A stretch of 64,000 bases of DNA from Paenibacillus ihbetae (lineage in GTDB: Bacteria; Bacillota; Bacilli; Paenibacillales; Paenibacillaceae): contig NZ_CP016809.1 of the NCBI RefSeq assembly GCF_002741055.1, positions 4,256,501 to 4,320,500 on the forward strand, given 5' to 3'. The notes beneath the pieces were generated by a model. That model did no database searches, had not been told where the DNA came from, and was given only the letters and a program-made list of their open reading frames with translations. The position numbers and the translations under genes were made by a program. Each line of letters begins with the position of its first letter. Within the stretch, counting starts at the first letter, position 1. Shown one piece after another: positions 1 through 64,000 of this stretch.

Positions 1-870
1 GCGGTCAACTTCATTGACGGCTCCATCGTCAAGCCGCTCCTGACGGGCGAGATTGGCGCGGCGCAGGCGACCGAGGCGCTCGCCGTTCTGGGGACACGGG
101 CGCAGAGCGTGGCGGGCATCCCGCCGATTCTGGCCATTGCCCTCAGCACATCGCTGATTCCGATCATATCGGCAGCGTTCGCCAGACGTGACCAAGAGCA
201 TTTGGAGCGCCAAGTAACGCTTGCCATGCGGATCGGGATTTTGACCGGCATGCCGGTGGTTATCGCGCTGGGTGTAGCGGCCTATTCGGTGAACGGTCTT
301 TTGTTCAGCTCGCTGGGCGGGAGCGGAATCATCGCATTTTTGACGTTCGGCACCATTTTCCAGATTACGATGATGACAACGAACTCGATTTTGCTCGGGA
401 TTGGAAAGGCCAAGCTGTCCATGGTTCACGTGATAATCGGCGTTGCCGTCAAGCTGGCCTCCAGCTTCCTTCTGGCTCCCCTGTTCGGCATCTACGGCAT
501 CATTGGAAGTACGGCGCTTTGCTTCCTGGTCATCACGCTGCTTAACATCCGGTCGATTAAAACGATCGTTTCGTTCTCGATATTGGGAAGCCGCTGGCTG
601 GGATTCCTATGTACCGTCGTGGCTGCAGCGGGAATCGGCTACGGATTGAACCAAGCGGGCATCCAATTGGTTGAGGTCATTCCGGCACGATTGGCATTCC
701 TGTTAACATGCATTATTGTTGGCATTGCCGTCGTCGTGATTTATCTCGTGCTGCTCGTCGTGTTCGGCGTCATTCGCCAGTCCGAGCTAGGTAATTATCC
801 GCGTCCGCTGCAGAAGGTATTCCGTCCTCTGATGAGACTGGCGCCTTCACGGATGCGGGAACGGGGATAA
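1..870 (+). CDS. MATE/MOP-type flippase C-terminus (SpoVB/YtgP-like), partial
   Basis: The frame is open from base 1, so the N-terminal part lies outside the window and 289 residues are visible. The protein is a chain of hydrophobic helices with short loops and a basic C-terminal tail, as in the C-terminal half of polysaccharide flippases of the SpoVB/YtgP/MurJ superfamily. Members move lipid-linked oligosaccharides across the membrane, and in Bacilli several act in cortex or cell-wall synthesis. Methionine at 109 is internal, because coding continues unbroken upstream with flippase-like sequence. A strong terminator follows about 70 bases after the stop. Which paralogue this is (SpoVB, YtgP, YkvU or YabM type) cannot be decided from the C-terminus alone. 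Confidence 0.75.
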   Translation, partial: AVNFIDGSIVKPLLTGEIGAAQATEALAVLGTRAQSVAGIPPILAIALSTSLIPIISAAFARRDQEHLERQVTLAMRIGILTGMPVVIALGVAAYSVNGLLFSSLGGSGIIAFLTFGTIFQITMMTTNSILLGIGKAKLSMVHVIIGVAVKLASSFLLAPLFGIYGIIGSTALCFLVITLLNIRSIKTIVSFSILGSRWLGFLCTVVAAAGIGYGLNQAGIQLVEVIPARLAFLLTCIIVGIAVVVIYLVLLVVFGVIRQSELGNYPRPLQKVFRPLMRLAPSRMRERG

Positions 871-939
871 CTTTGCGGTTTTGCGCTTTGCGGTTATACG
901 CATTGCGGCTATACGATCGATAGAGAAAATGTTTTAAGC

Positions 940-983
940 AAAAGGACTGTTCGGATCCAAGGATCGGAGCAGTCCTTTTTTTG
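940..983 (+). terminator. Intrinsic terminator after the flippase gene
   Basis: An AAAGGACTG arm pairs with CAGTCCTTT and is followed by a T run. It ends the flippase transcript and also lies just beyond the 3' end of the opposing DUF2515 gene. Confidence 0.85.
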
Positions 984-987
984 GTGA

Positions 988-2406
988 TCAAGGCCTTGCT
1001 TGCTTCATATGAGAGACATCGTGGGCCATGGCCGTCTTCTCCAGCTGGGCCCGGTGCGCGTGGGTCATATCCAACAGCAGCGGCCGGTCCGGTTCACGAA
1101 AATGCCGAAGCTTGGCCGAGCTGCGATACCAATCATACCGCGGAATCGGGCCGGCGGGCGTATCCTGCCAGACGGATTCCAGTGCAGGGCTGTACAGGCG
1201 ATTGCCTGAAGGGAGCCACTCGGATTCCATCAGTACGCTGCTCTCCTTCCCGCTGTTGATGGCCTCCTGTTTGTCCGCGGTGAACAGCGCCGGCCAATAT
1301 TCGGAACGCGATCCCCGGTGGGGGGTTGATCTGGCAAAAGCGAGTGCGCGCCGGTGCACCTCCTCGTAACCGAAAAGCAGACCGTAGAGTGATTTACCGG
1401 CTTTGATCCGAGCCGTCAAGCTGTCGAATCTGGGAATGGTGAGCCCCGCTAGCGGCCGCAGCGGGAGCTTATGGCTTGTACCAAATGGATCCACGCCCCG
1501 GGTAACGGCTTCTGTCTGCCCAAGCGGGAATAAAATTTGGTTGAATCTCGCAAGTTCGTGCAAACGAAAATACGGATGCTTCAGAACCCGGGAGCGAAAA
1601 TACGGATCCTGGGCAACCCGGCCTTCAATGTAATTCTGTTCATTTAGGATGAGGGCAACGGCGAGCATAGCGCCGTGATCGGGTTCCTGCCAGAAATGCT
1701 GCCAGAAGGGGAGCATGAAGGCCGAGACATGAAAGCATGGCAGGAGATGAAACAGCGGCTCGCCCAGCTTCCGGCTATGCATGTACAGCAGCAGCTGGGG
1801 GTAGGCGTCCTGAAAGATCAGGGCGTTGCATCGCTCTAAAAAACGGAACAGATTCACTTGAAATTCGGAATCCGTCAGATCTGACAGCAGACCTCCTTGC
1901 AGGTCAGTCATATTCCAGCCGGCATTACGGGAGACCATATGGGCAAGAAATGCCCAATGCAGCTCGGGAAAGGCTTCGTAGCAGCTAAGGTAGGCCTCGG
2001 TGCGCGTGATGTTGCTCCGATTGGCATCCTCGACGGTGCTCTGAATGGATTCCACGACTTCCTGTTCCCTGGCATGAAGTCCTTCAGCGGTATTCACGGA
2101 TCGAATAAAGGGTAAGCTCATGGCGGGTGGGCTCACGCTCATTTTTAATTCCTTTTGCTGCCTGCGGACAATACGCTTTAGCTCGGAACGGAGGCCTCGC
2201 GCTGCGATCGGGTCCCAGCTCCATTGCTTTCGGCTTTCCCTTAGATTCGAGGATATTTCCCAGGAGGTCACCCTTCCGCTCAAGGCTTCCGCTGCGGCTT
2301 CCGCCAATGTGGACACCCATCTGCGAAGAGATCCGGCCCACGCCTGTTTATCTTTGCCGCCTTGCTGCATCCCGTTCTCACCTGCCGTTAGTCGATTGGT
2401 CATCAT
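988..2406 (-). CDS. DUF2515 family protein (YppC-like)
   Basis: This 472-residue soluble protein has no obvious signal peptide or catalytic motif. I recognise the DUF2515 pattern from its central region, with NITRTEAYL, then HWAFLAHMVSRNAGWNMTDL near residues 155-175, and the later long run rich in aromatic residues. The family is found in Bacilli and its function is unknown. The start could be either of two adjacent methionines at 2406 and 2403, or a methionine about a dozen codons further in. It is convergent with the flippase and divergent from the thioredoxin-like gene. Family assignment is by recall of the pattern; no role is inferred. Confidence 0.7.
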   Translation of the reverse strand: MMTNRLTAGENGMQQGGKDKQAWAGSLRRWVSTLAEAAAEALSGRVTSWEISSNLRESRKQWSWDPIAARGLRSELKRIVRRQQKELKMSVSPPAMSLPFIRSVNTAEGLHAREQEVVESIQSTVEDANRSNITRTEAYLSCYEAFPELHWAFLAHMVSRNAGWNMTDLQGGLLSDLTDSEFQVNLFRFLERCNALIFQDAYPQLLLYMHSRKLGEPLFHLLPCFHVSAFMLPFWQHFWQEPDHGAMLAVALILNEQNYIEGRVAQDPYFRSRVLKHPYFRLHELARFNQILFPLGQTEAVTRGVDPFGTSHKLPLRPLAGLTIPRFDSLTARIKAGKSLYGLLFGYEEVHRRALAFARSTPHRGSRSEYWPALFTADKQEAINSGKESSVLMESEWLPSGNRLYSPALESVWQDTPAGPIPRYDWYRSSAKLRHFREPDRPLLLDMTHAHRAQLEKTAMAHDVSHMKQARP

Positions 2407-2512
2407 GGCGATTGCTATCTTGGTATTGTCAGTATGTCACGAATATTTGACTTCCACTCCACATTTTGATTCACTAAAGTTGAACCATTTCGACGAAAAG
2501 GGGAGATCATCC

Positions 2513-2857
2513 ATGGACAAAATCACTTCGGAAGCCGAATTTCAGGTTGCTATCCAGTCTCCGCGCTTGACGGTCGCTGTATTCAAAGCAGACTGGTGCG
2601 GCGATTGCAAGTTTATCGATCCATTCATGCCGGATGTGGAGCAGAAGTTCTCGAACCAGCTGACCCTGGTAGAAGTTGACGTCGATGCCGTCGGCGACGT
2701 GAGCCAGCAGCAGAACATCCTCGGGATCCCCAGCTTCGTCGCCTATGCCGACGGCCGGGAGCTGGTCCGCTTCGTCAACAAATTCCGCAAATCCCGCGAG
2801 GAAATCGAAGATTTCCTGCAGCGTGCGGTAGATGTGTACGAAACGATTCATAAGTAA
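2513..2857 (+). CDS. Thioredoxin-family protein (WCGDC active site)
   Basis: A 114-residue, single-domain thioredoxin fold. The active-site pair is C29 and C32 in WCGDC, with the cis-proline loop as GIPSF about 45 residues later. The dipeptide between the cysteines is Gly-Asp instead of the Gly-Pro of classical thioredoxin, which should change the redox potential. There is no signal peptide, so it is probably a cytoplasmic thiol-disulfide oxidoreductase of the YtpP/YusE kind. The ATG at 2513 is chosen because GGGGAGA lies a few bases upstream; the open frame extends further back but without a ribosome binding site. A very strong terminator follows. Confidence 0.8.
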   Translation: MDKITSEAEFQVAIQSPRLTVAVFKADWCGDCKFIDPFMPDVEQKFSNQLTLVEVDVDAVGDVSQQQNILGIPSFVAYADGRELVRFVNKFRKSREEIEDFLQRAVDVYETIHK

Positions 2858-2875
2858 GCATAACGGGAAGGATGC

Positions 2876-2925
2876 ACAACGCACCGTCGCCTACGGGTTA
2901 CCCCTTGGCGGCGGTGTTGTTTTTG
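2876..2925 (+). terminator. Intrinsic terminator after the thioredoxin-like gene
   Basis: A long stem runs from ACAACGCACCGTCGCC to GGCGGCGGTGTTGT, then a T run. It isolates the thioredoxin-like gene from ctaA. Confidence 0.85.
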
Positions 2926-3072
2926 GCAATAAGCTCCTCCTAATTTTGAACATTTTGTCACAATCGTTAAAGTGACCGCTGCGGCATAATCAGGTATAAT
3001 GAAATTTGGACTGCAATAAGGAATCCACTATGGATGGCGGATTGTTAAGAATATAGGCAGCAGGTGAGATTA

Positions 3073-4047
3073 GTGAATGATAAACAATTAAAATGGCTGA
3101 GTTACATAACATGCGCCGTCATGTTCTTCGCCACCTTCGGGGGCATGGTCGTTACCAAGACCGGCTCCGGGCTAGGCTGCGGACAAGAGTGGCCGCTGTG
3201 TAACGGAAAGTTTATTCCCGCTTACACCGTCTCCTCCTTGATTGAATACTCGCACCGCGCTGTCAGCGGGATGGCCGGCTTGGCCGCCTTGGCTTCCCTG
3301 ATCGCATTTTGGAAATACAAGCGTGACCGCAAGGATCTGATGGCTTATGTGGTCATGACATCGGCGTTCGTGATTGTTCAAGCGATTATGGGAGCGCTCG
3401 CAGTGGTCAAGCCTCAGTCGGCGGCCGTGATGGCGCTGCATTTCGGCTTCTCCCTCATCGCATTTGCAAGCTCGGTTATGCTTGCGCTGGGCATGCGGAG
3501 GGTCGAAAAGGCGAAGGTGCCGCTCGGAACGGAACGGCTGCCCCGGGTCAGCAATGGTTTTCGCCGGCTCGTCTGGGGGGCGACGATTTATACGTATATC
3601 GTGGTATATATCGGAGCATTCGTGAGCCATACCGACTCGAGAGAGGGCTGCTCCGGCTGGCCGCTCTGCAACGGCGAAGTGATTCCGGAGCTCAGCGGCG
3701 GCGTGGGCATTGCCTTCATGCATCGGGTGGCGGCTCTGCTTCTGCTTATCGTAGTAGCCGTATTGGGACATTTCGCTTATTGGCGAAACCGGGACAACCG
3801 CGAAATTCAGATGCTTGGGGTTTCGGCAACGGTGCTGTGCCTGCTGCAAATTTTCAGCGGAGCCATCATTATGGCCACGATGCACAATGACGAAGTATAT
3901 GTATTCTCCGCGCTTGGACACACCCTTCTGATCTCTGCGCTGTTCGGCGTGCTCAGTTACTTGAGCGTCCGGGTTTGGCAGCTGAGAGAATCGGTATCTG
4001 CCGAGCAGCAGGGCGAATTGGAGCTGCGCGGGGAGAAGACCGGCTAA
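3073..4047 (+). CDS. ctaA: Heme A synthase CtaA (COX15 family)
   Basis: It oxidises heme O to heme A for aa3-type terminal oxidases in the membrane. The roughly 325-residue protein has about eight hydrophobic helices. Family marks are the first extracellular Cys pair (C36 and C43, CGQEWPLC), EYSHR in the next helix, MALHFG, and a second CSGWPLC loop followed by MHR. This matches the Bacillus CtaA layout of two four-helix halves, each with heme-ligand histidines. Two in-frame GTG codons exist, at 3064 and 3073; I prefer 3073 because AGGTGAG precedes it at good spacing. No ctaB lies alongside, so the usual ctaA/ctaB pairing is broken here. A TATAAT-like box near 2996 suggests its own promoter. 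Confidence 0.93.
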   Translation: MNDKQLKWLSYITCAVMFFATFGGMVVTKTGSGLGCGQEWPLCNGKFIPAYTVSSLIEYSHRAVSGMAGLAALASLIAFWKYKRDRKDLMAYVVMTSAFVIVQAIMGALAVVKPQSAAVMALHFGFSLIAFASSVMLALGMRRVEKAKVPLGTERLPRVSNGFRRLVWGATIYTYIVVYIGAFVSHTDSREGCSGWPLCNGEVIPELSGGVGIAFMHRVAALLLLIVVAVLGHFAYWRNRDNREIQMLGVSATVLCLLQIFSGAIIMATMHNDEVYVFSALGHTLLISALFGVLSYLSVRVWQLRESVSAEQQGELELRGEKTG

Positions 4048-4098
4048 TTCCCGTCACTACAGTATGCAACATGGAACGTTTTAATATTTGTGCAGGCG

Positions 4099-4130
4099 AA
4101 GTCCCCGAAGCGAAACATGCTCGAGGACTT
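4099..4130 (+). other. Hairpin between ctaA and the UbiD-family gene
   Basis: AAGTCCCCGA pairs with TCGAGGACTT across a short loop. Only a weak T-rich tail follows, so it may be a weak terminator or an mRNA processing or stability element. Its position argues that translation of the next gene starts after it. Confidence 0.4.
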
Positions 4131-4155
4131 TGTTGTACCCGAAGGAGTGGAGCAT

Positions 4156-5925
4156 TTGATTTACCAGAATCTACGCCAATGGCTTGAAACGCTTCGCAAG
4201 GAAAATGATCTGGCTGTCATTGAAGCACCGGTGGACCCGTATCTGGAGCTGGCTGAAATTCACCGGCGCGTGATTGAAGAGGGAGGGCCGGCCCTGCTGT
4301 TTACCAATGTGAAGGGGACGCCTTTTCCGGTGGCCACGAATCTGTTCGGAACCGCGCGCCGGGTCGACATGGCTTTCGGTCCGCGGCCGGAGCAGCTGAT
4401 GAAATCGATCATCGGGGCAACCGATAAGCTGCTGCCGCCTACGTTTTCCGCGCTGTGGAATGAACGCGGGCTGTTTAAGGATATTTTAAAGGTCGGGATG
4501 AAATCCGTGCCTCAGCAAGAAGCGCCGGTTATGGGCGTGAAGGTGACGGAGAATCCGCTCAAGCAGCTTCCGCGGCTGACCAGCTGGCAGGAGGACGGCG
4601 GACCGTTCATCACGCTGCCGCTCGTCTATACCGAGAGCCCATCGAAGCCGAAGGATCATAATCTGGGCATGTACCGGATTCAAATTTATGATGACTCGAC
4701 CACCGGAATCCATTGGCAGATTCATAAGGGCGGCGGCTTTCACTACTTCGAGGCAGAGCAGCAGAATCAGCCGCTGCCGGTGTCCGTTTTCGTCGGCGGT
4801 CCGCCTGCGCTGATCGCATCCGCCATCGCACCGGTGCCCGAGCATCTGCCGGAGCTGCTGCTGGCTTCGCTGATTATGGGCGGCAAGCTGCCGATGACGG
4901 ACAACCCGCTTGGCGGACACCGCATTCCGGCGGAAGCGGAATTCGCGATCAGCGGAATCGTGCCGCCGCATGAACGCCGCCTGGAGGGACCTTTCGGCGA
5001 TCACTACGGCTATTATTCCCTTGCGCATGACTTCCCCGTGCTTCACGTGAAGAATATGTGGCACCGCAAGGATGCCATTTATCCGGCAACGATCGTCGGA
5101 AAGCCGCGGCAAGAGGACTACTACCTGGGCGAGTTTTTGCAGCGCCTGCTGTCCCCGGCCTTCCCGATGGTGATGCCGTCGGTCCGCTCGCTATGGACCT
5201 ATGCGGAAACCGGCTTCCATGCGCTGACGGCGGCGGTCGTTCGGGAGAGCTATTCCCGCGAGGCGCTCGTCTCCGCGTTCCGGATTCTGGGCGAAGGTCA
5301 GCTGTCGCTCACCAAAATGCTGATGCTGACGAACCGGCCGCTGGACCTGTCGGATTTCAACGAGACGCTTGAAGCGGTGCTGGAACGATTTAATCCGGCA
5401 ACGGATTTATTCATATTTAATAAAACCTCGCATGATACGCTGGATTATACGGGGCAGAAGCTGAATCACGGCAGCAAAGCCGTGCTGATGGGGATCGGGG
5501 AGCCGATCCGCGAGCTGCCGCGAAGCTACGATGAAGGGGATATTCCGGGAATTTCCCAGGCGGTCGCATATTGCGGCGGTTGCCTTGTCGTATCCGGGGC
5601 ATCCTATGAGAAAGAACCTGAGCTGGCCCGGCGCGTCATGGAGTTCATGCATGCCCGCAGCACGAAATGGCCGATGGTAATCGTCGTTGATGATGCCAAG
5701 GCAACGTCAGCCACGCAAACTTCGTTCTTGTGGACGGTATTTACCCGCTTTAATCCCGCGACGGATATCTTCGCCGCCAGCGAGATCGAGCATCATCATC
5801 TGTCGTACAAGCTTCCGCTGGTCATAGATGCCCGCATGAAGCCCGGATACCCGGATGAGCTGTTCCCGCGGGAGGATATTGTGAAGACGGTGGATGCCCG
5901 CTGGAACGAATATTTCGGCAAATGA
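4156..5925 (+). CDS. UbiD-family decarboxylase, probably menaquinone pathway
   Basis: The 589-residue protein belongs to the prenylated-FMN-dependent UbiD family, which decarboxylates aromatic or unsaturated acids. Seen are the N-terminal YQNLRQWLETL start typical of the family, the LFTNVKG strand, a conserved region around DDSTTGIHWQIHKGG, and the EGPFGDHYGYYS segment with the catalytic acidic region. I place the start at the TTG at 4156, preceded by GAAGGAGTGG; this restores the usual N-terminus, whereas upstream ATGs would add an odd leader. The length is larger than E. coli UbiD. Because the window also holds a futalosine-pathway enzyme (mqnE), the likely role is decarboxylation of the menaquinone precursor (MqnL-like). 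That role is inference; other UbiD substrates are possible. Confidence 0.8.
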   Translation: MIYQNLRQWLETLRKENDLAVIEAPVDPYLELAEIHRRVIEEGGPALLFTNVKGTPFPVATNLFGTARRVDMAFGPRPEQLMKSIIGATDKLLPPTFSALWNERGLFKDILKVGMKSVPQQEAPVMGVKVTENPLKQLPRLTSWQEDGGPFITLPLVYTESPSKPKDHNLGMYRIQIYDDSTTGIHWQIHKGGGFHYFEAEQQNQPLPVSVFVGGPPALIASAIAPVPEHLPELLLASLIMGGKLPMTDNPLGGHRIPAEAEFAISGIVPPHERRLEGPFGDHYGYYSLAHDFPVLHVKNMWHRKDAIYPATIVGKPRQEDYYLGEFLQRLLSPAFPMVMPSVRSLWTYAETGFHALTAAVVRESYSREALVSAFRILGEGQLSLTKMLMLTNRPLDLSDFNETLEAVLERFNPATDLFIFNKTSHDTLDYTGQKLNHGSKAVLMGIGEPIRELPRSYDEGDIPGISQAVAYCGGCLVVSGASYEKEPELARRVMEFMHARSTKWPMVIVVDDAKATSATQTSFLWTVFTRFNPATDIFAASEIEHHHLSYKLPLVIDARMKPGYPDELFPREDIVKTVDARWNEYFGK

Positions 5926-5976
5926 CCAGTCCATCCTAGAGGAATCAGGGACATTTTGAAGTAGGAGGTGCGGCCA

Positions 5977-6696
5977 ATGCTTCGTTTGTTGCTTGGGGAA
6001 CAACCGCGGCAGAATAACGGGCTGCTGGAAGAAGCGATCGAATCGATGGTCAAGACCAGCCAGCTGCTGAAGAAGGAAATGGAGAAGAACCAGGACCCGA
6101 CGCATGACTTTCGCAAGCTTGAAATATGGACGCGCGGATTGATCGTTTCGCTCGATGAGCTGGAGCAGAGCTGGAATGCAGCGAAGCACTTCAGCCGATC
6201 GGTCCATTCGGGATATGTGGATGACATGTCGATCGAGGAGCAAGGGGAATACCGGCGCTATGTTTATTTTTATAAGAACGGATTTATTCGCGTATTCTCA
6301 ATCCTTGACAAGCTGGGAACGGTGCTTGACGATCTGTACGATCTGAACACCTCGAAGGTGAAGGAGCATTTCTCCTACTTCACCGTGCTTCGCCAGTTCA
6401 AGTTCCTGAAGGCGCACGGCGAGCTGTCCGCAGAGCTGGAGGCCATCAAGGAGCGCTATAAAACGCCGATGAACAAGCTACGGAAACGGCGCAACACCGA
6501 GATTCACTACATGAATTCGGAAATGCAGGACGACCTGTGGCAGCGCCACCAGGGCCTGTCGGAGCGGATCGAGCTGGAGGATATCGGGCAGCATTTGGAC
6601 GAGCTGGAGCAAGGGCTTGAGATGGTGTGCCAAAGCCTGAGAGCATCCTACCGGTATACGAACCAAATGTGGGCGAAGAACGGGATCCGGGCTTGA
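5977..6696 (+). CDS. Cthe_2314-like HEPN-type helical protein
   Basis: A 239-residue, highly charged, mostly helical protein without signal peptide or membrane segments. It has long amphipathic stretches and a C-terminal TPMNKLRKRRNTEIHY segment, where an R-(x)n-H arrangement (RNTEIH) recalls the RxxxxH motif of HEPN nucleases. I associate it with the Cthe_2314 HEPN-like family, often annotated as a hypothetical protein in Paenibacillus. The ATG at 5977 follows TAGGAGGTG at proper spacing; the GTG at 5968 lies inside that ribosome binding site. It starts 51 bases after the UbiD gene and may share its transcript. The function is not established, and RNase activity is only suggested by the motif. 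Confidence 0.55.
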   Translation: MLRLLLGEQPRQNNGLLEEAIESMVKTSQLLKKEMEKNQDPTHDFRKLEIWTRGLIVSLDELEQSWNAAKHFSRSVHSGYVDDMSIEEQGEYRRYVYFYKNGFIRVFSILDKLGTVLDDLYDLNTSKVKEHFSYFTVLRQFKFLKAHGELSAELEAIKERYKTPMNKLRKRRNTEIHYMNSEMQDDLWQRHQGLSERIELEDIGQHLDELEQGLEMVCQSLRASYRYTNQMWAKNGIRA

Positions 6697-6719
6697 CGCA
6701 GCCGACCATGAAATTCCTT

Positions 6720-6748
6720 TTGACAAAAGGGCGAAAAAAAACTATACT
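6720..6748 (+). promoter_or_regulatory. Sigma-A promoter of the metNIQ operon
   Basis: TTGACA at 6720-6725 and TATACT at 6743-6748 are separated by exactly 17 bases. This is an almost consensus promoter lying upstream of the SAM riboswitch. Confidence 0.85.
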
Positions 6749-6816
6749 AACAATTGCATTCATGAATATGATTTGAAAAACACATCAATATAACGAAAAA
6801 ATTTCATATCGAGTTT

Positions 6817-6966
6817 TCTTATCGAGAGAGGCGGAGGGACAGGCCCGATGAAGCCCGGCAACCGGCTCCAGCGTTGATTGCAAGTGCAATGAACGCAAAT
6901 GGAGTGACATGGTGCTAATTCCTTCAAAGCAGCGCGACGTAAAGGCTGCTTTGACAGATGAGAAAA
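6817..6966 (+). ncRNA. SAM-I (S-box) riboswitch
   Basis: The S-box core is plain: CTTATCGAGAGAGG, GGAGGGAC, GGCCCGATGAAGCCCGGCAACC, and later GGTGCTAATTCC. The 5' TTCTTATC can pair with the 3' GATGAGAA to close the P1 helix. In this class SAM binding stabilises P1 and lets a downstream terminator form, shutting off methionine genes when SAM is plentiful. The downstream genes encode a methionine importer, which fits. Confidence 0.95.
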
Positions 6967-6981
6967 GGCGTCGACTTTATG

Positions 6982-7034
6982 TAAAGAGAGCCCTTTTTGA
7001 TTCTGCAAAAAGTGGCTCTTTTCTTTTGCGGGTA
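6982..7034 (+). terminator. Riboswitch-controlled intrinsic terminator before metN
   Basis: AAAGAGAGCC and the following CTTTTT pair with AAAAAG and GGCTCTTT, and a T-rich tail follows. It lies 15 bases after the S-box aptamer, so it is the expression platform. Confidence 0.85.
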
Positions 7035-7076
7035 AATAGATATGAAACGTTAGCACGAAAAAAGGGGGATCACGGT

Positions 7077-8093
7077 TTGATTGAACTGAAGCAATTGACG
7101 AAGCAGTACGGAAAAGCCGGCCGAACGACCACAGCATTATCCGGATTGAATTTGTCGATTGAAAAAGGAGAGATATTCGGTGTCATCGGACATTCCGGGG
7201 CAGGCAAGAGCACGCTCATCCGCTGCATGAATTTGCTGGAACGCCCGACGTCCGGCGAGGTGTGGGTCGGCGGCGTCAACCTGACGAGCCTCGGAAAGAA
7301 GCAGCTGCAGGCTGAGCGGCGGAAGATCGGCATGATCTTTCAGCATTTCAATCTGCTGTCCTCGGCAACGGTGTATGACAACATCGCCTTTCCGCTTCGT
7401 CTGATCAAGACCTCGAAGGCGGAAATCGAGCGCAAGGTAAGCGAGCTGCTGAATCTGGTGGGTCTTGCGGAGCATCGGGACAAGTACCCGTCCCAGCTGT
7501 CGGGCGGCCAGAAGCAGCGGGTTGGCATCGCCCGGGCGCTTGCAAGCGACCCGGAGGTGCTGCTCTGTGACGAGGCCACCTCGGCCTTGGATCCTCAGAC
7601 GACGGATTCGATCCTGCGGCTGCTGCTGGATATTAACAAGAAGTTTAACCTGACGATTGTGCTGATCACGCATGAGATGCATGTCATTCAGAGCATTTGC
7701 GACAGAGTGGCGGTCATTCACCAAGGCGGCATTGTGGAGCAAGGTCCGGTGACGGAAGTGTTTCTGAAGCCGAAGCATGAGGTTACGCGGGAGTTCATCC
7801 GTCAGGAGATGGACAACGGTGATGCACTGCGATTGGCGCTTCAAGGCCAAGACGGGGGTTCCTCGCAGGCGGTGCAGATCACGTTCCTCGGGTCGAAGAC
7901 GTACGAGTCGATCTTGTCGCATACGGTCCATGAGACCGGGGTGAACTTTGCGATCCTGCAGGGAACCATTTCAACGATCAAGGAAACGCCGTACGGGCAG
8001 CTGGTCGTGCGGTTTGAAGGCAGCGAGGGCGCGATTGAAGACACGATCCGCAGACTGCTGGATCAAGGATTAGACGTGGAGGTGATTCATTGA
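7077..8093 (+). CDS. metN: Methionine ABC transporter ATP-binding protein MetN
   Basis: The cytoplasmic ATPase of the MetNIQ methionine importer, 338 residues. It has Walker A GHSGAGKS at about 38-45, a Q-loop in IFQHFNLL, signature LSGGQ at about 142-146, and Walker B with the catalytic Glu in LLCDEAT around 161-167. A C-terminal NIL domain (from about residue 265) is the methionine-sensing regulatory domain of MetN. I place the start at the TTG at 7077, after AAAAGGGGGAT; the frame is open into the riboswitch, but ATG codons there lie inside the aptamer. It is controlled by the SAM-I riboswitch. Its stop overlaps the metI start by one base. Confidence 0.95.
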   Translation: MIELKQLTKQYGKAGRTTTALSGLNLSIEKGEIFGVIGHSGAGKSTLIRCMNLLERPTSGEVWVGGVNLTSLGKKQLQAERRKIGMIFQHFNLLSSATVYDNIAFPLRLIKTSKAEIERKVSELLNLVGLAEHRDKYPSQLSGGQKQRVGIARALASDPEVLLCDEATSALDPQTTDSILRLLLDINKKFNLTIVLITHEMHVIQSICDRVAVIHQGGIVEQGPVTEVFLKPKHEVTREFIRQEMDNGDALRLALQGQDGGSSQAVQITFLGSKTYESILSHTVHETGVNFAILQGTISTIKETPYGQLVVRFEGSEGAIEDTIRRLLDQGLDVEVIH

Positions 8094-8761
8094 TGCTGGG
8101 ACTGGATTTTTCTCAGGTGGATTGGAATGAGATTGGCACGGCCACGCTGGATACACTGCGCATGCTTGGCGCTTCGGCCTTGTTCAGCTTCATCATCGGT
8201 CTCCCGATCGGGGTGCTGCTGTATATGGCTGCAAGATCAACGTCAGGCCTGGTTCGCTTCGGCTACTCCATCCTGTCGTTCATCGTGAACATTCTGCGGT
8301 CGGTTCCGTTCATCATTCTGATCGTAGCCATGATTCCGATTACGAAGTCGATCGTCGGCGTATCGTACGGCGTGCTCGGGACCATTCCTCCGCTTGTCGT
8401 CGGCGCGGCTCCGTTCTTCGCGAGACTTGTGGAGACGGCGCTGAACGAGGTGGATAAAGGCGTCATCGAAGCCGCCCATGCCATGGGCTCATCCACCAGC
8501 CAGATCGTGTGGAAGGTGCTGCTTCCGGAAGCCCGCCCGGGCTTGCTGGCAGGCATGACGATCACGATCGTGACGCTCGTATCGTATACCGCGATGTCCG
8601 GCCAGGTTGGCGGCGGCGGTTTGGGGGATTTGGCGATCAAGTACGGTTACTACCGCTATGAGACGGAGATTATGATTTTGTCCGTTGTCTTGATGATTGT
8701 GCTGGTGCAGCTCCTGCAGATGGCGGGGGACCGGCTGGTGCGTCATTTTACAAGAAAATAA
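8093..8761 (+). CDS. metI: Methionine ABC transporter permease MetI
   Basis: A 222-residue integral membrane permease of the MetI family with about five transmembrane helices. The cytoplasmic coupling loop that contacts MetN shows the EAA-type motif in VIEAAHAMG followed by LPEARPGLLAG. The ATG overlaps the metN stop by one base (TGATG), and GGAGGTGATTC within the end of metN is its ribosome binding site. This coupling supports translation together with metN. Its length is normal for the family. Confidence 0.95.
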   Translation: MLGLDFSQVDWNEIGTATLDTLRMLGASALFSFIIGLPIGVLLYMAARSTSGLVRFGYSILSFIVNILRSVPFIILIVAMIPITKSIVGVSYGVLGTIPPLVVGAAPFFARLVETALNEVDKGVIEAAHAMGSSTSQIVWKVLLPEARPGLLAGMTITIVTLVSYTAMSGQVGGGGLGDLAIKYGYYRYETEIMILSVVLMIVLVQLLQMAGDRLVRHFTRK

Positions 8762-8826
8762 CGGATTGCTGGAGCAACAAGGAAGACATCATATAGATAA
8801 ATTATTTTCGGAGGGAGAGTTTTAGG

Positions 8827-9669
8827 ATGAAAAAATGGGTATTGGCATTCATTAGTTTGACTTTGGTCGCGGTGCTGGCTGCTTGCGGCAGCAAGCCTGC
8901 GGATAACGCATCGGAGCCTGCGGATACAAACGGCGCTGGGGGACAGGAGAAGGTAACCATTAAGGTGGGTGCTTCGCCGGCACCGCATGCAAAGATTCTT
9001 GAGCATATCAAACCTGCGCTGGAAAAAGAAGGCGTGAATCTGGAAATCGTCGAATTCACCGATTACGTGCTGCCGAATACGAAGGTCGACTCCAAGGAGA
9101 TCGACGCGAACTTCTTCCAGCATAAGCCGTATCTCGATAACGAGATCAAGGAACGCGGATTGAAGCTGGAGTCCGTTATCGCCGTACACGTTGAGCCGCT
9201 GGGCGCTTATTCCAGAACGATCAAGTCGGTCGACGAGCTGAAGGACGGCGCCGTTGTCGCCATTCCAAACGATCCGTCCAATGCGGGCCGCGCGCTGACC
9301 CTGCTGTCCAAGAACGGCGTTATCAAGCTGGCGGACGAAACCAAGCTGGAAGCGACCGCGAAAGATATTTCGGAAAATCCGAAAAACCTGGAGTTCAAAG
9401 AAGTGGAAGCTGCCATGCTGCCTCGCATGCTGGATGAGCTTGATCTTGCTGTCATCAACACGAACTATGCCTTGGAAGCAGGTCTTGACCCAACGAAGGA
9501 CGCGCTGTTTATCGAAGACAAGGATAACCCTTACGCGAACCTGCTGGTAGCTCGCCCGGACAACAAGGATTCGGAAGCTATCCAGAAGCTGGCGAAGGCG
9601 CTGACTTCGGAAGATGTGAAGACATTTATTGAACAGGAATACAAAGGAGCCGTTATTCCGGCATTCTAA
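8827..9669 (+). CDS. metQ: Methionine-binding lipoprotein MetQ (NLPA family)
   Basis: The substrate-binding component of the MetNIQ importer, 280 residues. The N-terminus is a lipoprotein signal peptide with lipobox LAAC; C20 becomes the lipidated residue that anchors the protein to the outer face of the membrane. A short acidic linker precedes the NLPA domain, seen from VTIKVGASPAPHAKILE, then FTDYVLPN, DANFFQHKPYLD and INTNYALEAGL near the end. GGAGGGAG precedes the ATG. A 65-base gap separates it from metI, and the set is followed by a terminator, giving a three-gene SAM-riboswitch operon. Confidence 0.95.
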   Translation: MKKWVLAFISLTLVAVLAACGSKPADNASEPADTNGAGGQEKVTIKVGASPAPHAKILEHIKPALEKEGVNLEIVEFTDYVLPNTKVDSKEIDANFFQHKPYLDNEIKERGLKLESVIAVHVEPLGAYSRTIKSVDELKDGAVVAIPNDPSNAGRALTLLSKNGVIKLADETKLEATAKDISENPKNLEFKEVEAAMLPRMLDELDLAVINTNYALEAGLDPTKDALFIEDKDNPYANLLVARPDNKDSEAIQKLAKALTSEDVKTFIEQEYKGAVIPAF

Positions 9670-9772
9670 TGCGGATGCAGGCAGGAGGCCTGCGGAAGCG
9701 GATCCGGTCCGATTACGGGTTAGACTGGATAACTCCGAACAGAAGGATCTACTGAATACAACGAATTTATCA

Positions 9773-9838
9773 GGAAAGGGGCATCCCGACCATGCTGCGG
9801 CTTGTGCAGCTAATCGGGGGCTCCTTTCTTTCTTTTTG
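9773..9838 (+). terminator. Intrinsic terminator after metQ
   Basis: GGAAAGGGGCATCCCGA pairs with TCGGGGGCTCCTTTC across a loop of about 25 bases, followed by a T-rich run. It ends the metNIQ operon. Confidence 0.75.
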
Positions 9839-9948
9839 AGGGGCTGCTCATGGCTCTCATGGCTGCAAGATCCGGTCTGTCCTCAAGTTGTGGGGAAACA
9901 GCAAATCTTTTATACTGAAGGAAGGAGATACTCGAAGGAGGGAAACCA

Positions 9949-10722
9949 TTGAAGGGAAAAGTGGCGCTGATTACCGGCAGTGCGACAGGACTCGGAAAAA
10001 TGACTGCGCTGTCGTTAGCACGGCAGGGATGCAGTATTGTTATAAATTATGTGAACAGCAAGGATGAAGCGGTGGCGCTCTCCCGTGAAATTGAAAGCTT
10101 CGGCGTTAAATCCATCGTGGTAAAGGCCAATATTGCAGACGAGTCCGAGCTGTATTCCCTCGTCGATCAGACGGAACGCGAGCTCGGCACCGTGGATATC
10201 CTGGTTAACAACGCGGGTCCTTTCATCCGGGAGAGGCGCCTGTTCTCGGAATACAGCCGGGACGAAATCGTGCATATGGTGAACGGCAACCTGACCGGCG
10301 TCATGCTGCTCGACCACCGGGTGCTGCCGGCCATGAGGGAGAAGAGATGGGGACGGATTATCCATTTCGGCTTCGGCCATGCCGGGGAAGCGCGCGCTTG
10401 GCCCCAGCGTGCCGCTTACGCCGCAGCCAAGGTGGGGCTCGTATCCTTCACGAAATCCTTGGCGGTCGAGGAGGCACCCTACGGAATTACCGTAAACATG
10501 ATCTGCCCTGGCGACATCCGCGGGGCGAACAAGGAGAAGACCATCGACGAGGTGGCCGGCATCCATGACGGCATGACGCCCCGGGGACGCTCGGGCAGCG
10601 GCGAGGATATCGCGAGAGTGATTGAATATCTATGCATGGATAAATCGGACTTCATTACCGGCAACATTATGGATATATCCGGCGGGCTGGATCCGATCCG
10701 TCCTTTGATCAAACCGGAATAA
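9949..10722 (+). CDS. Short-chain dehydrogenase/reductase lacking the usual catalytic serine
   Basis: A 257-residue classical SDR with nucleotide-binding TGxxxGxG (TGSATGLG), NNAG, and the YxxxK pair (YAAAK). The segment where FabG-like enzymes carry the catalytic serine (usually ISS or IGS) reads HFGFGHAG, and I see no serine between GRII and the catalytic tyrosine. A divergent active site is therefore likely, but the pattern may be characteristic of a subfamily rather than a defect. The start is the TTG at 9949 with GAAGGAGGG upstream. The gene stands alone between the metQ terminator and a bidirectional terminator. Substrate unknown. Confidence 0.8.
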   Translation: MKGKVALITGSATGLGKMTALSLARQGCSIVINYVNSKDEAVALSREIESFGVKSIVVKANIADESELYSLVDQTERELGTVDILVNNAGPFIRERRLFSEYSRDEIVHMVNGNLTGVMLLDHRVLPAMREKRWGRIIHFGFGHAGEARAWPQRAAYAAAKVGLVSFTKSLAVEEAPYGITVNMICPGDIRGANKEKTIDEVAGIHDGMTPRGRSGSGEDIARVIEYLCMDKSDFITGNIMDISGGLDPIRPLIKPE

Positions 10723-10755
10723 AGCACGAGCACGGCATACCATATTGCCACAAAA

Positions 10756-10790
10756 AAGAGTCTTGGTTCCCGAGGGGAGCCAAGACTCTT
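10756..10790. terminator. Bidirectional intrinsic terminator
   Basis: AAGAGTCTTGG pairs with CCAAGACTCTT, with A-rich and T-containing flanks. It sits between the convergent SDR and nfu genes. Confidence 0.8.
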
Positions 10791-10805
10791 ATACTAAACA
10801 CAAGA

Positions 10806-11051
10806 TTAAAATACTTGCACTACTTCTTGAATGCCTTCTACTTCCTCGACCAGGGCGCGTTCAATCCCTGCCTTCAAGGTGATGGTGGAGCTTGGGCAGC
10901 TGCCGCATGCACCCATCAATTTCAGCTTAACGATGCCGTCTTCAACGTCGACCAATTCCACGTCACCGCCATCGCGCTGCAGGAACGGACGAAGCTTATC
11001 AAGCACTTCAGCCACTTCATCGTATACAGTGGTTTGCGTGTTATCGCTCAT
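10806..11051 (-). CDS. NifU C-terminal-type Fe-S scaffold (YutI-like)
   Basis: An 81-residue stand-alone Nfu domain that carries or transfers Fe-S clusters. The cluster ligands are C49 and C52 in GACGSCPSS, preceded by the typical [11 protein letters not shown] helix. The ATG at 11051 is preferred because AAAGGAG precedes it at nine bases; an upstream in-frame TTG at 11060 sits too close to that site. It is next to yuzB and a YutJ-like oxidoreductase, the order I recall from the Bacillus yut region. Confidence 0.92.
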
Positions 11052-11133
11052 CTTGTTCAACTCCTTTCCTCCCTATATTATAGTACATAAACCGGCAAAT
11101 TAAAATGCCAATCTTAAGGCGGGACTGTGACCG

Positions 11134-11385
11134 ATGACCATCTATATTGAATTTTGCACAAGCAACTCCTATTTCGGAACGGATCAAGCATTGCAGAAGC
11201 TGGAAGGTCAATACGACTGCCGGGTGATCGAGTACGGCTGCCTGACCAGCTGCGGTCAATGCTATTTGATGCCCTTCGCATATGTCGACGGCGACTGGGT
11301 GGAAGCGCCCACGGCGGAGGAGCTGTATGACAAGATATGCCGCCGGCTCGAAGCTTTGGCGGAAGGGAGGGAGCCCGAAGATTGA
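11134..11385 (+). CDS. YuzB family protein (DUF1450)
   Basis: A small acidic protein of 83 residues with a thioredoxin-like size and a Cys-rich core: C9 near the N-terminus, then YGCLTSCGQCYLMPFAYVDG. This is the DUF1450/YuzB pattern. The clustered cysteines beside Fe-S genes suggest a redox or metal role, but none is established. The ribosome binding site is weak (AAGGCGGG about a dozen bases upstream). It is divergent from nfu, so the two may share regulation from the 82-base gap. Confidence 0.8.
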   Translation: MTIYIEFCTSNSYFGTDQALQKLEGQYDCRVIEYGCLTSCGQCYLMPFAYVDGDWVEAPTAEELYDKICRRLEALAEGREPED

Positions 11386-11439
11386 CGAATCAGGTTCCCT
11401 GTCCGCTTTATGAAGCAGGATCGGTGAATCTATGATCCA

Positions 11440-12498
11440 CTAGTAGTGGCGCTTGGATTTCCAGAGCACACCGCTCTTCAGAATCCGCGGCACGCGTCCG
11501 ATGACGGAGGTATTGCCCATCAGTCCGAAGCCCGCATGCTTGCCGAGGGAGCCGAGGGTCCCCTTCAGCTTCAACGGCGATACCTTCGGCACATCATCGC
11601 GCCATAATGCCTTCATGACGTGACCGACCTGCTCGGCTTGCGCGCCGGCCGCCTGGGCGCTCGGTACGAATGGAAGGCTCGCGCAGTCGCCGATGACATA
11701 TACCTCCGGATGGGAAGGAACCTGATAATATTGGTTCAGCAGCACGCGTCCGCTGCGGTCTTTTGGCAGATCGAGGTCCTGCACCACTTTGACAGGCTGG
11801 ATGCCTGCCGTCCATACGGCCAGATCCGTGGCGATCGGCGTATCGAGATTATAGACAGCATCCTTCTCCACTCTGGATACCGAGACTCCGCTGTGGATAT
11901 CGACATGATGCTCCTCGAACCAGCGATGAATATAAGCGGACAACCGGTTAGGAAAAGAAGAAAGCACCCGCTGTCCCCGGTCCAGGATGGCGATATTGAG
12001 GTCAGGACGGCTTTCGCGAAGGTCGGCCGCGAGCTCGATTCCGCTTAAGCCTCCGCCGATGATATGAACCTGGCTGTACGGCTTCAAATTGTTCAGCCGC
12101 AGATAGGTTTCCCGGGTCGCGGCGAACGACTGCAGGCTGTAGGTATACTCCTCCGCGCCCGGTACTCCGTGGTAACGATCCGTGCAGCCAAGCGCAATGG
12201 CGAGCTGAGTGTATTCCACTGGATCCTGGTCCAATAGGTTCACGCGCCGGATCTCAAGATCAATCGATGTGACTTCACCGTACAGGATCTGAAGCCGGTC
12301 ATAAACCGGGAACTTAACACGAACGGCGGTATCGGCCACCGTGCCGGCTGCCAGCGCGTAGTATTCGGTCTTCAGTCCTTGGTAAGGCATGCGGTCGATG
12401 AGCACGACCTCCACGTCCGGGGGAAGATAGCCGCTGAATAATTCCTGAATTAAGGCAAGACCACCATAGCCTCCGCCGAGAATGACGAGCTTGTTCAT
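11440..12498 (-). CDS. NDH-2-like FAD/NAD(P) oxidoreductase (YutJ-like)
   Basis: A 352-residue flavoprotein of the type II NADH dehydrogenase/pyridine nucleotide-disulfide family. The N-terminal FAD fold shows GGGYGGLA at about 8-15; the second nucleotide fold shows IIGGGLSGIE around 147-156; the C-terminal FAD-contacting motif is VYVIGDCAS. It resembles Bacillus YutJ in size and context. It may reduce a quinone with NADH, but the partner and substrate are not proven. AGGAAAGAATT precedes the ATG. A terminator for the upstream mqnE lies directly before its promoter region, so it is transcribed separately. Confidence 0.85.
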   Translation of the reverse strand: MNKLVILGGGYGGLALIQELFSGYLPPDVEVVLIDRMPYQGLKTEYYALAAGTVADTAVRVKFPVYDRLQILYGEVTSIDLEIRRVNLLDQDPVEYTQLAIALGCTDRYHGVPGAEEYTYSLQSFAATRETYLRLNNLKPYSQVHIIGGGLSGIELAADLRESRPDLNIAILDRGQRVLSSFPNRLSAYIHRWFEEHHVDIHSGVSVSRVEKDAVYNLDTPIATDLAVWTAGIQPVKVVQDLDLPKDRSGRVLLNQYYQVPSHPEVYVIGDCASLPFVPSAQAAGAQAEQVGHVMKALWRDDVPKVSPLKLKGTLGSLGKHAGFGLMGNTSVIGRVPRILKSGVLWKSKRHY

Positions 12499-12552
12499 AA
12501 AATTCTTCCTTTCTCAAGAGATAAGAATGAGAGATTGTTTGTAAGTGCCAGT

Positions 12553-12582
12553 CGCAAGAAAAACGCCGCTAGAAGCGGCTAG
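12553..12582 (-). terminator. Intrinsic terminator of mqnE (minus strand)
   Basis: Read on the minus strand, GCCGCTTCTAGCGGC is followed by TTTTTCTTGCGAC. The tail sequence recurs in the terminator at 14671. Confidence 0.8.
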
Positions 12583-12686
12583 GGATCCCCACACTATAAT
12601 ATCTCTTTAACCTGTTTTCCGTTATTTCGAACGCTGATGCGGGTGCCGAAGTCTCCAGAAGGTTGGGGATTAGGCTGATCGATCGT

Positions 12687-13793
12687 TTATTCGTAAACCT
12701 TGATCTCGTTATAGAACGTGTCCCGTTCAACCGGGATGCGGCCTGCGCCTTGGATGAGCCAAACGAGTTCTTTGCGCGTAAGGCCTTCCGGCGTCAGTGC
12801 CCCTGCAGCATGGCTGATTCGTTCCTTCAGAATCGTGCCGTGCACGTCCGAAGCGCCGAAGCTGAGCGATACCTGGGTCAATTGCGGGCCGATATTGATG
12901 AAATAGGCCTTGATGTGATCGATGTTATCCAGCATCAGCCGGCTGATCGCGATGGTCTTCAGATCCTCGTAGGCGGAGTTGCGGCGCATAATGCCGGCAT
13001 TTTTACTCTTCGGCTGCATGGACAACGGAATGAAGACAAGGAAGCCGCCGGTTTCATCCTGCAGATCCCGAATCTGCATCATGTGCCGGATCCGGTCCTC
13101 ATGGCTCTCGATCGCCCCGTACAGCATGGTGGTATGGGTCTTCATGCCGAGCTGGTGGGCGGTGCGGTGTACTTCAAGGTACTGGTCGACATTGGCTTTG
13201 TCCACCTTCATCTTCTGACGGTACTGGTCGGACAGGATCTCGGCTCCGCCGCCGGTGAGGGATTTGAGGCCCGCCTTCATGAGCTCTTCCAGCACTTCCT
13301 TCGTGCTCAGACCGCTGATGCGGGTGAAGAACTCGATCTCGGCTGCCGTGTAGGCCTTCAGGGTTACGTCAGGGAAACGCTCATTCAGCGCTTTGAGGGA
13401 ATCGACATAATATTGGAACGGCACATGATTATTATGTCCGCCGACGATATGGAATTCGCGGATGCCCGGGTGGATATGCTGCTCGACGTATTCGATCATC
13501 TCGGGACCGGACAGCGTATAGGAGCCTTCCTCGCCCTGATCCTTTCTGAAATTGCAGAACGCGCAGCGGGATTCGCACACGTTCGTAAAGTAAAGGCTCA
13601 TGTTCTCGATGAAATATACTTTCTTGCCGTTCTTGCGAAGGTTCGCTTCATTGGCCAGCTGCCCGAGGGTCAGCAGGTCGTCCGTCTGGTACAGGTACAC
13701 GCCGTCTTCGAGGTTGAGGCGCTCGCCGCTCCGTACCTTCTCGACGATCTCAGCCATTCTCCGATCGGTAAATGGTGTTATGATTGTGGACAT
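12687..13793 (-). CDS. mqnE: Aminofutalosine synthase MqnE (radical SAM)
   Basis: The first radical step of the futalosine route to menaquinone: it joins the chorismate-derived enolpyruvyl benzoate to SAM. The 368-residue protein has the radical SAM cluster motif CESRCAFC (C73, C77, C80), then GGHNNHVPF, TAAEIEFF and the long SLTGGGAEI and HRTAHQLGMKTHTTMLYG segments that mark MqnE rather than MqnC. I place the start at MSTIITPF, since AGGAGG lies eight bases before that ATG; the open frame upstream is non-coding. Single gene with its own terminator. It implies the organism makes menaquinone via futalosine. Confidence 0.92.
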   Translation of the reverse strand: MSTIITPFTDRRMAEIVEKVRSGERLNLEDGVYLYQTDDLLTLGQLANEANLRKNGKKVYFIENMSLYFTNVCESRCAFCNFRKDQGEEGSYTLSGPEMIEYVEQHIHPGIREFHIVGGHNNHVPFQYYVDSLKALNERFPDVTLKAYTAAEIEFFTRISGLSTKEVLEELMKAGLKSLTGGGAEILSDQYRQKMKVDKANVDQYLEVHRTAHQLGMKTHTTMLYGAIESHEDRIRHMMQIRDLQDETGGFLVFIPLSMQPKSKNAGIMRRNSAYEDLKTIAISRLMLDNIDHIKAYFINIGPQLTQVSLSFGASDVHGTILKERISHAAGALTPEGLTRKELVWLIQGAGRIPVERDTFYNEIKVYE

Positions 13794-14186
13794 ACTTCCA
13801 TCCTCCTGTTCACACTTCAGCTTCCGTGAAATCCGGCAAGCTGAAATGATCAATAAGTAATCACTCCCCGCAGGGAACGGTCCGGTTCTCAAGGGTACAG
13901 CATCAACGTAACGATAGGGCTGAATAAAAACCAAACTTTGTGAAAAAATATACAACTGTAGACCGCCATAACCTTTTTCCCACGCGATATGCGGGAGTGT
14001 GACAATAATCTGACAGTTGCCGCCCATGTTCCTCCCCTATTATAAACCTGACCCTCCGGGGTAGCAATACAAATAGACGAATTGGAAAAAGGGAATCCGC
14101 AGGAAGAAGCGGCGGGCATTTACGGCCTTGAGGGATTGAGGAAAGAGGAGTATACTTAAGAGTGAACGAAAAGGAGGGTGACCTAA
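13794..14186. promoter_or_regulatory. Divergent promoter region between mqnE and the HesB gene
   Basis: A 393-base gap without a supported gene. It should hold promoters for both divergent genes. AGGAGG for mqnE lies at its left edge and AAAAGGAGGGTGACC for the HesB gene at its right edge. I see no convincing operator or riboswitch. Confidence 0.5.
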
Positions 14187-14546
14187 ATGATTACAATCAG
14201 CGACACAGCTGCAGAGCGTTTGAAAGAGATGCTGGCTGAACAGGAAACACCGAATATGTTCCTTCGTTTGGGTGTCACGGCCGGCGGATGCAGCGGTTTT
14301 TCGTATGCGATGGGCTTTGACGACCAGGAGACGGAAGATGATGTATATATGAACGTTCAGGATATGAAGGTGGTTGTCGAGAAGGACAGCATGAAATATT
14401 TGAACGGTCTTGAAATTGACTTTGAGGAATCCGGCATGACCGGGGGCTTTACCATCCATAATCCGAACGCTACCGTCACTTGCGGCTGCGGCTCGTCCTT
14501 CCGCACGAGGGAAGATGCGGGTAAGCCAAGCGCTGAGCCTTGCTAA
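14187..14546 (+). CDS. A-type Fe-S carrier (ErpA/HesB family, YutM-like)
   Basis: A 119-residue HesB/IscA-type iron-sulfur carrier. The three conserved cysteines are present: C35 in GGCSGFSY, and C99 and C101 in the TCGCGSSF tail. Members receive clusters from a scaffold and deliver them to apo-enzymes. About 15 residues follow the last conserved cysteine motif, slightly more than usual, ending in a Cys of unknown relevance. AAAAGGAGGGTGACC is a near-ideal ribosome binding site. It is near nfu and the radical SAM enzyme mqnE, a plausible client. Confidence 0.92.
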   Translation: MITISDTAAERLKEMLAEQETPNMFLRLGVTAGGCSGFSYAMGFDDQETEDDVYMNVQDMKVVVEKDSMKYLNGLEIDFEESGMTGGFTIHNPNATVTCGCGSSFRTREDAGKPSAEPC

Positions 14547-14581
14547 AACCGGAGTTTTTGCATTAACATAGAAGACTAAAT

Positions 14582-14630
14582 AAAAAATGCAGCTTTTTCT
14601 TCACTTGATGAAGAGAAGGCTGCATTTTTT
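14582..14630 (+). terminator. Intrinsic terminator after the HesB gene
   Basis: AAAAAATGCAGC pairs with GCTGCATTTTTT, with a secondary TTCTTCAC/GATGAAGA extension. Strong and possibly bidirectional. Confidence 0.9.
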
Positions 14631-14670
14631 ATGATATCAGAAAATATAAACTTCGCTGATCAGCTTGCTG

Positions 14671-14702
14671 TCGCAAGAAAAAACTACCGCTAAACGCGGT
14701 CT
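14671..14702 (-). terminator. Intrinsic terminator (minus strand)
   Basis: On the minus strand ACCGCGTTTAGCGGT is followed by TTTTTTCTTGCGAC. It ends the small membrane protein gene at 14750-14959 and shares its tail with the terminator at 12553. Confidence 0.8.
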
Positions 14703-14749
14703 GTCATCTTTGAATGTACGACGATAGACGTTTTTCTTATATTGCCCTC

Positions 14750-14959
14750 TCAAGCGGGGAAAAAGAACGTATCGTTCAGCATCAGCACAACCATCGCCGC
14801 TGCGACCAGCGAGAAGACGATACAGCCGGCTCCCAGGCCTCGGCGCTTATCCTTGATGAACCTGAAGCCCAGCACGAAGATAACAACCGTGACCGCTGCA
14901 AGGGCAAGCGACATGCCAATCATGGCAATCCAGTACAACACTTCAAACAAGCCAGCCAA
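14750..14959 (-). CDS. Small two-helix membrane protein, unknown function
   Basis: About 69 residues with two hydrophobic helices (roughly 8-31 and 42-60) joined by a basic turn FIKDKRRG, then a short aromatic tail DTFFFPA. I set the start at a TTG, at 14959, because AAGGAGG lies nine bases before it; the frame is open further upstream but without a ribosome binding site. Its own terminator follows on the minus strand, supporting a real monocistronic gene. I do not recognise the family. Confidence 0.6.
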   Translation of the reverse strand: MAGLFEVLYWIAMIGMSLALAAVTVVIFVLGFRFIKDKRRGLGAGCIVFSLVAAAMVVLMLNDTFFFPA

Positions 14960-15180
14960 AATGAAAATCCTCCTTGATCTAAAATCCCTATGTGTTATTA
15001 GTTTTGGACATCCTGATGGTTTTACTATACGACAGAACACAGCATTTGGAAAGCGTACCGGTACAGACGACACGATAATGCCAAATTATTAGGCATACCG
15101 TCACGGACAATCATCCAAGAGGATACAGGGCGGATCGAATACGATAACGTATGTCATGAATAAAAGGAGGCGAAAGCAGC

Positions 15181-15843
15181 ATGGCGGGAAGACAGCTGGC
15201 CAGCAAGTGGCTCAAAACGGAGGCGCTGCTGACGGATCCGCAAGTCGCTCCCTACATTCCGGCTACGATGCCGTATGCAGCGGATACTCTGGTCTCAATG
15301 CTGGATGAGCACGGCATGGTTGTGATTAAGCCGATCGTAGGAACTGGAGGCAACGGCGTGATCCGGGTACTGAAAGACGGAACGGGTTACTTGATCACCC
15401 ATAAGAGGCGTTCCGTTCATGTAAATACACAACAATCTATGCTGTATGTGTTGTCCAGAATGAGGCTTAGACGACGCTACATCATCCAGCAAGGGATTCA
15501 TCTGGCCAGTATTCAAGGCCGTCCCCTGGATTATCGGGTGAAAGTGGTCAAGGAAAGGGGCAGATGGGAATTCCGCGCGATGCTGGGTAGACTTGCAAGC
15601 CCGGGACTGTTTGTCACGAATATTTGCAAGGGAGGATCACTGCTTCGGCTGCGTCATGCGCTTCGTTTATCCCTGCCGCACATCAATGCCTGGGAGAAGC
15701 GGAATGAAATGCGCCAACTGACCCGGCAGTGCATCGCCCTTTTGGAAGCAAGATTTCCGGGGATCGGCGAGCTTGGCTTCGATTACGGGCTCGATCATGA
15801 AGGGAAGATTTGGATTCTTGAAGTGAACACGAGACCGGCCTAA
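15181..15843 (+). CDS. YheC/YheD family ATP-grasp protein
   Basis: A 220-residue ATP-grasp domain of the YheC/YheD family, known as endospore coat-associated proteins in Bacillus. Seen are VVIKPIVGTGGNGV (ATP-binding strand and loop), YIIQQGI, the DYRVKVVKE strand, and the C-terminal metal-binding ELGFDYGLD...WILEVNTRP. It is about half the size of Bacillus YheD, because it consists of the ATP-grasp part only. It ends shortly after the catalytic EVNTRP motif with two tandem stops. AAAGGAGGCG precedes the ATG. Substrate and the bond it forms are unknown. Confidence 0.8.
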   Translation: MAGRQLASKWLKTEALLTDPQVAPYIPATMPYAADTLVSMLDEHGMVVIKPIVGTGGNGVIRVLKDGTGYLITHKRRSVHVNTQQSMLYVLSRMRLRRRYIIQQGIHLASIQGRPLDYRVKVVKERGRWEFRAMLGRLASPGLFVTNICKGGSLLRLRHALRLSLPHINAWEKRNEMRQLTRQCIALLEARFPGIGELGFDYGLDHEGKIWILEVNTRPA

Positions 15844-15952
15844 TAAAATACGAATTTTTCCATATTATATCGTTTATACGAATTATTCATAGGGTAATAA
15901 AAAAATAACAATATATCTATTGATTAAATTTTTTTATAGGAAGTTGTTCACG

Positions 15953-16056
15953 ATCCTGTGTATAACATTTATCCCCATAATCCACTTTGATATGACCTTG
16001 TTTTTACCACTTACCAACAAATTATACACAGGATTTCCACAGTAGGTTGTGGATAA
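15953..16056. promoter_or_regulatory. DnaA-box cluster upstream of sda
   Basis: Four DnaA-box matches in about 100 A+T-rich bases: TTATACACA on the minus strand at 15957-15965, TTATCCCCA (one mismatch) at 15969-15977, TTATACACA on the plus strand at 16022-16030, and a perfect TTATCCACA on the minus strand at 16048-16056. The first and third belong to a perfect 13-base inverted repeat (15953-15965 and 16022-16034). The last box ends eight bases before the sda -35 element. In Bacillus subtilis sda is directly controlled by DnaA, so this is the expected regulatory site. Confidence 0.85.
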
Positions 16057-16064
16057 GCGAACAG

Positions 16065-16093
16065 TTGTTCCGCTTTTCTATGTCTGATATGAT
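16065..16093 (+). promoter_or_regulatory. Sigma-A promoter of sda
   Basis: TTGTTC at 16065-16070 and TATGAT at 16088-16093 with a 17-base spacer. Transcription would begin near 16100, about 28 bases before the start codon. Confidence 0.8.
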
Positions 16094-16127
16094 AGATTCA
16101 GGAAATTTGAGGAAGGGTGTGAGAGGG

Positions 16128-16271
16128 ATGGCTATGTTGACGGATGAGATGCTGCTCGATTCCTATCATATGGCTGTTGAATTGAAGTTAGAGCGTGAGT
16201 TCATTACTCTACTGCTGGCCGAAATTCATAAACGGAACTTGGACACCAATTCCGGCAGCATCCTGCATTAA
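16128..16271 (+). CDS. sda: Sporulation checkpoint inhibitor Sda
   Basis: A 47-residue helical hairpin protein. It follows the Bacillus subtilis Sda pattern (M-x-x-L-S/T-DE-LL-SY, then a second helix FI-L---EI-(K)RR/KRNL), here LTDEMLLDSY and REFITLLLAEIHKRNL. Sda blocks autophosphorylation of sporulation histidine kinases such as KinA when replication initiation is disturbed or newly under way. ATG at 16128 gives the same N-terminal length as the Bacillus protein; ATG at 16134 is an alternative with GAGAGGG at better spacing. It is monocistronic, with a promoter, DnaA boxes upstream and a terminator about 100 bases downstream. Confidence 0.9.
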   Translation: MAMLTDEMLLDSYHMAVELKLEREFITLLLAEIHKRNLDTNSGSILH

Positions 16272-16370
16272 TTCACAATTTTCGTATAAAGACCAGATAG
16301 ATTACGACGCTGCATGCGTATAATGCGGGATGGAACAACCTGGTTCTACATATGTAGATCAACCGAATAG

Positions 16371-16424
16371 AAAAGGTATCTTCGATTGAAGGATAATTCC
16401 TTCGGATCAAAGATACCTTTTTTC
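16371..16424 (+). terminator. Intrinsic terminator after sda
   Basis: AAAAGGTATCTT pairs with AAGATACCTTTT, with an inner GAAGGA/TCCTTC hairpin and a T run. Confidence 0.85.
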
Positions 16425-16494
16425 TTTGGGTTACCCCCTATAATCTATCGCACGTTCGCAGCAATTTCATAGATAGTAGATTCTTAGGCCGTGA

Positions 16495-17496
16495 TTAGAG
16501 CTTCATGTTGCTGCTGTGGCCCGGAGCCAGTCTTGCTTCCGGATCGATGTATACTTTCGCGTTGTTGATCGCGGTAGGCGCCTCGCCGAAGCCGACGGCG
16601 ATCAGCTTGACCTTGCCCGGATATGTCGTGATGTCGCCGGCCGCGAAAATGCCGGGAATGCTCGTCTCCATTCGGGAGTCGACGACGATGGAGTTGCTCT
16701 CGATCGCGATTCCCCATTCCGAAATCGGCCCAAGCGAAGAAACAAAGCCGAAATTGACGATCACGTCATCCACTTCGATCTCCTGCGTTTCCTTCGTTTT
16801 GATGTGGGTCAGCGTCACCTTGCTGATCGTATCTTCGCCGTGCAGTCCGGTGATCTCCGTAGGGGTAATGATATTCACCTTGGAAGCCATCAGCTGCTCG
16901 ACGCTGTGCTCATGCGCGCGGAACTTGTCGCGGCGGTGAACCAGGGTCACCTGCTCGGCAATCGGCTCGATCATCAGTGCCCAGTCGACGGCCGAATCGC
17001 CGCCGCCGCTGATCAGCACTTTCTTGCCCTTGAAGCGGCTCAAATCGTTTACGAAATAGTGAAGATTGCTCTTCTCATATTTCTCCGCGCCCTCGATCTC
17101 CAGCCGGCGGGGCTGGAATGCGCCGACGCCAGCCGTAATGATAACCGCCTTGGCGTGGTGCTCTCCGAGATTCGTCTTGACGACAAAGTGGCGTTCTTCC
17201 AGCTTTTCGACAGACTGGACCTTCTCCTCCAAGCGGATATCCGTGTTGAACAGGTCCATCTGTTTGGATAGATTGTTCACAAGCTCCTGGGCCGTAACCT
17301 TCGGGAAGCCTGCCACATCATAAATATATTTCTCAGGATACAGCGCTGCCAGCTGGCCGCCAAGCTGAGGCATGCTCTCAATCAGCTTTACCGACGCTTG
17401 GCGCATCCCGCCGTAAAACGCAGCAAACATCCCTGCAGGTCCGCCGCCGATAATCAATAGGTCGGTCATGCTGTTGTCTTGTGGCGTCGTTGTCAT
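16495..17496 (-). CDS. Ferredoxin/flavodoxin--NADP+ reductase type 2 (YumC-like)
   Basis: A 333-residue flavoprotein that passes electrons between NADPH and ferredoxin or flavodoxin. It resembles thioredoxin reductase in fold but has no redox-active CxxC. The FAD site is [12 protein letters not shown] near residue 18, the NADPH fold is [12 protein letters not shown] near 160, and the C-terminal FAD motif is GIFAAGDI. This is the layout of Bacillus YumC. GGAGGTG precedes the ATG. It lies divergent from the NDH-2 gene, as in the Bacillus yum region. Confidence 0.92.
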
Positions 17497-17530
17497 GCGG
17501 TAAGCACCTCCGTTTAATAGGGTTCTATTC

Positions 17531-17588
17531 GAATCAGACAGACGTTTGTCTAAGATTATGCTGATTCATGAATTCCCTAACTATTATA
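17531..17588 (-). promoter_or_regulatory. Promoter and nested inverted repeat upstream of the YumC-like gene
   Basis: On the minus strand TATAAT lies at 17583-17588. Just downstream, where the 5' leader would begin, are AGACA and TGTCT arms (17536-17551), and an outer GAATCAG/CTGATTC pair (17531-17567). Nested palindromes at this position look like an operator. No cognate regulator is identified. Confidence 0.4.
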
Positions 17589-17976
17589 ATCGTCACGACC
17601 CGGCATGAAAAGTCGAGAATTGAGCTAAAATACCTACACTCGCGATGATTGCGCTTACTTTGTAGGAGAGGGGATGCGATGCCGCCGGGGTGACTCATAT
17701 GCCGGCAAAAAAAACTTGATCTTTGCTGGCTTTATGCATATTATTAACGTGATAACTTGTGTTCATAGCAGGTTGACTGAATAGGACAGCATCTGGATAA
17801 ACATCCGAATCCACCCGAATTATCGGGCCTGGACGAGCATGGACGGACACAGTCAGGTCAAATCGTGAAATGGGCTCTGATGAAGGGCTCTTCTCTTTTT
17901 TTGCATGCTTTTCACAAAATGTTAACAAGTAAACCATACTATATATATAAAGAGTCAAGCCGGAAGGAGCAGGAGA
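17589..17976. other. Intergenic region between the YumC-like and NDH-2 genes
   Basis: About 390 bases with no supported gene. It contains a CCTACA/TGTAGG hairpin (around 17631-17668). Near the right end a TTAACA and TATATA pair may be the NDH-2 promoter. Reading frames crossing it look non-coding. Confidence 0.4.
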
Positions 17977-19170
17977 ATGAGCAGCATACCGAAGATCGTA
18001 ATCCTTGGTGCGGGTTACGGGGGCATATTGACAGCGCAGCGGCTGCAAAAAGAGCTGAATTATAATGAGGCCGACGTTACTTTGGTGAACCGACACGACT
18101 ACCACTATATAACAACGCATTTACATATGCCGGCAGCAGGAACGGACAGTATCGAGAATACGCGGGTATCCATCTCGAAGCTGATCGACGAATTCAAGAT
18201 CGATCTGGTGAAATCCTCGGTTCAAGAGATCCGACTTCATGACAAGAAGGTTATTCTTGAGGATGGCACCCTATCTTATGATTATCTCGTGATCGGACTC
18301 GGCGGCGAGCCGGAGACGTTCGGCATCCCGGGGCTTGCCGAGCATGCGATGACGATCCGGAGCATTAACTCGGTGCGGCTGATCCGGGAGCATATCGAGT
18401 ATCAGTTTGCTTTGTATAAAAATGAACGCAGACCGCAGGAGCGCATTAACTTCGTCGTTGGCGGCGCGGGCTTCAGCGGCATCGAATTCGTTGCTGAGCT
18501 GGCTGACCGCATTCCGAAGCTGTGCAAGGAATATGACGTTGACCCGGCGCTGGTGAACATTTACAACGTAGAGGCTGCGCCGTCCGCGCTGCCCGGCTTT
18601 GCGCCGGAGCTGGTCGATTATGCGATCCGCGTGCTGGAGAAGAAGGGAGTCACCTTCAAATTCGGCGTAGCCATTAAAGAGTGCCTGCCTGGCGCCGTGC
18701 TCCTGAACAACGGGGAAGAGATCCGCTCCCAAACCGTTGTGTGGACCGGCGGGATCCGGGGGAACCGCCTTGTCGAAGCGGCTGGCTTCGAGACGATGCG
18801 CGGCCGCGTCAAGGTGGACGAGTATTTGCGGGCTCCGGGTTACGAGAACATTTATATTATCGGCGACAACTCGCTGATTTTTAATGATGAAGGCCGTCCT
18901 TATCCGCCTACCGCCCAGATCGCCATGCAGCAAGGCGTTTGCTGTGCGCAGAATATCGTGGCTTCGATCCGCGGCAAGGCGATGCGGAAGTTCGAATTCC
19001 ATAACAAAGGCACGGTTGCCTCTCTCGGCAAGGGAGAAGGAATCGCCGTCGTCGGCGACAAGAAATATCAGGGCTGGAAGGCCGCTCAGCTCAAGAAGCT
19101 GGTGGATTTGCGATACCTCTTTATTATCGGCGGCATTCCGCTTGTCCTGAGAAAGGGAAGGTTTCTGTAA
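17977..19170 (+). CDS. Type II NADH dehydrogenase (NDH-2, YumB/Ndh-like)
   Basis: A 397-residue peripheral membrane flavoprotein that oxidises NADH and reduces menaquinone without pumping protons. FAD fold GAGYGGI at the N-terminus, VVGGAGFSGIE in the NADH fold near 160, TGGIRG, and the FAD motif YIIGDNS near 300. The C-terminal part, basic and amphipathic (KKLVDLRYLFIIGGIPLVLRKG), is the expected membrane anchor. GGAAGGAGCAGGAG precedes the ATG. It abuts a small downstream gene. With the YutJ-like protein this makes two NDH-2-like enzymes within 7 kb. Confidence 0.93.
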   Translation: MSSIPKIVILGAGYGGILTAQRLQKELNYNEADVTLVNRHDYHYITTHLHMPAAGTDSIENTRVSISKLIDEFKIDLVKSSVQEIRLHDKKVILEDGTLSYDYLVIGLGGEPETFGIPGLAEHAMTIRSINSVRLIREHIEYQFALYKNERRPQERINFVVGGAGFSGIEFVAELADRIPKLCKEYDVDPALVNIYNVEAAPSALPGFAPELVDYAIRVLEKKGVTFKFGVAIKECLPGAVLLNNGEEIRSQTVVWTGGIRGNRLVEAAGFETMRGRVKVDEYLRAPGYENIYIIGDNSLIFNDEGRPYPPTAQIAMQQGVCCAQNIVASIRGKAMRKFEFHNKGTVASLGKGEGIAVVGDKKYQGWKAAQLKKLVDLRYLFIIGGIPLVLRKGRFL

Positions 19171-19434
19171 ATGAGACACTGCAGCGTTCAGGTGCGGGGA
19201 CTGCTCACGAGAGAGGAGCTGGACCGCTACAATGCATTGATGGAGGTCGGCTCCTATCTGGAATCCCAGGAGCGCTACGACCTGGCGTATACGATCCAGC
19301 AGGAAGTGGATATTCTCATTCTTCCCGCCATCGAACGACTGAAGGATAAGGGACGTGCCCGGGACCGGGCAACGGCCGAGTATCTGGAAGGCCTGCGCAA
19401 GCAGGAGCAGGAAGACGACGAGGAAGAGGGTTGA
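19171..19434 (+). CDS. Small acidic helical protein cotranscribed with NDH-2
   Basis: An 87-residue protein with no cysteine motif or membrane helix apart from C4. It begins directly after the NDH-2 stop, with GGGAAGG inside the end of that gene as ribosome binding site, so it is translationally linked. The sequence is strongly helical and ends in an acidic run (EQEDDEEEG). I do not recognise the family. The tight coupling suggests a partner or stability role for NDH-2, but that is only inference. Confidence 0.65.
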   Translation: MRHCSVQVRGLLTREELDRYNALMEVGSYLESQERYDLAYTIQQEVDILILPAIERLKDKGRARDRATAEYLEGLRKQEQEDDEEEG

Positions 19435-19512
19435 CGTCTTGGAATGCCACGAAGCACAAGTGGATTTTCATTCTGCATTCTAATATAGGCGATCGCTTTC
19501 TTAGTGCTAATC

Positions 19513-19566
19513 AAAAAAAGGTGGAAGACATGCTCGAAGTGAGCACCTGTCCTCCACCTTTTTCGT
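19513..19566. terminator. Intrinsic terminator after the NDH-2 operon
   Basis: AAAAAGGTGGA pairs with TCCACCTTTTT, with an inner TGCTC/GAGCA stem. Strong and nearly symmetric. Confidence 0.88.
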
Positions 19567-19716
19567 TTAGGGGAGCGGCTTGGTGGTTGAAAGCTTTCCC
19601 AAAGGAAAACTTTGCACCGGACACACATGCCCCATACCGAATGTCTCCATTGGATCGAGGAACCCGTTGAAGGGGACAGCGATGGGACTAAGCAGTTCTC
19701 GCATTGTCCCCAAACC

Positions 19717-19763
19717 AAAAAGAGGGCCCCAGCCAGATCAAGGATCTTGTGGGAAACCCTCTT
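19717..19763 (-). terminator. Probable terminator of hemQ (minus strand)
   Basis: On the minus strand AAGAGGG with TTTCCCA pairs with TGGGGCCCTCTT and a short T run follows. The stem is imperfect. Confidence 0.55.
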
Positions 19764-19786
19764 AACGTTATATCGATTGGCTGCTG

Positions 19787-20536
19787 TTAAACCTTCATAA
19801 GCTCGGTAAACGAGGCTTGGTCCAGCAAGTTGCCGACATAGAACGGCCCGAACTCGCCAAAGCGCGCGCTGACTTCATCGAAACGCATCTCATAGACAAG
19901 CTTCTTGAACTGCAGCGCATCGTCCGCGAACAGGGTAACGCCCCACTCCCAGTCGTCAAAGCCGACGGAGCCGGTGATGATCTGCTTCACCTTGCCGGCG
20001 TATCCGCGGCCGATCAGGCCATGGCTTTGCATCATGGAACGGCGCTCCTCCATGCTCAGCATGTACCAGTTGTCCGACAAATCGCGCTTTTTGTTCATCG
20101 GGTAGAAGCAGATGTGCTTCGCTTTCGGCAGGGATGGCTTCAAGCGGGCGACGACATGCGGATTCTGCATCGGATCCTCGTTCGAGGAGCCTGCCAAATA
20201 GTTGCTCAGCTCGACGATGCTTACATAAGAGTAGGCTTTGGTAGTGAACTGGGCGAAGGTTGTTTTGTTAAAAGCATTCTCGATCGCGTTCAGTTCCTCC
20301 AGCGTCTCGCGCAGGTGCATAAACACAAAATCGGCCTTCTGACCGACAATCGTATATACGGCGGTGCTTCCCTGCTTGGCTTCGTCAACGGCAGCCCACT
20401 CCTCAAGGAATCCGTTCAGCTCGTCCAGCGCAAAGGCGCGAACCTCATCGTCCGCGGCTTTCCAGGCAGACCAATTGATCGTGCGGAAATCATGCAGGGC
20501 ATACCAGCCTTCAAGCGTCATTGCAGCTTCGTTCAT
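19787..20536 (-). CDS. hemQ: Coproheme decarboxylase HemQ/ChdC
   Basis: The last enzyme of the Gram-positive coproporphyrin-dependent heme pathway; it turns iron-coproporphyrin III into protoheme. The 249-residue protein is of the chlorite-dismutase fold. It shows the conserved FYPMNKKR strand with the radical tyrosine, the [12 protein letters not shown] helix bearing the proximal heme histidine, GRGYAGKV, and [15 protein letters not shown]. The ATG at 20536 follows TTAGGAGTGATCTC; the six upstream codons of the open frame are not expected. Its product feeds CtaA and the cytochromes encoded nearby. Confidence 0.93.
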
Positions 20537-20796
20537 GAGATCACTCCTAAACAATATGTTCGATAGCTCACAAGCGGATCACCGCTTGCTATCATTACAA
20601 CTCCCTACATTGTACTGTACGTGCCGTCCGCAGAGCAAACGCGTCACAATTCATTCACGGATTGTTCGTTGATCTGTGACATTTTTTTTAGTAAACTAGC
20701 TATTAGCTGAAGCTTAGGCCTTGCTATCATGCTGCACAGCAGCAACCTGACAGGCTGCTATGCGTAGGCGTTAAAGAAGAGGTGAATAAGGCGATT

Positions 20797-21096
20797 ATGC
20801 TTCAATTTATTCCTGTACTTGTCCTGATGATTTTATTTTTTGTCATGATGTTCGGTATCGGCTTTATCCTTAATATGTTGATGAAGACGACCTGGTTTCC
20901 GTGCTTTTTGTTTGTCATCGTCATTTTGCCGGTCGTCGTATACAGCTTGTGGGATCGGAGCCAGACGCCGTTTTGGACTCACGTCGGATCATTCCAGCTG
21001 GTGGATTACCTGACCGGCGTTGCCGGACTGATCGGCGCTTATATGAGCGGGTGGACGATTAAGACGTTGCGGATCAAAGGCTTTAAAATGTTTTAG
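20797..21096 (+). CDS. YuiB-like membrane protein
   Basis: About 99 residues with two long hydrophobic stretches at the N-terminus, a middle loop, and a last helix ending with GAYMSGW...LRIKGFKMF. The tail resembles Bacillus YuiB, a membrane protein of unknown function. Start choice is uncertain: ATG at 20797 or GTG at 20782, five codons earlier; the GTG overlaps the GAAGAGG that may serve as ribosome binding site. A G+C-rich hairpin about 100 bases downstream may be its terminator. Confidence 0.65.
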   Translation: MLQFIPVLVLMILFFVMMFGIGFILNMLMKTTWFPCFLFVIVILPVVVYSLWDRSQTPFWTHVGSFQLVDYLTGVAGLIGAYMSGWTIKTLRIKGFKMF

Positions 21097-21201
21097 AACA
21101 AATATGCAGCAGTGCAGCAGCGATTTCATAGGATCGTTTGACGCACTTGCGGCAATCCGCTTCAATGGTTTGGAAGCAGGAGGAATAGGCGAATAGGATG
21201 A

Positions 21202-21243
21202 CGGCGGCGGCTCTTCGATACTGGGGGCCGCCGCTTATTATTC
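21202..21243 (+). terminator. Possible terminator after the YuiB-like gene
   Basis: GCGGCGGC and GCCGCCGC arms form a strong stem followed by TTATTATT, a poor T tract. It may instead be an mRNA 3' stabiliser. Confidence 0.5.
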
Positions 21244-21370
21244 GCTTGGAATGAATGAGGCGCTTGCATGGAATTCCAATATTTTTGATGCAAAAGAACC
21301 GACTTCCGAACCCTTGATTTGTGATAGAATAGAGGAAGTCTATTTTTGGGCGACAGGGGGAGCAACAGCG

Positions 21371-22873
21371 ATGCGCATGACTAATTTTTTATATTTTACC
21401 GAGAATCACCGTTACTGCGTATACCGTGACTTCTGTTTGAGCAGCTTGGACGACAAGATGCTCAGCTCGATATATCAGCCGATGGTAGGCGCCTTTGCGA
21501 TCAGCCTGTACCGTCTTTTCGTCCAGCATGTGCCGGCCGAGAAGGTCGGGTATTCGGCGATCGAACAGCAGCGGCGGCTGTTTCTGACGCTGGGGCTGGA
21601 GCCCAGCGAGAAAGGACGCCGGTATCTCATTGAGCAGACCTCCAAGCTGGAGGCGGTAGGCTTGCTGCAGACGAGCCGGATGTTCGTCCCCGAGACGGAC
21701 GACTACATCTACGAGTATGAGCTGCAGGCTCCGCTGAGCCCTGCCGAATTTTTCAACACGCAGCATTTGACACTGCTGCTCCGCGATAAGGTCGGCAAAT
21801 TCGCCGTACTGTCGCTCCGCGAGGAGCTGTGGAGCAAGGAGCCCCATGAATGGTCGGGCATTTCGCTGAATAAGGAGAACATTTCGGTTCCCTTCTATGA
21901 TATTTTCGAATTGAATACCCATGTGATCGATTACGAATTGGAGCAGGCGCTGGAGGAGGTAGCGGTATCCAGGCCGGCCTTGCCGCCGACCCCGCCGGGA
22001 GAAGGGCTCAATTATGCGGACATTATCCTCCGCTTCCCGCGCGAGTCCCGCAACCGGGTGTTCGTGGAGCGTCTCCGCTACGATCATGAGCAGATGGGGA
22101 TCGTGAATTACGTGGTCCGCAAGTATGATCTCAGCGTTCAGGACCTGTGCCGTCTTCTGGACGAGGACGGAATCTTCAGCGAGCACGGGGAAATTGTCCT
22201 GGACGATCTGCAGCACAAGGCGAGCCTTCATTTCCGTCAGGGAATGAAGCTTCAGGAGAAGAGGCAGATTACCGCCGGCAAGGTGGTGGCCCTGCATCAG
22301 GAATTGAATGCGGATCCGGATAAACCTGCCGAGGAGCATGCCGTGCAGATGGAGTATTACGTCGAGGTGCCTGCGCAGTTCCAATCGAAGTGCGATATCC
22401 ATCAATATAATATGATGCTGCGCAATGAGCCGTATACCCGGCTGCTGCAGACGTTCTTTCCGGGGACGGTACCCGCCCAGTTCCTGGACATTTTCGAAAA
22501 AATCGACCTTAGTTACAAGCTGCCGGGCGAGGTCATCAACGTACTGATTCATTATTTGGTGTCGTTGATCGCAGTCGGCGGCGAGCAGCGGATCAACCGT
22601 AATTTCGTGGAGGCGATCGCTTCCAACATGCTGCTGAAGCAGGTTAACAGCTACGAGAAGGCTGTTCAATATATAAGGGACCAAGCCAAGATGAAAGGCA
22701 AGCAGAAGCAGGCCTCAACACGTACGCGTACATACGCTAGAAGCGGACAGGCGAAGCCCGAAATTCCGGTGGCGCTGGAGACCGATAAGGGCGAGGCGGT
22801 TTCGGATGAAGAATTCGAAGAGATGATGCGGTTCGCTGCCGAGATGCAGGCCGGCAATAAGAAAGGCGTATAA
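21371..22873 (+). CDS. dnaB: Replication initiation/membrane attachment protein DnaB
   Basis: The Gram-positive DnaB (not the helicase): with DnaD and DnaI it loads the replicative helicase at oriC and at restart sites. It is 500 residues, with an N-terminal winged-helix region (LSSIYQPMVGAFAISLYRL and later) and a C-terminal DnaB_2 helical domain, including YTRLLQTFFP and LIHYLVS, then a basic KGKQKQ-rich stretch and acidic tail. Slightly longer than the Bacillus protein. The ATG at 21371 follows AGGGGGAGC; a second ATG two codons later is possible. dnaI follows 35 bases downstream, the conserved pair. Confidence 0.9.
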   Translation: MRMTNFLYFTENHRYCVYRDFCLSSLDDKMLSSIYQPMVGAFAISLYRLFVQHVPAEKVGYSAIEQQRRLFLTLGLEPSEKGRRYLIEQTSKLEAVGLLQTSRMFVPETDDYIYEYELQAPLSPAEFFNTQHLTLLLRDKVGKFAVLSLREELWSKEPHEWSGISLNKENISVPFYDIFELNTHVIDYELEQALEEVAVSRPALPPTPPGEGLNYADIILRFPRESRNRVFVERLRYDHEQMGIVNYVVRKYDLSVQDLCRLLDEDGIFSEHGEIVLDDLQHKASLHFRQGMKLQEKRQITAGKVVALHQELNADPDKPAEEHAVQMEYYVEVPAQFQSKCDIHQYNMMLRNEPYTRLLQTFFPGTVPAQFLDIFEKIDLSYKLPGEVINVLIHYLVSLIAVGGEQRINRNFVEAIASNMLLKQVNSYEKAVQYIRDQAKMKGKQKQASTRTRTYARSGQAKPEIPVALETDKGEAVSDEEFEEMMRFAAEMQAGNKKGV

Positions 22874-22908
22874 GAACCAAAGATGCTATAGATGAAGGAG
22901 GGAGAGAG

Positions 22909-23862
22909 ATGGAATCCCTTGGCGAGCTGCTGGAAAGTATGAAGAGCTCTGCGCTACGGCGCAGAACGGCCGAGATTACGGAGGAGCTGCTGAAGAATCC
23001 GCTTATTCAGGCGATGCGGGCGGAATATCCCGAGATTGACGACCGGGTGCTGCGCATCAATTTAAGCAAGCTGTACCAGTATGCCGGCGATCAGGCCAAC
23101 TGCAAGCAGTGTCCCGGACTGGACCATTGCCCGAATGATTTCCAGGGACACTACAGCAAGCTGGATATTCAGCGGGTCAATGGAACGGTGGAGATTTATG
23201 AACGGAAAACGCCGTGTTCCCTGCAGGTTGCCAAAACGAATGAGGATCAGATCCGGAAGCGGATCCGCAGCTTCTATGTCGACGACAAGGCGCTGAATGA
23301 AGGCTATGACCATATGGAGATTATGGCCAAGGATCGGCTGAGAGCTCCCGGAGTTCATCAGGTGTTCAAGTATATCAAGGAGACGAAGGAGAATGGGCTG
23401 AGTCCCCGGGGATTGTATTTGACCGGATCCTTCGGCACCGGCAAGACCTATTTGATGGGCTATCTGCTCTATGAGCTGGCGATGGCGGGGTATTCGGGCG
23501 TGATCGTGTATATGCCCGACTTTGTAGAGGATCTGAAAACGATGATGCAGGACGGGCCGAAGCTGAAGGAAATGATCGAGACGATGAAGAACTGCGATCT
23601 GTTGATCTTCGACGATATCGGCGCCGAGAATTTAAGCCCTTGGGTACGGGATCATGTGCTGGGGTCGATTCTGAATTACCGGATGAACCGCAAGCCGACC
23701 TTCTACACATCCAACTATCCGCTGGACGGGCTCGAGCGGCACTTAAGCTTTACCAGCAAGGACGGGGAAGAGGCCCATAAGGGGCAGCGGCTGATGAACC
23801 GTATTGCACCGTTCGTGGATGTCGTTCATTTGTACGGCGAGAATCAGAGGGGAAAATTCTAG
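22909..23862 (+). CDS. dnaI: Primosomal helicase loader DnaI
   Basis: An AAA+ ATPase that places the replicative helicase on DNA. The 317-residue protein has an N-terminal zinc-binding, helicase-contacting domain (CKQCPGLDHC near residues 65-74 plus a later CSL) and a C-terminal AAA+ domain with Walker A GSFGTGKT near 178 and Walker B LLIFDDIG near 237. GGAGGGAGAG precedes the ATG. It is in operon with dnaB and followed by a strong terminator. Confidence 0.93.
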   Translation: MESLGELLESMKSSALRRRTAEITEELLKNPLIQAMRAEYPEIDDRVLRINLSKLYQYAGDQANCKQCPGLDHCPNDFQGHYSKLDIQRVNGTVEIYERKTPCSLQVAKTNEDQIRKRIRSFYVDDKALNEGYDHMEIMAKDRLRAPGVHQVFKYIKETKENGLSPRGLYLTGSFGTGKTYLMGYLLYELAMAGYSGVIVYMPDFVEDLKTMMQDGPKLKEMIETMKNCDLLIFDDIGAENLSPWVRDHVLGSILNYRMNRKPTFYTSNYPLDGLERHLSFTSKDGEEAHKGQRLMNRIAPFVDVVHLYGENQRGKF

Positions 23863-23883
23863 GCTGCTCATCATTGAATTGTA

Positions 23884-23940
23884 AAAAAGCCTGATCCCTT
23901 TGGCTTCGCAGGACGCGATGACAGGGATCAGGCTTTTCTT
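23884..23940. terminator. Intrinsic terminator after dnaI
   Basis: AAAAAGCCTGATCCCT pairs with AGGGATCAGGCTTTT. It lies between dnaI and the convergent small membrane gene. Confidence 0.85.
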
Positions 23941-23959
23941 AGCGCACAGGAGCCGTCAA

Positions 23960-24115
23960 TTAGCCGACCAAAAATTTGATAATGACGAATCCGAAGAAGA
24001 TGATGGTCATGAAACCGAACATCCCAAGAAAGCCCATCATCAAATCGCTGAAATCATTACGCGGTTCTTCATTGATGTGCTCCCGCGGATCGTTCATGCG
24101 CACGTTTACATCCAT
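23960..24115 (-). CDS. 51-residue single-span membrane protein (possibly YqzM-like)
   Basis: A short polar N-terminal half (MDVNVRMNDPREH) leads into one hydrophobic helix rich in Phe and Gly (MGFLGMFGFMTIIFFGFVII), ending in KFLVG. AGGAGG lies about nine bases before the ATG, so translation is well supported. Size, single C-terminal span and the IKF ending resemble YqzM of Bacillus, a small protein of unknown function; the family call is tentative. It is convergent with dnaI and may share that terminator. Confidence 0.6.
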   Translation of the reverse strand: MDVNVRMNDPREHINEEPRNDFSDLMMGFLGMFGFMTIIFFGFVIIKFLVG

Positions 24116-24365
24116 GGTGCTTGCCTCCTCAAAAAGGTGAACATTCCGTATGCACGGCTAAGACAGGTCACCCGACTTATTATTAGTAGTATACCCAATG
24201 TCCAAATCATTTGTAAAGATTGCATGAATATTCCGAGAAATCCTCTTTCTTTAGGTGAGTATATTTCACTTTTTCTTAAAGTTTGTGGTATACTAAAACC
24301 GTCGACGCATTCGACATTATGATTCGCGCTATATCTTGAAATTATCCTGTAAGGAGGAGTATACA

Positions 24366-24683
24366 ATGGCTATCGTTAATGTTACCGATCAAACCTTCGC
24401 GAACGAAGTGGAAGGTCAAGGAACGGTTGTAGTTGATTTCTGGGCCCCATGGTGCGGTCCTTGTAAAATGCTCGCTCCGATTCTGGACGAATTGTCCCAA
24501 GAACTCGGCGACGATGTAAAAATCGCAAAGGTGAACGTGGATGAAAATCCGGAATCCGCAGCACGCTTCGGCGTCATGAGCATTCCGACGATGATTTTCT
24601 TTAAAGACGGCCAGCCTGTCGATAAAGTGGTAGGGCTTAACTCCAAAGAAGCCTTGAAAGGCATCATTGCGAAGCATCAATAA
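24366..24683 (+). CDS. trxA: Thioredoxin TrxA
   Basis: Classical 105-residue thioredoxin: cytoplasmic dithiol reductant for ribonucleotide reductase, methionine sulfoxide reductase and others. Active site WCGPC with C30 and C33, preceded by VVVDFWAP, with cis-proline in SIPTMIFF. AAGGAGGAG lies eight bases before the ATG. A TATACT box about 75 bases upstream is a likely -10 element. Followed by a hairpin and transcribed alone. Confidence 0.97.
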   Translation: MAIVNVTDQTFANEVEGQGTVVVDFWAPWCGPCKMLAPILDELSQELGDDVKIAKVNVDENPESAARFGVMSIPTMIFFKDGQPVDKVVGLNSKEALKGIIAKHQ

Positions 24684-24721
24684 TGCTTGATTTGCAAGTG
24701 CCGCTATCGCCATAAAGCTTC

Positions 24722-24762
24722 CATAAAGCGCCTTCGGTCAACAATCCGATAGGCGCTTTATG
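24722..24762 (+). terminator. Hairpin after trxA
   Basis: CATAAAGCGCCT and AGGCGCTTTATG form a perfect 12-base stem with an 18-base loop, but no T run follows. It may end transcription weakly or protect the mRNA. Confidence 0.5.
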
Positions 24763-24982
24763 CGGTTTATCATCAGGATTATGGTAAACATTCGATGACG
24801 GCGCTTCCGGGTACAATATATAGATCCCGGTCAGCGCCATCGTGAGCGAGCCGCCCGCGAGCGCCTTTGGCGCCACGAACAAAACCGTTGATCTGTACAA
24901 GGCGGATTGAAAGTCGCTTGTTGGATTTTTTGCAGAATTCTCATCATAATCATATATAATCTTCTTGGAGAGGAGGAAGAAG
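24763..24982. other. Intergenic region upstream of uvrC
   Basis: No supported plus-strand gene. Near the right end TTGCAG and TATATA are spaced 17 bases, followed by TATAAT-like bases; these are plausible uvrC promoter elements. Confidence 0.45.
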
Positions 24983-27100
24983 ATGGACGACTTCGCCAAA
25001 CAACTGCAGGAGCAGGAGAAGGCGCTGGAGAATATCCGGCACAAGCTGGCGCTGCTGCCAGATCAGCCAGGGTGCTACCTGATGAAGAACCGGGAAGGAA
25101 CCATTATTTATGTCGGCAAGGCCAAAGTGCTGAAGAACCGGGTTCGCTCTTATTTTACCGGCAGCCACAACGGCAAAACCCAGATGCTGGTATCCGAGAT
25201 CCGCGATTTCGAATACATCGTAACGGGCAGCAATATGGAAGCGCTCATCCTGGAGTGCAACCTGATCAAGACGCACCAGCCAAGGTATAATGTACTGCTC
25301 AAGGATGACAAAACCTATCCATATCTTAAAATTACGAACGAAGAGCATCCCCGCCTGGAAGTGACGCGCCGGGTGCTTAAAGATAAAGCCAAGTATTTCG
25401 GTCCCTATCCGAACGCCTATGCCGCTCAGCAGACGAAAAAGCTGCTCGACCGCATGTATCCTTTGCGCAAATGCGGGGTTATGCCGAAAGAGGTGTGCTT
25501 GTACTATCATATGGGCCAATGCATGGCTCCATGCGTGAAAGAGGTGCCGAAGTCCGCCTACGAGGAGATCACCAGCGAAATCAACTCCTTTCTAAGCGGC
25601 GGTCATGAAGAGATCAAGAAGGAGCTGCAGCGCAAAATGCAGGAAGCCGCAGAGGACCTGTATTTCGAACGCGCCAAGGAGCTCAGGGACCAGATCATCC
25701 ATATCGACACCTTGATGGAGAAGCAGAAGATCACGACGACCGACACCCGGGACCGCGATGTATTCGGATATGCCGTGGATAAAGGCTGGATGTGCGTGCA
25801 AATTCTGTACATGCGGCAGGGGAAAATGGTACAGCGCAACAAGTCGATCTTTCCGTTCTACGGTGACGCGCACAGCGACTTTATGTCCTTCATTGCGCAG
25901 TACTACAGCGATAACCCTGCCGTGCCGCAGGAAATCCTGCTTCCTGGACCGGTCTTGATCGAGGAGGCCGAATCCGACGCGCAAGACAGCATCGCGGCCA
26001 AGGATGCTCCGATTTCGGAGGGAGCAGGCAGCAGAGCCGCCGCTTCCACCGAGAGCGGCCAGGCCCCAGGCGCCGGTGAAGGCGATGCCGCTGGATCGCC
26101 TTCCTTAGCGGTCGCAGAGGACCCGTCCGGCTCGGGTTCGGCAGGCAGCGGTCCGGAAAGCTCCGGGCAAGGGGAGGAGGCCGAACGTCTGGCCGCCGCG
26201 ACGAAAGCCGAGAACGAGCGGGCGGAGGCTGCCGGCCTGGTGGACGCCGCCGGAGGCGCAGCCGCCCTGCAGGAATGGCTCGGCGTCAAAGTGCATGTGC
26301 CGCAGCGCGGCTTAAAGCGCCAGATGGTCGGGATGGCGATTGAAAATGCAAAGGTTGCGCTCGATGAGAAATTCCGCTTAATCGAACGGGATGAGGAGCG
26401 GACATCGATTGCCGCGGCCAATCTCGGCGAAGTGATCGGCATCGAATCCCTGAACCGGATCGAGGCGTTTGACAACTCGAACATACAGGGGACGAATCCG
26501 GTTTCGGCGATGGTCGTGTTTACGAACGGGAAGCCGGATAAGAAGGAATACCGGAAATACAAAATCCGCACCGTGCAGGGTCCGGATGATTACGAGACGA
26601 TGCGTGAGGTCATCCGGAGACGGTACGAGCGGGTGCTGAAGGAGAATCTGCCGCTGCCGGACCTGATCGTGGTCGACGGCGGCAGGGGACAGATTTCGGC
26701 TGCGATCGATGTGCTGGAGAATGAGCTGGGACTGTTCATTCCGGTCTGCGGGCTTGTGAAGGATGCCAAGCATAGAACGGCGCAGCTGATGGTCGGCGAT
26801 CCGCCGCAGCCGGTGTCCCTCCCTCGGGACAGCCAGGAGTTCTATCTGCTGCAGCGCATCCAGGACGAGGTCCACCGGTTTGCGATCTCCTTCCATCGAG
26901 ACCAGCGCGGCAAATCGATGGTGTCGTCCAAGCTGGACTCGATCCCGGGCATCGGCGAGAAGCGGCGGAAGCTGCTGCTGAAGCATTTCGGCTCGATCAA
27001 AAAAATAAAAGAGGCTTCAGTCGAAGACTTTAAGCCCCTTTCGATCGGTGAAAAATTAGCTACGGATATACTCAATGCCCTTCGTGATGAGGAGTCGTGA
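24983..27100 (+). CDS. uvrC: Excinuclease ABC subunit C (UvrC) with a long low-complexity insert
   Basis: UvrC makes both incisions in nucleotide excision repair. The 705-residue protein has the N-terminal GIY-YIG nuclease ([21 protein letters not shown]), a UvrB-binding UVR region ([17 protein letters not shown]), the C-terminal RNase H-like nuclease ([27 protein letters not shown]) and a helix-hairpin-helix tail ([18 protein letters not shown]). Usual length is near 600; about 100 extra residues rich in Ala, Gly, Ser and Glu lie at roughly 327-427, between the UVR part and the conserved VKVHVPQRG segment. GAGAGGAGG precedes the ATG. The 3' end overlaps the convergent CPBP gene by 29 bases. 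Confidence 0.95.
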
Positions 27101-28760
27101 CATACGGCTTCTCTTTTTTTATTGGATTCAAGCGATAGATCACGTAAGCCACGATGGCCGGCAGCACCATATAGAACAGGCCGATCAGCACGTTAGGGGC
27201 GCCTTGAAGCATGACCAGGCTGAATCCCATAAGAATGCTGTTGAAGATGACATGCGAGAACATGGCCGCAATATATCCGTATTTCAGGAAGATATAGCTG
27301 AACAGCAGGCCGATAATGACCAGCTCAATCGGGCGGGACACCACCGGGTAAATCGGATACAGCGTATGGCCGAGCGCCCAGATGATCGAGGTGATCAAAC
27401 TCGCGACAAAGGTGCTGCGCACGATCTTCTTCACCATTCTAATGCCGAACAGCCGGTATACCGCTTCCTCCGATATGCCTGCGAGCCAAGCCATCAGCGG
27501 AAACAGCCATGGATAGAGCATGTTGTAAGGGGACTGCGAGGCATCGGTCGTGGACCAGGTGTTCAAGGTCAGGCCGAGCGCGATGAAGATCAAGGACTGG
27601 ATGCCGAGCAGAATGAGTGCCCACATATAGCCCACCTTCATGCTGTCCAGGACATAGCGCCCGTATCCGGGCTCCTTGGCCCGCGGCCACGGATTAAGCC
27701 CGTCTTCCTTCCGCCATAGGCCGCTTCCGCCGACAAGCGAGAAATAGAGCAGAGCGGAGAAGATGAGGGAATAAATGGCGTAGAAGATCATAATCCCGAT
27801 GATCCCGGTCTCGGACATTCCTTGTGCCTTAAAGACCGGAACCAGGTTGTACGTATTCAGCATCTGGATGACAAACAACAGGACGGACAGCAGGATACCG
27901 CGCTTAAACGAGGTGTAGGCCCGGGTCTTGACGCTGTAGACGATGGCCAGGATACCGAGCACAAGCGTAAACAAACCGTAACCGACGAGCGTCAGCAGCG
28001 TTGCGTCCTGCGTCTGCTTGTTGACATAGGCGGTGTGCGCTGCCGGAACCGAGAATGCCGGCTCGAAGGAACGCAGCTTTCCATGCTCAAAGGTAAACGC
28101 CAGCTGCAGCCTCGAATCCCCGATCGCCGCTTCCGTGACGGTATACTTCAGCGTGGGTTCGCCTTCCCGGGTGGAGAGCTGGAGCTGCGTCGCATCATAT
28201 CCGGCCCACTTGAGCCACGGCTCGGCGAGAGCCTGCTTCTCGGCCAGCGTCATGCCCTCCTCCACCAGGAGCAGCATTTGCTTGCGGACCTCCCCTTGAT
28301 TCAGCTCGATCCGGTCGTAAACGGAGCGGGCGGAATCATAGGAAAATCCGGCGATGCCGGCATTTTGCATATGTACATCCACGTTCAGCGCATCGCCGCC
28401 CGGCAAGGTGAAGCGGACACGGTATACATCGTAAGGGTATTTGGCTCCGTAGCTCTTATTATAATCCCGGAGCTTCTTCTCTTTCGCCAAATATCCGTAC
28501 AGCTCGGAGTTGGACTGGTATGTAACAAGCGTGTCTTCCCCTTCGGCAGCAGGAAATCCTAAATGCTCGCTCGCGAACCGTGACGCGGCTTGTGCAGCCT
28601 CCTCTTTGGAGATGATTTTCGGATAGGGCGTATCGGTTGACTCGAAGGAAGTGGATGGGAGTACCTGAAAAACAAGAAACAGGATCAGGCCGATAATGGC
28701 CGGGGCGATAAGCTTCTTCAGGTTAGGCGTCAGCTTCAAGGGCTCTGCGGCACGGTTCAT
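27072..28760 (-). CDS. CPBP-family intramembrane metalloprotease with extracytoplasmic N-terminal region
   Basis: A 562-residue membrane protein. One N-terminal helix is followed by about 220 mostly soluble residues, likely outside the cell, then several helices holding the CPBP (Abi) motifs: EEAVYR, GH in a later helix, and HVIFN. These Glu, His and Asn residues form the metal site of CAAX-type proteases. The ATG at 28760 follows AGGAGGAATTTC; the further upstream open frame lacks a binding site. The long N-terminal extension is unusual for the short CPBP family. Substrate unknown; some relatives process prenylated proteins or give bacteriocin immunity. Overlaps uvrC at the 3' end. Confidence 0.8.
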
Positions 28761-29001
28761 GAAATTCCTCCTCTTGATTTTAGTGCTTTCCGATATGAAT
28801 AACCGGCCCCGCAACATGCGGATCATAGAGTCAATATAACATACATATGAAGAACAAGCCCTGCTTATCCCAAAGCCCAATAATGAAATAAAACGCTGAA
28901 AATGAATGAAAGGTTTCGAAAACGTTAGAGAATGATATCCTTGTACTCTTGAATATGCCCAAATCGCCCTTATTTAAAGTCTTTTTGGTAAAAAAACGGC
29001 G

Positions 29002-29030
29002 TTGGGTTCCCTCCCGGATTGCGTTATAAT
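29002..29030 (+). promoter_or_regulatory. Sigma-A promoter of ktrBA
   Basis: TTGGGT at 29002-29007 and TATAAT at 29025-29030 are 17 bases apart, just upstream of the riboswitch. Confidence 0.7.
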
Positions 29031-29060
29031 CACATCATGCTTTCAAGGAACTGAATAGAC

Positions 29061-29185
29061 CAGCCGAATTTCGTACTGAGAACGGGGGAACCATGTAATT
29101 GGGGTGAATTTCATGATCTCTTTCGGATCATGGATAGGGCGGCCTGTGATAATGCCCGAATCCGTCAGCTAACCTCGTAGGCTGC
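29061..29185 (+). ncRNA. Cyclic di-AMP riboswitch (ydaO/yuaA class)
   Basis: Class-defining pieces are present in order: CAGCCGAAT, GAACGGGGGAACC, TTGGGGTGAA, GGGCGGCC, GCCCGAATCCGTCAGCTAACCTCGTAGGCTG. The 5' CAGCC pairs with the 3' GGCTG as the closing helix. In this class c-di-AMP binding promotes termination and is typically linked to potassium and osmolyte transport or cell-wall enzymes. The downstream genes are K+ uptake genes, a known target type. Confidence 0.93.
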
Positions 29186-29203
29186 TGCACAGGAACCAGA
29201 CCG

Positions 29204-29237
29204 TTAAGGGCACTGTTTTCCAGTGTCTTTTTTCGTT
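29204..29237 (+). terminator. Riboswitch-controlled terminator before ktrB
   Basis: GGCACTG and CAGTGTC arms close a short loop and a run of Ts follows. It lies 20 bases after the c-di-AMP aptamer. Confidence 0.85.
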
Positions 29238-29261
29238 GATTTTTTTGGAGAAGGTGAAACA

Positions 29262-30602
29262 TTGAACTCAAAATTGAATTGGCTTAAGCTGTCACCTCCG
29301 CAGATCCTTGCGCTCGGTTTTGCGGCGGCGATCCTGGTCGGAACCCTTCTGCTCATGCTGCCCGTATCCAGCAGGACCGGCGAACCGATCGCCTGGATTG
29401 ACGCCATGTTTACGGCAGCTTCAGCCGTCTGTCTGACCGGGCTTGTCGTCGTGGATACAGGCACAAGCTTCAGTGCCTTCGGACATACGGTGATCCTCCT
29501 GCTCATTCAGCTCAGCGGGCTCGGGTTTATGACGATGGCAACCCTGTTCGCCCTGGTGTTTAAGCGCAAGATATCCCTCAAGGACCGGCTTGTTCTGCAG
29601 GAAGCGATGAATCAGTCCTCGATCGAAGGGATCGTTCGTTTAATCCGGCGGGTGTTTATCTATTCCCTGACCTTCGAGGCATGCGGAGCCTTACTATTTA
29701 CTCTCCGCTGGGCATGGGATATGCCTATTGGAAAAGCCATTTATTTCGGCCTGTTCCATTCCGTTTCGCTGTTTAACAATGCGGGCTTCGATCTGTTCGG
29801 CGATTTTCATAGTCTCACCGGTTATGTCGATGATCCGCTGGTGAACATCGTATCCATGCTATTGATCATATCCGGCGGTATCGGGTTCGTTGTATTATCC
29901 GATTTGATCGATTTCCGTCAAAAAAGGAAGCTTTCGCTTCACTCCAAAGTCGTTCTCTCGATGTCGGGATCTTTGATATTTATCGGGGCGATCATCATAT
30001 TCATTTTTGAGTTTACCAATCCGCTAACGCTGGGCTCCTTGGATGGGGGAGGCAGAGTGCTTGCCTCGTTCTTCCAGTCGGTCAGTCCGCGAACAGCGGG
30101 CGTAAATTCGATAGATATCGGCGGCCTCAGGCAAGCCACGCAATTTTTCATTATTATACTTATGTTTATCGGAGCGTCGCCTGGCTCGACGGGGGGCGGG
30201 ATCAAGACGACAACCTTTATGGTTATGGTAGGGGCCGTGTTCGCGATGATGAGAGGGAGAGACGATATCGTTATGTTCCGGTATCGCCTGGCCCAGGAGC
30301 GCGTGCTTAAGGCGCTGACGATTGCGCTTCTGGCGCTGCTGCTCGTATTGACGGTGTCCATGATTCTGTCCACGACGGAGGATGCGGATTTCCTGGAGAT
30401 TTTATTCGAAACGACCTCGGCCTTCGGCACCGTCGGCTTATCGATGGGCTTGACGCCAGATCTGACGGTGCTCGGCAAAATACTGATCAGCTTGACGATG
30501 TTTGCCGGACGTCTCGGTCCGTTGACGCTGGCTTATGCACTGGGGCCGAAAAAGGGTAAAGAATTGTATCGTTATCCGGAAGGCAAAATGATTATTGGAT
30601 AA
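29262..30602 (+). CDS. ktrB: Ktr potassium transporter membrane subunit KtrB
   Basis: The 446-residue channel-like K+ (Na+-coupled) uptake subunit of the TrkH/KtrB superfamily. Four repeated M1-P-M2 units are visible, with selectivity-filter glycines in SAVCLTGL, FNNAGFD, SPRTAGVN and SAFGTVGLS. The start is a TTG at 29262 following GGAGAAGGTG; the frame is open upstream across the terminator but that is not coding. It is controlled by the c-di-AMP riboswitch, which shuts it down when the second messenger rises. ktrA follows within 20 bases. Confidence 0.93.
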   Translation: MNSKLNWLKLSPPQILALGFAAAILVGTLLLMLPVSSRTGEPIAWIDAMFTAASAVCLTGLVVVDTGTSFSAFGHTVILLLIQLSGLGFMTMATLFALVFKRKISLKDRLVLQEAMNQSSIEGIVRLIRRVFIYSLTFEACGALLFTLRWAWDMPIGKAIYFGLFHSVSLFNNAGFDLFGDFHSLTGYVDDPLVNIVSMLLIISGGIGFVVLSDLIDFRQKRKLSLHSKVVLSMSGSLIFIGAIIIFIFEFTNPLTLGSLDGGGRVLASFFQSVSPRTAGVNSIDIGGLRQATQFFIIILMFIGASPGSTGGGIKTTTFMVMVGAVFAMMRGRDDIVMFRYRLAQERVLKALTIALLALLLVLTVSMILSTTEDADFLEILFETTSAFGTVGLSMGLTPDLTVLGKILISLTMFAGRLGPLTLAYALGPKKGKELYRYPEGKMIIG

Positions 30603-30618
30603 GGAGTATAGGAGAGAC

Positions 30619-31293
30619 ATGAAACCAAAGCAATTTGCAGTGATCGGTTTGGGGCGGTTCGGCTCGAGTCTGGCACTGGAACTGATGGAACTAGGCTATG
30701 AAGTTCTCGGCATTGACCGGAACGAAGAGGTCGTCGAGGATATGAGCGAGCATTTGACCCATACGGTGGTCGCGGATGCTACGGATGAGGAGATGCTGAA
30801 ATCGCTCGGCATCCGCAATTTCGACTGCGGGATCGTCGCGATCGGAGACGATATCCAGATGAGCATTCTGTCCGCCATTCTGCTCAAGGAACTCGGTGTA
30901 TCGACCGTCGTGGCCAAAGCGATTTCCGTGCTGCACGGCCGGGCGCTGCAGAAGCTGGGCGTGGACCGGGTCATCTTCCCGGAGCGGGATATGGGGATCC
31001 GTGTGGCTCACCAGCTGGTTACGCCGAATCTGCTCGACTATATCGAATTATCTAAGGATTATTTGATTGTGGAAATGACGGTAACCGATTGTATGGACGG
31101 CAAGACGTTAAGCGAACTGAACACGCGCGTCCGTTACGGTGTCACGGTGGTTGCCCTCAACAAGCGATCCGGCATTATCGTTGCGCCGACGGCGATGGAC
31201 GTGGTTAATGCCGGCGATGTTATGGTCGTCATCGGCTCCAACGACAATGTGGAACGGTTTGAGACCGAAGTCGTGAATCTGCAGCAGAAATAA
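30619..31293 (+). CDS. ktrA: Ktr potassium transporter regulatory subunit KtrA (RCK)
   Basis: A 224-residue cytoplasmic ring-forming RCK protein that gates KtrB. The N-terminal RCK_N domain shows the Rossmann motif GLGRFG at about 10-15, with an acidic GIDRNEE binding the adenine nucleotide; the C-terminal RCK_C (TrkA-C) domain (from about 140) is the site where c-di-AMP binds in relatives. So this operon may be controlled by c-di-AMP both at RNA and protein level. AAGGAG and GGAGAGAC precede the ATG. Confidence 0.93.
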   Translation: MKPKQFAVIGLGRFGSSLALELMELGYEVLGIDRNEEVVEDMSEHLTHTVVADATDEEMLKSLGIRNFDCGIVAIGDDIQMSILSAILLKELGVSTVVAKAISVLHGRALQKLGVDRVIFPERDMGIRVAHQLVTPNLLDYIELSKDYLIVEMTVTDCMDGKTLSELNTRVRYGVTVVALNKRSGIIVAPTAMDVVNAGDVMVVIGSNDNVERFETEVVNLQQK

Positions 31294-31295
31294 TA

Positions 31296-31334
31296 CAAAA
31301 AAACCTGACGAATTTCTAGGTCGTCAGGTTTTTT
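31296..31334. terminator. Bidirectional terminator shared by ktrA and the LysR gene
   Basis: AAAAAACCTGACG pairs with CGTCAGGTTTTTT. The right arm lies inside the last codons of the convergent LysR gene, so the coding end doubles as terminator stem. Confidence 0.85.
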
Positions 31335-32242
31335 CGCTGCTTCTCTTCCGCAAGGCTCCGGAAGAGCACCTCGGTCTCGTTAATCCAGCGACGGGCGGCG
31401 CTGCTGAGCTCTGAAGCATCCCCGTAAATCAGGGATGTCGTCCGCCGCGTCTCCATGAGCGCGGGGATGTGAATGTCCACAAGCCCGTTGTCGGAGAGCA
31501 GCTGCGGACGGAGGTATGATTTCGGAAGCAGGGCCGCTGCTTTGCAGGTCGGGATCAAGCGGACGATCGCTTCGAAGGAATCGATCTCCATCCGAATATC
31601 AGGCATGATGCCCCACCGGTGAAACAGGTCGTCGGTCAGCTTACGGTACCAGGTGCCGGTCGAGAAAATAATCATCGGTAGTCCCTGCAGGTGCTCGACC
31701 TCGACATCCTCCAGCTCCGCCAGCGGATGGACGGCTGGAATGACGAGCTCCAAATGATCGTCAAACAGGGGAATGCAGTTGAGTCCCGGCTGGTTGATGG
31801 AAGAGGCAACGATGCCGACGTCTACCCGTTTATCCCTAACATAGGAAACGATCTCATGGGTTTTGCCGGTAATCAGCTTGATCTCCGCGGCGGGATGCCG
31901 CTCCATGAACGCATTGACGAGCGGGGGCAGCGTCGTCTGCAGCGTCGTCAGGCTCGCGCCCAGATTAATCGAGATCTGCTCCCCTTCCCGATAGTGGGCG
32001 AGCGTCTGCATGAGCTTCAGCTGCTGCTGGCGCTGCTCCAGCGCAAAGGTATATACGATCTGTCCGATCGACGTCAGCTCAAGGCGCTTGCCGCGTCGGT
32101 TGAACAGCGGCAGGCCGAGCTCGTCCTCGAGCTTGGCGATCTTCCGCGAGAGCGCCGGCTGGGACAGGTTCAGCAGCTTGGACGCTTTATTGATGCTGGA
32201 TTGCTCCACCACAACGGCAAACATGTCCAGATCTTCGAGCAT
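31316..32242 (-). CDS. LysR-family transcriptional regulator divergent from sdhCAB
   Basis: A 308-residue LTTR. The N-terminal winged helix shows SINKASKLLNLSQPALSRKIAKLEDELG, followed by the periplasmic-binding-like effector domain from about residue 90 (ISINLGASLTTLQ...). AGGAATATC precedes the ATG. It reads away from sdhC across a 271-base gap; LTTRs often control the divergent operon, so a role in sdh or TCA control is plausible but unproven. Its 3' end is shared with the ktrA terminator. Confidence 0.88.
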   Translation of the reverse strand: MLEDLDMFAVVVEQSSINKASKLLNLSQPALSRKIAKLEDELGLPLFNRRGKRLELTSIGQIVYTFALEQRQQQLKLMQTLAHYREGEQISINLGASLTTLQTTLPPLVNAFMERHPAAEIKLITGKTHEIVSYVRDKRVDVGIVASSINQPGLNCIPLFDDHLELVIPAVHPLAELEDVEVEHLQGLPMIIFSTGTWYRKLTDDLFHRWGIMPDIRMEIDSFEAIVRLIPTCKAAALLPKSYLRPQLLSDNGLVDIHIPALMETRRTTSLIYGDASELSSAARRWINETEVLFRSLAEEKQRKNLTT

Positions 32243-32513
32243 GATATTCCTCCATTATATATAGGATGGTGTTCCAAAATATCCTTATGCGTATAGATTA
32301 TAACGATTAATAATTATATTGCAATTCCCTTATAAGAAAAAAAGGAGTAACATGAAACATGACACAGGATGTTCACACGTTTGTGGAAAAAGGGAACATT
32401 TTGTCGTTGCACGCGAAAAGCACTGTGTAAGTGCGTAAGTAAGTGTAATTGTTCCGTAAATAGGAAAGATTGAAATTGAAAACGCTGCACATTGGAAAGG
32501 GGAACGTCAACTA

Positions 32514-33182
32514 ATGAAAGGGTATTATTCCAGAAAGCTGCATTCCTTACTCGGTGTCATACCGCTTGGAGCATTTCTGCTCAGCCACATGATATCCAAC
32601 TTTCAGGCTTTCGAGGGTGGAAAGAAAGGCTTCGAGGGAGCCGTTCATTTCTTGAACAGCATGCCGCTTGTCTTCTTCCTCGAGCTGTTCCTGATTTGGC
32701 TGCCGCTGCTGTATCACGGCGTCTACGGACTGTACATTGCGTATCAGGCCAAAAACAACATCGGCAACTACAATTATGAGCGGAACATTCGTTTTACCGT
32801 TCAGCGGATTACCGGGGTTATTACGTTCGTATTTGTCATCTGGCATATGTACGACACCCGTTTTCAAATCATGATCGGCAAGATCACCCATGATGATCTG
32901 GGCGCCGTCATGCACGATATCGTGAGCAATCCGGTATTATTTGTTCTGTATATCATCGGCGTTGTATCGGCTACGTTCCACTTCGCGAACGGCTTGTGGG
33001 CATTCCTCGTTAGCTGGGGCATTACCGTCGGCCCGCGCGCACAGCGTGTATCCACATACATCTGCATGGGCCTGTTCGTATTTATGAGCGTCCTGTTTAT
33101 CCTTGCGATGACCGGGTTCAGAAACTCCGAATTCCAGGCGGCGCAAGCAGCGATCGATGTAGTTAAGACAGTCTTGGCTTAA
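32514..33182 (+). CDS. sdhC: Succinate dehydrogenase cytochrome b558 subunit SdhC
   Basis: The 222-residue membrane anchor that holds two b hemes and passes electrons to menaquinone. Five hydrophobic helices are seen, with conserved histidines in the helices (LLSHM, LLYHG, IWHMY, FHFAN) as expected for di-heme type-B anchors of the Bacillus kind. AAAGGGGAACG precedes the ATG. Unlike the tight sdhCAB of Bacillus, a 275-base gap separates it from sdhA. Confidence 0.93.
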   Translation: MKGYYSRKLHSLLGVIPLGAFLLSHMISNFQAFEGGKKGFEGAVHFLNSMPLVFFLELFLIWLPLLYHGVYGLYIAYQAKNNIGNYNYERNIRFTVQRITGVITFVFVIWHMYDTRFQIMIGKITHDDLGAVMHDIVSNPVLFVLYIIGVVSATFHFANGLWAFLVSWGITVGPRAQRVSTYICMGLFVFMSVLFILAMTGFRNSEFQAAQAAIDVVKTVLA

Positions 33183-33457
33183 AGTGCAAGTTCAAAAAGC
33201 CGGTTTTTCAGCACCGGAGCGTATGCTTCCGAAGTGCGTTTTTTCAAAACGCTTTAGGTTAGATGAAGCTAGGGACTGAAGGGTTGAACGTAGGTATTGG
33301 GTACGTGAGCACTTGAAATGTTTCCGCAGGAAACATGCTTCGGAAGCTTCTACTTAGGCCCGGCTGAGTTCAAGATTCGATGCCGAGTTACATCTTGATA
33401 CACTACGTGATCAAAAGACGACTTTTTGAACAACCTCTTAAAGGAGTGAACGTATAA
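33183..33457 (+). repeat. Repeat-like intergenic element between sdhC and sdhA
   Basis: The gap is bounded by inverted arms, GTTCAAAAAG at about 33190 and CTTTTTGAAC at about 33421. It holds several internal hairpins, such as GGAGCGTATGCTTCC and TTTCCGCAGGAAA, plus mirrored ATGCTTCCGAAG and ATGCTTCGGAAG blocks. There is no coding. The architecture resembles dispersed palindromic intergenic elements seen in Paenibacillus, but whether it recurs in this genome cannot be told here. Confidence 0.5.
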
Positions 33458-35203
33458 ATGGCAGCATCTAATATTATCGTAGTGGGCGGAGGCCTGGCCG
33501 GATTGATGGCAACCATCAAAGCGGCCGAAGCGGGAGCCCATGTTCATCTGTTCTCACTGGTACCTGTGAAACGTTCTCACTCCGTGTGCGCGCAAGGCGG
33601 CATTAACGGAGCGGTTAATACGAAAGGCGAAGGCGACTCCCCGTGGGAGCACTTTGACGATACGGTTTACGGCGGGGACTTCCTGGCGAACCAGCCGCCG
33701 GTCAAGGCTATGTGTGAAGCGGCTCCGGGCATTATTCACCTGATGGACCGCATGGGCGTTATGTTCAACCGTACGCCGGAAGGCCTTCTCGATTTCCGCC
33801 GCTTCGGCGGAACGAAGCATCACCGTACGGCGTTTGCCGGAGCGACGACCGGCCAGCAGCTGCTGTACGCGCTGGATGAGCAGGTGCGCCGCTGGGAAAC
33901 TGCGGGTCTCGTGACCAAGTACGAGAACTGGGAGTTCCTGAACGCGGTCATTGACGACGAGGGCGTATGCCGCGGCATAGCCGCCCAGGACCTTCGCTCC
34001 ATGGAGATCCGGGCGTTCAAGGCGGAGGCCGTCATTTTGGCCAGCGGTGGTCCCGGCATCATTTTCGGTAAAACGACGAACTCGGTTATCAACACCGGTA
34101 CGGCAGCAAGCGCGGTATACCAGCAGGGCGTATACTACGCCAATGGCGAATTCATCCAGATTCACCCGACCGCCATTCCGGGCGACGACAAGCTGCGTCT
34201 GATGTCGGAATCGGCCCGCGGTGAAGGCGGCCGGATCTGGACCTATAAAGACGGAAAGCCTTGGTATTTCCTTGAAGAGAAATACCCTGCATACGGCAAC
34301 CTCGTTCCGCGGGATATCGCAACTCGCGAGATCTTCTCCGTATGTGTGGACATGGGTCTTGGCATTAACGGCGAGAACATGGTATACCTGGATCTCTCCC
34401 ATAAGGATCCGAAGGAGCTGGACGTGAAGCTCGGGGGCATCATCGAGATCTATGAGAAGTTTATGGGTGACGACCCTCGCAAAATTCCGATGAAGATCTT
34501 CCCGGCAGTCCATTATTCCATGGGCGGCATGTGGGTCGATTACAACCAGATGACGAATATTCCGGGTCTGTTCGCAGCCGGGGAATGTGAATATCAATAT
34601 CACGGAGCCAACCGCTTGGGAGCCAACTCGCTCGTATCGGCCATTTACGGCGGTATGGTCGCAGGTCCGAAGGCGATCGAGTATATTAAAGGCTTGAAGA
34701 AATCGTCCGAGGATATCTCCTCCAGCGTCTTCGACCGGTACACGAAAGAGCAAACCGCGAAGTATGAAGGGCTTCTGAAGATGGAAGGCACGGAAAATGC
34801 TTACGTGATTCATAAAGAGCTTGGCGAATGGATGACCAACAACATGACCGTTGTCCGCTACAACGACAAGCTCCAGGAGACCATCAACAAGATCAAGGAA
34901 TTGAAGCAGCGCTACCGCAACATCAACATGACCGATACATCCCGCTGGAACAACCAAGGCGTGGCGTTCACGCGTCAGCTGTGGAACATGCTGGAGCTTG
35001 CGGAAGCTATGACGCTTGGAGCCCTGCTCCGGAACGAAAGCCGCGGAGCCCATTACAAGCCGGAGTTCCCTGACCGCAATGATGAGGAGTTCCTGAAAAC
35101 AACGAAAGCGAAATGGACCCCTGAAGGTCCGCAAATTTCGTACGAAGAAGTGGATGTTTCCTTAATCCCGCCGCGTATTCGCGACTATTCGAAAGAAAAG
35201 TAA
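33458..35203 (+). CDS. sdhA: Succinate dehydrogenase flavoprotein subunit SdhA
   Basis: The 581-residue catalytic subunit oxidising succinate to fumarate. FAD fold GGGLAGLMA near the N-terminus; H41 in KRSHSVCAQGG is the expected site of covalent FAD attachment; substrate-site segments HRTAFAG, HPTAIPG and the arginine-bearing SESARGEGG and GANRLGANSL are present. AAAGGAGTGAACG precedes the ATG. sdhB follows 15 bases later. The length is close to Bacillus SdhA. Confidence 0.96.
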   Translation: MAASNIIVVGGGLAGLMATIKAAEAGAHVHLFSLVPVKRSHSVCAQGGINGAVNTKGEGDSPWEHFDDTVYGGDFLANQPPVKAMCEAAPGIIHLMDRMGVMFNRTPEGLLDFRRFGGTKHHRTAFAGATTGQQLLYALDEQVRRWETAGLVTKYENWEFLNAVIDDEGVCRGIAAQDLRSMEIRAFKAEAVILASGGPGIIFGKTTNSVINTGTAASAVYQQGVYYANGEFIQIHPTAIPGDDKLRLMSESARGEGGRIWTYKDGKPWYFLEEKYPAYGNLVPRDIATREIFSVCVDMGLGINGENMVYLDLSHKDPKELDVKLGGIIEIYEKFMGDDPRKIPMKIFPAVHYSMGGMWVDYNQMTNIPGLFAAGECEYQYHGANRLGANSLVSAIYGGMVAGPKAIEYIKGLKKSSEDISSSVFDRYTKEQTAKYEGLLKMEGTENAYVIHKELGEWMTNNMTVVRYNDKLQETINKIKELKQRYRNINMTDTSRWNNQGVAFTRQLWNMLELAEAMTLGALLRNESRGAHYKPEFPDRNDEEFLKTTKAKWTPEGPQISYEEVDVSLIPPRIRDYSKEK

Positions 35204-35218
35204 GAAGGGGGATTTACC

Positions 35219-35983
35219 ATGGCTCAAACGGCAACCGCCTCAAAGAGTGTGAAATTTATTATAACTCGCCAGGACAATCCGGAATCCAAATCGTATACAG
35301 AGGAATTTGAGGTTCCATATCGTCCCGGCATGAACGTCATCAGTGCGCTGATGGAAATTCAGCGCAATCCGAAGAACGCGCAAGGCCAAACGACTTCCCC
35401 GGTATGCTGGGACTCCAACTGTCTGGAGGAAGTGTGCGGTGCCTGTTCGATGGTCATCAACGGTAAGCCGCGCCAGGCCTGTGCTGCACTGATCGACAAG
35501 CTGGAGCAGCCGATCCGCATCCAGCCGATGAAGACCTTCCCTGTCGTCCGCGACTTGGTCATCGACCGGAGCAGGATGTTCTCCGCCCTGAAGCGGGTTA
35601 AAGCCTGGATTCCGATCGACGGCACGTATGATCTCGGTCCCGGTCCCCGCATGGCGGAGAAGAAGCGCCAGTGGGCTTACGAGCTGTCCAAGTGCATGAC
35701 GTGCGGTGTATGTCTCGAGGCTTGCCCGAATGTCAACGAGAAAACCGACTTTATCGGTCCTGCGGCCATTTCCCAGGTTCGCTTGTTCAATGCCCATCCA
35801 ACGGGCGAGTTGAACAAGGAGGAGCGTCTTGAGGCGCTTATGCAGGACGGCGGCATCGAAGGCTGCGGCAACTCGCAGAACTGCGTACGCTCCTGTCCGA
35901 AAGGCATTCCGCTGACGACATCGATCGCGGAGATGAATAAAGAAACAACGAAGCATCTGTTCAAGCGCTGGCTCAGCGTCTAG
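35219..35983 (+). CDS. sdhB: Succinate dehydrogenase iron-sulfur subunit SdhB
   Basis: The 254-residue electron-transfer subunit. The N-terminal ferredoxin domain carries the [2Fe-2S] cysteines in VCWDSNC and EVCGACSM; the C-terminal domain has CMTCGVCLEACP for [4Fe-4S] and NCVRSCPKGIP for the remaining clusters. AGAAGGGGGAT precedes the ATG. It ends the sdhCAB operon, before a strong terminator. Confidence 0.96.
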   Translation: MAQTATASKSVKFIITRQDNPESKSYTEEFEVPYRPGMNVISALMEIQRNPKNAQGQTTSPVCWDSNCLEEVCGACSMVINGKPRQACAALIDKLEQPIRIQPMKTFPVVRDLVIDRSRMFSALKRVKAWIPIDGTYDLGPGPRMAEKKRQWAYELSKCMTCGVCLEACPNVNEKTDFIGPAAISQVRLFNAHPTGELNKEERLEALMQDGGIEGCGNSQNCVRSCPKGIPLTTSIAEMNKETTKHLFKRWLSV

Positions 35984-36008
35984 AACCGAAAAGCTTACGA
36001 TATTGGCA

Positions 36009-36059
36009 ACAGCAGCGCCTGACCGCTTGTATGCATTCGCGGTCGGGCGCTGTTTTGTT
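36009..36059 (+). terminator. Intrinsic terminator after sdhB
   Basis: ACAGCAGCGCCTGACCGC pairs with GCGGTCGGGCGCTGT, followed by TTTTGTT. Confidence 0.85.
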
Positions 36060-36102
36060 GTACGATAATAGAGAACTTTTTATTCAAAGGTGGTACGCAA
36101 AC

Positions 36103-36903
36103 ATGATTACAGAAAGACCGATTACGATCCGGGATTTGAGCCGGGATTTCGCCGCTTTGGGCGTAAAGGAGGGGATGACCGTGCTTCTCCATTCTTCGCT
36201 TAAGAGCATCGGCGGATGGATCGTCGGCGGAGCCGAAGCCGTCATTCTCGCGCTGGAGGAGGTGCTAGGCAAGGAAGGGACGCTGGTGATGCCGACGCAG
36301 TCCCCGAATTTAACGAACCCGGAAACCTGGGGGAATCCGCCGGCGGATCCCCAATGGTGGCAGCTGATCCGGGACAGTATGCCTCCCTATGATCCCGATG
36401 CAACCGTAACCTCGGGAATGGGGATTATTCCGGAAACGTTCCGCAAACAGAAAGGGGTCATCCGGAGCCTTCATCCGCACGTCTCCTTCGCAGCTCGCGG
36501 CCGTGCAGCGAGAGAACTTATGGAACCGCATCCGCTGACTGACGGCCTCGGGGAATCCTCGCCGCTGGCCCGGTTGTACGCGGCAGATGCCTTCGTGTTG
36601 ATGCTCGGAACCGGCTATGGCAGCGATACCTCCTTTCATCTGGCCGAGTACCGGGCAGCGTGGAGGGGCAAAGAGCATATCACGTCCCAAGCTCCGGTAT
36701 CGCGAGCCGGGGGCAAGACGGAATGGGTATCCTTTTCGGATATCAATTATCATTCCGACGACTTTGAAGCGCTGGGGGCGGCATTTGAGCAGGCGTGCAA
36801 GGAAGACTGCAGTTTCGGGAATGTAGGCGCTGCCTCCTGCGTGCTGGTCAAACAGCGTAGAATGGTCGATTTTGCCGTCGATTGGCTGGCCCGTAACCGG
36901 TAA
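36103..36903 (+). CDS. AAC(3)-family aminoglycoside N-acetyltransferase-like protein (YokD-like)
   Basis: A 266-residue member of the antibiotic NAT family. Marks are VLLHSSLKSIGGWIVGGAEAVI near the N-terminus, LVMPTQSPN, the SGMGIIPETFR segment, RSLHPHVSFAA, and LGTGYGSDTSFHLAEY. Relatives include true aminoglycoside 3-N-acetyltransferases and chromosomal proteins such as YokD whose substrate may be another amine. No other resistance or mobile gene is nearby, so a housekeeping acetyltransferase is the more cautious view. AAAGGTGG precedes the ATG at 36103. Confidence 0.85.
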   Translation: MITERPITIRDLSRDFAALGVKEGMTVLLHSSLKSIGGWIVGGAEAVILALEEVLGKEGTLVMPTQSPNLTNPETWGNPPADPQWWQLIRDSMPPYDPDATVTSGMGIIPETFRKQKGVIRSLHPHVSFAARGRAARELMEPHPLTDGLGESSPLARLYAADAFVLMLGTGYGSDTSFHLAEYRAAWRGKEHITSQAPVSRAGGKTEWVSFSDINYHSDDFEALGAAFEQACKEDCSFGNVGAASCVLVKQRRMVDFAVDWLARNR

Positions 36904-37030
36904 AAGGCGGATTGCCAAGGAACGCCAGTTGCATGAGCTCCTCTCCAAGGGTAATAGACGATAAGGCGTTATTATACGGCCGGAGGTAGATGATGGTCGT
37001 TAAAGAGGCCGTAGAAAGGAGGGAACGCTC

Positions 37031-37726
37031 ATGAGCTGGTGGATGTGGCTGCTCAATTTGGTTGGCTTGGTAGGCTTGATTTATGCGTTCTACATGATGG
37101 ACAAGAAGTGGTCAAGCCGGCCGCTGCTGCTGGCACCGTTGCTGATTTATGTCCTGGTGTCGGTGGAGGATTTGCTCGGCTGGATCGATCTGATGAAAAT
37201 TGTACCTGGAGAGGGAGGGATGCGGGCTCTCATCGTGATCTTCTCCTTGTGCTCCGTTGTCTTCTATGTGCTGTACATTTTCGATAAGATTGCAGATTCC
37301 GTGAACCGGCATGTCGATATGAAGACGACGCTCGTCCGAATCAGCTTGGCCGCTGCCATGTGCATTTTATTTTTCACGCTGGTATATATGTCGATTTACA
37401 AGCTGTTCGGCGGCGTATCCTTCGAAGGGGATAATCTCGGAGAGGACCCGCTGTCGCAGTTCGTGACCTTTCTGTATTTCAGCATGGCCACGTTCGTAAC
37501 GGTCGGGTATGGGGATGTTAGTCCGGTTGACAACACTTCAAGACTTGTCGTCATCTTGGAGATCGCCTTCAGCTTTATCACCGTTGCTTACGCGCTGTCC
37601 ATGCTGGGAACACTGCGGCAAATATTCAAGCCGGGGAGCGATCAGCCTGAAATCTACAGCACAGAAGAGGGCGGCGAGCCGGGGACGGCAGCCCCGCCCC
37701 ACAGACGCAAGCATTACACCCGATAA
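37031..37726 (+). CDS. Two-pore-domain-type K+ channel protein
   Basis: A 231-residue membrane protein with three N-terminal helices, then a typical Ion_trans_2 pore: helix, re-entrant loop with selectivity filter TVGYGD near residue 160, and a last helix. A polar cytoplasmic tail of about 35 residues ends in basic HRRKHYTR. No RCK domain is attached. AAAGGAGGGAACG precedes the ATG. Its presence near ktrBA adds a second potassium pathway. Confidence 0.88.
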   Translation: MSWWMWLLNLVGLVGLIYAFYMMDKKWSSRPLLLAPLLIYVLVSVEDLLGWIDLMKIVPGEGGMRALIVIFSLCSVVFYVLYIFDKIADSVNRHVDMKTTLVRISLAAAMCILFFTLVYMSIYKLFGGVSFEGDNLGEDPLSQFVTFLYFSMATFVTVGYGDVSPVDNTSRLVVILEIAFSFITVAYALSMLGTLRQIFKPGSDQPEIYSTEEGGEPGTAAPPHRRKHYTR

Positions 37727-37931
37727 TCAGCCAGGCTTGACGAGCGCAGGAAATGATTTCGGCTCAAGGCGCATTGGATGCTCATGCTGATATTGCAGGG
37801 AGCGTAGCTGCAGCAATCATCAAAAATTTGATCTCATATACCGTTGATAGGCACCCAGCCGGGAAGGGAGCAGAGACTCCAACGACACCACCAAGCTCCA
37901 AGGTCTGCTCTCATTGATGGTTATCCCCGTT

Positions 37932-39311
37932 TTACGGCTTTAGCAGCCTCTTAAGAATGCTGAGCCCGTTTTTGGACGGATATCGGAATTTAAAGTCGAA
38001 CCGGTTCGTCTGCTTCAGCACGCTTTTCATATGCGAGAACGTGTAGAAGCTGTATTGCCCGTGATATGAGCCCATCCCGCTCTCACCGACGCCGCCGAAC
38101 GGCAAATATGGCGTAGCCAGATGCATGAGCGTATCGTTGACGCAGCCTCCGCCGAAGGAGACGGAGGACAGCACATGCTCCTGTACTTCTTCATTCTCGG
38201 TGAACAAATACAATGCAAGCGGCTTGGGGCGAGACTGAACGGCCCGGATCGCTTCATTTATATCCTCATAAGTCAGGATCGGGCATACGGGTCCGAAGAT
38301 CTCTTCATCCATAACCGGCATATCCCATGTCACCTGATCCAGAACCGTCGGTTCGATGCGGAGCATTTCCTTATCGGCCCTGCCGCCATGACGGAGGCGG
38401 CCGTTATCCAGAAAGCCTGCCAGCCGATCGAAATGCTTCTCGGTTACTATTCGGCCATATTCAGGATTGCTCAGCGGCTCCGGGCCATAGAAGTCCACGA
38501 TCGCTTCCTTTAAATAAGCGATGAACGGCTCCTTTACGCGGCTGTGAACCAATACATAATCCGGTGCGACGCATGTCTGGCCGGCATTCGTGAACTTTCC
38601 GAAGGCAACGCGGGATGCCGTCAGCTTCAAGGGCGCATCCTCATGAACGATGCAGGGGCTTTTGCCCCCGAGCTCAAGCGTGAGGGGAGTCAGATGCTTC
38701 GCTGCCGCTTCCATCACGATTTTCCCCACATTTACGCTGCCTGTAAAAAAGATATAGTCCAGCTTCTGCTTCAGCAGCTCGGTGCTGACCTCCGGTCCGC
38801 CCTCAACAGAAGCCACATACTCTGACGGGAAAGCTTCCTCCAAGATGGACGTAATGAGCGCGGAGACGGCGGGCGTCAGCTCGGACGGCTTAACTATAGC
38901 GGTATTGCCTGCAGCCAGCGCGCCGATCAGAGGAGAGATGGCAAGCTGCCAAGGGTAATTCCAGGGAGCAATAATCAGCACGCTGCCGTACGGCTCAGGG
39001 TAGATCATTCCCTTGCTCCCGACATGCGTCAGGGCCGTTTTCACGCGCCCGGGTTTGCTCCAGCGTTTTATATTGTTCAAGATATGCGAGAGCTCTTTGT
39101 ACACGATCCCGATTTCAGTCGTATAGGCTTCCTGCTCGCTCTTGTTCAGGTCTTGGCGCAGCGCCTGGATCACCTCGCTCTCCCTGGCGACGATGATCTG
39201 GCGGAGTCTGGTGAGCTGCCGGATCCGGTATTCGGGCTCCTTCGTGAATCCTTTCAGAAAAAACTGCTTCTGCGATGAAACTAATGACGGGATGGATTCG
39301 TTAACAGTCAT
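37932..39311 (-). CDS. Aldehyde dehydrogenase (class 3/YwdH-like)
   Basis: A 459-residue NAD(P)-dependent aldehyde dehydrogenase. [15 protein letters not shown] (nucleotide binding), LELGGKSP with the general-base Glu, and [11 protein letters not shown] with the catalytic Cys are present. The short form without extra N-terminal domain and the SGMGSYHG and FPYPSK-like C-terminus fit class 3/fatty-aldehyde dehydrogenases. The start is placed at the ATG at 39311, though AAAGGAG lies about 14 bases upstream; a CTG two codons earlier has better spacing. Transcribed alone, divergent from the phosphoesterase. Confidence 0.88.
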
Positions 39312-39474
39312 AAGCAGGCTGCAGGCTCCTTTCCATGGGCATCGACGGCATAGACTTGTAAGATTTATTGTGCAAAGCAATATGCTTAACCGTTATTTCG
39401 AACTAACAACGGATAAGATCACGCCAATACAATCCATGTGTTCTTTCCCATATTATATAGGAGGATGTCCGATT

Positions 39475-40383
39475 ATGAAAAATTCATCCACAGGGCCTCA
39501 GCGCGCATCCAGCCAAGCGGATGCCAAGCCGGCGGCGGGCACGACCATGACCCGGCGCCGGTTTCTGAAGCATGGGGCGGCTGCGCTGCTGGGAGCAGGC
39601 CTTGCGGTGGGTGCCTACGCCTCCTTGTGGGAGCCTAACCGACTGGAGGTCAGGAGGCTCACGCTGGCGCTTGCCGGTCTGCCTGCTGCTTTCAACGGCT
39701 TGAAGGTCGTACAGTTTAGCGATATGCATCTGGGCTTTTACACCGGTGCCAAGGATGCCGTCCGGGTGGTTGAAGCGATTAACCGGGAGCAGCCTGATCT
39801 CATATGCTTTACAGGGGATATGGTGGACGGGGAGCTTGATGCTTTGGAGGAAGCGATCCAGCCGTTGTCCGGACTGGAAGCCGCGTTCGGCAAATACTCG
39901 ATCCTCGGCAACCATGATTTCTACGATGTCGCGAAGCTGATCCGGATGGAGGAGAAGGCGGGATTCACCGTGCTGCGCAACAGCCGCGTTATGCTCAAGC
40001 GAGGCGGCGAAGCGATCGCGGTTGCGGGCTTGGATGACGGAATTTGGGGACGTCCTGATCCGGCAGCGACGCTGGACGGACTGCCGGAGGGGATGTTCAA
40101 GCTGGTGCTGATGCATGAACCGGACTATGGCGATACAACAGCGGAGTACCCGGTTCATCTGCAGCTCTCCGGTCACAGTCACGGCGGACAGGTACGGCTG
40201 CCTTGGCTCGGGGAGGTTGTTACGCCGCCGGGGGCGAAACGCTATGTCCAAGGCTTGTATCATGTCGGCAGCCGTGGGATGCCGCTGTACGTCAATCGGG
40301 GAATCGGGATGACGCAGCTTCCGGTCCGGCTATTATGTCAACCAGAGCTTACGGTATTGACGCTTCGTTCAGAAGGCGTGTGA
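39475..40383 (+). CDS. TAT-exported metallophosphoesterase (YkuE-like)
   Basis: A 302-residue protein with an N-terminal twin-arginine signal (MTRRRFLK then a hydrophobic AAALLGAGLAVGAY), so it is exported folded across the membrane. The calcineurin-like phosphoesterase core follows: FSDMHLG, FTGDMVDG, GNHDFY, LMHEPD, and LSGHSHGGQ, giving the full set of dinuclear metal ligands. The Bacillus relative YkuE is a TAT-secreted, cell-wall-bound phosphodiesterase. ATAGGAGGATG precedes the ATG. A terminator lies about 220 bases downstream. Confidence 0.9.
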   Translation: MKNSSTGPQRASSQADAKPAAGTTMTRRRFLKHGAAALLGAGLAVGAYASLWEPNRLEVRRLTLALAGLPAAFNGLKVVQFSDMHLGFYTGAKDAVRVVEAINREQPDLICFTGDMVDGELDALEEAIQPLSGLEAAFGKYSILGNHDFYDVAKLIRMEEKAGFTVLRNSRVMLKRGGEAIAVAGLDDGIWGRPDPAATLDGLPEGMFKLVLMHEPDYGDTTAEYPVHLQLSGHSHGGQVRLPWLGEVVTPPGAKRYVQGLYHVGSRGMPLYVNRGIGMTQLPVRLLCQPELTVLTLRSEGV

Positions 40384-40601
40384 CCGTGCTAAGACTTGGT
40401 GCTTGAATTCAGCCATGCTGATTTGATAAGAACAAGGTGCGATAACATAACAGACAGCTGTTCATGTTCGGGCAAAAGGATCAATATGAAACGTACAATT
40501 TGAATTTTTGTTACACAAATGAAATATACCTGTTATGAAACTCTAACAGCGAGAGGTTAAACTTATCACATGACCCCCTTTTGAGAATATATATGATGCT
40601 T

Positions 40602-40632
40602 TTGGATCCGCTGTGCGGGTCCACTTTTTTTT
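40602..40632 (+). terminator. Intrinsic terminator after the phosphoesterase gene
   Basis: TGGATCCGC pairs with GCGGGTCCA with a 3-base loop, then a T run of eight. Confidence 0.8.
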
Positions 40633-40662
40633 GTTCATATTTAATATTTATCGATCCTCATT

Positions 40663-40713
40663 AAAAAAACAGAAGGGGTACCCCTATTAAAGAGGTACGG
40701 CAACCTTCTGTTT
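40663..40713 (-). terminator. Intrinsic terminator overlapping the PHP gene end
   Basis: On the minus strand AAACAGAAGG, inside the last PHP codons, pairs with CCTTCTGTTT outside the gene, then a T run. Confidence 0.75.
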
Positions 40714-41496
40714 CTGCTCGTAATAGACCCATTCCTTAAATCCGATCTCTTTCAAAACCTTGGCCACTTCCTCGAACTCGTCGCCGACCCGGGAAGGCTT
40801 ATGGGCGTCCGAGCCGAAGGTCACATCGACGCCGTAATGATGCGCGACCTCCAGAATTTCATTGGACGGGTACCATCCGCCGCACAGCTTCGTTTTGCCG
40901 GAGGTATTGATCTCAATCGCCAGTCCGGATTCCGCGATGACCTTCAGCGTTTCTTCAATCGCTTCATCTGCCTTGATTTCGGAGAATAACGGATAGTTGC
41001 CCTTCATGGCATCCATGTGGGCGATGATTTGGAACATCCCGCTTCGCGCGGACTGCCGGATCAGATTGAAATATTCCTCCTTATCGGCCACCTGCTCGGA
41101 CGGCGACAGCTTCTTCCACCGGTTTTTATTAAAAATGCTGATGCCTCTCACATGGTGGATGGAGCCGATAATGTAATCGAAAGGGTAGGCGGCCATCGCC
41201 TGTTGATATACATTGGCATGCTCCGGAAAGAAATCCGATTCGATTCCGAGCAGTACCTTGATCTTCCCCTCGTACTCCCGCTTCAATTGCAGGACTTCCT
41301 GGACGTACCCGTCAAAGTCGGCTTTGGCCATAGAGATCGAAGGGAAAGGATGCTCCTCCTCGCTTCCGAAATATGGGGTATGGTCCGAAATCCCGATGAC
41401 TTGCAAATCCGCGGCAATGGCCGCTTCGATATAATCCCGAATATTCCCGTCCGCATGGCCGCAGCGGAAATGGTGGGTGTGCAGATCAAATTTCAT
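40687..41496 (-). CDS. PHP-domain histidinol-phosphatase (HisJ/HisK type)
   Basis: A 269-residue metal-dependent phosphatase of the PHP fold. Metal-binding segments are present in order: HTHHFRCGHADG at the N-terminus, SDHTPYFG, GIESDFFPE, GSIHHV, IAHMDAMKG, and SDAHKPSRVG near the end. Size and pattern fit the histidinol-phosphatase of Bacilli, the penultimate step of histidine synthesis, although no other his gene is here. AAGGAGGGC precedes the ATG. Alone, with its terminator formed partly by the coding end. Confidence 0.85.
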   Translation of the reverse strand: MKFDLHTHHFRCGHADGNIRDYIEAAIAADLQVIGISDHTPYFGSEEEHPFPSISMAKADFDGYVQEVLQLKREYEGKIKVLLGIESDFFPEHANVYQQAMAAYPFDYIIGSIHHVRGISIFNKNRWKKLSPSEQVADKEEYFNLIRQSARSGMFQIIAHMDAMKGNYPLFSEIKADEAIEETLKVIAESGLAIEINTSGKTKLCGGWYPSNEILEVAHHYGVDVTFGSDAHKPSRVGDEFEEVAKVLKEIGFKEWVYYEQKQKVAVPL

Positions 41497-41568
41497 GATA
41501 AGCCCTCCTTCATGCTGTTACCGTCCTACATAATATCGAGAACCTGATTCCGATCATCGCTATCGTGC

Positions 41569-42471
41569 TTACTCGGTGCTGATGAATTGCGTTTCCGGCA
41601 TGCCCTTCAAGTCGCTTAGAAACTGCCGCATGGCCGAGCTGACATAACGACCGCTCTTGTAGATGACGCCGACCGGATGGCTTACCTCCAGCTCGCTGAG
41701 CGGAACGATTTGCAGGGTGCCGTTTCGAAGCTCGGTCGCTACGGATTGCTTCGAAATGATGGCGGCGCCAAGATTGATCTCGACCATCCGTTTGATCTCC
41801 TCGCTGCTGGACAGCTCCATGACGACCTGAGGATCGATGCCGTGCTTCTTCATGACGTCGTCGGCGAAACGGCGGCCAACGGTATCGCGCGATAGCAAAA
41901 TAAGAGGCGTGCTGCCAAGCACATCGATACTTGCCTTGGATAGTTTGGCCAGCGGGTGCTGAGGGGATACAACTAACTCAAACGTGTCGTAGTACAGGAT
42001 GGATGTACTGAGGTTGGGATTGCGTTCAATCAAATAACCGATCCCGATGTCGATGAGACCATTCTCCACACTATGGTAGATTTGCGAGGATGCCATGGAT
42101 TGAATGGTTGTTTTGATGTGGGGGAACTGATCCTGGAAGTAGGAAAGAACCCGGGGCAGAATCTGAATGGCGATGGAAGTGGTCGTACCTAATTGAATAT
42201 GCCCTTGAGGCGTCTGGTCTAGATCCGACAGCCGCTGCTTCAGCTCGTCCACGATGCTCAGGATTTGCTCGGCATGCTCCACGAACACCTGTCCACGGTC
42301 GGTTAACGTTACCGGCTGGCTCCGGTCTACCAGCACGGTTTTGAACTCTTCCTCCAAGCTCTTGATCTGAGCCGATACGGCCGGTTGTGTCAGATTAAGA
42401 AGCTCTCCGGCTTTGCGAAAGCTCATCGTTTTGGAGATGGTAATAAGCGTTTCCAATTGGCTGATGTTCAT
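41569..42471 (-). CDS. LysR-family transcriptional regulator (CysL-like)
   Basis: A 300-residue LTTR with HTH FRKAGELLNLTQPAVSAQIKSLEEEF at about 16-42 and effector domain from about 90 (IQLGTTTSIAIQILPR). The pattern is closest to the CysL/CbbR/YwfK group of Bacilli, which sense small metabolites such as sulfur or carbon intermediates, but the effector is not deducible. The start is MNISQLETL at 42471, after AGGAGGAAGGC; 17 upstream codons of the open frame are not used. Divergent from cheX across about 410 bases. Confidence 0.87.
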   Translation of the reverse strand: MNISQLETLITISKTMSFRKAGELLNLTQPAVSAQIKSLEEEFKTVLVDRSQPVTLTDRGQVFVEHAEQILSIVDELKQRLSDLDQTPQGHIQLGTTTSIAIQILPRVLSYFQDQFPHIKTTIQSMASSQIYHSVENGLIDIGIGYLIERNPNLSTSILYYDTFELVVSPQHPLAKLSKASIDVLGSTPLILLSRDTVGRRFADDVMKKHGIDPQVVMELSSSEEIKRMVEINLGAAIISKQSVATELRNGTLQIVPLSELEVSHPVGVIYKSGRYVSSAMRQFLSDLKGMPETQFISTE

Positions 42472-42881
42472 AGCCTTCCTCCTTACTTGATATGATTCTT
42501 CCGCTCTTAACTCCACGTGCAACCCGCTTTATTTAAATTATAGGGTATTCTGCCGGAAGGAGCAATTAAGGGCGGCATCCTGCTCATGTCAGCTAAAAAG
42601 TTTCGAAATCCGGACATTTATTATTAAAAGATTGCGAATGCATCCGATAATAGTAAAGTAGACATAGCTTCAGGTGAGACCAAAGTACCTTCTGAGCAAA
42701 TGGATGACCGAATGCGAAACCGATGTTATTACGATAGCTCCAAGGTTGAAACAGCTGTTGGAACAGGGGGTTGTCGCTAATTTGTGATGATTTATTACAG
42801 GGTATCCATTATAATGTTTAATAAATCGTTGGGACTTTGGGACCCTGACCAACAACCCAGTGAAAGGGGCGAAAGTAAGGA
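42472..42881. promoter_or_regulatory. Divergent region between LysR and cheX
   Basis: No supported gene. A TATAAT box near 42811 on the plus strand is a plausible -10 for cheX, with AAAGGGGCG as ribosome binding site. I found no clear LysR-type T-N11-A site that stands out. Confidence 0.4.
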
Positions 42882-43340
42882 ATGAAAGCGGAAGTCATCA
42901 ATCCTTTTTTAGAGTCCGCACGACATGTGATCGAGCAAGTCATACAGGTTTCACCTTCCACGGGGAATCTTGGGGTCAAAGAGATCGGATTTATCGAGAA
43001 TCATATCTGGATCCAAATCGGAATGACAGGGCAAATGAACGGGGATATCGTATTTGGAATCCAGGAGAAGGTAGCGCTGCATATGGTATCGGCCATGATG
43101 GGCGGCTACGTCATTACCGAAATGGACGAGATGGGACAGAGTGCGATCTCGGAGCTGGGCAATATGATCAGCGGCAATGCCAGCATGATATTGTCCAACC
43201 AGGGGGTAAGCGTTGATATTACGCCGCCGCGGGTGATTAAGTCGGATCATGCCTCCAGCCTGTTTCAGAAAAAAGCGCTGTGCATTCCCCTCATGATGGA
43301 AGGCATCGGCGAACTGGATATTCAAGTCATGATTTCGTAA
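42882..43340 (+). CDS. CheX-family chemotaxis phosphatase
   Basis: A 152-residue CheC/CheX/FliY-fold protein. CheX removes phosphate from CheY-P and tunes the flagellar motor. The catalytic helix SAISELGNMISGN shows the family ExxN pair, and the fold ends in VRIPLMMEG-like LCIPLMMEGIGELDIQVM strands. It has a single such helix as CheX does, unlike CheC with two. No other chemotaxis gene is adjacent. GAAAGGGGCG precedes the ATG. Confidence 0.85.
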   Translation: MKAEVINPFLESARHVIEQVIQVSPSTGNLGVKEIGFIENHIWIQIGMTGQMNGDIVFGIQEKVALHMVSAMMGGYVITEMDEMGQSAISELGNMISGNASMILSNQGVSVDITPPRVIKSDHASSLFQKKALCIPLMMEGIGELDIQVMIS

Positions 43341-43440
43341 AATAAGACCAAGTGAGCCGCCGTGCTCCTTCGGGGCAGTGCCGGGAAGCCGGCAGGCGCT
43401 GATAGGGAACCCTAGCGGCAAAGGAAGGGATAACGAAATC

Positions 43441-44214
43441 ATGCTCAAAAATAAAGTGATCGTGGTGACGGGGGCTTCAAGCGGCATCGGGGCCCTGATT
43501 GCCCAGCGGCTGTCCGACGAAGGCGCGGTCGTTATACTGGCCGGACGTTCGATGGAACGCCTGCGGGAAGCCGGCGGCCGCCTGAATGGCCCCCATGAGC
43601 TGGTCGTCATGGACGTACAAGACCCCCAGCAGGTGGATTCGGTGCTGAAAGAAGCATGCCGGAAGCACGGCAGAATCGACGTGCTGGTAAACAATGCGGG
43701 ATACGGCAAGTTCGAGGCCTTCCTGGACATGCCTCCCGATGAATTTGAAGATATGATGGACGTCAATTATATGGGGATTGTACGGTGCACCCAGGCTGTC
43801 CTGCCCGGGATGCTGGAGCGAGGCGACGGTCAGATCGTCAACATCGCCTCTATGGCAGGGAAGATCGGCACTGCCAAATCCACCGCCTACTCCGCGACGA
43901 AGCATGCCGTATTGGGACTTAGCAATGCTCTGCGGCAGGAGCTCCGGCATACAGGCATCACCGTCTCGACCGTCAATCCGGGACCGATTGATACACCGTT
44001 CTTCTCCTTGGCTGACCCTTCGGGCGGATACGTCAAAAATGTCGGCTGGCTTATGATGAAGCCGGAATACGTAGCCGAACAGGTCGTCAAGCTCATTATC
44101 AAACGCAAGGAAGAGCTCAATCTGCCAAGGTTGGCCGCTGTCGGCATCCGCTTATATCAGCTGTTTCCGAGATTCGCGGACCGTATATCCCATCGGTGGA
44201 TGAATCAGAAATAA
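43441..44214 (+). CDS. Short-chain dehydrogenase/reductase (YqjQ-like)
   Basis: A 257-residue classical SDR with TGASSGIG, NNAGYG, the catalytic set N-S-Y-K (serine in VNIASMAG, YSATK), and PGPIDT. A C-terminal extension of 40 residues after the core is basic (RRADRISHRW-like). This full active site contrasts with the SDR at 9949. The start is the ATG at 43441 with GGAAGGGATAACG upstream. It ends nine bases from the convergent nucleotidyltransferase gene. Substrate unknown. Confidence 0.85.
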   Translation: MLKNKVIVVTGASSGIGALIAQRLSDEGAVVILAGRSMERLREAGGRLNGPHELVVMDVQDPQQVDSVLKEACRKHGRIDVLVNNAGYGKFEAFLDMPPDEFEDMMDVNYMGIVRCTQAVLPGMLERGDGQIVNIASMAGKIGTAKSTAYSATKHAVLGLSNALRQELRHTGITVSTVNPGPIDTPFFSLADPSGGYVKNVGWLMMKPEYVAEQVVKLIIKRKEELNLPRLAAVGIRLYQLFPRFADRISHRWMNQK

Positions 44215-44222
44215 TCAACAGC

Positions 44223-45056
44223 CTACAGGCTTTCCGTCTCCGCGAGAATGTCGCGCAGCAGGCGGAGAGCCTGTTTCGTCTGCTCGGCATCCGCCGAGAG
44301 CAGGGTAATCGCCTGGTCCAGCCGTTCCTTATAGCGGTCCGGCTTGATCGGGAAGGACTCGATCATGGCCACTGCGCGCTTCTCGTTAATGCAGTAGGTC
44401 TCATTCTTGGCGAACAGCACTTGATTTAAGCAGGCAATGCACCGGTAGACGTGGCCGGCAACGTAGGTGACGTCATCCTTCGCCGCACTATCGTCCGCAA
44501 ACATCAGCGAGAAGGAAGCCTCGAAGGTGAAAAATCCGATGATTGCGCTCTTCAAAGCCTGAGGATAAGGCTTCGTTTTCGCCTGCAGCGTCTGCATGCG
44601 GTTATCCTTATCGGACAAAATGCGGCAGACAGACAGCTCCCCCATATACATCACGTTAAGATACGCATGCGGATGCCCCGTCTGGTAATGGGGCGAAACC
44701 GATCCCTTCGCGCATTCCTCCACGATTCGGGACACGCGGTGAATATCGCGGAACAAGAAATCCACGTGATAGCCCTCAATCACTAGCCAGCCGCCCCCGT
44801 TGACCCAGGCGCCCCACTCCCCGAGCGAAGTGATAATGCCTTCGCGATGCTCGTCATCCAAAGCTTTCGCTGCCTTGGCGATATGCTCGACCTGGAAGCC
44901 CTCGGATTCATCATAATAAATGCCGATATCGATATCCGAATCCGGCCGGGCTGTCCCTTTCGCTCTGGAGCCGCCAAGCACGACGCCAACGACGCCGGGC
45001 AGATGGCGGAGTTCTTTCGTGATTTTATCAAGCAGTGTTTCGATCTTTGCAGTCAT
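44223..45056 (-). CDS. Nucleotidyltransferase-domain protein
   Basis: A 277-residue protein whose N-terminal domain has the pol beta-type signature GGSRAKGTARPDSDIDIG at about 28-45, giving the metal-binding Asp pair, and a third acidic strand YHVDFLF near 95. The C-terminal half is helical with several cysteines. This arrangement is seen in kanamycin-nucleotidyltransferase-like proteins and small-molecule nucleotidyl transferases of Bacilli, but the substrate is unknown. GGGGGATTTACC precedes the ATG. Convergent with the SDR gene. Confidence 0.8.
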   Translation of the reverse strand: MTAKIETLLDKITKELRHLPGVVGVVLGGSRAKGTARPDSDIDIGIYYDESEGFQVEHIAKAAKALDDEHREGIITSLGEWGAWVNGGGWLVIEGYHVDFLFRDIHRVSRIVEECAKGSVSPHYQTGHPHAYLNVMYMGELSVCRILSDKDNRMQTLQAKTKPYPQALKSAIIGFFTFEASFSLMFADDSAAKDDVTYVAGHVYRCIACLNQVLFAKNETYCINEKRAVAMIESFPIKPDRYKERLDQAITLLSADAEQTKQALRLLRDILAETESL

Positions 45057-45244
45057 GGTAAATCCCCCCAGTCGGATCTGTTATATTCATTGTACACGAA
45101 AACCGGCAAATGACCGATGGTAATGAAAGCGAAAACTCTTCCCACAAATGCTTGCCCGAAAGGTTGTATTTGGTGAGCGCACGGTTTTGGCATATAATGA
45201 GAAGGAATGAATGAGACCCGATAAAATAAAGGATGGACGATCAT

Positions 45245-46585
45245 ATGACTTCAACTACGTTTCATACATTGGGAATAGCGGAGGATTTAACGGCAAGGCT
45301 GTCGGAATTCGGCATTATGACGCCGTCACCGGTTCAAGCCGAAGCCATTCCTCCGATCCTTGCGGGCAAGGACGTGCTTGCAACGTCCCAGACAGGAACC
45401 GGCAAGACGCTGGCTTACCTGCTGCCGATCCTCCAGGGCATCGACCCGGAGGTAAAGGCAGCACAGAAGCTGATAGTAGCTCCAACCCAGGAGCTGGCGA
45501 TCCAGATCGTCAGAGAGGGCGAGCGTTATGGGGAAACCCGCGGCATCGGCGTCATCGGATTAATCGGCGGCGCGGCGGCCAAGCGGCAGATCGAGAAGCT
45601 GAAGCAGCATCCGCAGCTAATCGTCGGAACGCCGGGACGCATCCGGGAGCTGATCGAAATTCGCAAGCTCAAAATGCACCAGGTAACCACCATCGTCATT
45701 GACGAGGTGGATCAGGTATTTCAGTCGGGCGGTGCGAGCGATGTGGAGCGGATTCTGCGCAGCGCGCTGCGCGACCGTCAGCTCGTCTTCCTATCGGCAA
45801 CCGTCGGTCCTGAGACGGCTGAGCTGGCTAAGAAGGAGATGGATCAGCCGGTTGAAATCGGCATCGATCCGGAGCGCCGGACGCCGTCCGGTTTGGAGCA
45901 TTATTATTTCGTATCCGAAGAGCGGGACAAGCTGGACATGCTTCGCCGGATCGTGCGCCATTACGATCCCGACCGGGCGATCGTCTTTGTGAATGCGACG
46001 GAGGATCTGGCCGAGGTGGAAGCCAAGCTGAATTATCTCGGACTGAATGCGGCCGCCTTGTACGGAGACGCCGACAAGCTGACTCGAAGCAGGGTTCTCA
46101 ACGCTTTCAGGGAGGGGCGGACGAAGCTGCTGGTGGCAAGTGACGTCGCTGCCCGGGGGCTGGATATTGAAGGTCTCGGCATGGTCATCAACTATGATCC
46201 CCCGATTGATGCCGAGCATTATACCCACCGTGCAGGGCGGACAGGACGGATGGGGCGGAAGGGGCTTGCGATTACCCTAGTGACCGACCGGCAAACCTTT
46301 ATTATGCGTAAGTTCAACCGCGAGCTGGGTATTTCGATCGAAGAGAGAGTTCTGTACGGCGGGAAGGTGCGCACGCCGCGTTCCGATTCGGAACGGGGGG
46401 CCGGCCGCAGTCCACAGGCCGGCAATAGAGCCAATAAGCCGGCTGCCCGGAAACCGGCATCGATCAGCACAAAGGGAAGGGCAGGAAACGGCAAGGCGAA
46501 CGGAGATCGCCCGAGCGATAGGGAGCGCGACCGCAAGAACAAGGGTGCGCCGAAATGGCTTAAGAATAAACCGCCGCGGGGCTGA
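45245..46585 (+). CDS. DEAD-box RNA helicase (DEVD in motif II)
   Basis: A 446-residue ATP-dependent RNA helicase. The Q motif (PSPVQAEAIPPIL), motif I TSQTGTGKT, PTQELA, TPGR, motif II as DEVD instead of DEAD, SAT, ARGLDIEG and HRAGRTGR are all present. A basic C-terminal tail of about 80 residues (KGAPKWLKNKPP) may contact RNA. The DEVD variant and size recall Bacillus YfmL, a ribosome-assembly helicase, but this link is only by pattern. The ATG at 45245 follows AAAGGATG; four upstream codons with another ATG are possible. Confidence 0.9.
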   Translation: MTSTTFHTLGIAEDLTARLSEFGIMTPSPVQAEAIPPILAGKDVLATSQTGTGKTLAYLLPILQGIDPEVKAAQKLIVAPTQELAIQIVREGERYGETRGIGVIGLIGGAAAKRQIEKLKQHPQLIVGTPGRIRELIEIRKLKMHQVTTIVIDEVDQVFQSGGASDVERILRSALRDRQLVFLSATVGPETAELAKKEMDQPVEIGIDPERRTPSGLEHYYFVSEERDKLDMLRRIVRHYDPDRAIVFVNATEDLAEVEAKLNYLGLNAAALYGDADKLTRSRVLNAFREGRTKLLVASDVAARGLDIEGLGMVINYDPPIDAEHYTHRAGRTGRMGRKGLAITLVTDRQTFIMRKFNRELGISIEERVLYGGKVRTPRSDSERGAGRSPQAGNRANKPAARKPASISTKGRAGNGKANGDRPSDRERDRKNKGAPKWLKNKPPRG

Positions 46586-46602
46586 CCTGCGGCACAGCTT
46601 AT

Positions 46603-46716
46603 ATGTAACCGATACGAATCCGCAGAAGCCGGCTCTGAGCTGGGCCCGATATCCTCAAGCGGGATCGGCGTGCACATACGGCTTCTGTCCATAGCAGGAT
46701 TCGGTGCTTTTTTTAA
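46603..46716 (+). terminator. Long-stem terminator between the helicase gene and ecsA
   Basis: CGAATCC and CAGAAGCCG pair with CGGCTTCTG and GGATTCG, and a seven-base T run follows. The loop of about 40 bases is long, so an ecsA leader control element is an alternative. Confidence 0.6.
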
Positions 46717-46736
46717 GTAGAAGAGGTGATGTGGTA

Positions 46737-47489
46737 ATGAGTGAGCAGCCGGTGTTGTCTGTTCAAGGATTAAGCGGCGGGTACAGCATTAACCGTCCGG
46801 TCCTGCATGATATTACGTTCCAGGTGCAGCCGGGGGAGATGGTCGGTCTGATCGGATTGAACGGGGCGGGGAAGAGCACGACGATGAAGCATATCCTCGG
46901 TCTGATGAATCCGCAGAAGGGCGAGATCGAGGTCCAAGGCAAGCGCCGGACGGAGGATTCCGAGGCGTATCACAGCGCATTGGGCTTTGTCCCCGAATCC
47001 CCGCTTCTGTATGATGAGTTGACGGTTCGCGAGCATTTGGAATTTACGGCCCGTTCCTACGGCGTTTCCCGCGAGGATTATGAATCGAGGGGAGAGCGGC
47101 TGGCCAAGCTGTTCCGGATGGAGGAGAAGATGGACAGCCTGTCAACGCATCTGTCCAAGGGGATGCGCCAAAAGGTGATGATAATGTGCGCATTCGTGGC
47201 CAGACCTTCCCTTTATATTATCGATGAGCCCTTTCTCGGGCTGGATCCGCTCGGGATCCGCTCCCTGCTTGATTTCATGCTGGAGCTAAAGGCTTCCGGC
47301 TCTTCCATTCTGTTAAGCTCGCATATCCTCTCCACCATCGAGAATTATTGCGACCGGTTCGTGGTGCTGCACCGCGGCAGCATTATTGCCCAAGGAACGC
47401 TGGAGGAGATGCGGGAGCAAGCGGGAAGGCCCGGCCTTCCGCTGGAGGAGCTGTTTAACGAATTGGTTCAAGGTGGTAGCGGGATATGA
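46737..47489 (+). CDS. ecsA: ABC transporter ATP-binding protein EcsA
   Basis: The 250-residue ATPase of the EcsAB exporter, with Walker A GLNGAGKS at about 37-44, signature LSKGMRQ (variant of LSGGQ), Walker B LYIIDEPFLGLD. In Bacillus EcsAB is needed for RasP intramembrane proteolysis, exoenzyme secretion and competence; the transported molecule (possibly membrane peptides) is not settled. AGAGGTGATG precedes the ATG. It overlaps ecsB by four bases. The third gene of the Bacillus set, ecsC, is not here. Confidence 0.88.
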   Translation: MSEQPVLSVQGLSGGYSINRPVLHDITFQVQPGEMVGLIGLNGAGKSTTMKHILGLMNPQKGEIEVQGKRRTEDSEAYHSALGFVPESPLLYDELTVREHLEFTARSYGVSREDYESRGERLAKLFRMEEKMDSLSTHLSKGMRQKVMIMCAFVARPSLYIIDEPFLGLDPLGIRSLLDFMLELKASGSSILLSSHILSTIENYCDRFVVLHRGSIIAQGTLEEMREQAGRPGLPLEELFNELVQGGSGI

Positions 47490-48706
47490 ACTTGCGCGAG
47501 CTGTATGATAAACGGCGCGGTCAGTTCTGGGGCGATATCCTGCCCTACCTGGGTTATGTCATACAAAGCGGGGTCGCCGTCGTTACGCTGTTTTTGCTGA
47601 TTGCGTTCGCGGCGTGGTATACGGCCTTTCTGCAGCATATTCCGCAGGAGCTCCCGATCCGCTGGATCATGCTGGTTATTTTGCTCCCGCTCGTCATTAA
47701 CAGCAGCGTGCGCACATATCTGCGTCCGGCGGACACGGTATTTCTGCTGCCGCAGGAATCCCGAATGCATATCTATTTCCGCAAAGGCTGGACCGCCGGT
47801 GTCGTATACAAAATCATCGGTCTAGGCATCGTACTCCTTATTTTATGGCCTCTGTACATACGCAGTGATACGTCGCCAAAGACGCTTCTGGCCACGTTCC
47901 TGGTGCTGGCTGCCCTCAAGCTGCTCGCCAGTTACGGAAGCTGGAGGGAGCAGCTGATGGTGTCCCGTACCGCGGCAGGCGCTTACCGTTTACTGCGCTG
48001 GGCCGTGTCGGCGCTCGGCATTGCCGCTTGGCTGTGGCATCCGTCCGGGCGAAGCCTGATCTTTATCGCCCTGCTCGGTCTCGCGTATGGGTTCGCTTTG
48101 CGCTTTCCTGTCCGGCACCTTGTTGCCTGGGAGCGGTTAATCGCCATTGAGCGAAGACAGGCGGGACGGGTCATGCTGGTGCTGAGCTGGTTCGTGAATG
48201 TGCCGCAGCGCGAGCAGCGAGTGCACGCCAGGAAATGGCTGTCGGGATGGGGAAAGGGCATTCCGTGGGGCAAGGACGAGGCCTACCGGTATTTGCTCGT
48301 CAAGAGCTTTGCCCGCAGCGATATTTTGGGCATTCTGGTCCGGGTCGGACTGCTGGGAGTGCTGCTCGTATGGCTCACCCGGGATGACTGGGCTTCGGCA
48401 GCCGTATATTGGATGGGGCTCTTGATTATCGGACTGCAGCTGTCCGCCCTGCGCAAGCTTCATCCTGAATCCTTCTGGCTGCATATTTACCCGCTTCCCG
48501 AGGGGACAAGGCGGAGCAGCGAGAATAAGCTGATCTTTCAGGTGCAGCTGTTCTGGGCCGTGCTGCTGTGGTTACCGTTGATCCCGTCAGTTCCCGGAAC
48601 GCCGGATCGGACGCTTCTTACATTGGCGGGAGGAATCGCGCTGGTTCTTCTGTCCCGCTGGAACGCTGTCCGTAAGAACCGACGAACCGATGAGGATGAT
48701 GAATAA
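47486..48706 (+). CDS. ecsB: ABC transporter permease EcsB
   Basis: A 406-residue membrane protein with about eight to ten hydrophobic helices and two basic cytoplasmic stretches (RRQAGR and GKGIPWGKDEAYRYLL). The order, overlapping ATGA with ecsA, and size fit EcsB. Its tail is acidic (RRTDEDDE). It forms the membrane channel of the EcsAB complex. A perfect hairpin follows immediately. Confidence 0.87.
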   Translation: MNLRELYDKRRGQFWGDILPYLGYVIQSGVAVVTLFLLIAFAAWYTAFLQHIPQELPIRWIMLVILLPLVINSSVRTYLRPADTVFLLPQESRMHIYFRKGWTAGVVYKIIGLGIVLLILWPLYIRSDTSPKTLLATFLVLAALKLLASYGSWREQLMVSRTAAGAYRLLRWAVSALGIAAWLWHPSGRSLIFIALLGLAYGFALRFPVRHLVAWERLIAIERRQAGRVMLVLSWFVNVPQREQRVHARKWLSGWGKGIPWGKDEAYRYLLVKSFARSDILGILVRVGLLGVLLVWLTRDDWASAAVYWMGLLIIGLQLSALRKLHPESFWLHIYPLPEGTRRSSENKLIFQVQLFWAVLLWLPLIPSVPGTPDRTLLTLAGGIALVLLSRWNAVRKNRRTDEDDE

Positions 48707-48749
48707 ATAGAGGAAGGCCGGGATGCATCCATCCCGGCCTTCCTCTATT
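48706..48749. terminator. Perfect hairpin after ecsB
   Basis: A near-perfect stem of about 20 base pairs built from AATAGAGGAAGGCCGGGATG and its complement around a CATC loop. There is no T run, but the stem could end transcription from both sides or protect mRNA ends. Confidence 0.65.
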
Positions 48750-48847
48750 GCTTTCGTATGAATAGTAGCCGTATCAGCAGCAGAAACCGCAGTGTCCTTT
48801 GGGGTCGGACGACCTGTCAATATCCGCGCCGCCAGCTAGGAAGTGGC

Positions 48848-48973
48848 TTACACCCAGAAAGAACGAGTGATGATAACGAGCAGGATAAAGAGAACCAGAA
48901 TTGCTCCTACTCCGTATCCACCGCCATATCCGCCGTATCCGCCGCATCCTCTTACATCTTCAACTGCACCCAT
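48848..48973 (-). CDS. YjcZ-family microprotein
   Basis: A 41-residue protein: short polar start, a glycine-tyrosine-rich CGGYGGYGGGYG stretch, then one hydrophobic helix (AILVLFILLVIITRSFWV). This is the pattern of the YjcZ/YtzC-type small sporulation-associated proteins of Bacilli. GAAAGGGG lies seven bases before the ATG at 48973; another ATG two codons earlier overlaps that site. Role unknown, possibly at the spore or membrane. Confidence 0.75.
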   Translation of the reverse strand: MGAVEDVRGCGGYGGYGGGYGVGAILVLFILLVIITRSFWV

Positions 48974-49103
48974 GTTCATTCCCCTTTCACTTAGTTGAAT
49001 TGTAGTACATGGTATTGTATGTTGCAGGGGGGCTATGTGTATGGGCGAGCGTTTATTTATCAAAGAAAGATGCTCAGATCAAATCGGACGAGGGTCTATC
49101 GGC

Positions 49104-50402
49104 TTAAGCCTGCTGCAAATCCTGAATTCCCTGGTAGATCAGGTCGAACAGATCCTCGAGGTACTCCTCTTCAATGCAGGAGAATGCAATCCGGAGATCA
49201 TCCTCACCCAGGGCAATCGTACCGACGCCGTATTGGCGGATCAGATGGGATCGAAGCGCTTCAGCTGATACCGTCTTCAGCTTCAGGCACATGAAATATC
49301 CCGAGTTAAACGGATAGTATTCCCATACATCGCCGTATTTGCCGCTGTCGAGAATGGCTTTTACTTTATTGGCGCGTCCCTTCATGATGCTGAACTTCTC
49401 TTGCTTCTGCGCTTCGAATTCCGGCGCCTTCAGCGCTTCAAGGACGAACGACTGCGAAGGATGCGGGCCGCTGGAGATGGTTGCCCGGATGATCCCGAGG
49501 GTCTTCTGCTCAAGCACATCCAGCACATCCTGGTTTTCCGAGGCGAAGGTGATGAAGCCAACGCGGAAGCCCCATACATATTCTTCCTTCGTAGCGCCGT
49601 CGACTTTCACAGGCAGGATCCGCGGATGGAGGCCGGCAAGATGCCCGAACAGCGATTCCGTCAAGGAATTTTCAAAGAACAATCCGAAATAGGCGTCATC
49701 GGTTACAACGACAACGTTAATGCCAGCCTCGGCCGCTTCCTTAATGGCGGCTACGATGGCTGCGCCTTCCTCGGCTCCCGGCGTGTAGCCTGTCGGGTTA
49801 TTCGGGAAGTTCAGCAGAACGATCGCTTTGCCTTTATCCTTCTGGTTCAGAAGAGCCTCGCGAAGTCCCTCCGCATTAAATTTCATATCTTCAGTGAAAA
49901 GAGGATAGGTTACATGAACGCCATGGCGGCGGATGCCGAACGTCAGCTCGTAATTCTCCCAGTTCTTGTCCGGATAAATGACCGCATCGCCTTCATCGGC
50001 GAACAGGTCGGCCACGATGCTGAGACCATGAGTCAGGGCATTGGTGACGATCGGATTGCTGAAGCTCTTTCCCTCCAAGGACGGATTCTCATGGAGCATC
50101 TTGTTCCGCCATACGGTCCGCAGCTCGGGCTTGCCTGCCGGCGGGGCATATGGATACAGATCCTTCGGCTGGAAAGCCGAAAGCTTATCCTGGATCACGC
50201 CAAGATGCATCGGGATGCCGCCTTCGGTGGCGATGCCGATCGTCGCGTTATATTTCTTCGCTTGGGCGGATGCCTCCGCCGACTGACTCAGAATTCCTTC
50301 CTTCGGGAAGTATATTTCTTTGCCGAGCGAGGAGAGCATGTCGTACACATGCGGGTTGCCTGCTAACAGTTTCTCGTTCAATTGTCCAGCCAATGGGTTC
50401 AT
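49104..50402 (-). CDS. Class I/II aminotransferase
   Basis: A 432-residue PLP-dependent fold-type I enzyme. PLP-binding features are NFPNNPTGY, the DDAYFGLFF strand with Asp and Tyr, and the Schiff-base lysine in DGATKEEYVWGFRVGF, with the C-terminal arginine in DDLRIAFS. The substrate is not clear from sequence; it is larger than aspartate aminotransferase and lacks neighbouring biosynthetic genes. The ATG at 50402 follows GGAAGGAAGGAACC. The longer open frame upstream has no ribosome binding site. Confidence 0.85.
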   Translation of the reverse strand: MNPLAGQLNEKLLAGNPHVYDMLSSLGKEIYFPKEGILSQSAEASAQAKKYNATIGIATEGGIPMHLGVIQDKLSAFQPKDLYPYAPPAGKPELRTVWRNKMLHENPSLEGKSFSNPIVTNALTHGLSIVADLFADEGDAVIYPDKNWENYELTFGIRRHGVHVTYPLFTEDMKFNAEGLREALLNQKDKGKAIVLLNFPNNPTGYTPGAEEGAAIVAAIKEAAEAGINVVVVTDDAYFGLFFENSLTESLFGHLAGLHPRILPVKVDGATKEEYVWGFRVGFITFASENQDVLDVLEQKTLGIIRATISSGPHPSQSFVLEALKAPEFEAQKQEKFSIMKGRANKVKAILDSGKYGDVWEYYPFNSGYFMCLKLKTVSAEALRSHLIRQYGVGTIALGEDDLRIAFSCIEEEYLEDLFDLIYQGIQDLQQA

Positions 50403-50529
50403 GAAATGGTTCCTTCCTTCCGAGTACTTTTGGTTAAGGTAAGAGGCGGATGCATGAAAGCTTCTTACGTTTTCATTGCCTTTCATTATACCATCAGACC
50501 CGGGAACCGTCACGGATAAATGCCCAGAT

Positions 50530-51144
50530 TTAACGCGGCCCAGGGTAATATTTACAGATGTGCGCAGCCGTCTCGCCGTCCCGGCTTCGGCCGCGTTGCT
50601 CAAGCCGCCCGATCATATCCTGCAGCCGATCAGGCTTCAGATTTTGGCCGAATTTGAATTTGGCGCTCATCCGCTTCGGAACGAGCTTGATTACCGCTAC
50701 TCCCTTGAGCCGGGAAGCATAGGCGCGGTCTCCGGCATCGATGGTGCGGTAACCGCCTTCGGGCTGGAGCTTGCGCATCATGGCTTCCATAGCCAATGCT
50801 TTCTCCTCGAGATCGTCCACGAGGAACGCTTCTCCGGCTGCCGTTACGCTCTTGAAGTAGGCCGTTGCGGGACATGCCATTTCCGGATCCGAGAAATAGG
50901 AAGGGATCAAGGCATACTCATCCGCTACCGTAAAGCTGACCGCGGGAGTCCGGCGCAGATGCTCCATTTTCTCGCCCAGCCGGCTGCCGTGAAAGTAGAA
51001 GCTCTCCTGTACATAAACAAAATTGAGCGGCGTAACCCGCGGCAGCCCGTGTTCATCCACGGTTCCGAGAAAGCCGAAGCTCATTCCGTTCAGGAAATCC
51101 TCGATCTCTTTCGGATCCTCGATTGCAAATTCGTCTCTTCTCAT
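50530..51144 (-). CDS. Pyridoxamine 5'-phosphate oxidase-related flavin-binding protein
   Basis: A 204-residue split-barrel protein of the PPOX family. N-terminal FLNGMSFGFLGTVDEHGLPRVTPLNFVY is the flavin-binding first strands; FHGSRLGEKMEHLR, and PVVSFTVADE-like AVSFTVADEYALIPSY follow. Such proteins bind FMN or F420 and reduce or oxidise small substrates; a role in vitamin B6 is possible. The ATG at 51144 follows GAGGGAGAG; an upstream ATG at 51165 is the alternative. It is divergent from a MocR-type regulator, a common arrangement for target genes. Confidence 0.8.
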   Translation of the reverse strand: MRRDEFAIEDPKEIEDFLNGMSFGFLGTVDEHGLPRVTPLNFVYVQESFYFHGSRLGEKMEHLRRTPAVSFTVADEYALIPSYFSDPEMACPATAYFKSVTAAGEAFLVDDLEEKALAMEAMMRKLQPEGGYRTIDAGDRAYASRLKGVAVIKLVPKRMSAKFKFGQNLKPDRLQDMIGRLEQRGRSRDGETAAHICKYYPGPR

Positions 51145-51268
51145 GATATTACGCTCTCCCTCCATCGCATTGGGTATGGATATCAGCATACGATGAACAT
51201 TGACAAGGAAAAAGCGCCAATTTACATTAATTTATATAGTCCAATTTTAGAAAAGGGAGGACCCGCCG

Positions 51269-52768
51269 GTGGAGCTTGGGCTTCCGTTCGAAACCTACGT
51301 TGAGCAGTACAAATACAAATATTTGGCGCTTTATCACGCTATTCGCGCTGCGATTCACAGCGGCAGGCTGCCGGAAGGGACGCGCCTCCCCGCTACCCGG
51401 GAGCTTGCAAAGCTGTACGGCATATCCAGAGGCTCCGCTGCGCAAAGCTATGACATGCTGATGGCGGAAGGCTACGTCGTCTCAAGACAAGGGAGCGGCA
51501 CTTTTGTCGCCGAGGGGATCACGGTGCCGCAGCAAACGTCTCCTCCCGCGGCGGCCCCGTTGCTGTCGGCCTGGGGCCGGCGGCTGGCGGAGCTGCGGGA
51601 TGAATCCGCGGAGCTCCGCCGGATGGAGCTTGCGCCGCCGAAAGGCACCATATCCTTTGCCGATGCGCGCATGCCGATGGAGGATTTTCCGTATGACGAA
51701 TGGCGGAGCGCGTTGAACTATGCCGGCGGGAGCGGGGGGAGAGAGCTGTCCTCCGGCGCTCCGCCCGCAGGCTCTATGGAGCTCCGGCGGGCGATTGCCG
51801 GGCATCTCCGGTTTACGCGGGGCATCCAGGCGGAGCCGGAGCATATCGTAATCTTCAGCGGATCAATGCAGGGGATCGTCCTGCTGTTCCAGCTCCTGCT
51901 GGACCCCGGCGATCACGCGGTAATCGAGGATCCCGGCTACGACGGGATCCGCCGGGGCGTGTACGCTTCCGGCGGGATTCCGCTGCCGGCACCGGTCGAT
52001 GCTTCAGGACTTGTCCCTGCCGACTGGGAGGCCAGGCTGCTGGTCGTTAGCCCGAGCCGGCAGTACCCGACGGGAGCCGTGCTCCCGCTGGAGAGGCGAA
52101 GGGCGCTGCTGAACTGGGCGAGAGCCCGCCAGGCATACATTATCGAGGATGACTACGACAGCGAGCTTCGCTGGGGAGGCAAGCCGATCGAGCCATTGAA
52201 AATGCTGGATGACGAGGGGAGGGTGATTTTCGTCGGCTCCTTCTCCAAGACGATGTTCACCGGGCTAAGGATCGGCTATGCGGTGCTCCCCCCAAGTTTT
52301 GCGCATGCCGTCATCACGGCCAAGTCACTGTATGATCCGATCTCGCCCGGCGTGCTGGAGCAGCGGGCGCTGGCACGGTTCATCGCCAGCGGCGGATACG
52401 GACGGCATCTTCGGCGGATGACCCGGCGTTACGGGGCGAGGTATCGGGCGCTCCGCGAAGCGATGGATGCCCATGCAGGCGGTTTATTCCGGCTCCGGCC
52501 CTGCGATGCGGGGCTGCATGTGTATGCCGACTGGCTGCAATCACCCGCCGAGTATCACGCCTTTCGACAGGCTGCGCGCAGCCGCGGCGTGCTGTTTCGC
52601 GATGCCACCGTTTACAGCTGCACTCCCGGTCCGCCCGGCGCATGCTTTGGATTTTCCCAATTGGAGCAGGCACGTATCGAAGCAGGCGTGCTCCGCTTGG
52701 CATCGGCATGGGCGGACATGCAAAAAAACGGAAAACCGGGTATGATGGAAAGAGAACATTTTTATTAG
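51269..52768 (+). CDS. MocR/PdxR-type GntR regulator with aminotransferase domain
   Basis: A 499-residue fusion of an N-terminal GntR winged helix (IHSGRLPEGTRLPATRELAKLYGISRGSAAQSYDMLMAEGYV at about 30-70) to a fold-type I aminotransferase-like domain. The PLP lysine is in FVGSFSKTMFTGLRIGY. MocR regulators use PLP or amino acids as effector; PdxR types control vitamin B6 genes. It is divergent from a PPOX gene across about 125 bases, the likely target. GTG start at 51269 with AAAAGGGAGG nine bases upstream. Confidence 0.88.
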   Translation: MELGLPFETYVEQYKYKYLALYHAIRAAIHSGRLPEGTRLPATRELAKLYGISRGSAAQSYDMLMAEGYVVSRQGSGTFVAEGITVPQQTSPPAAAPLLSAWGRRLAELRDESAELRRMELAPPKGTISFADARMPMEDFPYDEWRSALNYAGGSGGRELSSGAPPAGSMELRRAIAGHLRFTRGIQAEPEHIVIFSGSMQGIVLLFQLLLDPGDHAVIEDPGYDGIRRGVYASGGIPLPAPVDASGLVPADWEARLLVVSPSRQYPTGAVLPLERRRALLNWARARQAYIIEDDYDSELRWGGKPIEPLKMLDDEGRVIFVGSFSKTMFTGLRIGYAVLPPSFAHAVITAKSLYDPISPGVLEQRALARFIASGGYGRHLRRMTRRYGARYRALREAMDAHAGGLFRLRPCDAGLHVYADWLQSPAEYHAFRQAARSRGVLFRDATVYSCTPGPPGACFGFSQLEQARIEAGVLRLASAWADMQKNGKPGMMEREHFY

Positions 52769-52788
52769 AGATGAGGGGGAATGACGTG

Positions 52789-53574
52789 ATGCTGAATGCA
52801 TCGCCGTCTTCTTTTGTCATAATGCCCGCCTTGGCGAAGATCGCCTGCGAGCCGGGCTGGAAGTGGCAGAAACGCGAACGGCCCATGCAGAACTACGATC
52901 TGTTTTATGTATGGAGCGGTGAAGGGACGCTGGAACTGAATGATAAGCCTTATACGATCGGCAAGGGGAGCTGCTTCCTGTTCCGTCCGGGCGACCACAC
53001 CAGCGCAACCCATAATCCGCAGAAGCCGCTCGTTTTAACATACATTCATTTTGACGTAAAGGAACCGGTTACGGACATTCCGGCTCCATACCGTCAGCTA
53101 AGCGAGACGATGGATTTCGAATATTTGCTGGCGCGGTATGTCCGGTTGTATCTGGACAAGCCTTACGGGGCGGAAGAAGAGGGCCAGCTTATCCTGAAGC
53201 AGCTCATGATTCATCTGCTGCGGTCCGACCTGAATGAGCCTGTCGTAAAAAAAGCCAGCAACCAGCTGATGGAGGCGATCCACGAAATCGCCAACTATGT
53301 GCGCCAGCACCCGGGAATTCCCCACCGCGTAGAGGATTTGGCGGCGAGAGCCGGGCTGTCCCCGCGTTATTTCTCGATCAAATTCAAGGAGCTGATCGGC
53401 ACGCCGGTCCAATCCTACATTATCCAGATGCGGATCGAGCGGGCGCAGCATCTGCTGGTGCACCAGGGAATGAATGTCACGGAAGTGGCCGACGCGCTCG
53501 GGTATCGCGACATTTTCTTTTTCAGCCGGCAATTCAAGCAATATACCGGAAAAAGTCCGTCCGAAATCAGGTGA
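52789..53574 (+). CDS. AraC-family transcriptional regulator with cupin sensor
   Basis: A 261-residue regulator. N-terminal cupin-like sensor (YDLFYVWSGEGTLELNDKPYTIGKGSCFLFRPGDHTS) and a C-terminal pair of HTH motifs (VEDLAARAGLSPRYFSIKFKELIGT; VTEVADALGYRDIFFFSRQFKQYTGKSPSEIR). Such proteins often control sugar or siderophore genes, but no such gene is next to it. ATG at 52789 with GAGGGGGAATG upstream; a GTG one codon earlier is also possible. It lies 20 bases after the MocR gene and may be on the same transcript. Confidence 0.87.
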   Translation: MLNASPSSFVIMPALAKIACEPGWKWQKRERPMQNYDLFYVWSGEGTLELNDKPYTIGKGSCFLFRPGDHTSATHNPQKPLVLTYIHFDVKEPVTDIPAPYRQLSETMDFEYLLARYVRLYLDKPYGAEEEGQLILKQLMIHLLRSDLNEPVVKKASNQLMEAIHEIANYVRQHPGIPHRVEDLAARAGLSPRYFSIKFKELIGTPVQSYIIQMRIERAQHLLVHQGMNVTEVADALGYRDIFFFSRQFKQYTGKSPSEIR

Positions 53575-53710
53575 TTCCCCCGCGCCCTTTTTGTTGGCGC
53601 ATGCTCTTGCGGTAGCGGAAAGGGACCGGGGTTTCATCGTAAGCCATTTAGGGTAATCATCGCTTACGGTCTATAGAGAGCAAGGGATTATTGAAGGGGG
53701 GTGTAAGGGA

Positions 53711-53833
53711 ATGAGCCCAAGAAGACGGGTGCGCGGGCGGTTTTTCAGTCGCGGCGGCGGCAGCATTTTTCGGAATCGGTTGCGCCGCATGAAGTCGACG
53801 ATGAACCAAGGGCATCTTGATGTATGGTTTTGA
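53711..53833 (+). CDS. Possible Arg-rich 40-residue microprotein
   Basis: ATG at 53711 with GGGG and AAGGG upstream opens a 40-codon frame. About ten of the residues are arginine, clustered at the N-terminus (PRRRVRGR) and later (RNRLRR), with a GGG turn. It has no known family that I recognise. Basic microproteins of this size occur in spores, but chance is also possible. Low support. Confidence 0.35.
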   Translation: MSPRRRVRGRFFSRGGGSIFRNRLRRMKSTMNQGHLDVWF

Positions 53834-54226
53834 TGGAGCCTGAGTATTTTGTCCGGGGATAAGAAGGTGAACCCCGATTTTATATACGATGATCCAAAGC
53901 TAGCAGCCCGGCCGGGTGATCTTAAAAGTCTTGTACATACCAGGTTGGCTGGTTGGCGAGTAGCATCATGTGGGAATAATATTATAAGTTAACCGTAAAG
54001 GGAGTCCGGCAGGGCTCTCTTTTTACATGGGCCCCTGGCGTGATGCCCCTTGGCTTGTATGCTCAGGATCTAAGTTTCACGATTGAGCTTGGGCCCGACC
54101 CCGTGTATGATCAGGTTACGGATATTCGCGAAGCGGTTTATAAGAGGTTTTCGAGTTGCGGCAAGGGATTAGGCCAAGCGGGGGAGTCGCGACTGCATGA
54201 TTGAGAAAGCTGGGGGGATGGAGTTT
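53834..54226 (+). other. Weakly coding stretch with a possible decayed gene
   Basis: About 390 bases. A frame at 53980-54204 is open for 74 codons and reads like a protein segment (GSLFTWAPGVMPLGLYAQDLSFTIE in part), but its only good upstream ATG (53968) is followed by an in-frame TAA at 53977, so the start is broken. Within the same stretch, AGGGAGTCC and GGGCTCTCT before a T run (about 53997-54026) also look like a terminator. I cannot decide between relic gene and chance. Confidence 0.3.
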
Positions 54227-55084
54227 ATGAAAGCGGCGAATCAAAAGACAGCCCTGGTGACGGGCGCATCCAGCGGCTTCGGACTGCTGATCAGCATCGA
54301 GCTGGCGAAATGCGGGTATGATGTCGCAGCGGGGATGCGAAGACCGGAGGCAGCCGGGAAGCTCCTGCAGCAGGCGGCGAAGTTCGACGTGGCCGAACGG
54401 ATTCGCGTGATCGAGCTTGATATTTGCATCGAAGCGCAGGTATTAGCAGCCGCGCGCTTCGCAGAGGAAGAGCTCGGGCGCTTGGATGTGCTGGTCAATA
54501 ACGCTGGCATCGCGGTCGGCGGATTCGTAGAGGACGTGCCGCTCAGCGAGTGGAGAAGACAGCTCGAGACCAATGTGCTCGGAACCGTCGCCGTAACGCA
54601 AAGCATGCTGCCGCTGATGCGGCGGACCGGTAAATCCAAAATGATTCTGATCAGCAGCATCAGCGGCGTTGTTGGCTTTCCGGGGTACGGCCCGTATGCG
54701 GCTTCCAAATTCGCTGTCGAAGGCCTTGGGGAAAGCCTGGCCATGGAATTGATGCCTCTTGGCATCGATGTGGTGCTGGTGCAGCCCGGGGCTTATGGTA
54801 CGCCGATCTGGGGGAAGAGCTTCGGTGAGTTGAAGGTGAGGGAGGGATCGCCCTACAGCGGGATGCTGAAGCGGGTATTGGCGTACTCCGAACGGACCGC
54901 CAAAAAGAGCGGGGATCCGCTCGAGGTTGCAAGGTTGGTGGCTCGAATCGCCGGTATGGACCATCCAAGATTCCGGTACCGGCTTCCCCGCAGCACCCGG
55001 CTGACCGGGCGGATCAAGGCATGGCTGCCCGACCGCTTCTTTCAGCGGCTGATCGTCCGGCTGCTGGGAAAAGATGATTCATGA
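54227..55084 (+). CDS. Short-chain dehydrogenase/reductase
   Basis: A 285-residue SDR with TGASSGFG, NNAGIA, catalytic serine in LISSISG and YAASK, plus a C-terminal extension of about 45 basic residues (RYRLPRSTRLTGRIKAWLPDRFFQR). The extension resembles the tail of the 43441 SDR. The start is uncertain: ATGs at 54197, 54218 and 54227 are in frame; 54227 places GGGGGGATGGAG upstream and gives the usual SDR N-terminus. Substrate unknown. Convergent with psd. Confidence 0.82.
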   Translation: MKAANQKTALVTGASSGFGLLISIELAKCGYDVAAGMRRPEAAGKLLQQAAKFDVAERIRVIELDICIEAQVLAAARFAEEELGRLDVLVNNAGIAVGGFVEDVPLSEWRRQLETNVLGTVAVTQSMLPLMRRTGKSKMILISSISGVVGFPGYGPYAASKFAVEGLGESLAMELMPLGIDVVLVQPGAYGTPIWGKSFGELKVREGSPYSGMLKRVLAYSERTAKKSGDPLEVARLVARIAGMDHPRFRYRLPRSTRLTGRIKAWLPDRFFQRLIVRLLGKDDS

Positions 55085-55116
55085 CGTTTTCCTTGTCTAA
55101 AACGGCAAGGGCGTTC

Positions 55117-55962
55117 TTATTTTTCCGTACATAACTCCTGCTCCAAGCACACCTCCCGCTTCTTCTTCTTGTCTGCGGGCGGATGGAGGATGCCGAGCAG
55201 CTCGCCCATTTTAACCGTCGACCCGAGAGCGAGATCTCCCCGGGGGGTAAAGGTGCCGCTCTCGGTCAACAGCACAACGGTTGAGCCGAATTCGAAGTAG
55301 GCCAGCTCGTCCCCGATCTGCCATTTCGTCACGCTCTCGTCGGCATATCGGATGCTGCTTACGTTCAAAGCCCCGACCTTGACCACGGCAACCTCACCGA
55401 ATTCATGCTTGATGTAGGTAATGAGCCTTTCGTTGCGGCTGAGCACCGACCGGATATGGGTCATGGCAAAATCGTTGACGGGGTACACCTTGCCCTTAAG
55501 ATGCTCCCGTTCGATCTGTACGCCGGTAACCGGGGAATGGATCCGATGGTAGTCCGTCGGGCTCAAATATAAGACGAACGCGTAACCGTTCACATAATTC
55601 TCGAATCTCGGAGACTGTGCAAGCAGCTCTTCAATGGTGTAATCCTGTCCCTTGACGTTCAGGATGGTGCCGGTATCGATGGTGCCCATGGCGGTAATCG
55701 TCGCATCAACCGGGCTTACCATCGCATCGGCTGTGGCATCTATGGCGCGCAGGCCGATCTTTAATCGGCGGGAGAAGAATTCATTTAGCGAGCGGTATTC
55801 ATGCAGCTCCTTCTCCGCTTCATGCGCCGGAATTTGATATATTCGAATAAATGCAGGGATCAGATGACGGCTCAACCGGCTGTGGGAGAACTGCCCCACC
55901 AAATGGGACAACCACTTTCGGGAGGAGAGCTCTGTCATCAGACGCAGCAATCGTTTGGCCAT
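55117..55962 (-). CDS. psd: Phosphatidylserine decarboxylase proenzyme
   Basis: Makes phosphatidylethanolamine. The 281-residue membrane-associated proenzyme cuts itself at a Gly-Ser bond to form the pyruvoyl cofactor; the site is FGST (family LGST) near residue 243. Upstream conserved segments are YRSLNEFFSRRLK, SPVDATI, and TDYHRIHSPVTG. The ATG at 55962 follows AAGGAGATAAAC; seven upstream codons of the frame are unlikely. The PssA partner is not adjacent. Confidence 0.94.
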   Translation of the reverse strand: MAKRLLRLMTELSSRKWLSHLVGQFSHSRLSRHLIPAFIRIYQIPAHEAEKELHEYRSLNEFFSRRLKIGLRAIDATADAMVSPVDATITAMGTIDTGTILNVKGQDYTIEELLAQSPRFENYVNGYAFVLYLSPTDYHRIHSPVTGVQIEREHLKGKVYPVNDFAMTHIRSVLSRNERLITYIKHEFGEVAVVKVGALNVSSIRYADESVTKWQIGDELAYFEFGSTVVLLTESGTFTPRGDLALGSTVKMGELLGILHPPADKKKKREVCLEQELCTEK

Positions 55963-56081
55963 GTTTATCTCCTTTTTGTGCAAAGACCTCAGCTATCGAT
56001 GATGCTCGAAAAGCAATCACTCTGATATTGACATAGAATCGGCTGGAAATCAACAAACGGACTCTGAAGAAAAAAAGACTC

Positions 56082-56110
56082 TTGCCAAAACAGGGAAGGC
56101 TGTGTATTTT
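56082..56110 (+). promoter_or_regulatory. Sigma-A-type promoter upstream of the TPP riboswitch
   Basis: TTGCCA at 56082-56087 and TATTTT at 56105-56110 with 17 bases between. Modest match to consensus but correct position. Confidence 0.55.
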
Positions 56111-56136
56111 AAAGTTAACATAAAACCGAATAGGGA

Positions 56137-56224
56137 ATACGGGTGCTTGAGTGAATCAGGCTGAGATTGCAGCTGCTATCCGCTGTTGACCGTTAATCTG
56201 AACTGGGTAATGCCAGCGTAGAGA
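56137..56224 (+). ncRNA. TPP riboswitch (THI element)
   Basis: Core elements are present: GGGTGCTTG, GGCTGAGAT, then GACCGTTAATCTGAACTGGGTAATGCCAGCGTAGAGAA. Binding of thiamine pyrophosphate would favour the downstream terminator and stop import genes. The genes that follow form a thiamine-precursor transporter, matching the class. Confidence 0.95.
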
Positions 56225-56257
56225 ATATCCGACCCTGCTCATATTAGGGCCTAATTT

Positions 56258-56288
56258 CCGTCTGCGCGTTTTTCCAGACGGTTTTTTG
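56258..56288 (+). terminator. Riboswitch-controlled terminator before ykoE
   Basis: CCGTCTG pairs with CAGACGG around a 10-base loop and six Ts follow. It is the expression platform for the TPP aptamer. Confidence 0.88.
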
Positions 56289-56337
56289 TTGCGATTTTTC
56301 CATTTTCAAAAAATTAGCGATGGAGAGGGGAAGTTGT

Positions 56338-56970
56338 ATGATGGAAACGATGAGGCAAGGAATGATGGGGGCTCAGCCGAGGAAAGGGCTCAGACTGAGC
56401 GATATTTTGGTGACGGTGCTTGTATCGCTGGTGCTGGGCGTGGTGTATCACTTTTGGGGCTCGGTATACAACCTGCTGAAGCCGCTCTTTTTCGAAGCGG
56501 ACGAATTGCTGTACGGCATGTGGTTTGCCGCGGCGACACTGGCCTATCTGCTGATTCGGAAACCCGGCGTGGCCATCATTGCAGAGGTCGCAGCCGCACA
56601 TGTCGAAGTGCTGTTCGGAAGCGGGTGGGGGCTTACGCTGCTGATGTATGGCTTGATTCAAGGCTTGGGGGCCGAGCTCGTATTTGCCGCAACCCGCTAC
56701 CGCAGCTCCTCTGCCTTGACGGTGGCTCTGGCCGGGGCCGCTGCTGCCGTCGGCTCGATGCTGCTTGATTTCTTCTACAGCTACACGGACGATCTGCAGA
56801 CCTGGATGTTTCTGGCGAAGTACGGCATGCGGATCTTCAGCGGCGCCGTCATTGCAGGCCTCTTGATGCTCGTCCTCGCCAAAGCGCTGGAGCGTACCGG
56901 CGTAACCTCCCTGCTGCGTCCGGCTTCGCAAAAAGACTATGAGGCGCTGGACGATTCGCGCCATGTCTAA
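56338..56970 (+). CDS. ykoE: ECF transporter substrate-binding component YkoE
   Basis: The S-component that binds the thiamine precursor (hydroxymethylpyrimidine-type) for the ECF importer. The 210-residue protein has about six hydrophobic helices and the YkoE-type segment VVYHFWGSVYN near the start. The ATG at 56338 follows GAGAGGGGAAG. It overlaps ykoD by eight bases. The TPP riboswitch upstream supports a thiamine-related role. YkoF, which accompanies these genes in Bacillus subtilis, is not here. Confidence 0.9.
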   Translation: MMETMRQGMMGAQPRKGLRLSDILVTVLVSLVLGVVYHFWGSVYNLLKPLFFEADELLYGMWFAAATLAYLLIRKPGVAIIAEVAAAHVEVLFGSGWGLTLLMYGLIQGLGAELVFAATRYRSSSALTVALAGAAAAVGSMLLDFFYSYTDDLQTWMFLAKYGMRIFSGAVIAGLLMLVLAKALERTGVTSLLRPASQKDYEALDDSRHV

Positions 56971-58792
56971 AACGCTAACGGACCTCCCCGGAAATACCGT
57001 CGATGCGTCTAATGATCCGCAGGCGGAGCCGGCGGTTTATGTGGAAGGTCTGCGCCTTAAATATCCGGGCGAGGAACGGCTGATGTTCAAAGACCTTTCG
57101 TTCTCGGCCGCCCGCGGAGAAAAGGTGCTGCTGCTGGGTCCAAGCGGCTGCGGGAAATCGACGCTTCTTCAGGTGCTGAGCGGGATGATTCCCCGGGCGA
57201 CGGAGGTGCCGATGAAATGCGAGGCGCAGAAGCTTCCCGCATCCTGGGGATATGTGTTCCAGGATCCCGACACCCAGTTCTGCATGCCATTCGTGGACGA
57301 GGAGCTGGCATTCGTCCTGGAAAATCAATGCGTTCCACGGGAGCAGATGGAAGAGCGGATGCAGGCAGCGCTGCATGCGGTCGGATTGGAGCTGGAGTCG
57401 CTGCATGTCAAAATCGCGCATTTATCGCAAGGGATGAAGCAGCGTCTTGCACTGGCTTCTGCCCTGCTGCTGGAGCCGGAGGTGCTGTTTCTGGATGAGC
57501 CGTCAGCCTTGCTCGATCCCGAGGGCCGCGAGCAAATCTGGACGGCGGTGAAGGCCGTATCCTCAGGGCGAACCTTGATCATCGTGGAGCACCGGATTGA
57601 AGAGATGGCTGAATATGCAGACCGGGTCGTGCTTTTTGGCCCGGATGGGGCGATTCTGGGTGAAGGCACGCCGGCCGATGTATTCGCCCGCTATTCGCGG
57701 GAGCTGAAGGAATTCGGCATCTGGTATCCCGGCGTATGGGACGATTATGCGCAGTCCCCATCCGGCAGGGAAATATTTGCACCGCTCGAGGCATCCTCCG
57801 GTGCATCCTCCGGCGCATCATCCAGCGCATCCTCCGGCGGATCCCGCCAGGATGATTCCTTCGCCGGGGATTTGGGAACAGCTGCTCAGATACAGAACCG
57901 GGAACGGCTCTATTCCGGTGAGGAGTCCGGACGGCTTAACGTGGCGGACTTTACGTCGGCGGAACAGAGCAAGCCTGCCGTTCAGCTGGCTGAATTTTCA
58001 GGCAAGCGTTGGGACAAAGCCGTTATTACCGTCCAGGGGGCGGAGGTGTATCCGGGCGATTTTATTGCGATTGTCGGGCCGAACGGGGCGGGGAAGAGCT
58101 CGCTGCTTCTCAGTCTGATGGGGCTGCTGAATGCGGAAGGTAGGTACCTCCTCGGCGGGGAGGAGGTACCGCTAGGGAAAGGAAGACGAAACCGCAAACA
58201 AAAGGAGCGGATGCTCCGCCGAATCGGATTCGTATTTCAGAATCCCGAGCTGCAATTCGTGACGGAGCGGGTGTCGGATGAGGTGGCGTACTCCTTGCTG
58301 GTGGACGGCATGTCCTCGGATGAGGCGGCTGAGCAGGCCAGCCGGACGCTAGAGCGATTCGGACTAGACGGCAAGGAGAGCCGGCATCCGTACCAGCTCT
58401 CCACGGGCCAGAAGCGCCGCCTCAGCGTGGCCACAGCCATGGCCCGACAGCCGGCGGTGCTGCTGCTGGATGAGCCTACGTTTGGCCAGGATGCGCGGAA
58501 CACGTTTGCGATTCTGGAGATGTGCGAACGGCTGCGCCGGGCCGGGACGGCGATCATGATGGTCACCCACGAGATGCGAATCGCCGAGCAGGCGGCCACC
58601 CATATTTGGGAGATTCGTCAAGGGCAGCTGGTCTCCTGCATGGCATCGCCAAGGCTGGCGGCAAGGAGAGCGCCTGGCTTCCAGGAGAACGGTTATCCGC
58701 CGATGTGGTCAGAGGGCGAAGCCAAGGAGTATGCTGCCCGTGAGGAGAACAAGGAATCTTCCGGCAAGCCGTACGCGGAGGTGAGGTCATGA
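56963..58792 (+). CDS. ykoD: ECF transporter duplicated ATPase YkoD
   Basis: A 609-residue fusion of two ABC ATPase halves. First half: Walker A GPSGCGKS near residue 57, signature-like LSQGMKQR, Walker B VLFLDEPS. Second half: Walker A GPNGAGKS near 372, signature LSTGQKRR, Walker B VLLLDEPT. Both carry the ECF Q-helix style Q-x-P-D/E (FQDPDTQF; FQNPELQF). Between them is a low-complexity Ser/Gly/Ala linker encoded by a 12-base tandem repeat. ATGA overlap with ykoC. Operon under the TPP riboswitch. Confidence 0.92.
   Translation: MSKTLTDLPGNTVDASNDPQAEPAVYVEGLRLKYPGEERLMFKDLSFSAARGEKVLLLGPSGCGKSTLLQVLSGMIPRATEVPMKCEAQKLPASWGYVFQDPDTQFCMPFVDEELAFVLENQCVPREQMEERMQAALHAVGLELESLHVKIAHLSQGMKQRLALASALLLEPEVLFLDEPSALLDPEGREQIWTAVKAVSSGRTLIIVEHRIEEMAEYADRVVLFGPDGAILGEGTPADVFARYSRELKEFGIWYPGVWDDYAQSPSGREIFAPLEASSGASSGASSSASSGGSRQDDSFAGDLGTAAQIQNRERLYSGEESGRLNVADFTSAEQSKPAVQLAEFSGKRWDKAVITVQGAEVYPGDFIAIVGPNGAGKSSLLLSLMGLLNAEGRYLLGGEEVPLGKGRRNRKQKERMLRRIGFVFQNPELQFVTERVSDEVAYSLLVDGMSSDEAAEQASRTLERFGLDGKESRHPYQLSTGQKRRLSVATAMARQPAVLLLDEPTFGQDARNTFAILEMCERLRRAGTAIMMVTHEMRIAEQAATHIWEIRQGQLVSCMASPRLAARRAPGFQENGYPPMWSEGEAKEYAAREENKESSGKPYAEVRS
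57791..57840 (+). repeat. 12-base tandem repeat in the ykoD linker
   Basis: About four copies of a GCATCCTCCGGC-like unit encode repeated Ala-Ser-Ser-Gly. It keeps frame, so copy number could change linker length without killing the protein. Confidence 0.8.
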
Positions 58793-59595
58793 ATCTATGG
58801 AATCCGGTCCGCATCACGTGCCTGCACCGGGCAAATCCGGTCGTGAAGCTGCTTCTCGTCTGCTGCCTGTTCCTGATGACGGTGCTGACGCACGACATTG
58901 ATTTCGTGGCGTATCAGGCGCTGATCTTTATGATCTGCCTCCTGGCGCTGTCAGGTGTGCGCACATGGAAGATGCTGCTGTTCTTCATTCCATTTCTGCT
59001 CGCCTTCATCTCTTCCTCATCATCCATGATGCTGTTCGGGAAGGGAGAGACGATCTGGTGGGAATGGGGGCTGTTCAAGGTATCGGAGGAAAGCTTCTAT
59101 CGTGGATTGCACCTCGGGTTTAAAGGAATCGCCTTCGCCTGCGAAGGGCTTCTGCTCGTGACGACGACGTCGTCGGTCGATTTGTTCTACAGCCTGATGC
59201 AAAAGCTGAAGCTTGCTCCCAAGTACGCCTACAGCTTTATGGCTTCCATCCGGCTTCTGCCGATGGTGTGGGAGGAATATGTGATCCGCCGGCAAGCGCT
59301 GAAGGTGCGGGGAGTGGTCCCGATCCGCGGCGTCCGCGGGGCGGTGAACCGGGCAGGGATGTACGTGGTGCCGCTTCTTGCACAGAGCATCCGCCGGGCG
59401 CACCGGGTTGCGGCGGCGATGGAAGCCAAGCGATTTGACGGTGAGCGGGGACGGCGCCGAACGTATTTTTACCCCTCGCGCTATTCCCGCTATGATCTGC
59501 TCACCATCGCGCTGCTTGCGGCGGCAGCATACGGCGCTTATGCCGCTGCGGGGCATTTTCCATGGTTTGGCATCGGGGATGTGCGCTTTGATTAG
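58789..59595 (+). CDS. ykoC: ECF transporter transmembrane component YkoC
   Basis: The T-component, 268 residues, linking the ATPases to the S-component. Hydrophobic N-terminal helices (LLLVCCLFLM) and a cytoplasmic coupling region with the T-component signature (RRAHRVAAAMEAKRFDG). The ATGA overlap with ykoD shows translational coupling. It closes the ykoEDC operon, before a strong terminator. Confidence 0.92.
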   Translation: MNLWNPVRITCLHRANPVVKLLLVCCLFLMTVLTHDIDFVAYQALIFMICLLALSGVRTWKMLLFFIPFLLAFISSSSSMMLFGKGETIWWEWGLFKVSEESFYRGLHLGFKGIAFACEGLLLVTTTSSVDLFYSLMQKLKLAPKYAYSFMASIRLLPMVWEEYVIRRQALKVRGVVPIRGVRGAVNRAGMYVVPLLAQSIRRAHRVAAAMEAKRFDGERGRRRTYFYPSRYSRYDLLTIALLAAAAYGAYAAAGHFPWFGIGDVRFD

Positions 59596-59601
59596 ATAGA
59601 G

Positions 59602-59642
59602 AGGCAGCTTACGCTAGTAATTTTGCGTAAGCTGCCTTTTTT
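59602..59642 (+). terminator. Intrinsic terminator after ykoC
   Basis: GGCAGCTTACGC pairs with GCGTAAGCTGCC and six Ts follow. Confidence 0.92.
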
Positions 59643-59800
59643 GTGTTTTTGTGCTGGGCTGGCGTTGCATAGGGCAGCGAAAAAAGGGTGGATATTCCGT
59701 CTTAATGGTATATAATACGGATGGTACCGAATTGTTACTACTGGTACCAATCTTACATACCTGGGGCGGTATGCGTTCCACTTGGATGCTGCACTTTTTT

Positions 59801-59982
59801 GAGTTGCCAACAACACAGAAAAGCACATAACACTCTCTGAGGTGACAAGAACAAAAACGACAAAGTACGGTTTTGAGGTCACAAGAACAGAAGAGTCCAA
59901 GCACACGGTGAGGGATAAGAACAGGAAAGACAAAGCACGCCTTGAGCGGACGACAACCCGGTCAGGGGCAAGGCGGAAGTGA
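59801..59982 (+). repeat. Degenerate tandem repeat, about 35 bases per unit
   Basis: Units begin near 59801, 59839, 59875, 59910 and 59944, each with GAG then an ACAAGAACA-like core and an A-rich AAGCAC-like block. Three units (59839-59943) are clearly alike; the outer two are weak. Between terminator and TetR gene, non-coding on the plus strand. Confidence 0.6.
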
Positions 59983-60031
59983 AGCGCCGTATCCAGGTGG
60001 CTCAACGTAAGAAGAACAAGGAGGCTCGAAT

Positions 60032-60601
60032 ATGCGGGAGCGTATTTTGAAAGAAACGATGCGTTTGATCCAGCAGAAGGGCTTTGCCTTTACCGTCAGT
60101 GATCTGGCGCAGGGGCTTGCGATCAGCAAGCGGACCATTTATGAGCATTTTTCCTCCAAGGAAGAGATCGTCGAGTCGATCGTTGACAGCTTGATTCAGC
60201 ATATCCAGCAGCGGGAGCGGGAAATTGCGGCGGACGGACAGTTGGGCGTTCTGGAGAAAATCCATCAAATCCTGATCTGCTTGCCCCAAGAGGTGGAGAA
60301 GATGGATATGCGCCTTTTGACGGACCTCAAAAAGTTTCATTATAACCAATGGGAGAAGCTGGACGCCTTTTTTAGAGAAGAGTGGGGCATCGTCAGCAAG
60401 CTGATGGAGCAGGGGATGGCGGAGGGCGTCATCAAGCCGATCCCGCTTCCGTTGTTTATCGATCTGTATCTGGGCGCAATCCAGCAAATGTACGACTCCC
60501 GGGCAACGGTGAAGCATCAGATGCCGCTTGGGGAGCTGCTGAAGTCGATCATGGATATTCTGCTGTTCGGCATCGCCGCGGGGCAGGGAAAGGAGAAGTG
60601 A
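60032..60601 (+). CDS. TetR-family regulator of an SMR efflux gene
   Basis: A 189-residue TetR repressor. N-terminal HTH FTVSDLAQGLAISKRTIYEHFSSKEEI at about 20-46; the rest is the variable ligand-binding helical domain. It ends four bases before the SMR transporter gene, with the pump's ribosome binding site inside its 3' end, so it most likely represses its own operon and is released by a pump substrate. AAGGAGGC precedes the ATG. Confidence 0.9.
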   Translation: MRERILKETMRLIQQKGFAFTVSDLAQGLAISKRTIYEHFSSKEEIVESIVDSLIQHIQQREREIAADGQLGVLEKIHQILICLPQEVEKMDMRLLTDLKKFHYNQWEKLDAFFREEWGIVSKLMEQGMAEGVIKPIPLPLFIDLYLGAIQQMYDSRATVKHQMPLGELLKSIMDILLFGIAAGQGKEK

Positions 60602-60605
60602 AACG

Positions 60606-60974
60606 ATGCACTGGTTCTATTTAGCTCTGGCGATCTTGTTTGAAGTAGCCGGCACCATTAATATGAAAATGTCGGAGGGATTTACGAAGCTGCTGCCGAG
60701 CGTGCTGCTGGTCGTTTTTTATATATGCAGTCTGAGCTTTCTGACGCTGAGCCTGAAGCAGATCGAAATTTCGGTGGCGTACGCGATCTGGTCCGGCCTC
60801 GGCATTATGATCATCACGCTGATCGGATATTCGTTCTTTTCGGAACAAATTAACGGCTTGAAGATATTCTCGATTCTGCTGATCATTGCGGGTGTTGTGC
60901 TGCTGAACCTGTCGGGCGGCGCCCATGCGCAGGAACAGCCGAAGGCGGAGGAAACGGACGTTCAGGCGGGTTGA
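60606..60974 (+). CDS. Small multidrug resistance (SMR) transporter
   Basis: A 122-residue four-helix proton-coupled exporter. The essential membrane glutamate is in LFEVAGT at residue 13 (family E14). The second helix shows the SMR pattern (FYICSLSFLTLSLK, then AYAIWSGLG). A polar tail of about 20 residues after helix four is longer than the usual 105-110-residue proteins. Paired with the TetR gene. Substrates likely cationic or guanidinium-type, unproven. Confidence 0.9.
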   Translation: MHWFYLALAILFEVAGTINMKMSEGFTKLLPSVLLVVFYICSLSFLTLSLKQIEISVAYAIWSGLGIMIITLIGYSFFSEQINGLKIFSILLIIAGVVLLNLSGGAHAQEQPKAEETDVQAG

Positions 60975-61099
60975 TAAAGGCCTTGGATCCGGCCGATGGA
61001 ATACCCGGGCGGCTCTCTTGAATGCGCAATAATGTACTATACCCTTTTCGGCCGGCCGCTCTATAATGCAAGGGAATTCCTTGTAAGGAGCTGCAGGTC

Positions 61100-61696
61100 A
61101 TGAACTATTCTTCGTTCTTTATTTATTGCGTTATCGTTGCGTTTTCTCCGGGGCCGTCGAATATCGTCATTCTGGCATCGGTCCAGCAGTCGGGGATCAA
61201 ACGAACGCTCCGCTATATCGCCGGCGCCTCGATCGCTTTTTTCCTGTTGATTGCCCTATCTGTCGTCCTCGGCGAGACGCTGTCCTCTCGACTGCCGTTC
61301 ATTCTGCCGGTGCTGCGGATTGCAGGCTGTCTGTTCATGCTGTATCTGGCGTACCAGGTATACCATATGGACGTTTCCAACGCGTCAACAAACCGAACGG
61401 CGTCCTTCGCGTCGGGTTTTTTGATGCAGTTTCTGAATCCGAAGGTCGTGATGTTTACACTTACGGTCATTCCGAGCTACGTCATGCCATACTATACCGA
61501 GGGGCAGGTCATTTCCGCCTTCGTTGTCGCCGTTTCGCTGATCGGGCTGGCTGCGTATATGACCTGGGCGGTGTGCGGCAATCTGTTTCAGGGCGTTCTG
61601 CAAAAATACCGGAGAACGACCAACACGGTCTTGGCTTTGTTCCTGCTGTACTCGGCCATCGTCGTGTCGGACTTACCGAATCTTCTGAAGGGGTGA
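61100..61696 (+). CDS. LysE/RhtB-family amino acid exporter
   Basis: A 198-residue six-helix protein of the LysE superfamily, usually exporting an amino acid or related metabolite. N-terminal FSPGPSNIVI is the family signature, then helices with FLNPKVVMF. AAGGAGCTGC precedes the ATG. It is followed six bases later by an AraC regulator, a frequent pairing in which the regulator controls the exporter. Confidence 0.88.
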   Translation: MNYSSFFIYCVIVAFSPGPSNIVILASVQQSGIKRTLRYIAGASIAFFLLIALSVVLGETLSSRLPFILPVLRIAGCLFMLYLAYQVYHMDVSNASTNRTASFASGFLMQFLNPKVVMFTLTVIPSYVMPYYTEGQVISAFVVAVSLIGLAAYMTWAVCGNLFQGVLQKYRRTTNTVLALFLLYSAIVVSDLPNLLKG

Positions 61697-61702
61697 TGGA
61701 AG

Positions 61703-62482
61703 ATGGAGCGGTTTATCTATAAAAAAGCGTGCGGCATCACGGCGCTGTCCGCGAGCTTTACCGATTTCAAATATAAGAAGCATTACCACGAGGAGTACGC
61801 CCTTGGCGTCACCCTGCGCGGGATTCAAAAGTATTCGCTCGACGGAAGCCAGCAAGCTTCCTATCAGAGCGGCGTGATGCTGTTTCAACCGGAACAGAGC
61901 CATGACGGCTGGTCCCAGGAGCGTACGGGCATCGACTATGTGATGATCTACATCCATCCGCAGCTGTTTCATGAGCTGATTCAGAAGAAGGACATCATCC
62001 GCTTCCATTCGCCGATCGTGTATGACGCCGGCCTAAGACAGAGTATACTTAATGTCACGCGGGCGATATTCACCGGCAAGCCGGATGCGCTGTGCAGTGA
62101 GCTGCTGCTGGAGCTGGCGGGGCATTTTAATGAAGACATTTTGAGGTCAGAAGGCAAGCGGGACAGCGGATTTGCCAAGAAAGCCAAGGCGCTGATGCAG
62201 GAGCATCTGGATCAAGTGCTGCGATTGGATGAAATCAGCCAGGCGTTCGGCATGTCCAAATATCAGTTCATCCGCACCTTTAAAGCGAACAGCGGCATGT
62301 CGCCTTACCAATATTACTTAAACTGCAAGGTGGAATGGGCTAAGCATCTCATCGAGGACAGCCGCGACGTATATCTCGCGGTTTCCCAATGCGGCTTTAC
62401 GGATCTGGCACACTTGAACCGGCATTTCAAGAACGTGTACGGCACGACGGCCTATGATTACATGTCCCATTTTGGGGGATAA
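61703..62482 (+). CDS. AraC-family regulator paired with the LysE exporter
   Basis: A 259-residue regulator with N-terminal cupin sensor (KKHYHEEYALGVTLRGIQKY) and C-terminal HTH_18 pair (LDEISQAFGMSKYQFIRTFKAN; VSQCGFTDLAHLNRHFKN). It follows the exporter within six bases and likely senses its substrate. GGGGTGATGG lies before the ATG. Confidence 0.88.
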   Translation: MERFIYKKACGITALSASFTDFKYKKHYHEEYALGVTLRGIQKYSLDGSQQASYQSGVMLFQPEQSHDGWSQERTGIDYVMIYIHPQLFHELIQKKDIIRFHSPIVYDAGLRQSILNVTRAIFTGKPDALCSELLLELAGHFNEDILRSEGKRDSGFAKKAKALMQEHLDQVLRLDEISQAFGMSKYQFIRTFKANSGMSPYQYYLNCKVEWAKHLIEDSRDVYLAVSQCGFTDLAHLNRHFKNVYGTTAYDYMSHFGG

Positions 62483-62810
62483 TCTGTATCTTGTCAGAGT
62501 AGACAATATGCAGGTGAAAGAGGCGGTTAGCATCGGCGGCAGATGAGCGAATGAGCGGATGAGGGACCGACCGGGGCTTTAGCCCTTTGCTCGTCCGACC
62601 TAATGATCAAGGTAATGGAAGCAACCCGCAGGAGACCCGCGTGTCGGATCCGGCCAGAGGGTTGCTTCTTTGAGCTGTAGGGAGGTAACGGCCGCATCGC
62701 TATCCGCCTTACATGCTTCAAAGGTTTGGAGATCCGGCGAATCGGTGTTAATCTGTAGTTGAATCAGCATAAGCATGCATGTATCTGCATGAACAGAGAT
62801 GGAAGGAATT
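62483..62810 (+). other. Intergenic region before the AviRa-like gene
   Basis: About 330 bases with no supported gene. A hairpin GGAAGCAACCC/GGGTTGCTTC lies at 62617-62672; the following T run is short (TTT), so it may be a weak terminator after the AraC gene. The ribosome binding site GGAAGG for the next gene lies at the right edge. Confidence 0.5.
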
Positions 62811-63554
62811 ATGACCATGGAATACCTATATGAATCGGCACCGCGCAGCTACGAGGATTTTGCCAGCGGCCGGGTGCTGCATAACGCCCGGGGCACAACC
62901 TCGTTTCCCGTAAGGCTGGCAAGCGAGCTGGCTCAGCGATGCTTTCACATTCTGGAACAAAAGGGGGCTGAGGGTCCCTACACGTTATATGATCCCTGCT
63001 GCGGAGGCGCGTATTTGCTGACCGTGATCGGGCTGCTCCATGGACGGCGGCTGGGCCGGATCATCGGTTCGGATATTCAGCCCGATGTGCTTCAAATCGC
63101 GGGGAAGAACCTGTCCCTGCTGCGCAAGGAGGGGCTCGAGCAGCGAGCCGAGCAGATCAAGTCGCTGTATGAACAATACGGAAAGCCGTCCCATCGGGAT
63201 GCGCTGCAAAGCGCCGCTCGCCTGAAGGAGCTGATCGCCGAATCCGCGGTCGAAGAGGCGGCATGCTTCCAGCTGGATATTACGGACCCGAAGGGAGCGC
63301 TGGACCGGGCCCGGGGAACTCACATCGTCATGACGGATCTCCCGTACGGGGACTTGGTTAGCTGGGGCGGCGGAAGCGAAGATCCGGTGGGGCGCTTTTT
63401 CGAGCAGATCCACCCGACTCTCGATCCCGCCCGCTCGGTTGTCGCTGTCATTTCCGATAAAGGACAGAAATTAAAGCATGACCGGTTCCGAAGACTCCAG
63501 CATATGAAGATTGGGAAGCGGCAGGCTGCGATCTTCGAACCGCTGGGGGAATGA
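62811..63554 (+). CDS. AviRa-like 23S rRNA methyltransferase
   Basis: A 247-residue SAM-dependent methyltransferase that resembles AviRa of the avilamycin producer, which methylates 23S rRNA in the peptidyl transferase region and gives resistance to orthosomycins. Matching pieces are VLHNARGTTSFPVRLASE at the start, YDPCCGGAYLLTVIGLLH (SAM site), and DITDPKG then TDLPYGDLVSW near the catalytic part. The ATG at 62811 follows GGAAGGAATT; the ATG two codons later at 62817 is also possible. No avilamycin-type cluster is here. Confidence 0.75.
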   Translation: MTMEYLYESAPRSYEDFASGRVLHNARGTTSFPVRLASELAQRCFHILEQKGAEGPYTLYDPCCGGAYLLTVIGLLHGRRLGRIIGSDIQPDVLQIAGKNLSLLRKEGLEQRAEQIKSLYEQYGKPSHRDALQSAARLKELIAESAVEEAACFQLDITDPKGALDRARGTHIVMTDLPYGDLVSWGGGSEDPVGRFFEQIHPTLDPARSVVAVISDKGQKLKHDRFRRLQHMKIGKRQAAIFEPLGE

Positions 63555-63662
63555 CGCGCTGAGCCGGTCGGCCGGATCGAGGACTGGGCATAGGGCAATA
63601 GGCTTTGGAGAAACCATAAACCGCAGGAGAGAGGTAACAGCCCTCCAGCGGAACCATACACC

Positions 63663-63890
63663 GCTAAAAGACAGGCTCCCGTTTGCCGGTTACAATACCG
63701 GCAAATGGGGCAGTTAGAGAGGGTACCAGGCCCAGTCAAAACCCTAAACAGCTAAAAAGACGGATCCCGTTCGCCGGTTATATACCGGCAATTTGGGGCC
63801 AGTTAGAGAGGGTACCAAGCCCAGCCAAAAGCCCTAAACAACTAAAAAGATGGCTTTCGTTTGTCGGTTACAATGCCGGCAGAGCGGAGG
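63663..63890 (+). repeat. Tandem repeat array, about 88-90 bases per unit
   Basis: Units start near 63663, 63751 and 63841, each opening with CTAAAA-AGA and holding GCCGGTTA...CCGGC hairpin arms; full units continue with CAGTTAGAGAGGGTACCA and GCCCAG blocks. The third is cut short near 63890. Non-coding by appearance. Confidence 0.75.
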
Positions 63891-64000
63891 CTTTTTGGTA
63901 TGCAGCCAGCCGGTTGTTATAAGACATGCCTAAATCGCTCTTGATTATGAGAAAAAGGTGGGGTAAGATGGAAAACATATAAAATAAAATGTTTTCCATG
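63891..64000. other. Window-end region with an 11-base inverted repeat
   Basis: ATGGAAAACAT at 63968-63978 and ATGTTTTCCAT at 63989-63999 form a perfect stem with an A+T-rich 10-base loop. It may be an operator, the start of a repeat, or the leader of a gene beyond the window. Nothing else is supported. Confidence 0.4.

Follow-up and report, generated by a model that had tools for sequence, protein, structure and literature searches.

The closest described counterpart of the locus analyzed here is the sda promoter of Bacillus subtilis, where DnaA binds to and activates sda (Smith and Grossman, 2015; PMC4447404). In that report, eight high-affinity DnaA regions are distinguished, among them the sda region, which is also one of the two with the most dramatic difference between the ATP and the ADP form of DnaA (PMC4447404). 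The dissociation constants given for DnaA at the sda region are 0.15 μM (ATP) and 0.51 μM (ADP), and at 55 nM DnaA about 50-fold more sda DNA was recovered with the ATP form (PMC4447404). Boxes 4–7 are reported to be needed at low DnaA, and boxes 1–2 or 6–7 to suffice at high DnaA; the boxes are numbered to 7 in the text of the report, and 8 sites are counted in 300 bp (PMC4447404). B. subtilis sda is also described as repressed by LexA (PMC11925247). The oriC of Escherichia coli is reported to contain arrayed low-affinity DnaA sites that point in the same direction, lie exactly 2 bp apart and are flanked by strong boxes, the 2-bp linkers aligning the bound DnaA along a single helix face (PMC4451416), and the E. 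coli uvrB promoter is reported to have DnaA and LexA sites together (PMC6015884).

In the stretch of 64,000 nucleotides of Paenibacillus ihbetae DNA that was analyzed (the window), sda (16128..16271, plus strand) encodes 47 amino acyl residues, as the original prediction had stated, and is a sporulation kinase inhibitor gene by homology. The protein scores 54 bits against Pfam family PF08970 (curated cut-off 22.6, E 1.4e-14) and 28.9 bits against the Sda structure 1pv0 of the PDB; an NCBIfam search with it assigned no family. Based on its homology to 1pv0 and 3d36, the window Sda is predicted to inhibit sporulation histidine kinases. Upstream of sda, a pattern search recovers the three exact DnaA boxes and the one near-box of the original prediction. 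The exact matches to the consensus TTATNCACA are box A (15957..15965, minus strand, TTATACACA), box E (16022..16030, plus strand, TTATACACA) and box G (16048..16056, minus strand, TTATCCACA), and the near-match is the weak box B (15969..15977, plus strand, TTATCCCCA), which has one mismatch and starts at A+12. The promoter proposed earlier is present as well, consisting of a −35 element TTGTTC (16065..16070, plus strand), which begins 8 bases after G, and a −10 element TATGAT (16088..16093, plus strand) at a distance of 17 bases, and is followed by a candidate ribosome-binding site AGGAAGGG (16110..16117, plus strand).

The original prediction had missed three weak plus-strand sites in fixed register, each with two mismatches, and a palindrome. 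Site C (15978..15986, TAATCCACT, A+21) is the weakest and least conserved of the sites. Unit D (16011..16019, TTACCAACA, G-37), which is conserved in position, and unit F (16033..16041, ATTTCCACA, G-15) flank box E (G-26), such that D, E, and F form a row of plus-strand 9-mers with 2-bp linkers, the last of which stops 6 bp short of G. The layout of the window comprises four weak sites (B, C, D, and F) besides box E and the anchors A and G, which are both strong, both on the minus strand and 91 bp apart. The palindrome is an SOS (LexA)-type box, GAACAGTTGTTC (16059..16070), recognized by an own-genome match (CGAACAGTTGTTC), and it overlaps the −35 element. Taken as a whole, these sequence features are very probably best explained by a compact platform for DnaA assembly that forms the sda promoter.

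For comparison, 197 sda upstream regions from 58 genera and 27 families were collected from genus, family and class samples. Sda is encoded in all 61 genomes of the genus sample, from which 59 main copies plus the window were used, and the copy of genome G022 was left out of the genus set since its contig ends inside the copy; three additional loci of the genus were taken from the family list. The family sample (Sda in 72 of 78 genomes) contributed 67 newly used loci, a weak match in G366 being left out, and the class sample (Sda in 129 of 299 genomes) contributed 70 of the 104 outside the family of the window. Unit positions were scored with ±1 register freedom. The choice of box A is doubtful at six loci (L026, L033, L060, L201, L212, and L232), three of which (L026, L033, and L060) are compatible with an A-G distance of 91 as well; all six were left out of the length-class statistics and kept in the pair counts and in the unit-position scoring.

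Conservation of the boxes in relatives, which the original prediction had proposed as a check, is extensive. An A/G-type pair of minus-strand boxes exists in 195 of the 197 regions and in 25 of the 27 families, versus one of 197 in the reversed-sequence control (all spacings of 40–140 bp allowed). In 190 regions (55/58 genera, 25/27 families), a pair 79–115 bp apart is accompanied by at least two of D, E, and F. A pair is missing from L218 and L244 only, each of which is the sole locus sampled from its family (f2 and f37, respectively); the f37 genome has another Sda copy (L412) with exact boxes 90 bp apart. L218 is the sole Sda match of its genome (G061), and upstream of it no DnaA-box pair or array was found. 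Box-to-box distances over the 197 regions peak at 90 and 91 (minus-minus), at 11 and 22 (plus-plus), at 11, 53/54, 64/65, and 75/76 (minus-plus), and at 15, 26, and 37 (plus-minus), and the reversed-sequence control has no minus-minus peak. The general layout consists of A and G on the minus strand and, on the plus strand, B at A+11 or A+12, sometimes C, and D, E, and F at G-37, G-26, and G-15.

The spacing of the boxes named in the original prediction is nearly constant in almost every main copy of the genus, L060 and L067 deviating most. Within the class of 89–92 bp, box A is exact in 158 and box G in 114 of 160 loci, and site C has at most two mismatches in 64 of 160 (best of ±1 register). 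The inner sites are mostly one or two mismatches off the consensus and steady in their letters, with the exception of E in the genus. B is letter-identical (TTATCCCCA) in 59 of 60 genus loci (1.99 bits), unit F reads ATTTCCACA in 48 of these 60, and unit D reads TTATAAACA in 19 of 37 loci of other families. In the genus, the mean information amounts to 1.9 (A), 2.0 (B), 1.4 (C), 1.6 (D), 1.8 (E), 1.9 (F), and 1.8 bits (G), compared with 0.47 bits upstream of the sites and about 0.6 bits in the C-D and F-G gaps, and array sites have on average 1.2–1.8 mismatches versus a random-site level of 4.6–4.9. That weak sites keep their particular weak letters favors function over decay.

The lengths between A and G differ mostly by whole helical turns. 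Among the 195 pairs (including the six doubtful choices), 160 measure 89–92 bp, 22 measure 99–102 bp, four 80–81 bp and five 111–114 bp, with four elsewhere. The number of 11-bp units mostly follows this distance, with two units at 80–81 bp, three at 89–92 bp, four at 99–102 bp and five in the 111-bp locus L242. A unit is found at G-15 in 99–100% of the loci in every length class, and, with ±1 register freedom, a site at G-48 in 86% of the 99–102 class (n = 22) but in 8% of the 89–92 class (n = 160). At the genus level (39 vs. 11 genera), none of 100,000 label permutations was as extreme as this contrast, and, as the sampled loci are related, such p values do not represent independent tests. 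When only sites with at most two mismatches are counted (±1 freedom), A and the first unit are 53–54 bp apart in 159 of 170 loci of three pooled classes. A-G lengths differ within the single families f10, f18, and f21, which implies, if these families are monophyletic, that the length changed by about one helical turn on three or more separate occasions.

There are exceptions to this rule. In f23 and f34, a distance of 111–114 bp is reached by a C-D gap that is longer by about two turns, with no added units, and two f10 loci of 90–91 bp have only two clear units and a degraded third. The fourth unit of L232 (f18) is weak (three mismatches), and the 80-bp locus L220 has three mismatches at G-26 and two at G-37. 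Without the 89–92 class, a Rayleigh test at 10.5 bp gives p = 1.9e-5 (n = 27 genus-distance values), but this is no more than loose support for steps of roughly one turn, as some doubtful loci are included and the best period is 11.5.

The promoter keeps a nearly fixed distance from this array. Among 192 loci, the −35 element mostly starts 8 or 9 bases past G (27 and 25 genera, respectively; shuffled maximum 7), and GAAC-N4-GTTC lies 2–3 bases past G, overlapping the −35 element, in 164 of 195 loci, compared with 0.008 occurrences per kb elsewhere in the same loci. In the 31 loci in which this SOS-type box is not intact, 12 keep TTGTTC, 10 have TTGTCC (one with GAAC) and nine have no such hexamer there; the persistence of TTGTTC in loci without GAAC is consistent with the right half also serving as −35 element. 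A GAAC-N4-GTTC operator of LexA type, a putative LexA site, is also present at the window sda promoter, and two boxes of the same type are located upstream of lexA (TIGR00498) in the same genome. The longer SOS consensus is CGAACRNRYGTTYC, from which the window box departs at one base.

Clusters of DnaA boxes can also serve to titrate or recycle DnaA, as the DnaA-box clusters of B. subtilis and the datA and DARS sites of E. coli do, and the array might be such a site, its position before sda being secondary. In favor of titration, the B. subtilis counterpart belongs to the eight high-affinity regions mentioned above (PMC4447404), and one site may both titrate and activate. However, the −35 element remains steadily 8–9 bp from G, and the array accompanies sda through different neighborhoods. 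In a scan of named genomes for G, SOS-type box and −35 element, 117 of 119 among the matches listed precede an Sda ORF, a count that is to be read with the reservation that the pattern contains the −35 element and therefore selects promoters. The two listed matches without an Sda ORF are L361, which ends just past the match and has the array, and L298 from a spirochaete, which has no array. A titration or recycling site is therefore an unlikely explanation, if one that deserves to be kept in mind, and an activating promoter array is preferred.

The original prediction had pointed to a mirror-image geometry of A and E, perhaps lineage-specific, which could loop or bend the promoter. The 13-bp inverted repeat, formed by both boxes with their flanks (arms 15953–15965 and 16022–16034, 56 bases between them), is indeed perfect, and A and E have matching central bases in 42 of 60 genus loci. 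Yet E has the full consensus in 56 of the 60 genus loci, in 10 of 63 loci from other genera of the family and in only one of 37 loci from other families (89–92 bp class), and in these 37 loci A is exact in all and G in 33. A and E are therefore rejected as the conserved pair, and the layout conserved in 25 of 27 families is instead that of A and G on the same strand with D, E, and F between them. A perfect A/E repeat requires E to be the full consensus. To judge from the sequences compared, it is a by-product at the genus level and the conserved layout is old, and looping or bending by paired A and E seems very unlikely.

Another possibility is that the array serves a neighboring gene, such as the divergent yqeG in Bacillus, and is found at sda by proximity only. 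In two named Bacillaceae genomes (L331 and L351), a divergent YqeG gene lies next to the array, and yqeG-M is listed in a review as directly regulated by DnaA (PMC8203912). In the family of the window, the neighbors are a co-directional ATP-grasp gene upstream, with a homolog near 124 of 126 loci, and a ferredoxin-reductase-like gene on the other side, with a homolog near 123 of 126. Neither homolog is found near any of the 70 loci of other families, where the array still precedes sda. As the array stays before sda where the neighbors differ, it is ruled out as a property of the chromosomal neighborhood, and service to a neighboring gene is extremely improbable compared with service to sda itself.

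Exact DnaA boxes number 154 in the 6.59 Mb of the own genome (a single contig), versus 99 matches for the reversed pattern, and at this density about 0.0004 triplets within 100 bp would be expected by chance per genome. A chance cluster without function, for which nothing speaks beyond the AT-rich sequence, can practically be dismissed against this expectation, the conservation over 25 families and the 2.25 exact boxes per sda upstream region compared with 0.015 in the reversed-sequence control (197 regions). Nor is the A-G bracket a common genomic pattern, as the own genome has only two pairs of minus-strand boxes 89–92 bp apart, one at sda and one at 4390477, the latter with neither an array nor an SOS-type box. 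Two other box clusters were noted in this genome. A stretch of 170 bp at the tadA start (L407, 3118000–3121200) holds four exact boxes, which are some 96 kb away from those at dnaA/dnaN and could form an origin-proximal DnaA-box cluster; three lie within 80 bp downstream of a gene for a Cof-type HAD hydrolase (L408, 4060800–4064000).

The array is not a feature of every Sda copy and is missing from nearly all extra copies examined. The window genome encodes a single Sda, two or more Sda matches occur in 43 of the 61 genomes of the genus, and none of the 46 paralogous Sda genes of the genus (one truncated locus, L076, omitted) is preceded by an exact DnaA box. These extra copies (L068–L114) are diverged, many of them carrying MDYYFHPSPRPSSLE... 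close to the start. At 20 further places in nine other genomes, the array was found at two (L412 and L413), and of the remaining 18 places 17 lack an exact box and one (L417) has a single one. Genome G399 of the family of the window contains six Sda matches, of which three are near-identical, and its five extra copies are without an exact DnaA box. In genus g3 of this family, all six sampled genomes (G104, G321, G389, G398, G406, and G414) lack a detectable Sda and possess Spo0A, so that this lineage may sporulate without the Sda checkpoint. A remnant array is not apparent in them, as the six genomes contain three brackets, spread over three of the genomes and none with an array, versus two for the reversed pattern.

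In the mechanism that we propose, ATP-DnaA would nucleate at the strong boxes and then cooperatively occupy the weak sites of the array along a single helix face, and DnaA at G would contact RNA polymerase and thereby activate sda. LexA would cover the −35 element until DNA damage removes it. By blocking the kinases that feed Spo0A, Sda would delay sporulation in cells that are initiating replication or carry damaged DNA. That cooperative assembly of ATP-DnaA with oriC-like spacing activates sda, with LexA as a brake, is the reading that we consider highly probable as a whole. The replication-to-sporulation checkpoint of the original prediction finds support in homology, in the conserved array and in the reports on B. 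subtilis and probably holds; the mirror-image pairing of A and E is not supported. A more far-reaching view, for and against which the chances seem about even, is that the sda promoter carries an orisome-like ATP-DnaA oligomer of two to five units, placed at whole helical turns between fixed anchors, and is old in sporulating Bacilli. The sporulation brake would then sense the very kind of cooperative DnaA assembly by which oriC is fired, LexA acting at the −35 element as an AND-NOT input, and the promoter would have evolved mainly by gain or loss of one DnaA protomer. Such a modular ruler seems to be new, in that it was not found in the open-licence literature searched; control of sda by DnaA and LexA was already known. 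What was a loose cluster of DnaA boxes is hereby given a rule that is testable at single-base level, comprising end anchors, 11-bp units, whole-turn spacing and a nearly fixed distance to the −35 element. Natural promoters with two, three, four or five units offer ready tests of how oligomer length and ATP state of DnaA affect transcription, a question that is hard to ask at oriC. The data suggest that a single promoter integrates the signals from replication and from DNA damage to sporulation not just in B. subtilis and its surroundings but in many lineages across the class.

Among the known systems, the B. subtilis sda promoter shares with the window the Sda gene and the cluster of DnaA boxes. 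The Sda of L127 aligns with B. subtilis Sda 1pv0 (residues 1–44, 83.9 bits) and the A-G distance at this locus is 91 bp, and in a B. tequilensis record (L331) box G, the SOS-type box and TTGTTC follow in a row. If the published numbering runs from A to G in the order of transcription, boxes 4–7 would correspond to D-E-F-G and the sufficient pairs to A-B and F-G. In contrast to B. subtilis, B of the window is TTATCCCCA at +12 instead of +11, E has the full consensus, and the upstream neighbor is a co-directional ATP-grasp gene instead of a divergent yqeG. With the E. coli oriC array, the window shares same-direction 9-mers 2 bp apart between strong boxes, but here there are three sites, E is strong, and the array is situated beside a promoter of sigma-A type. 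The uvrB promoter of E. coli resembles that of the window in the co-occurrence of DnaA and LexA sites, and the gene that they precede in the window is a different one.
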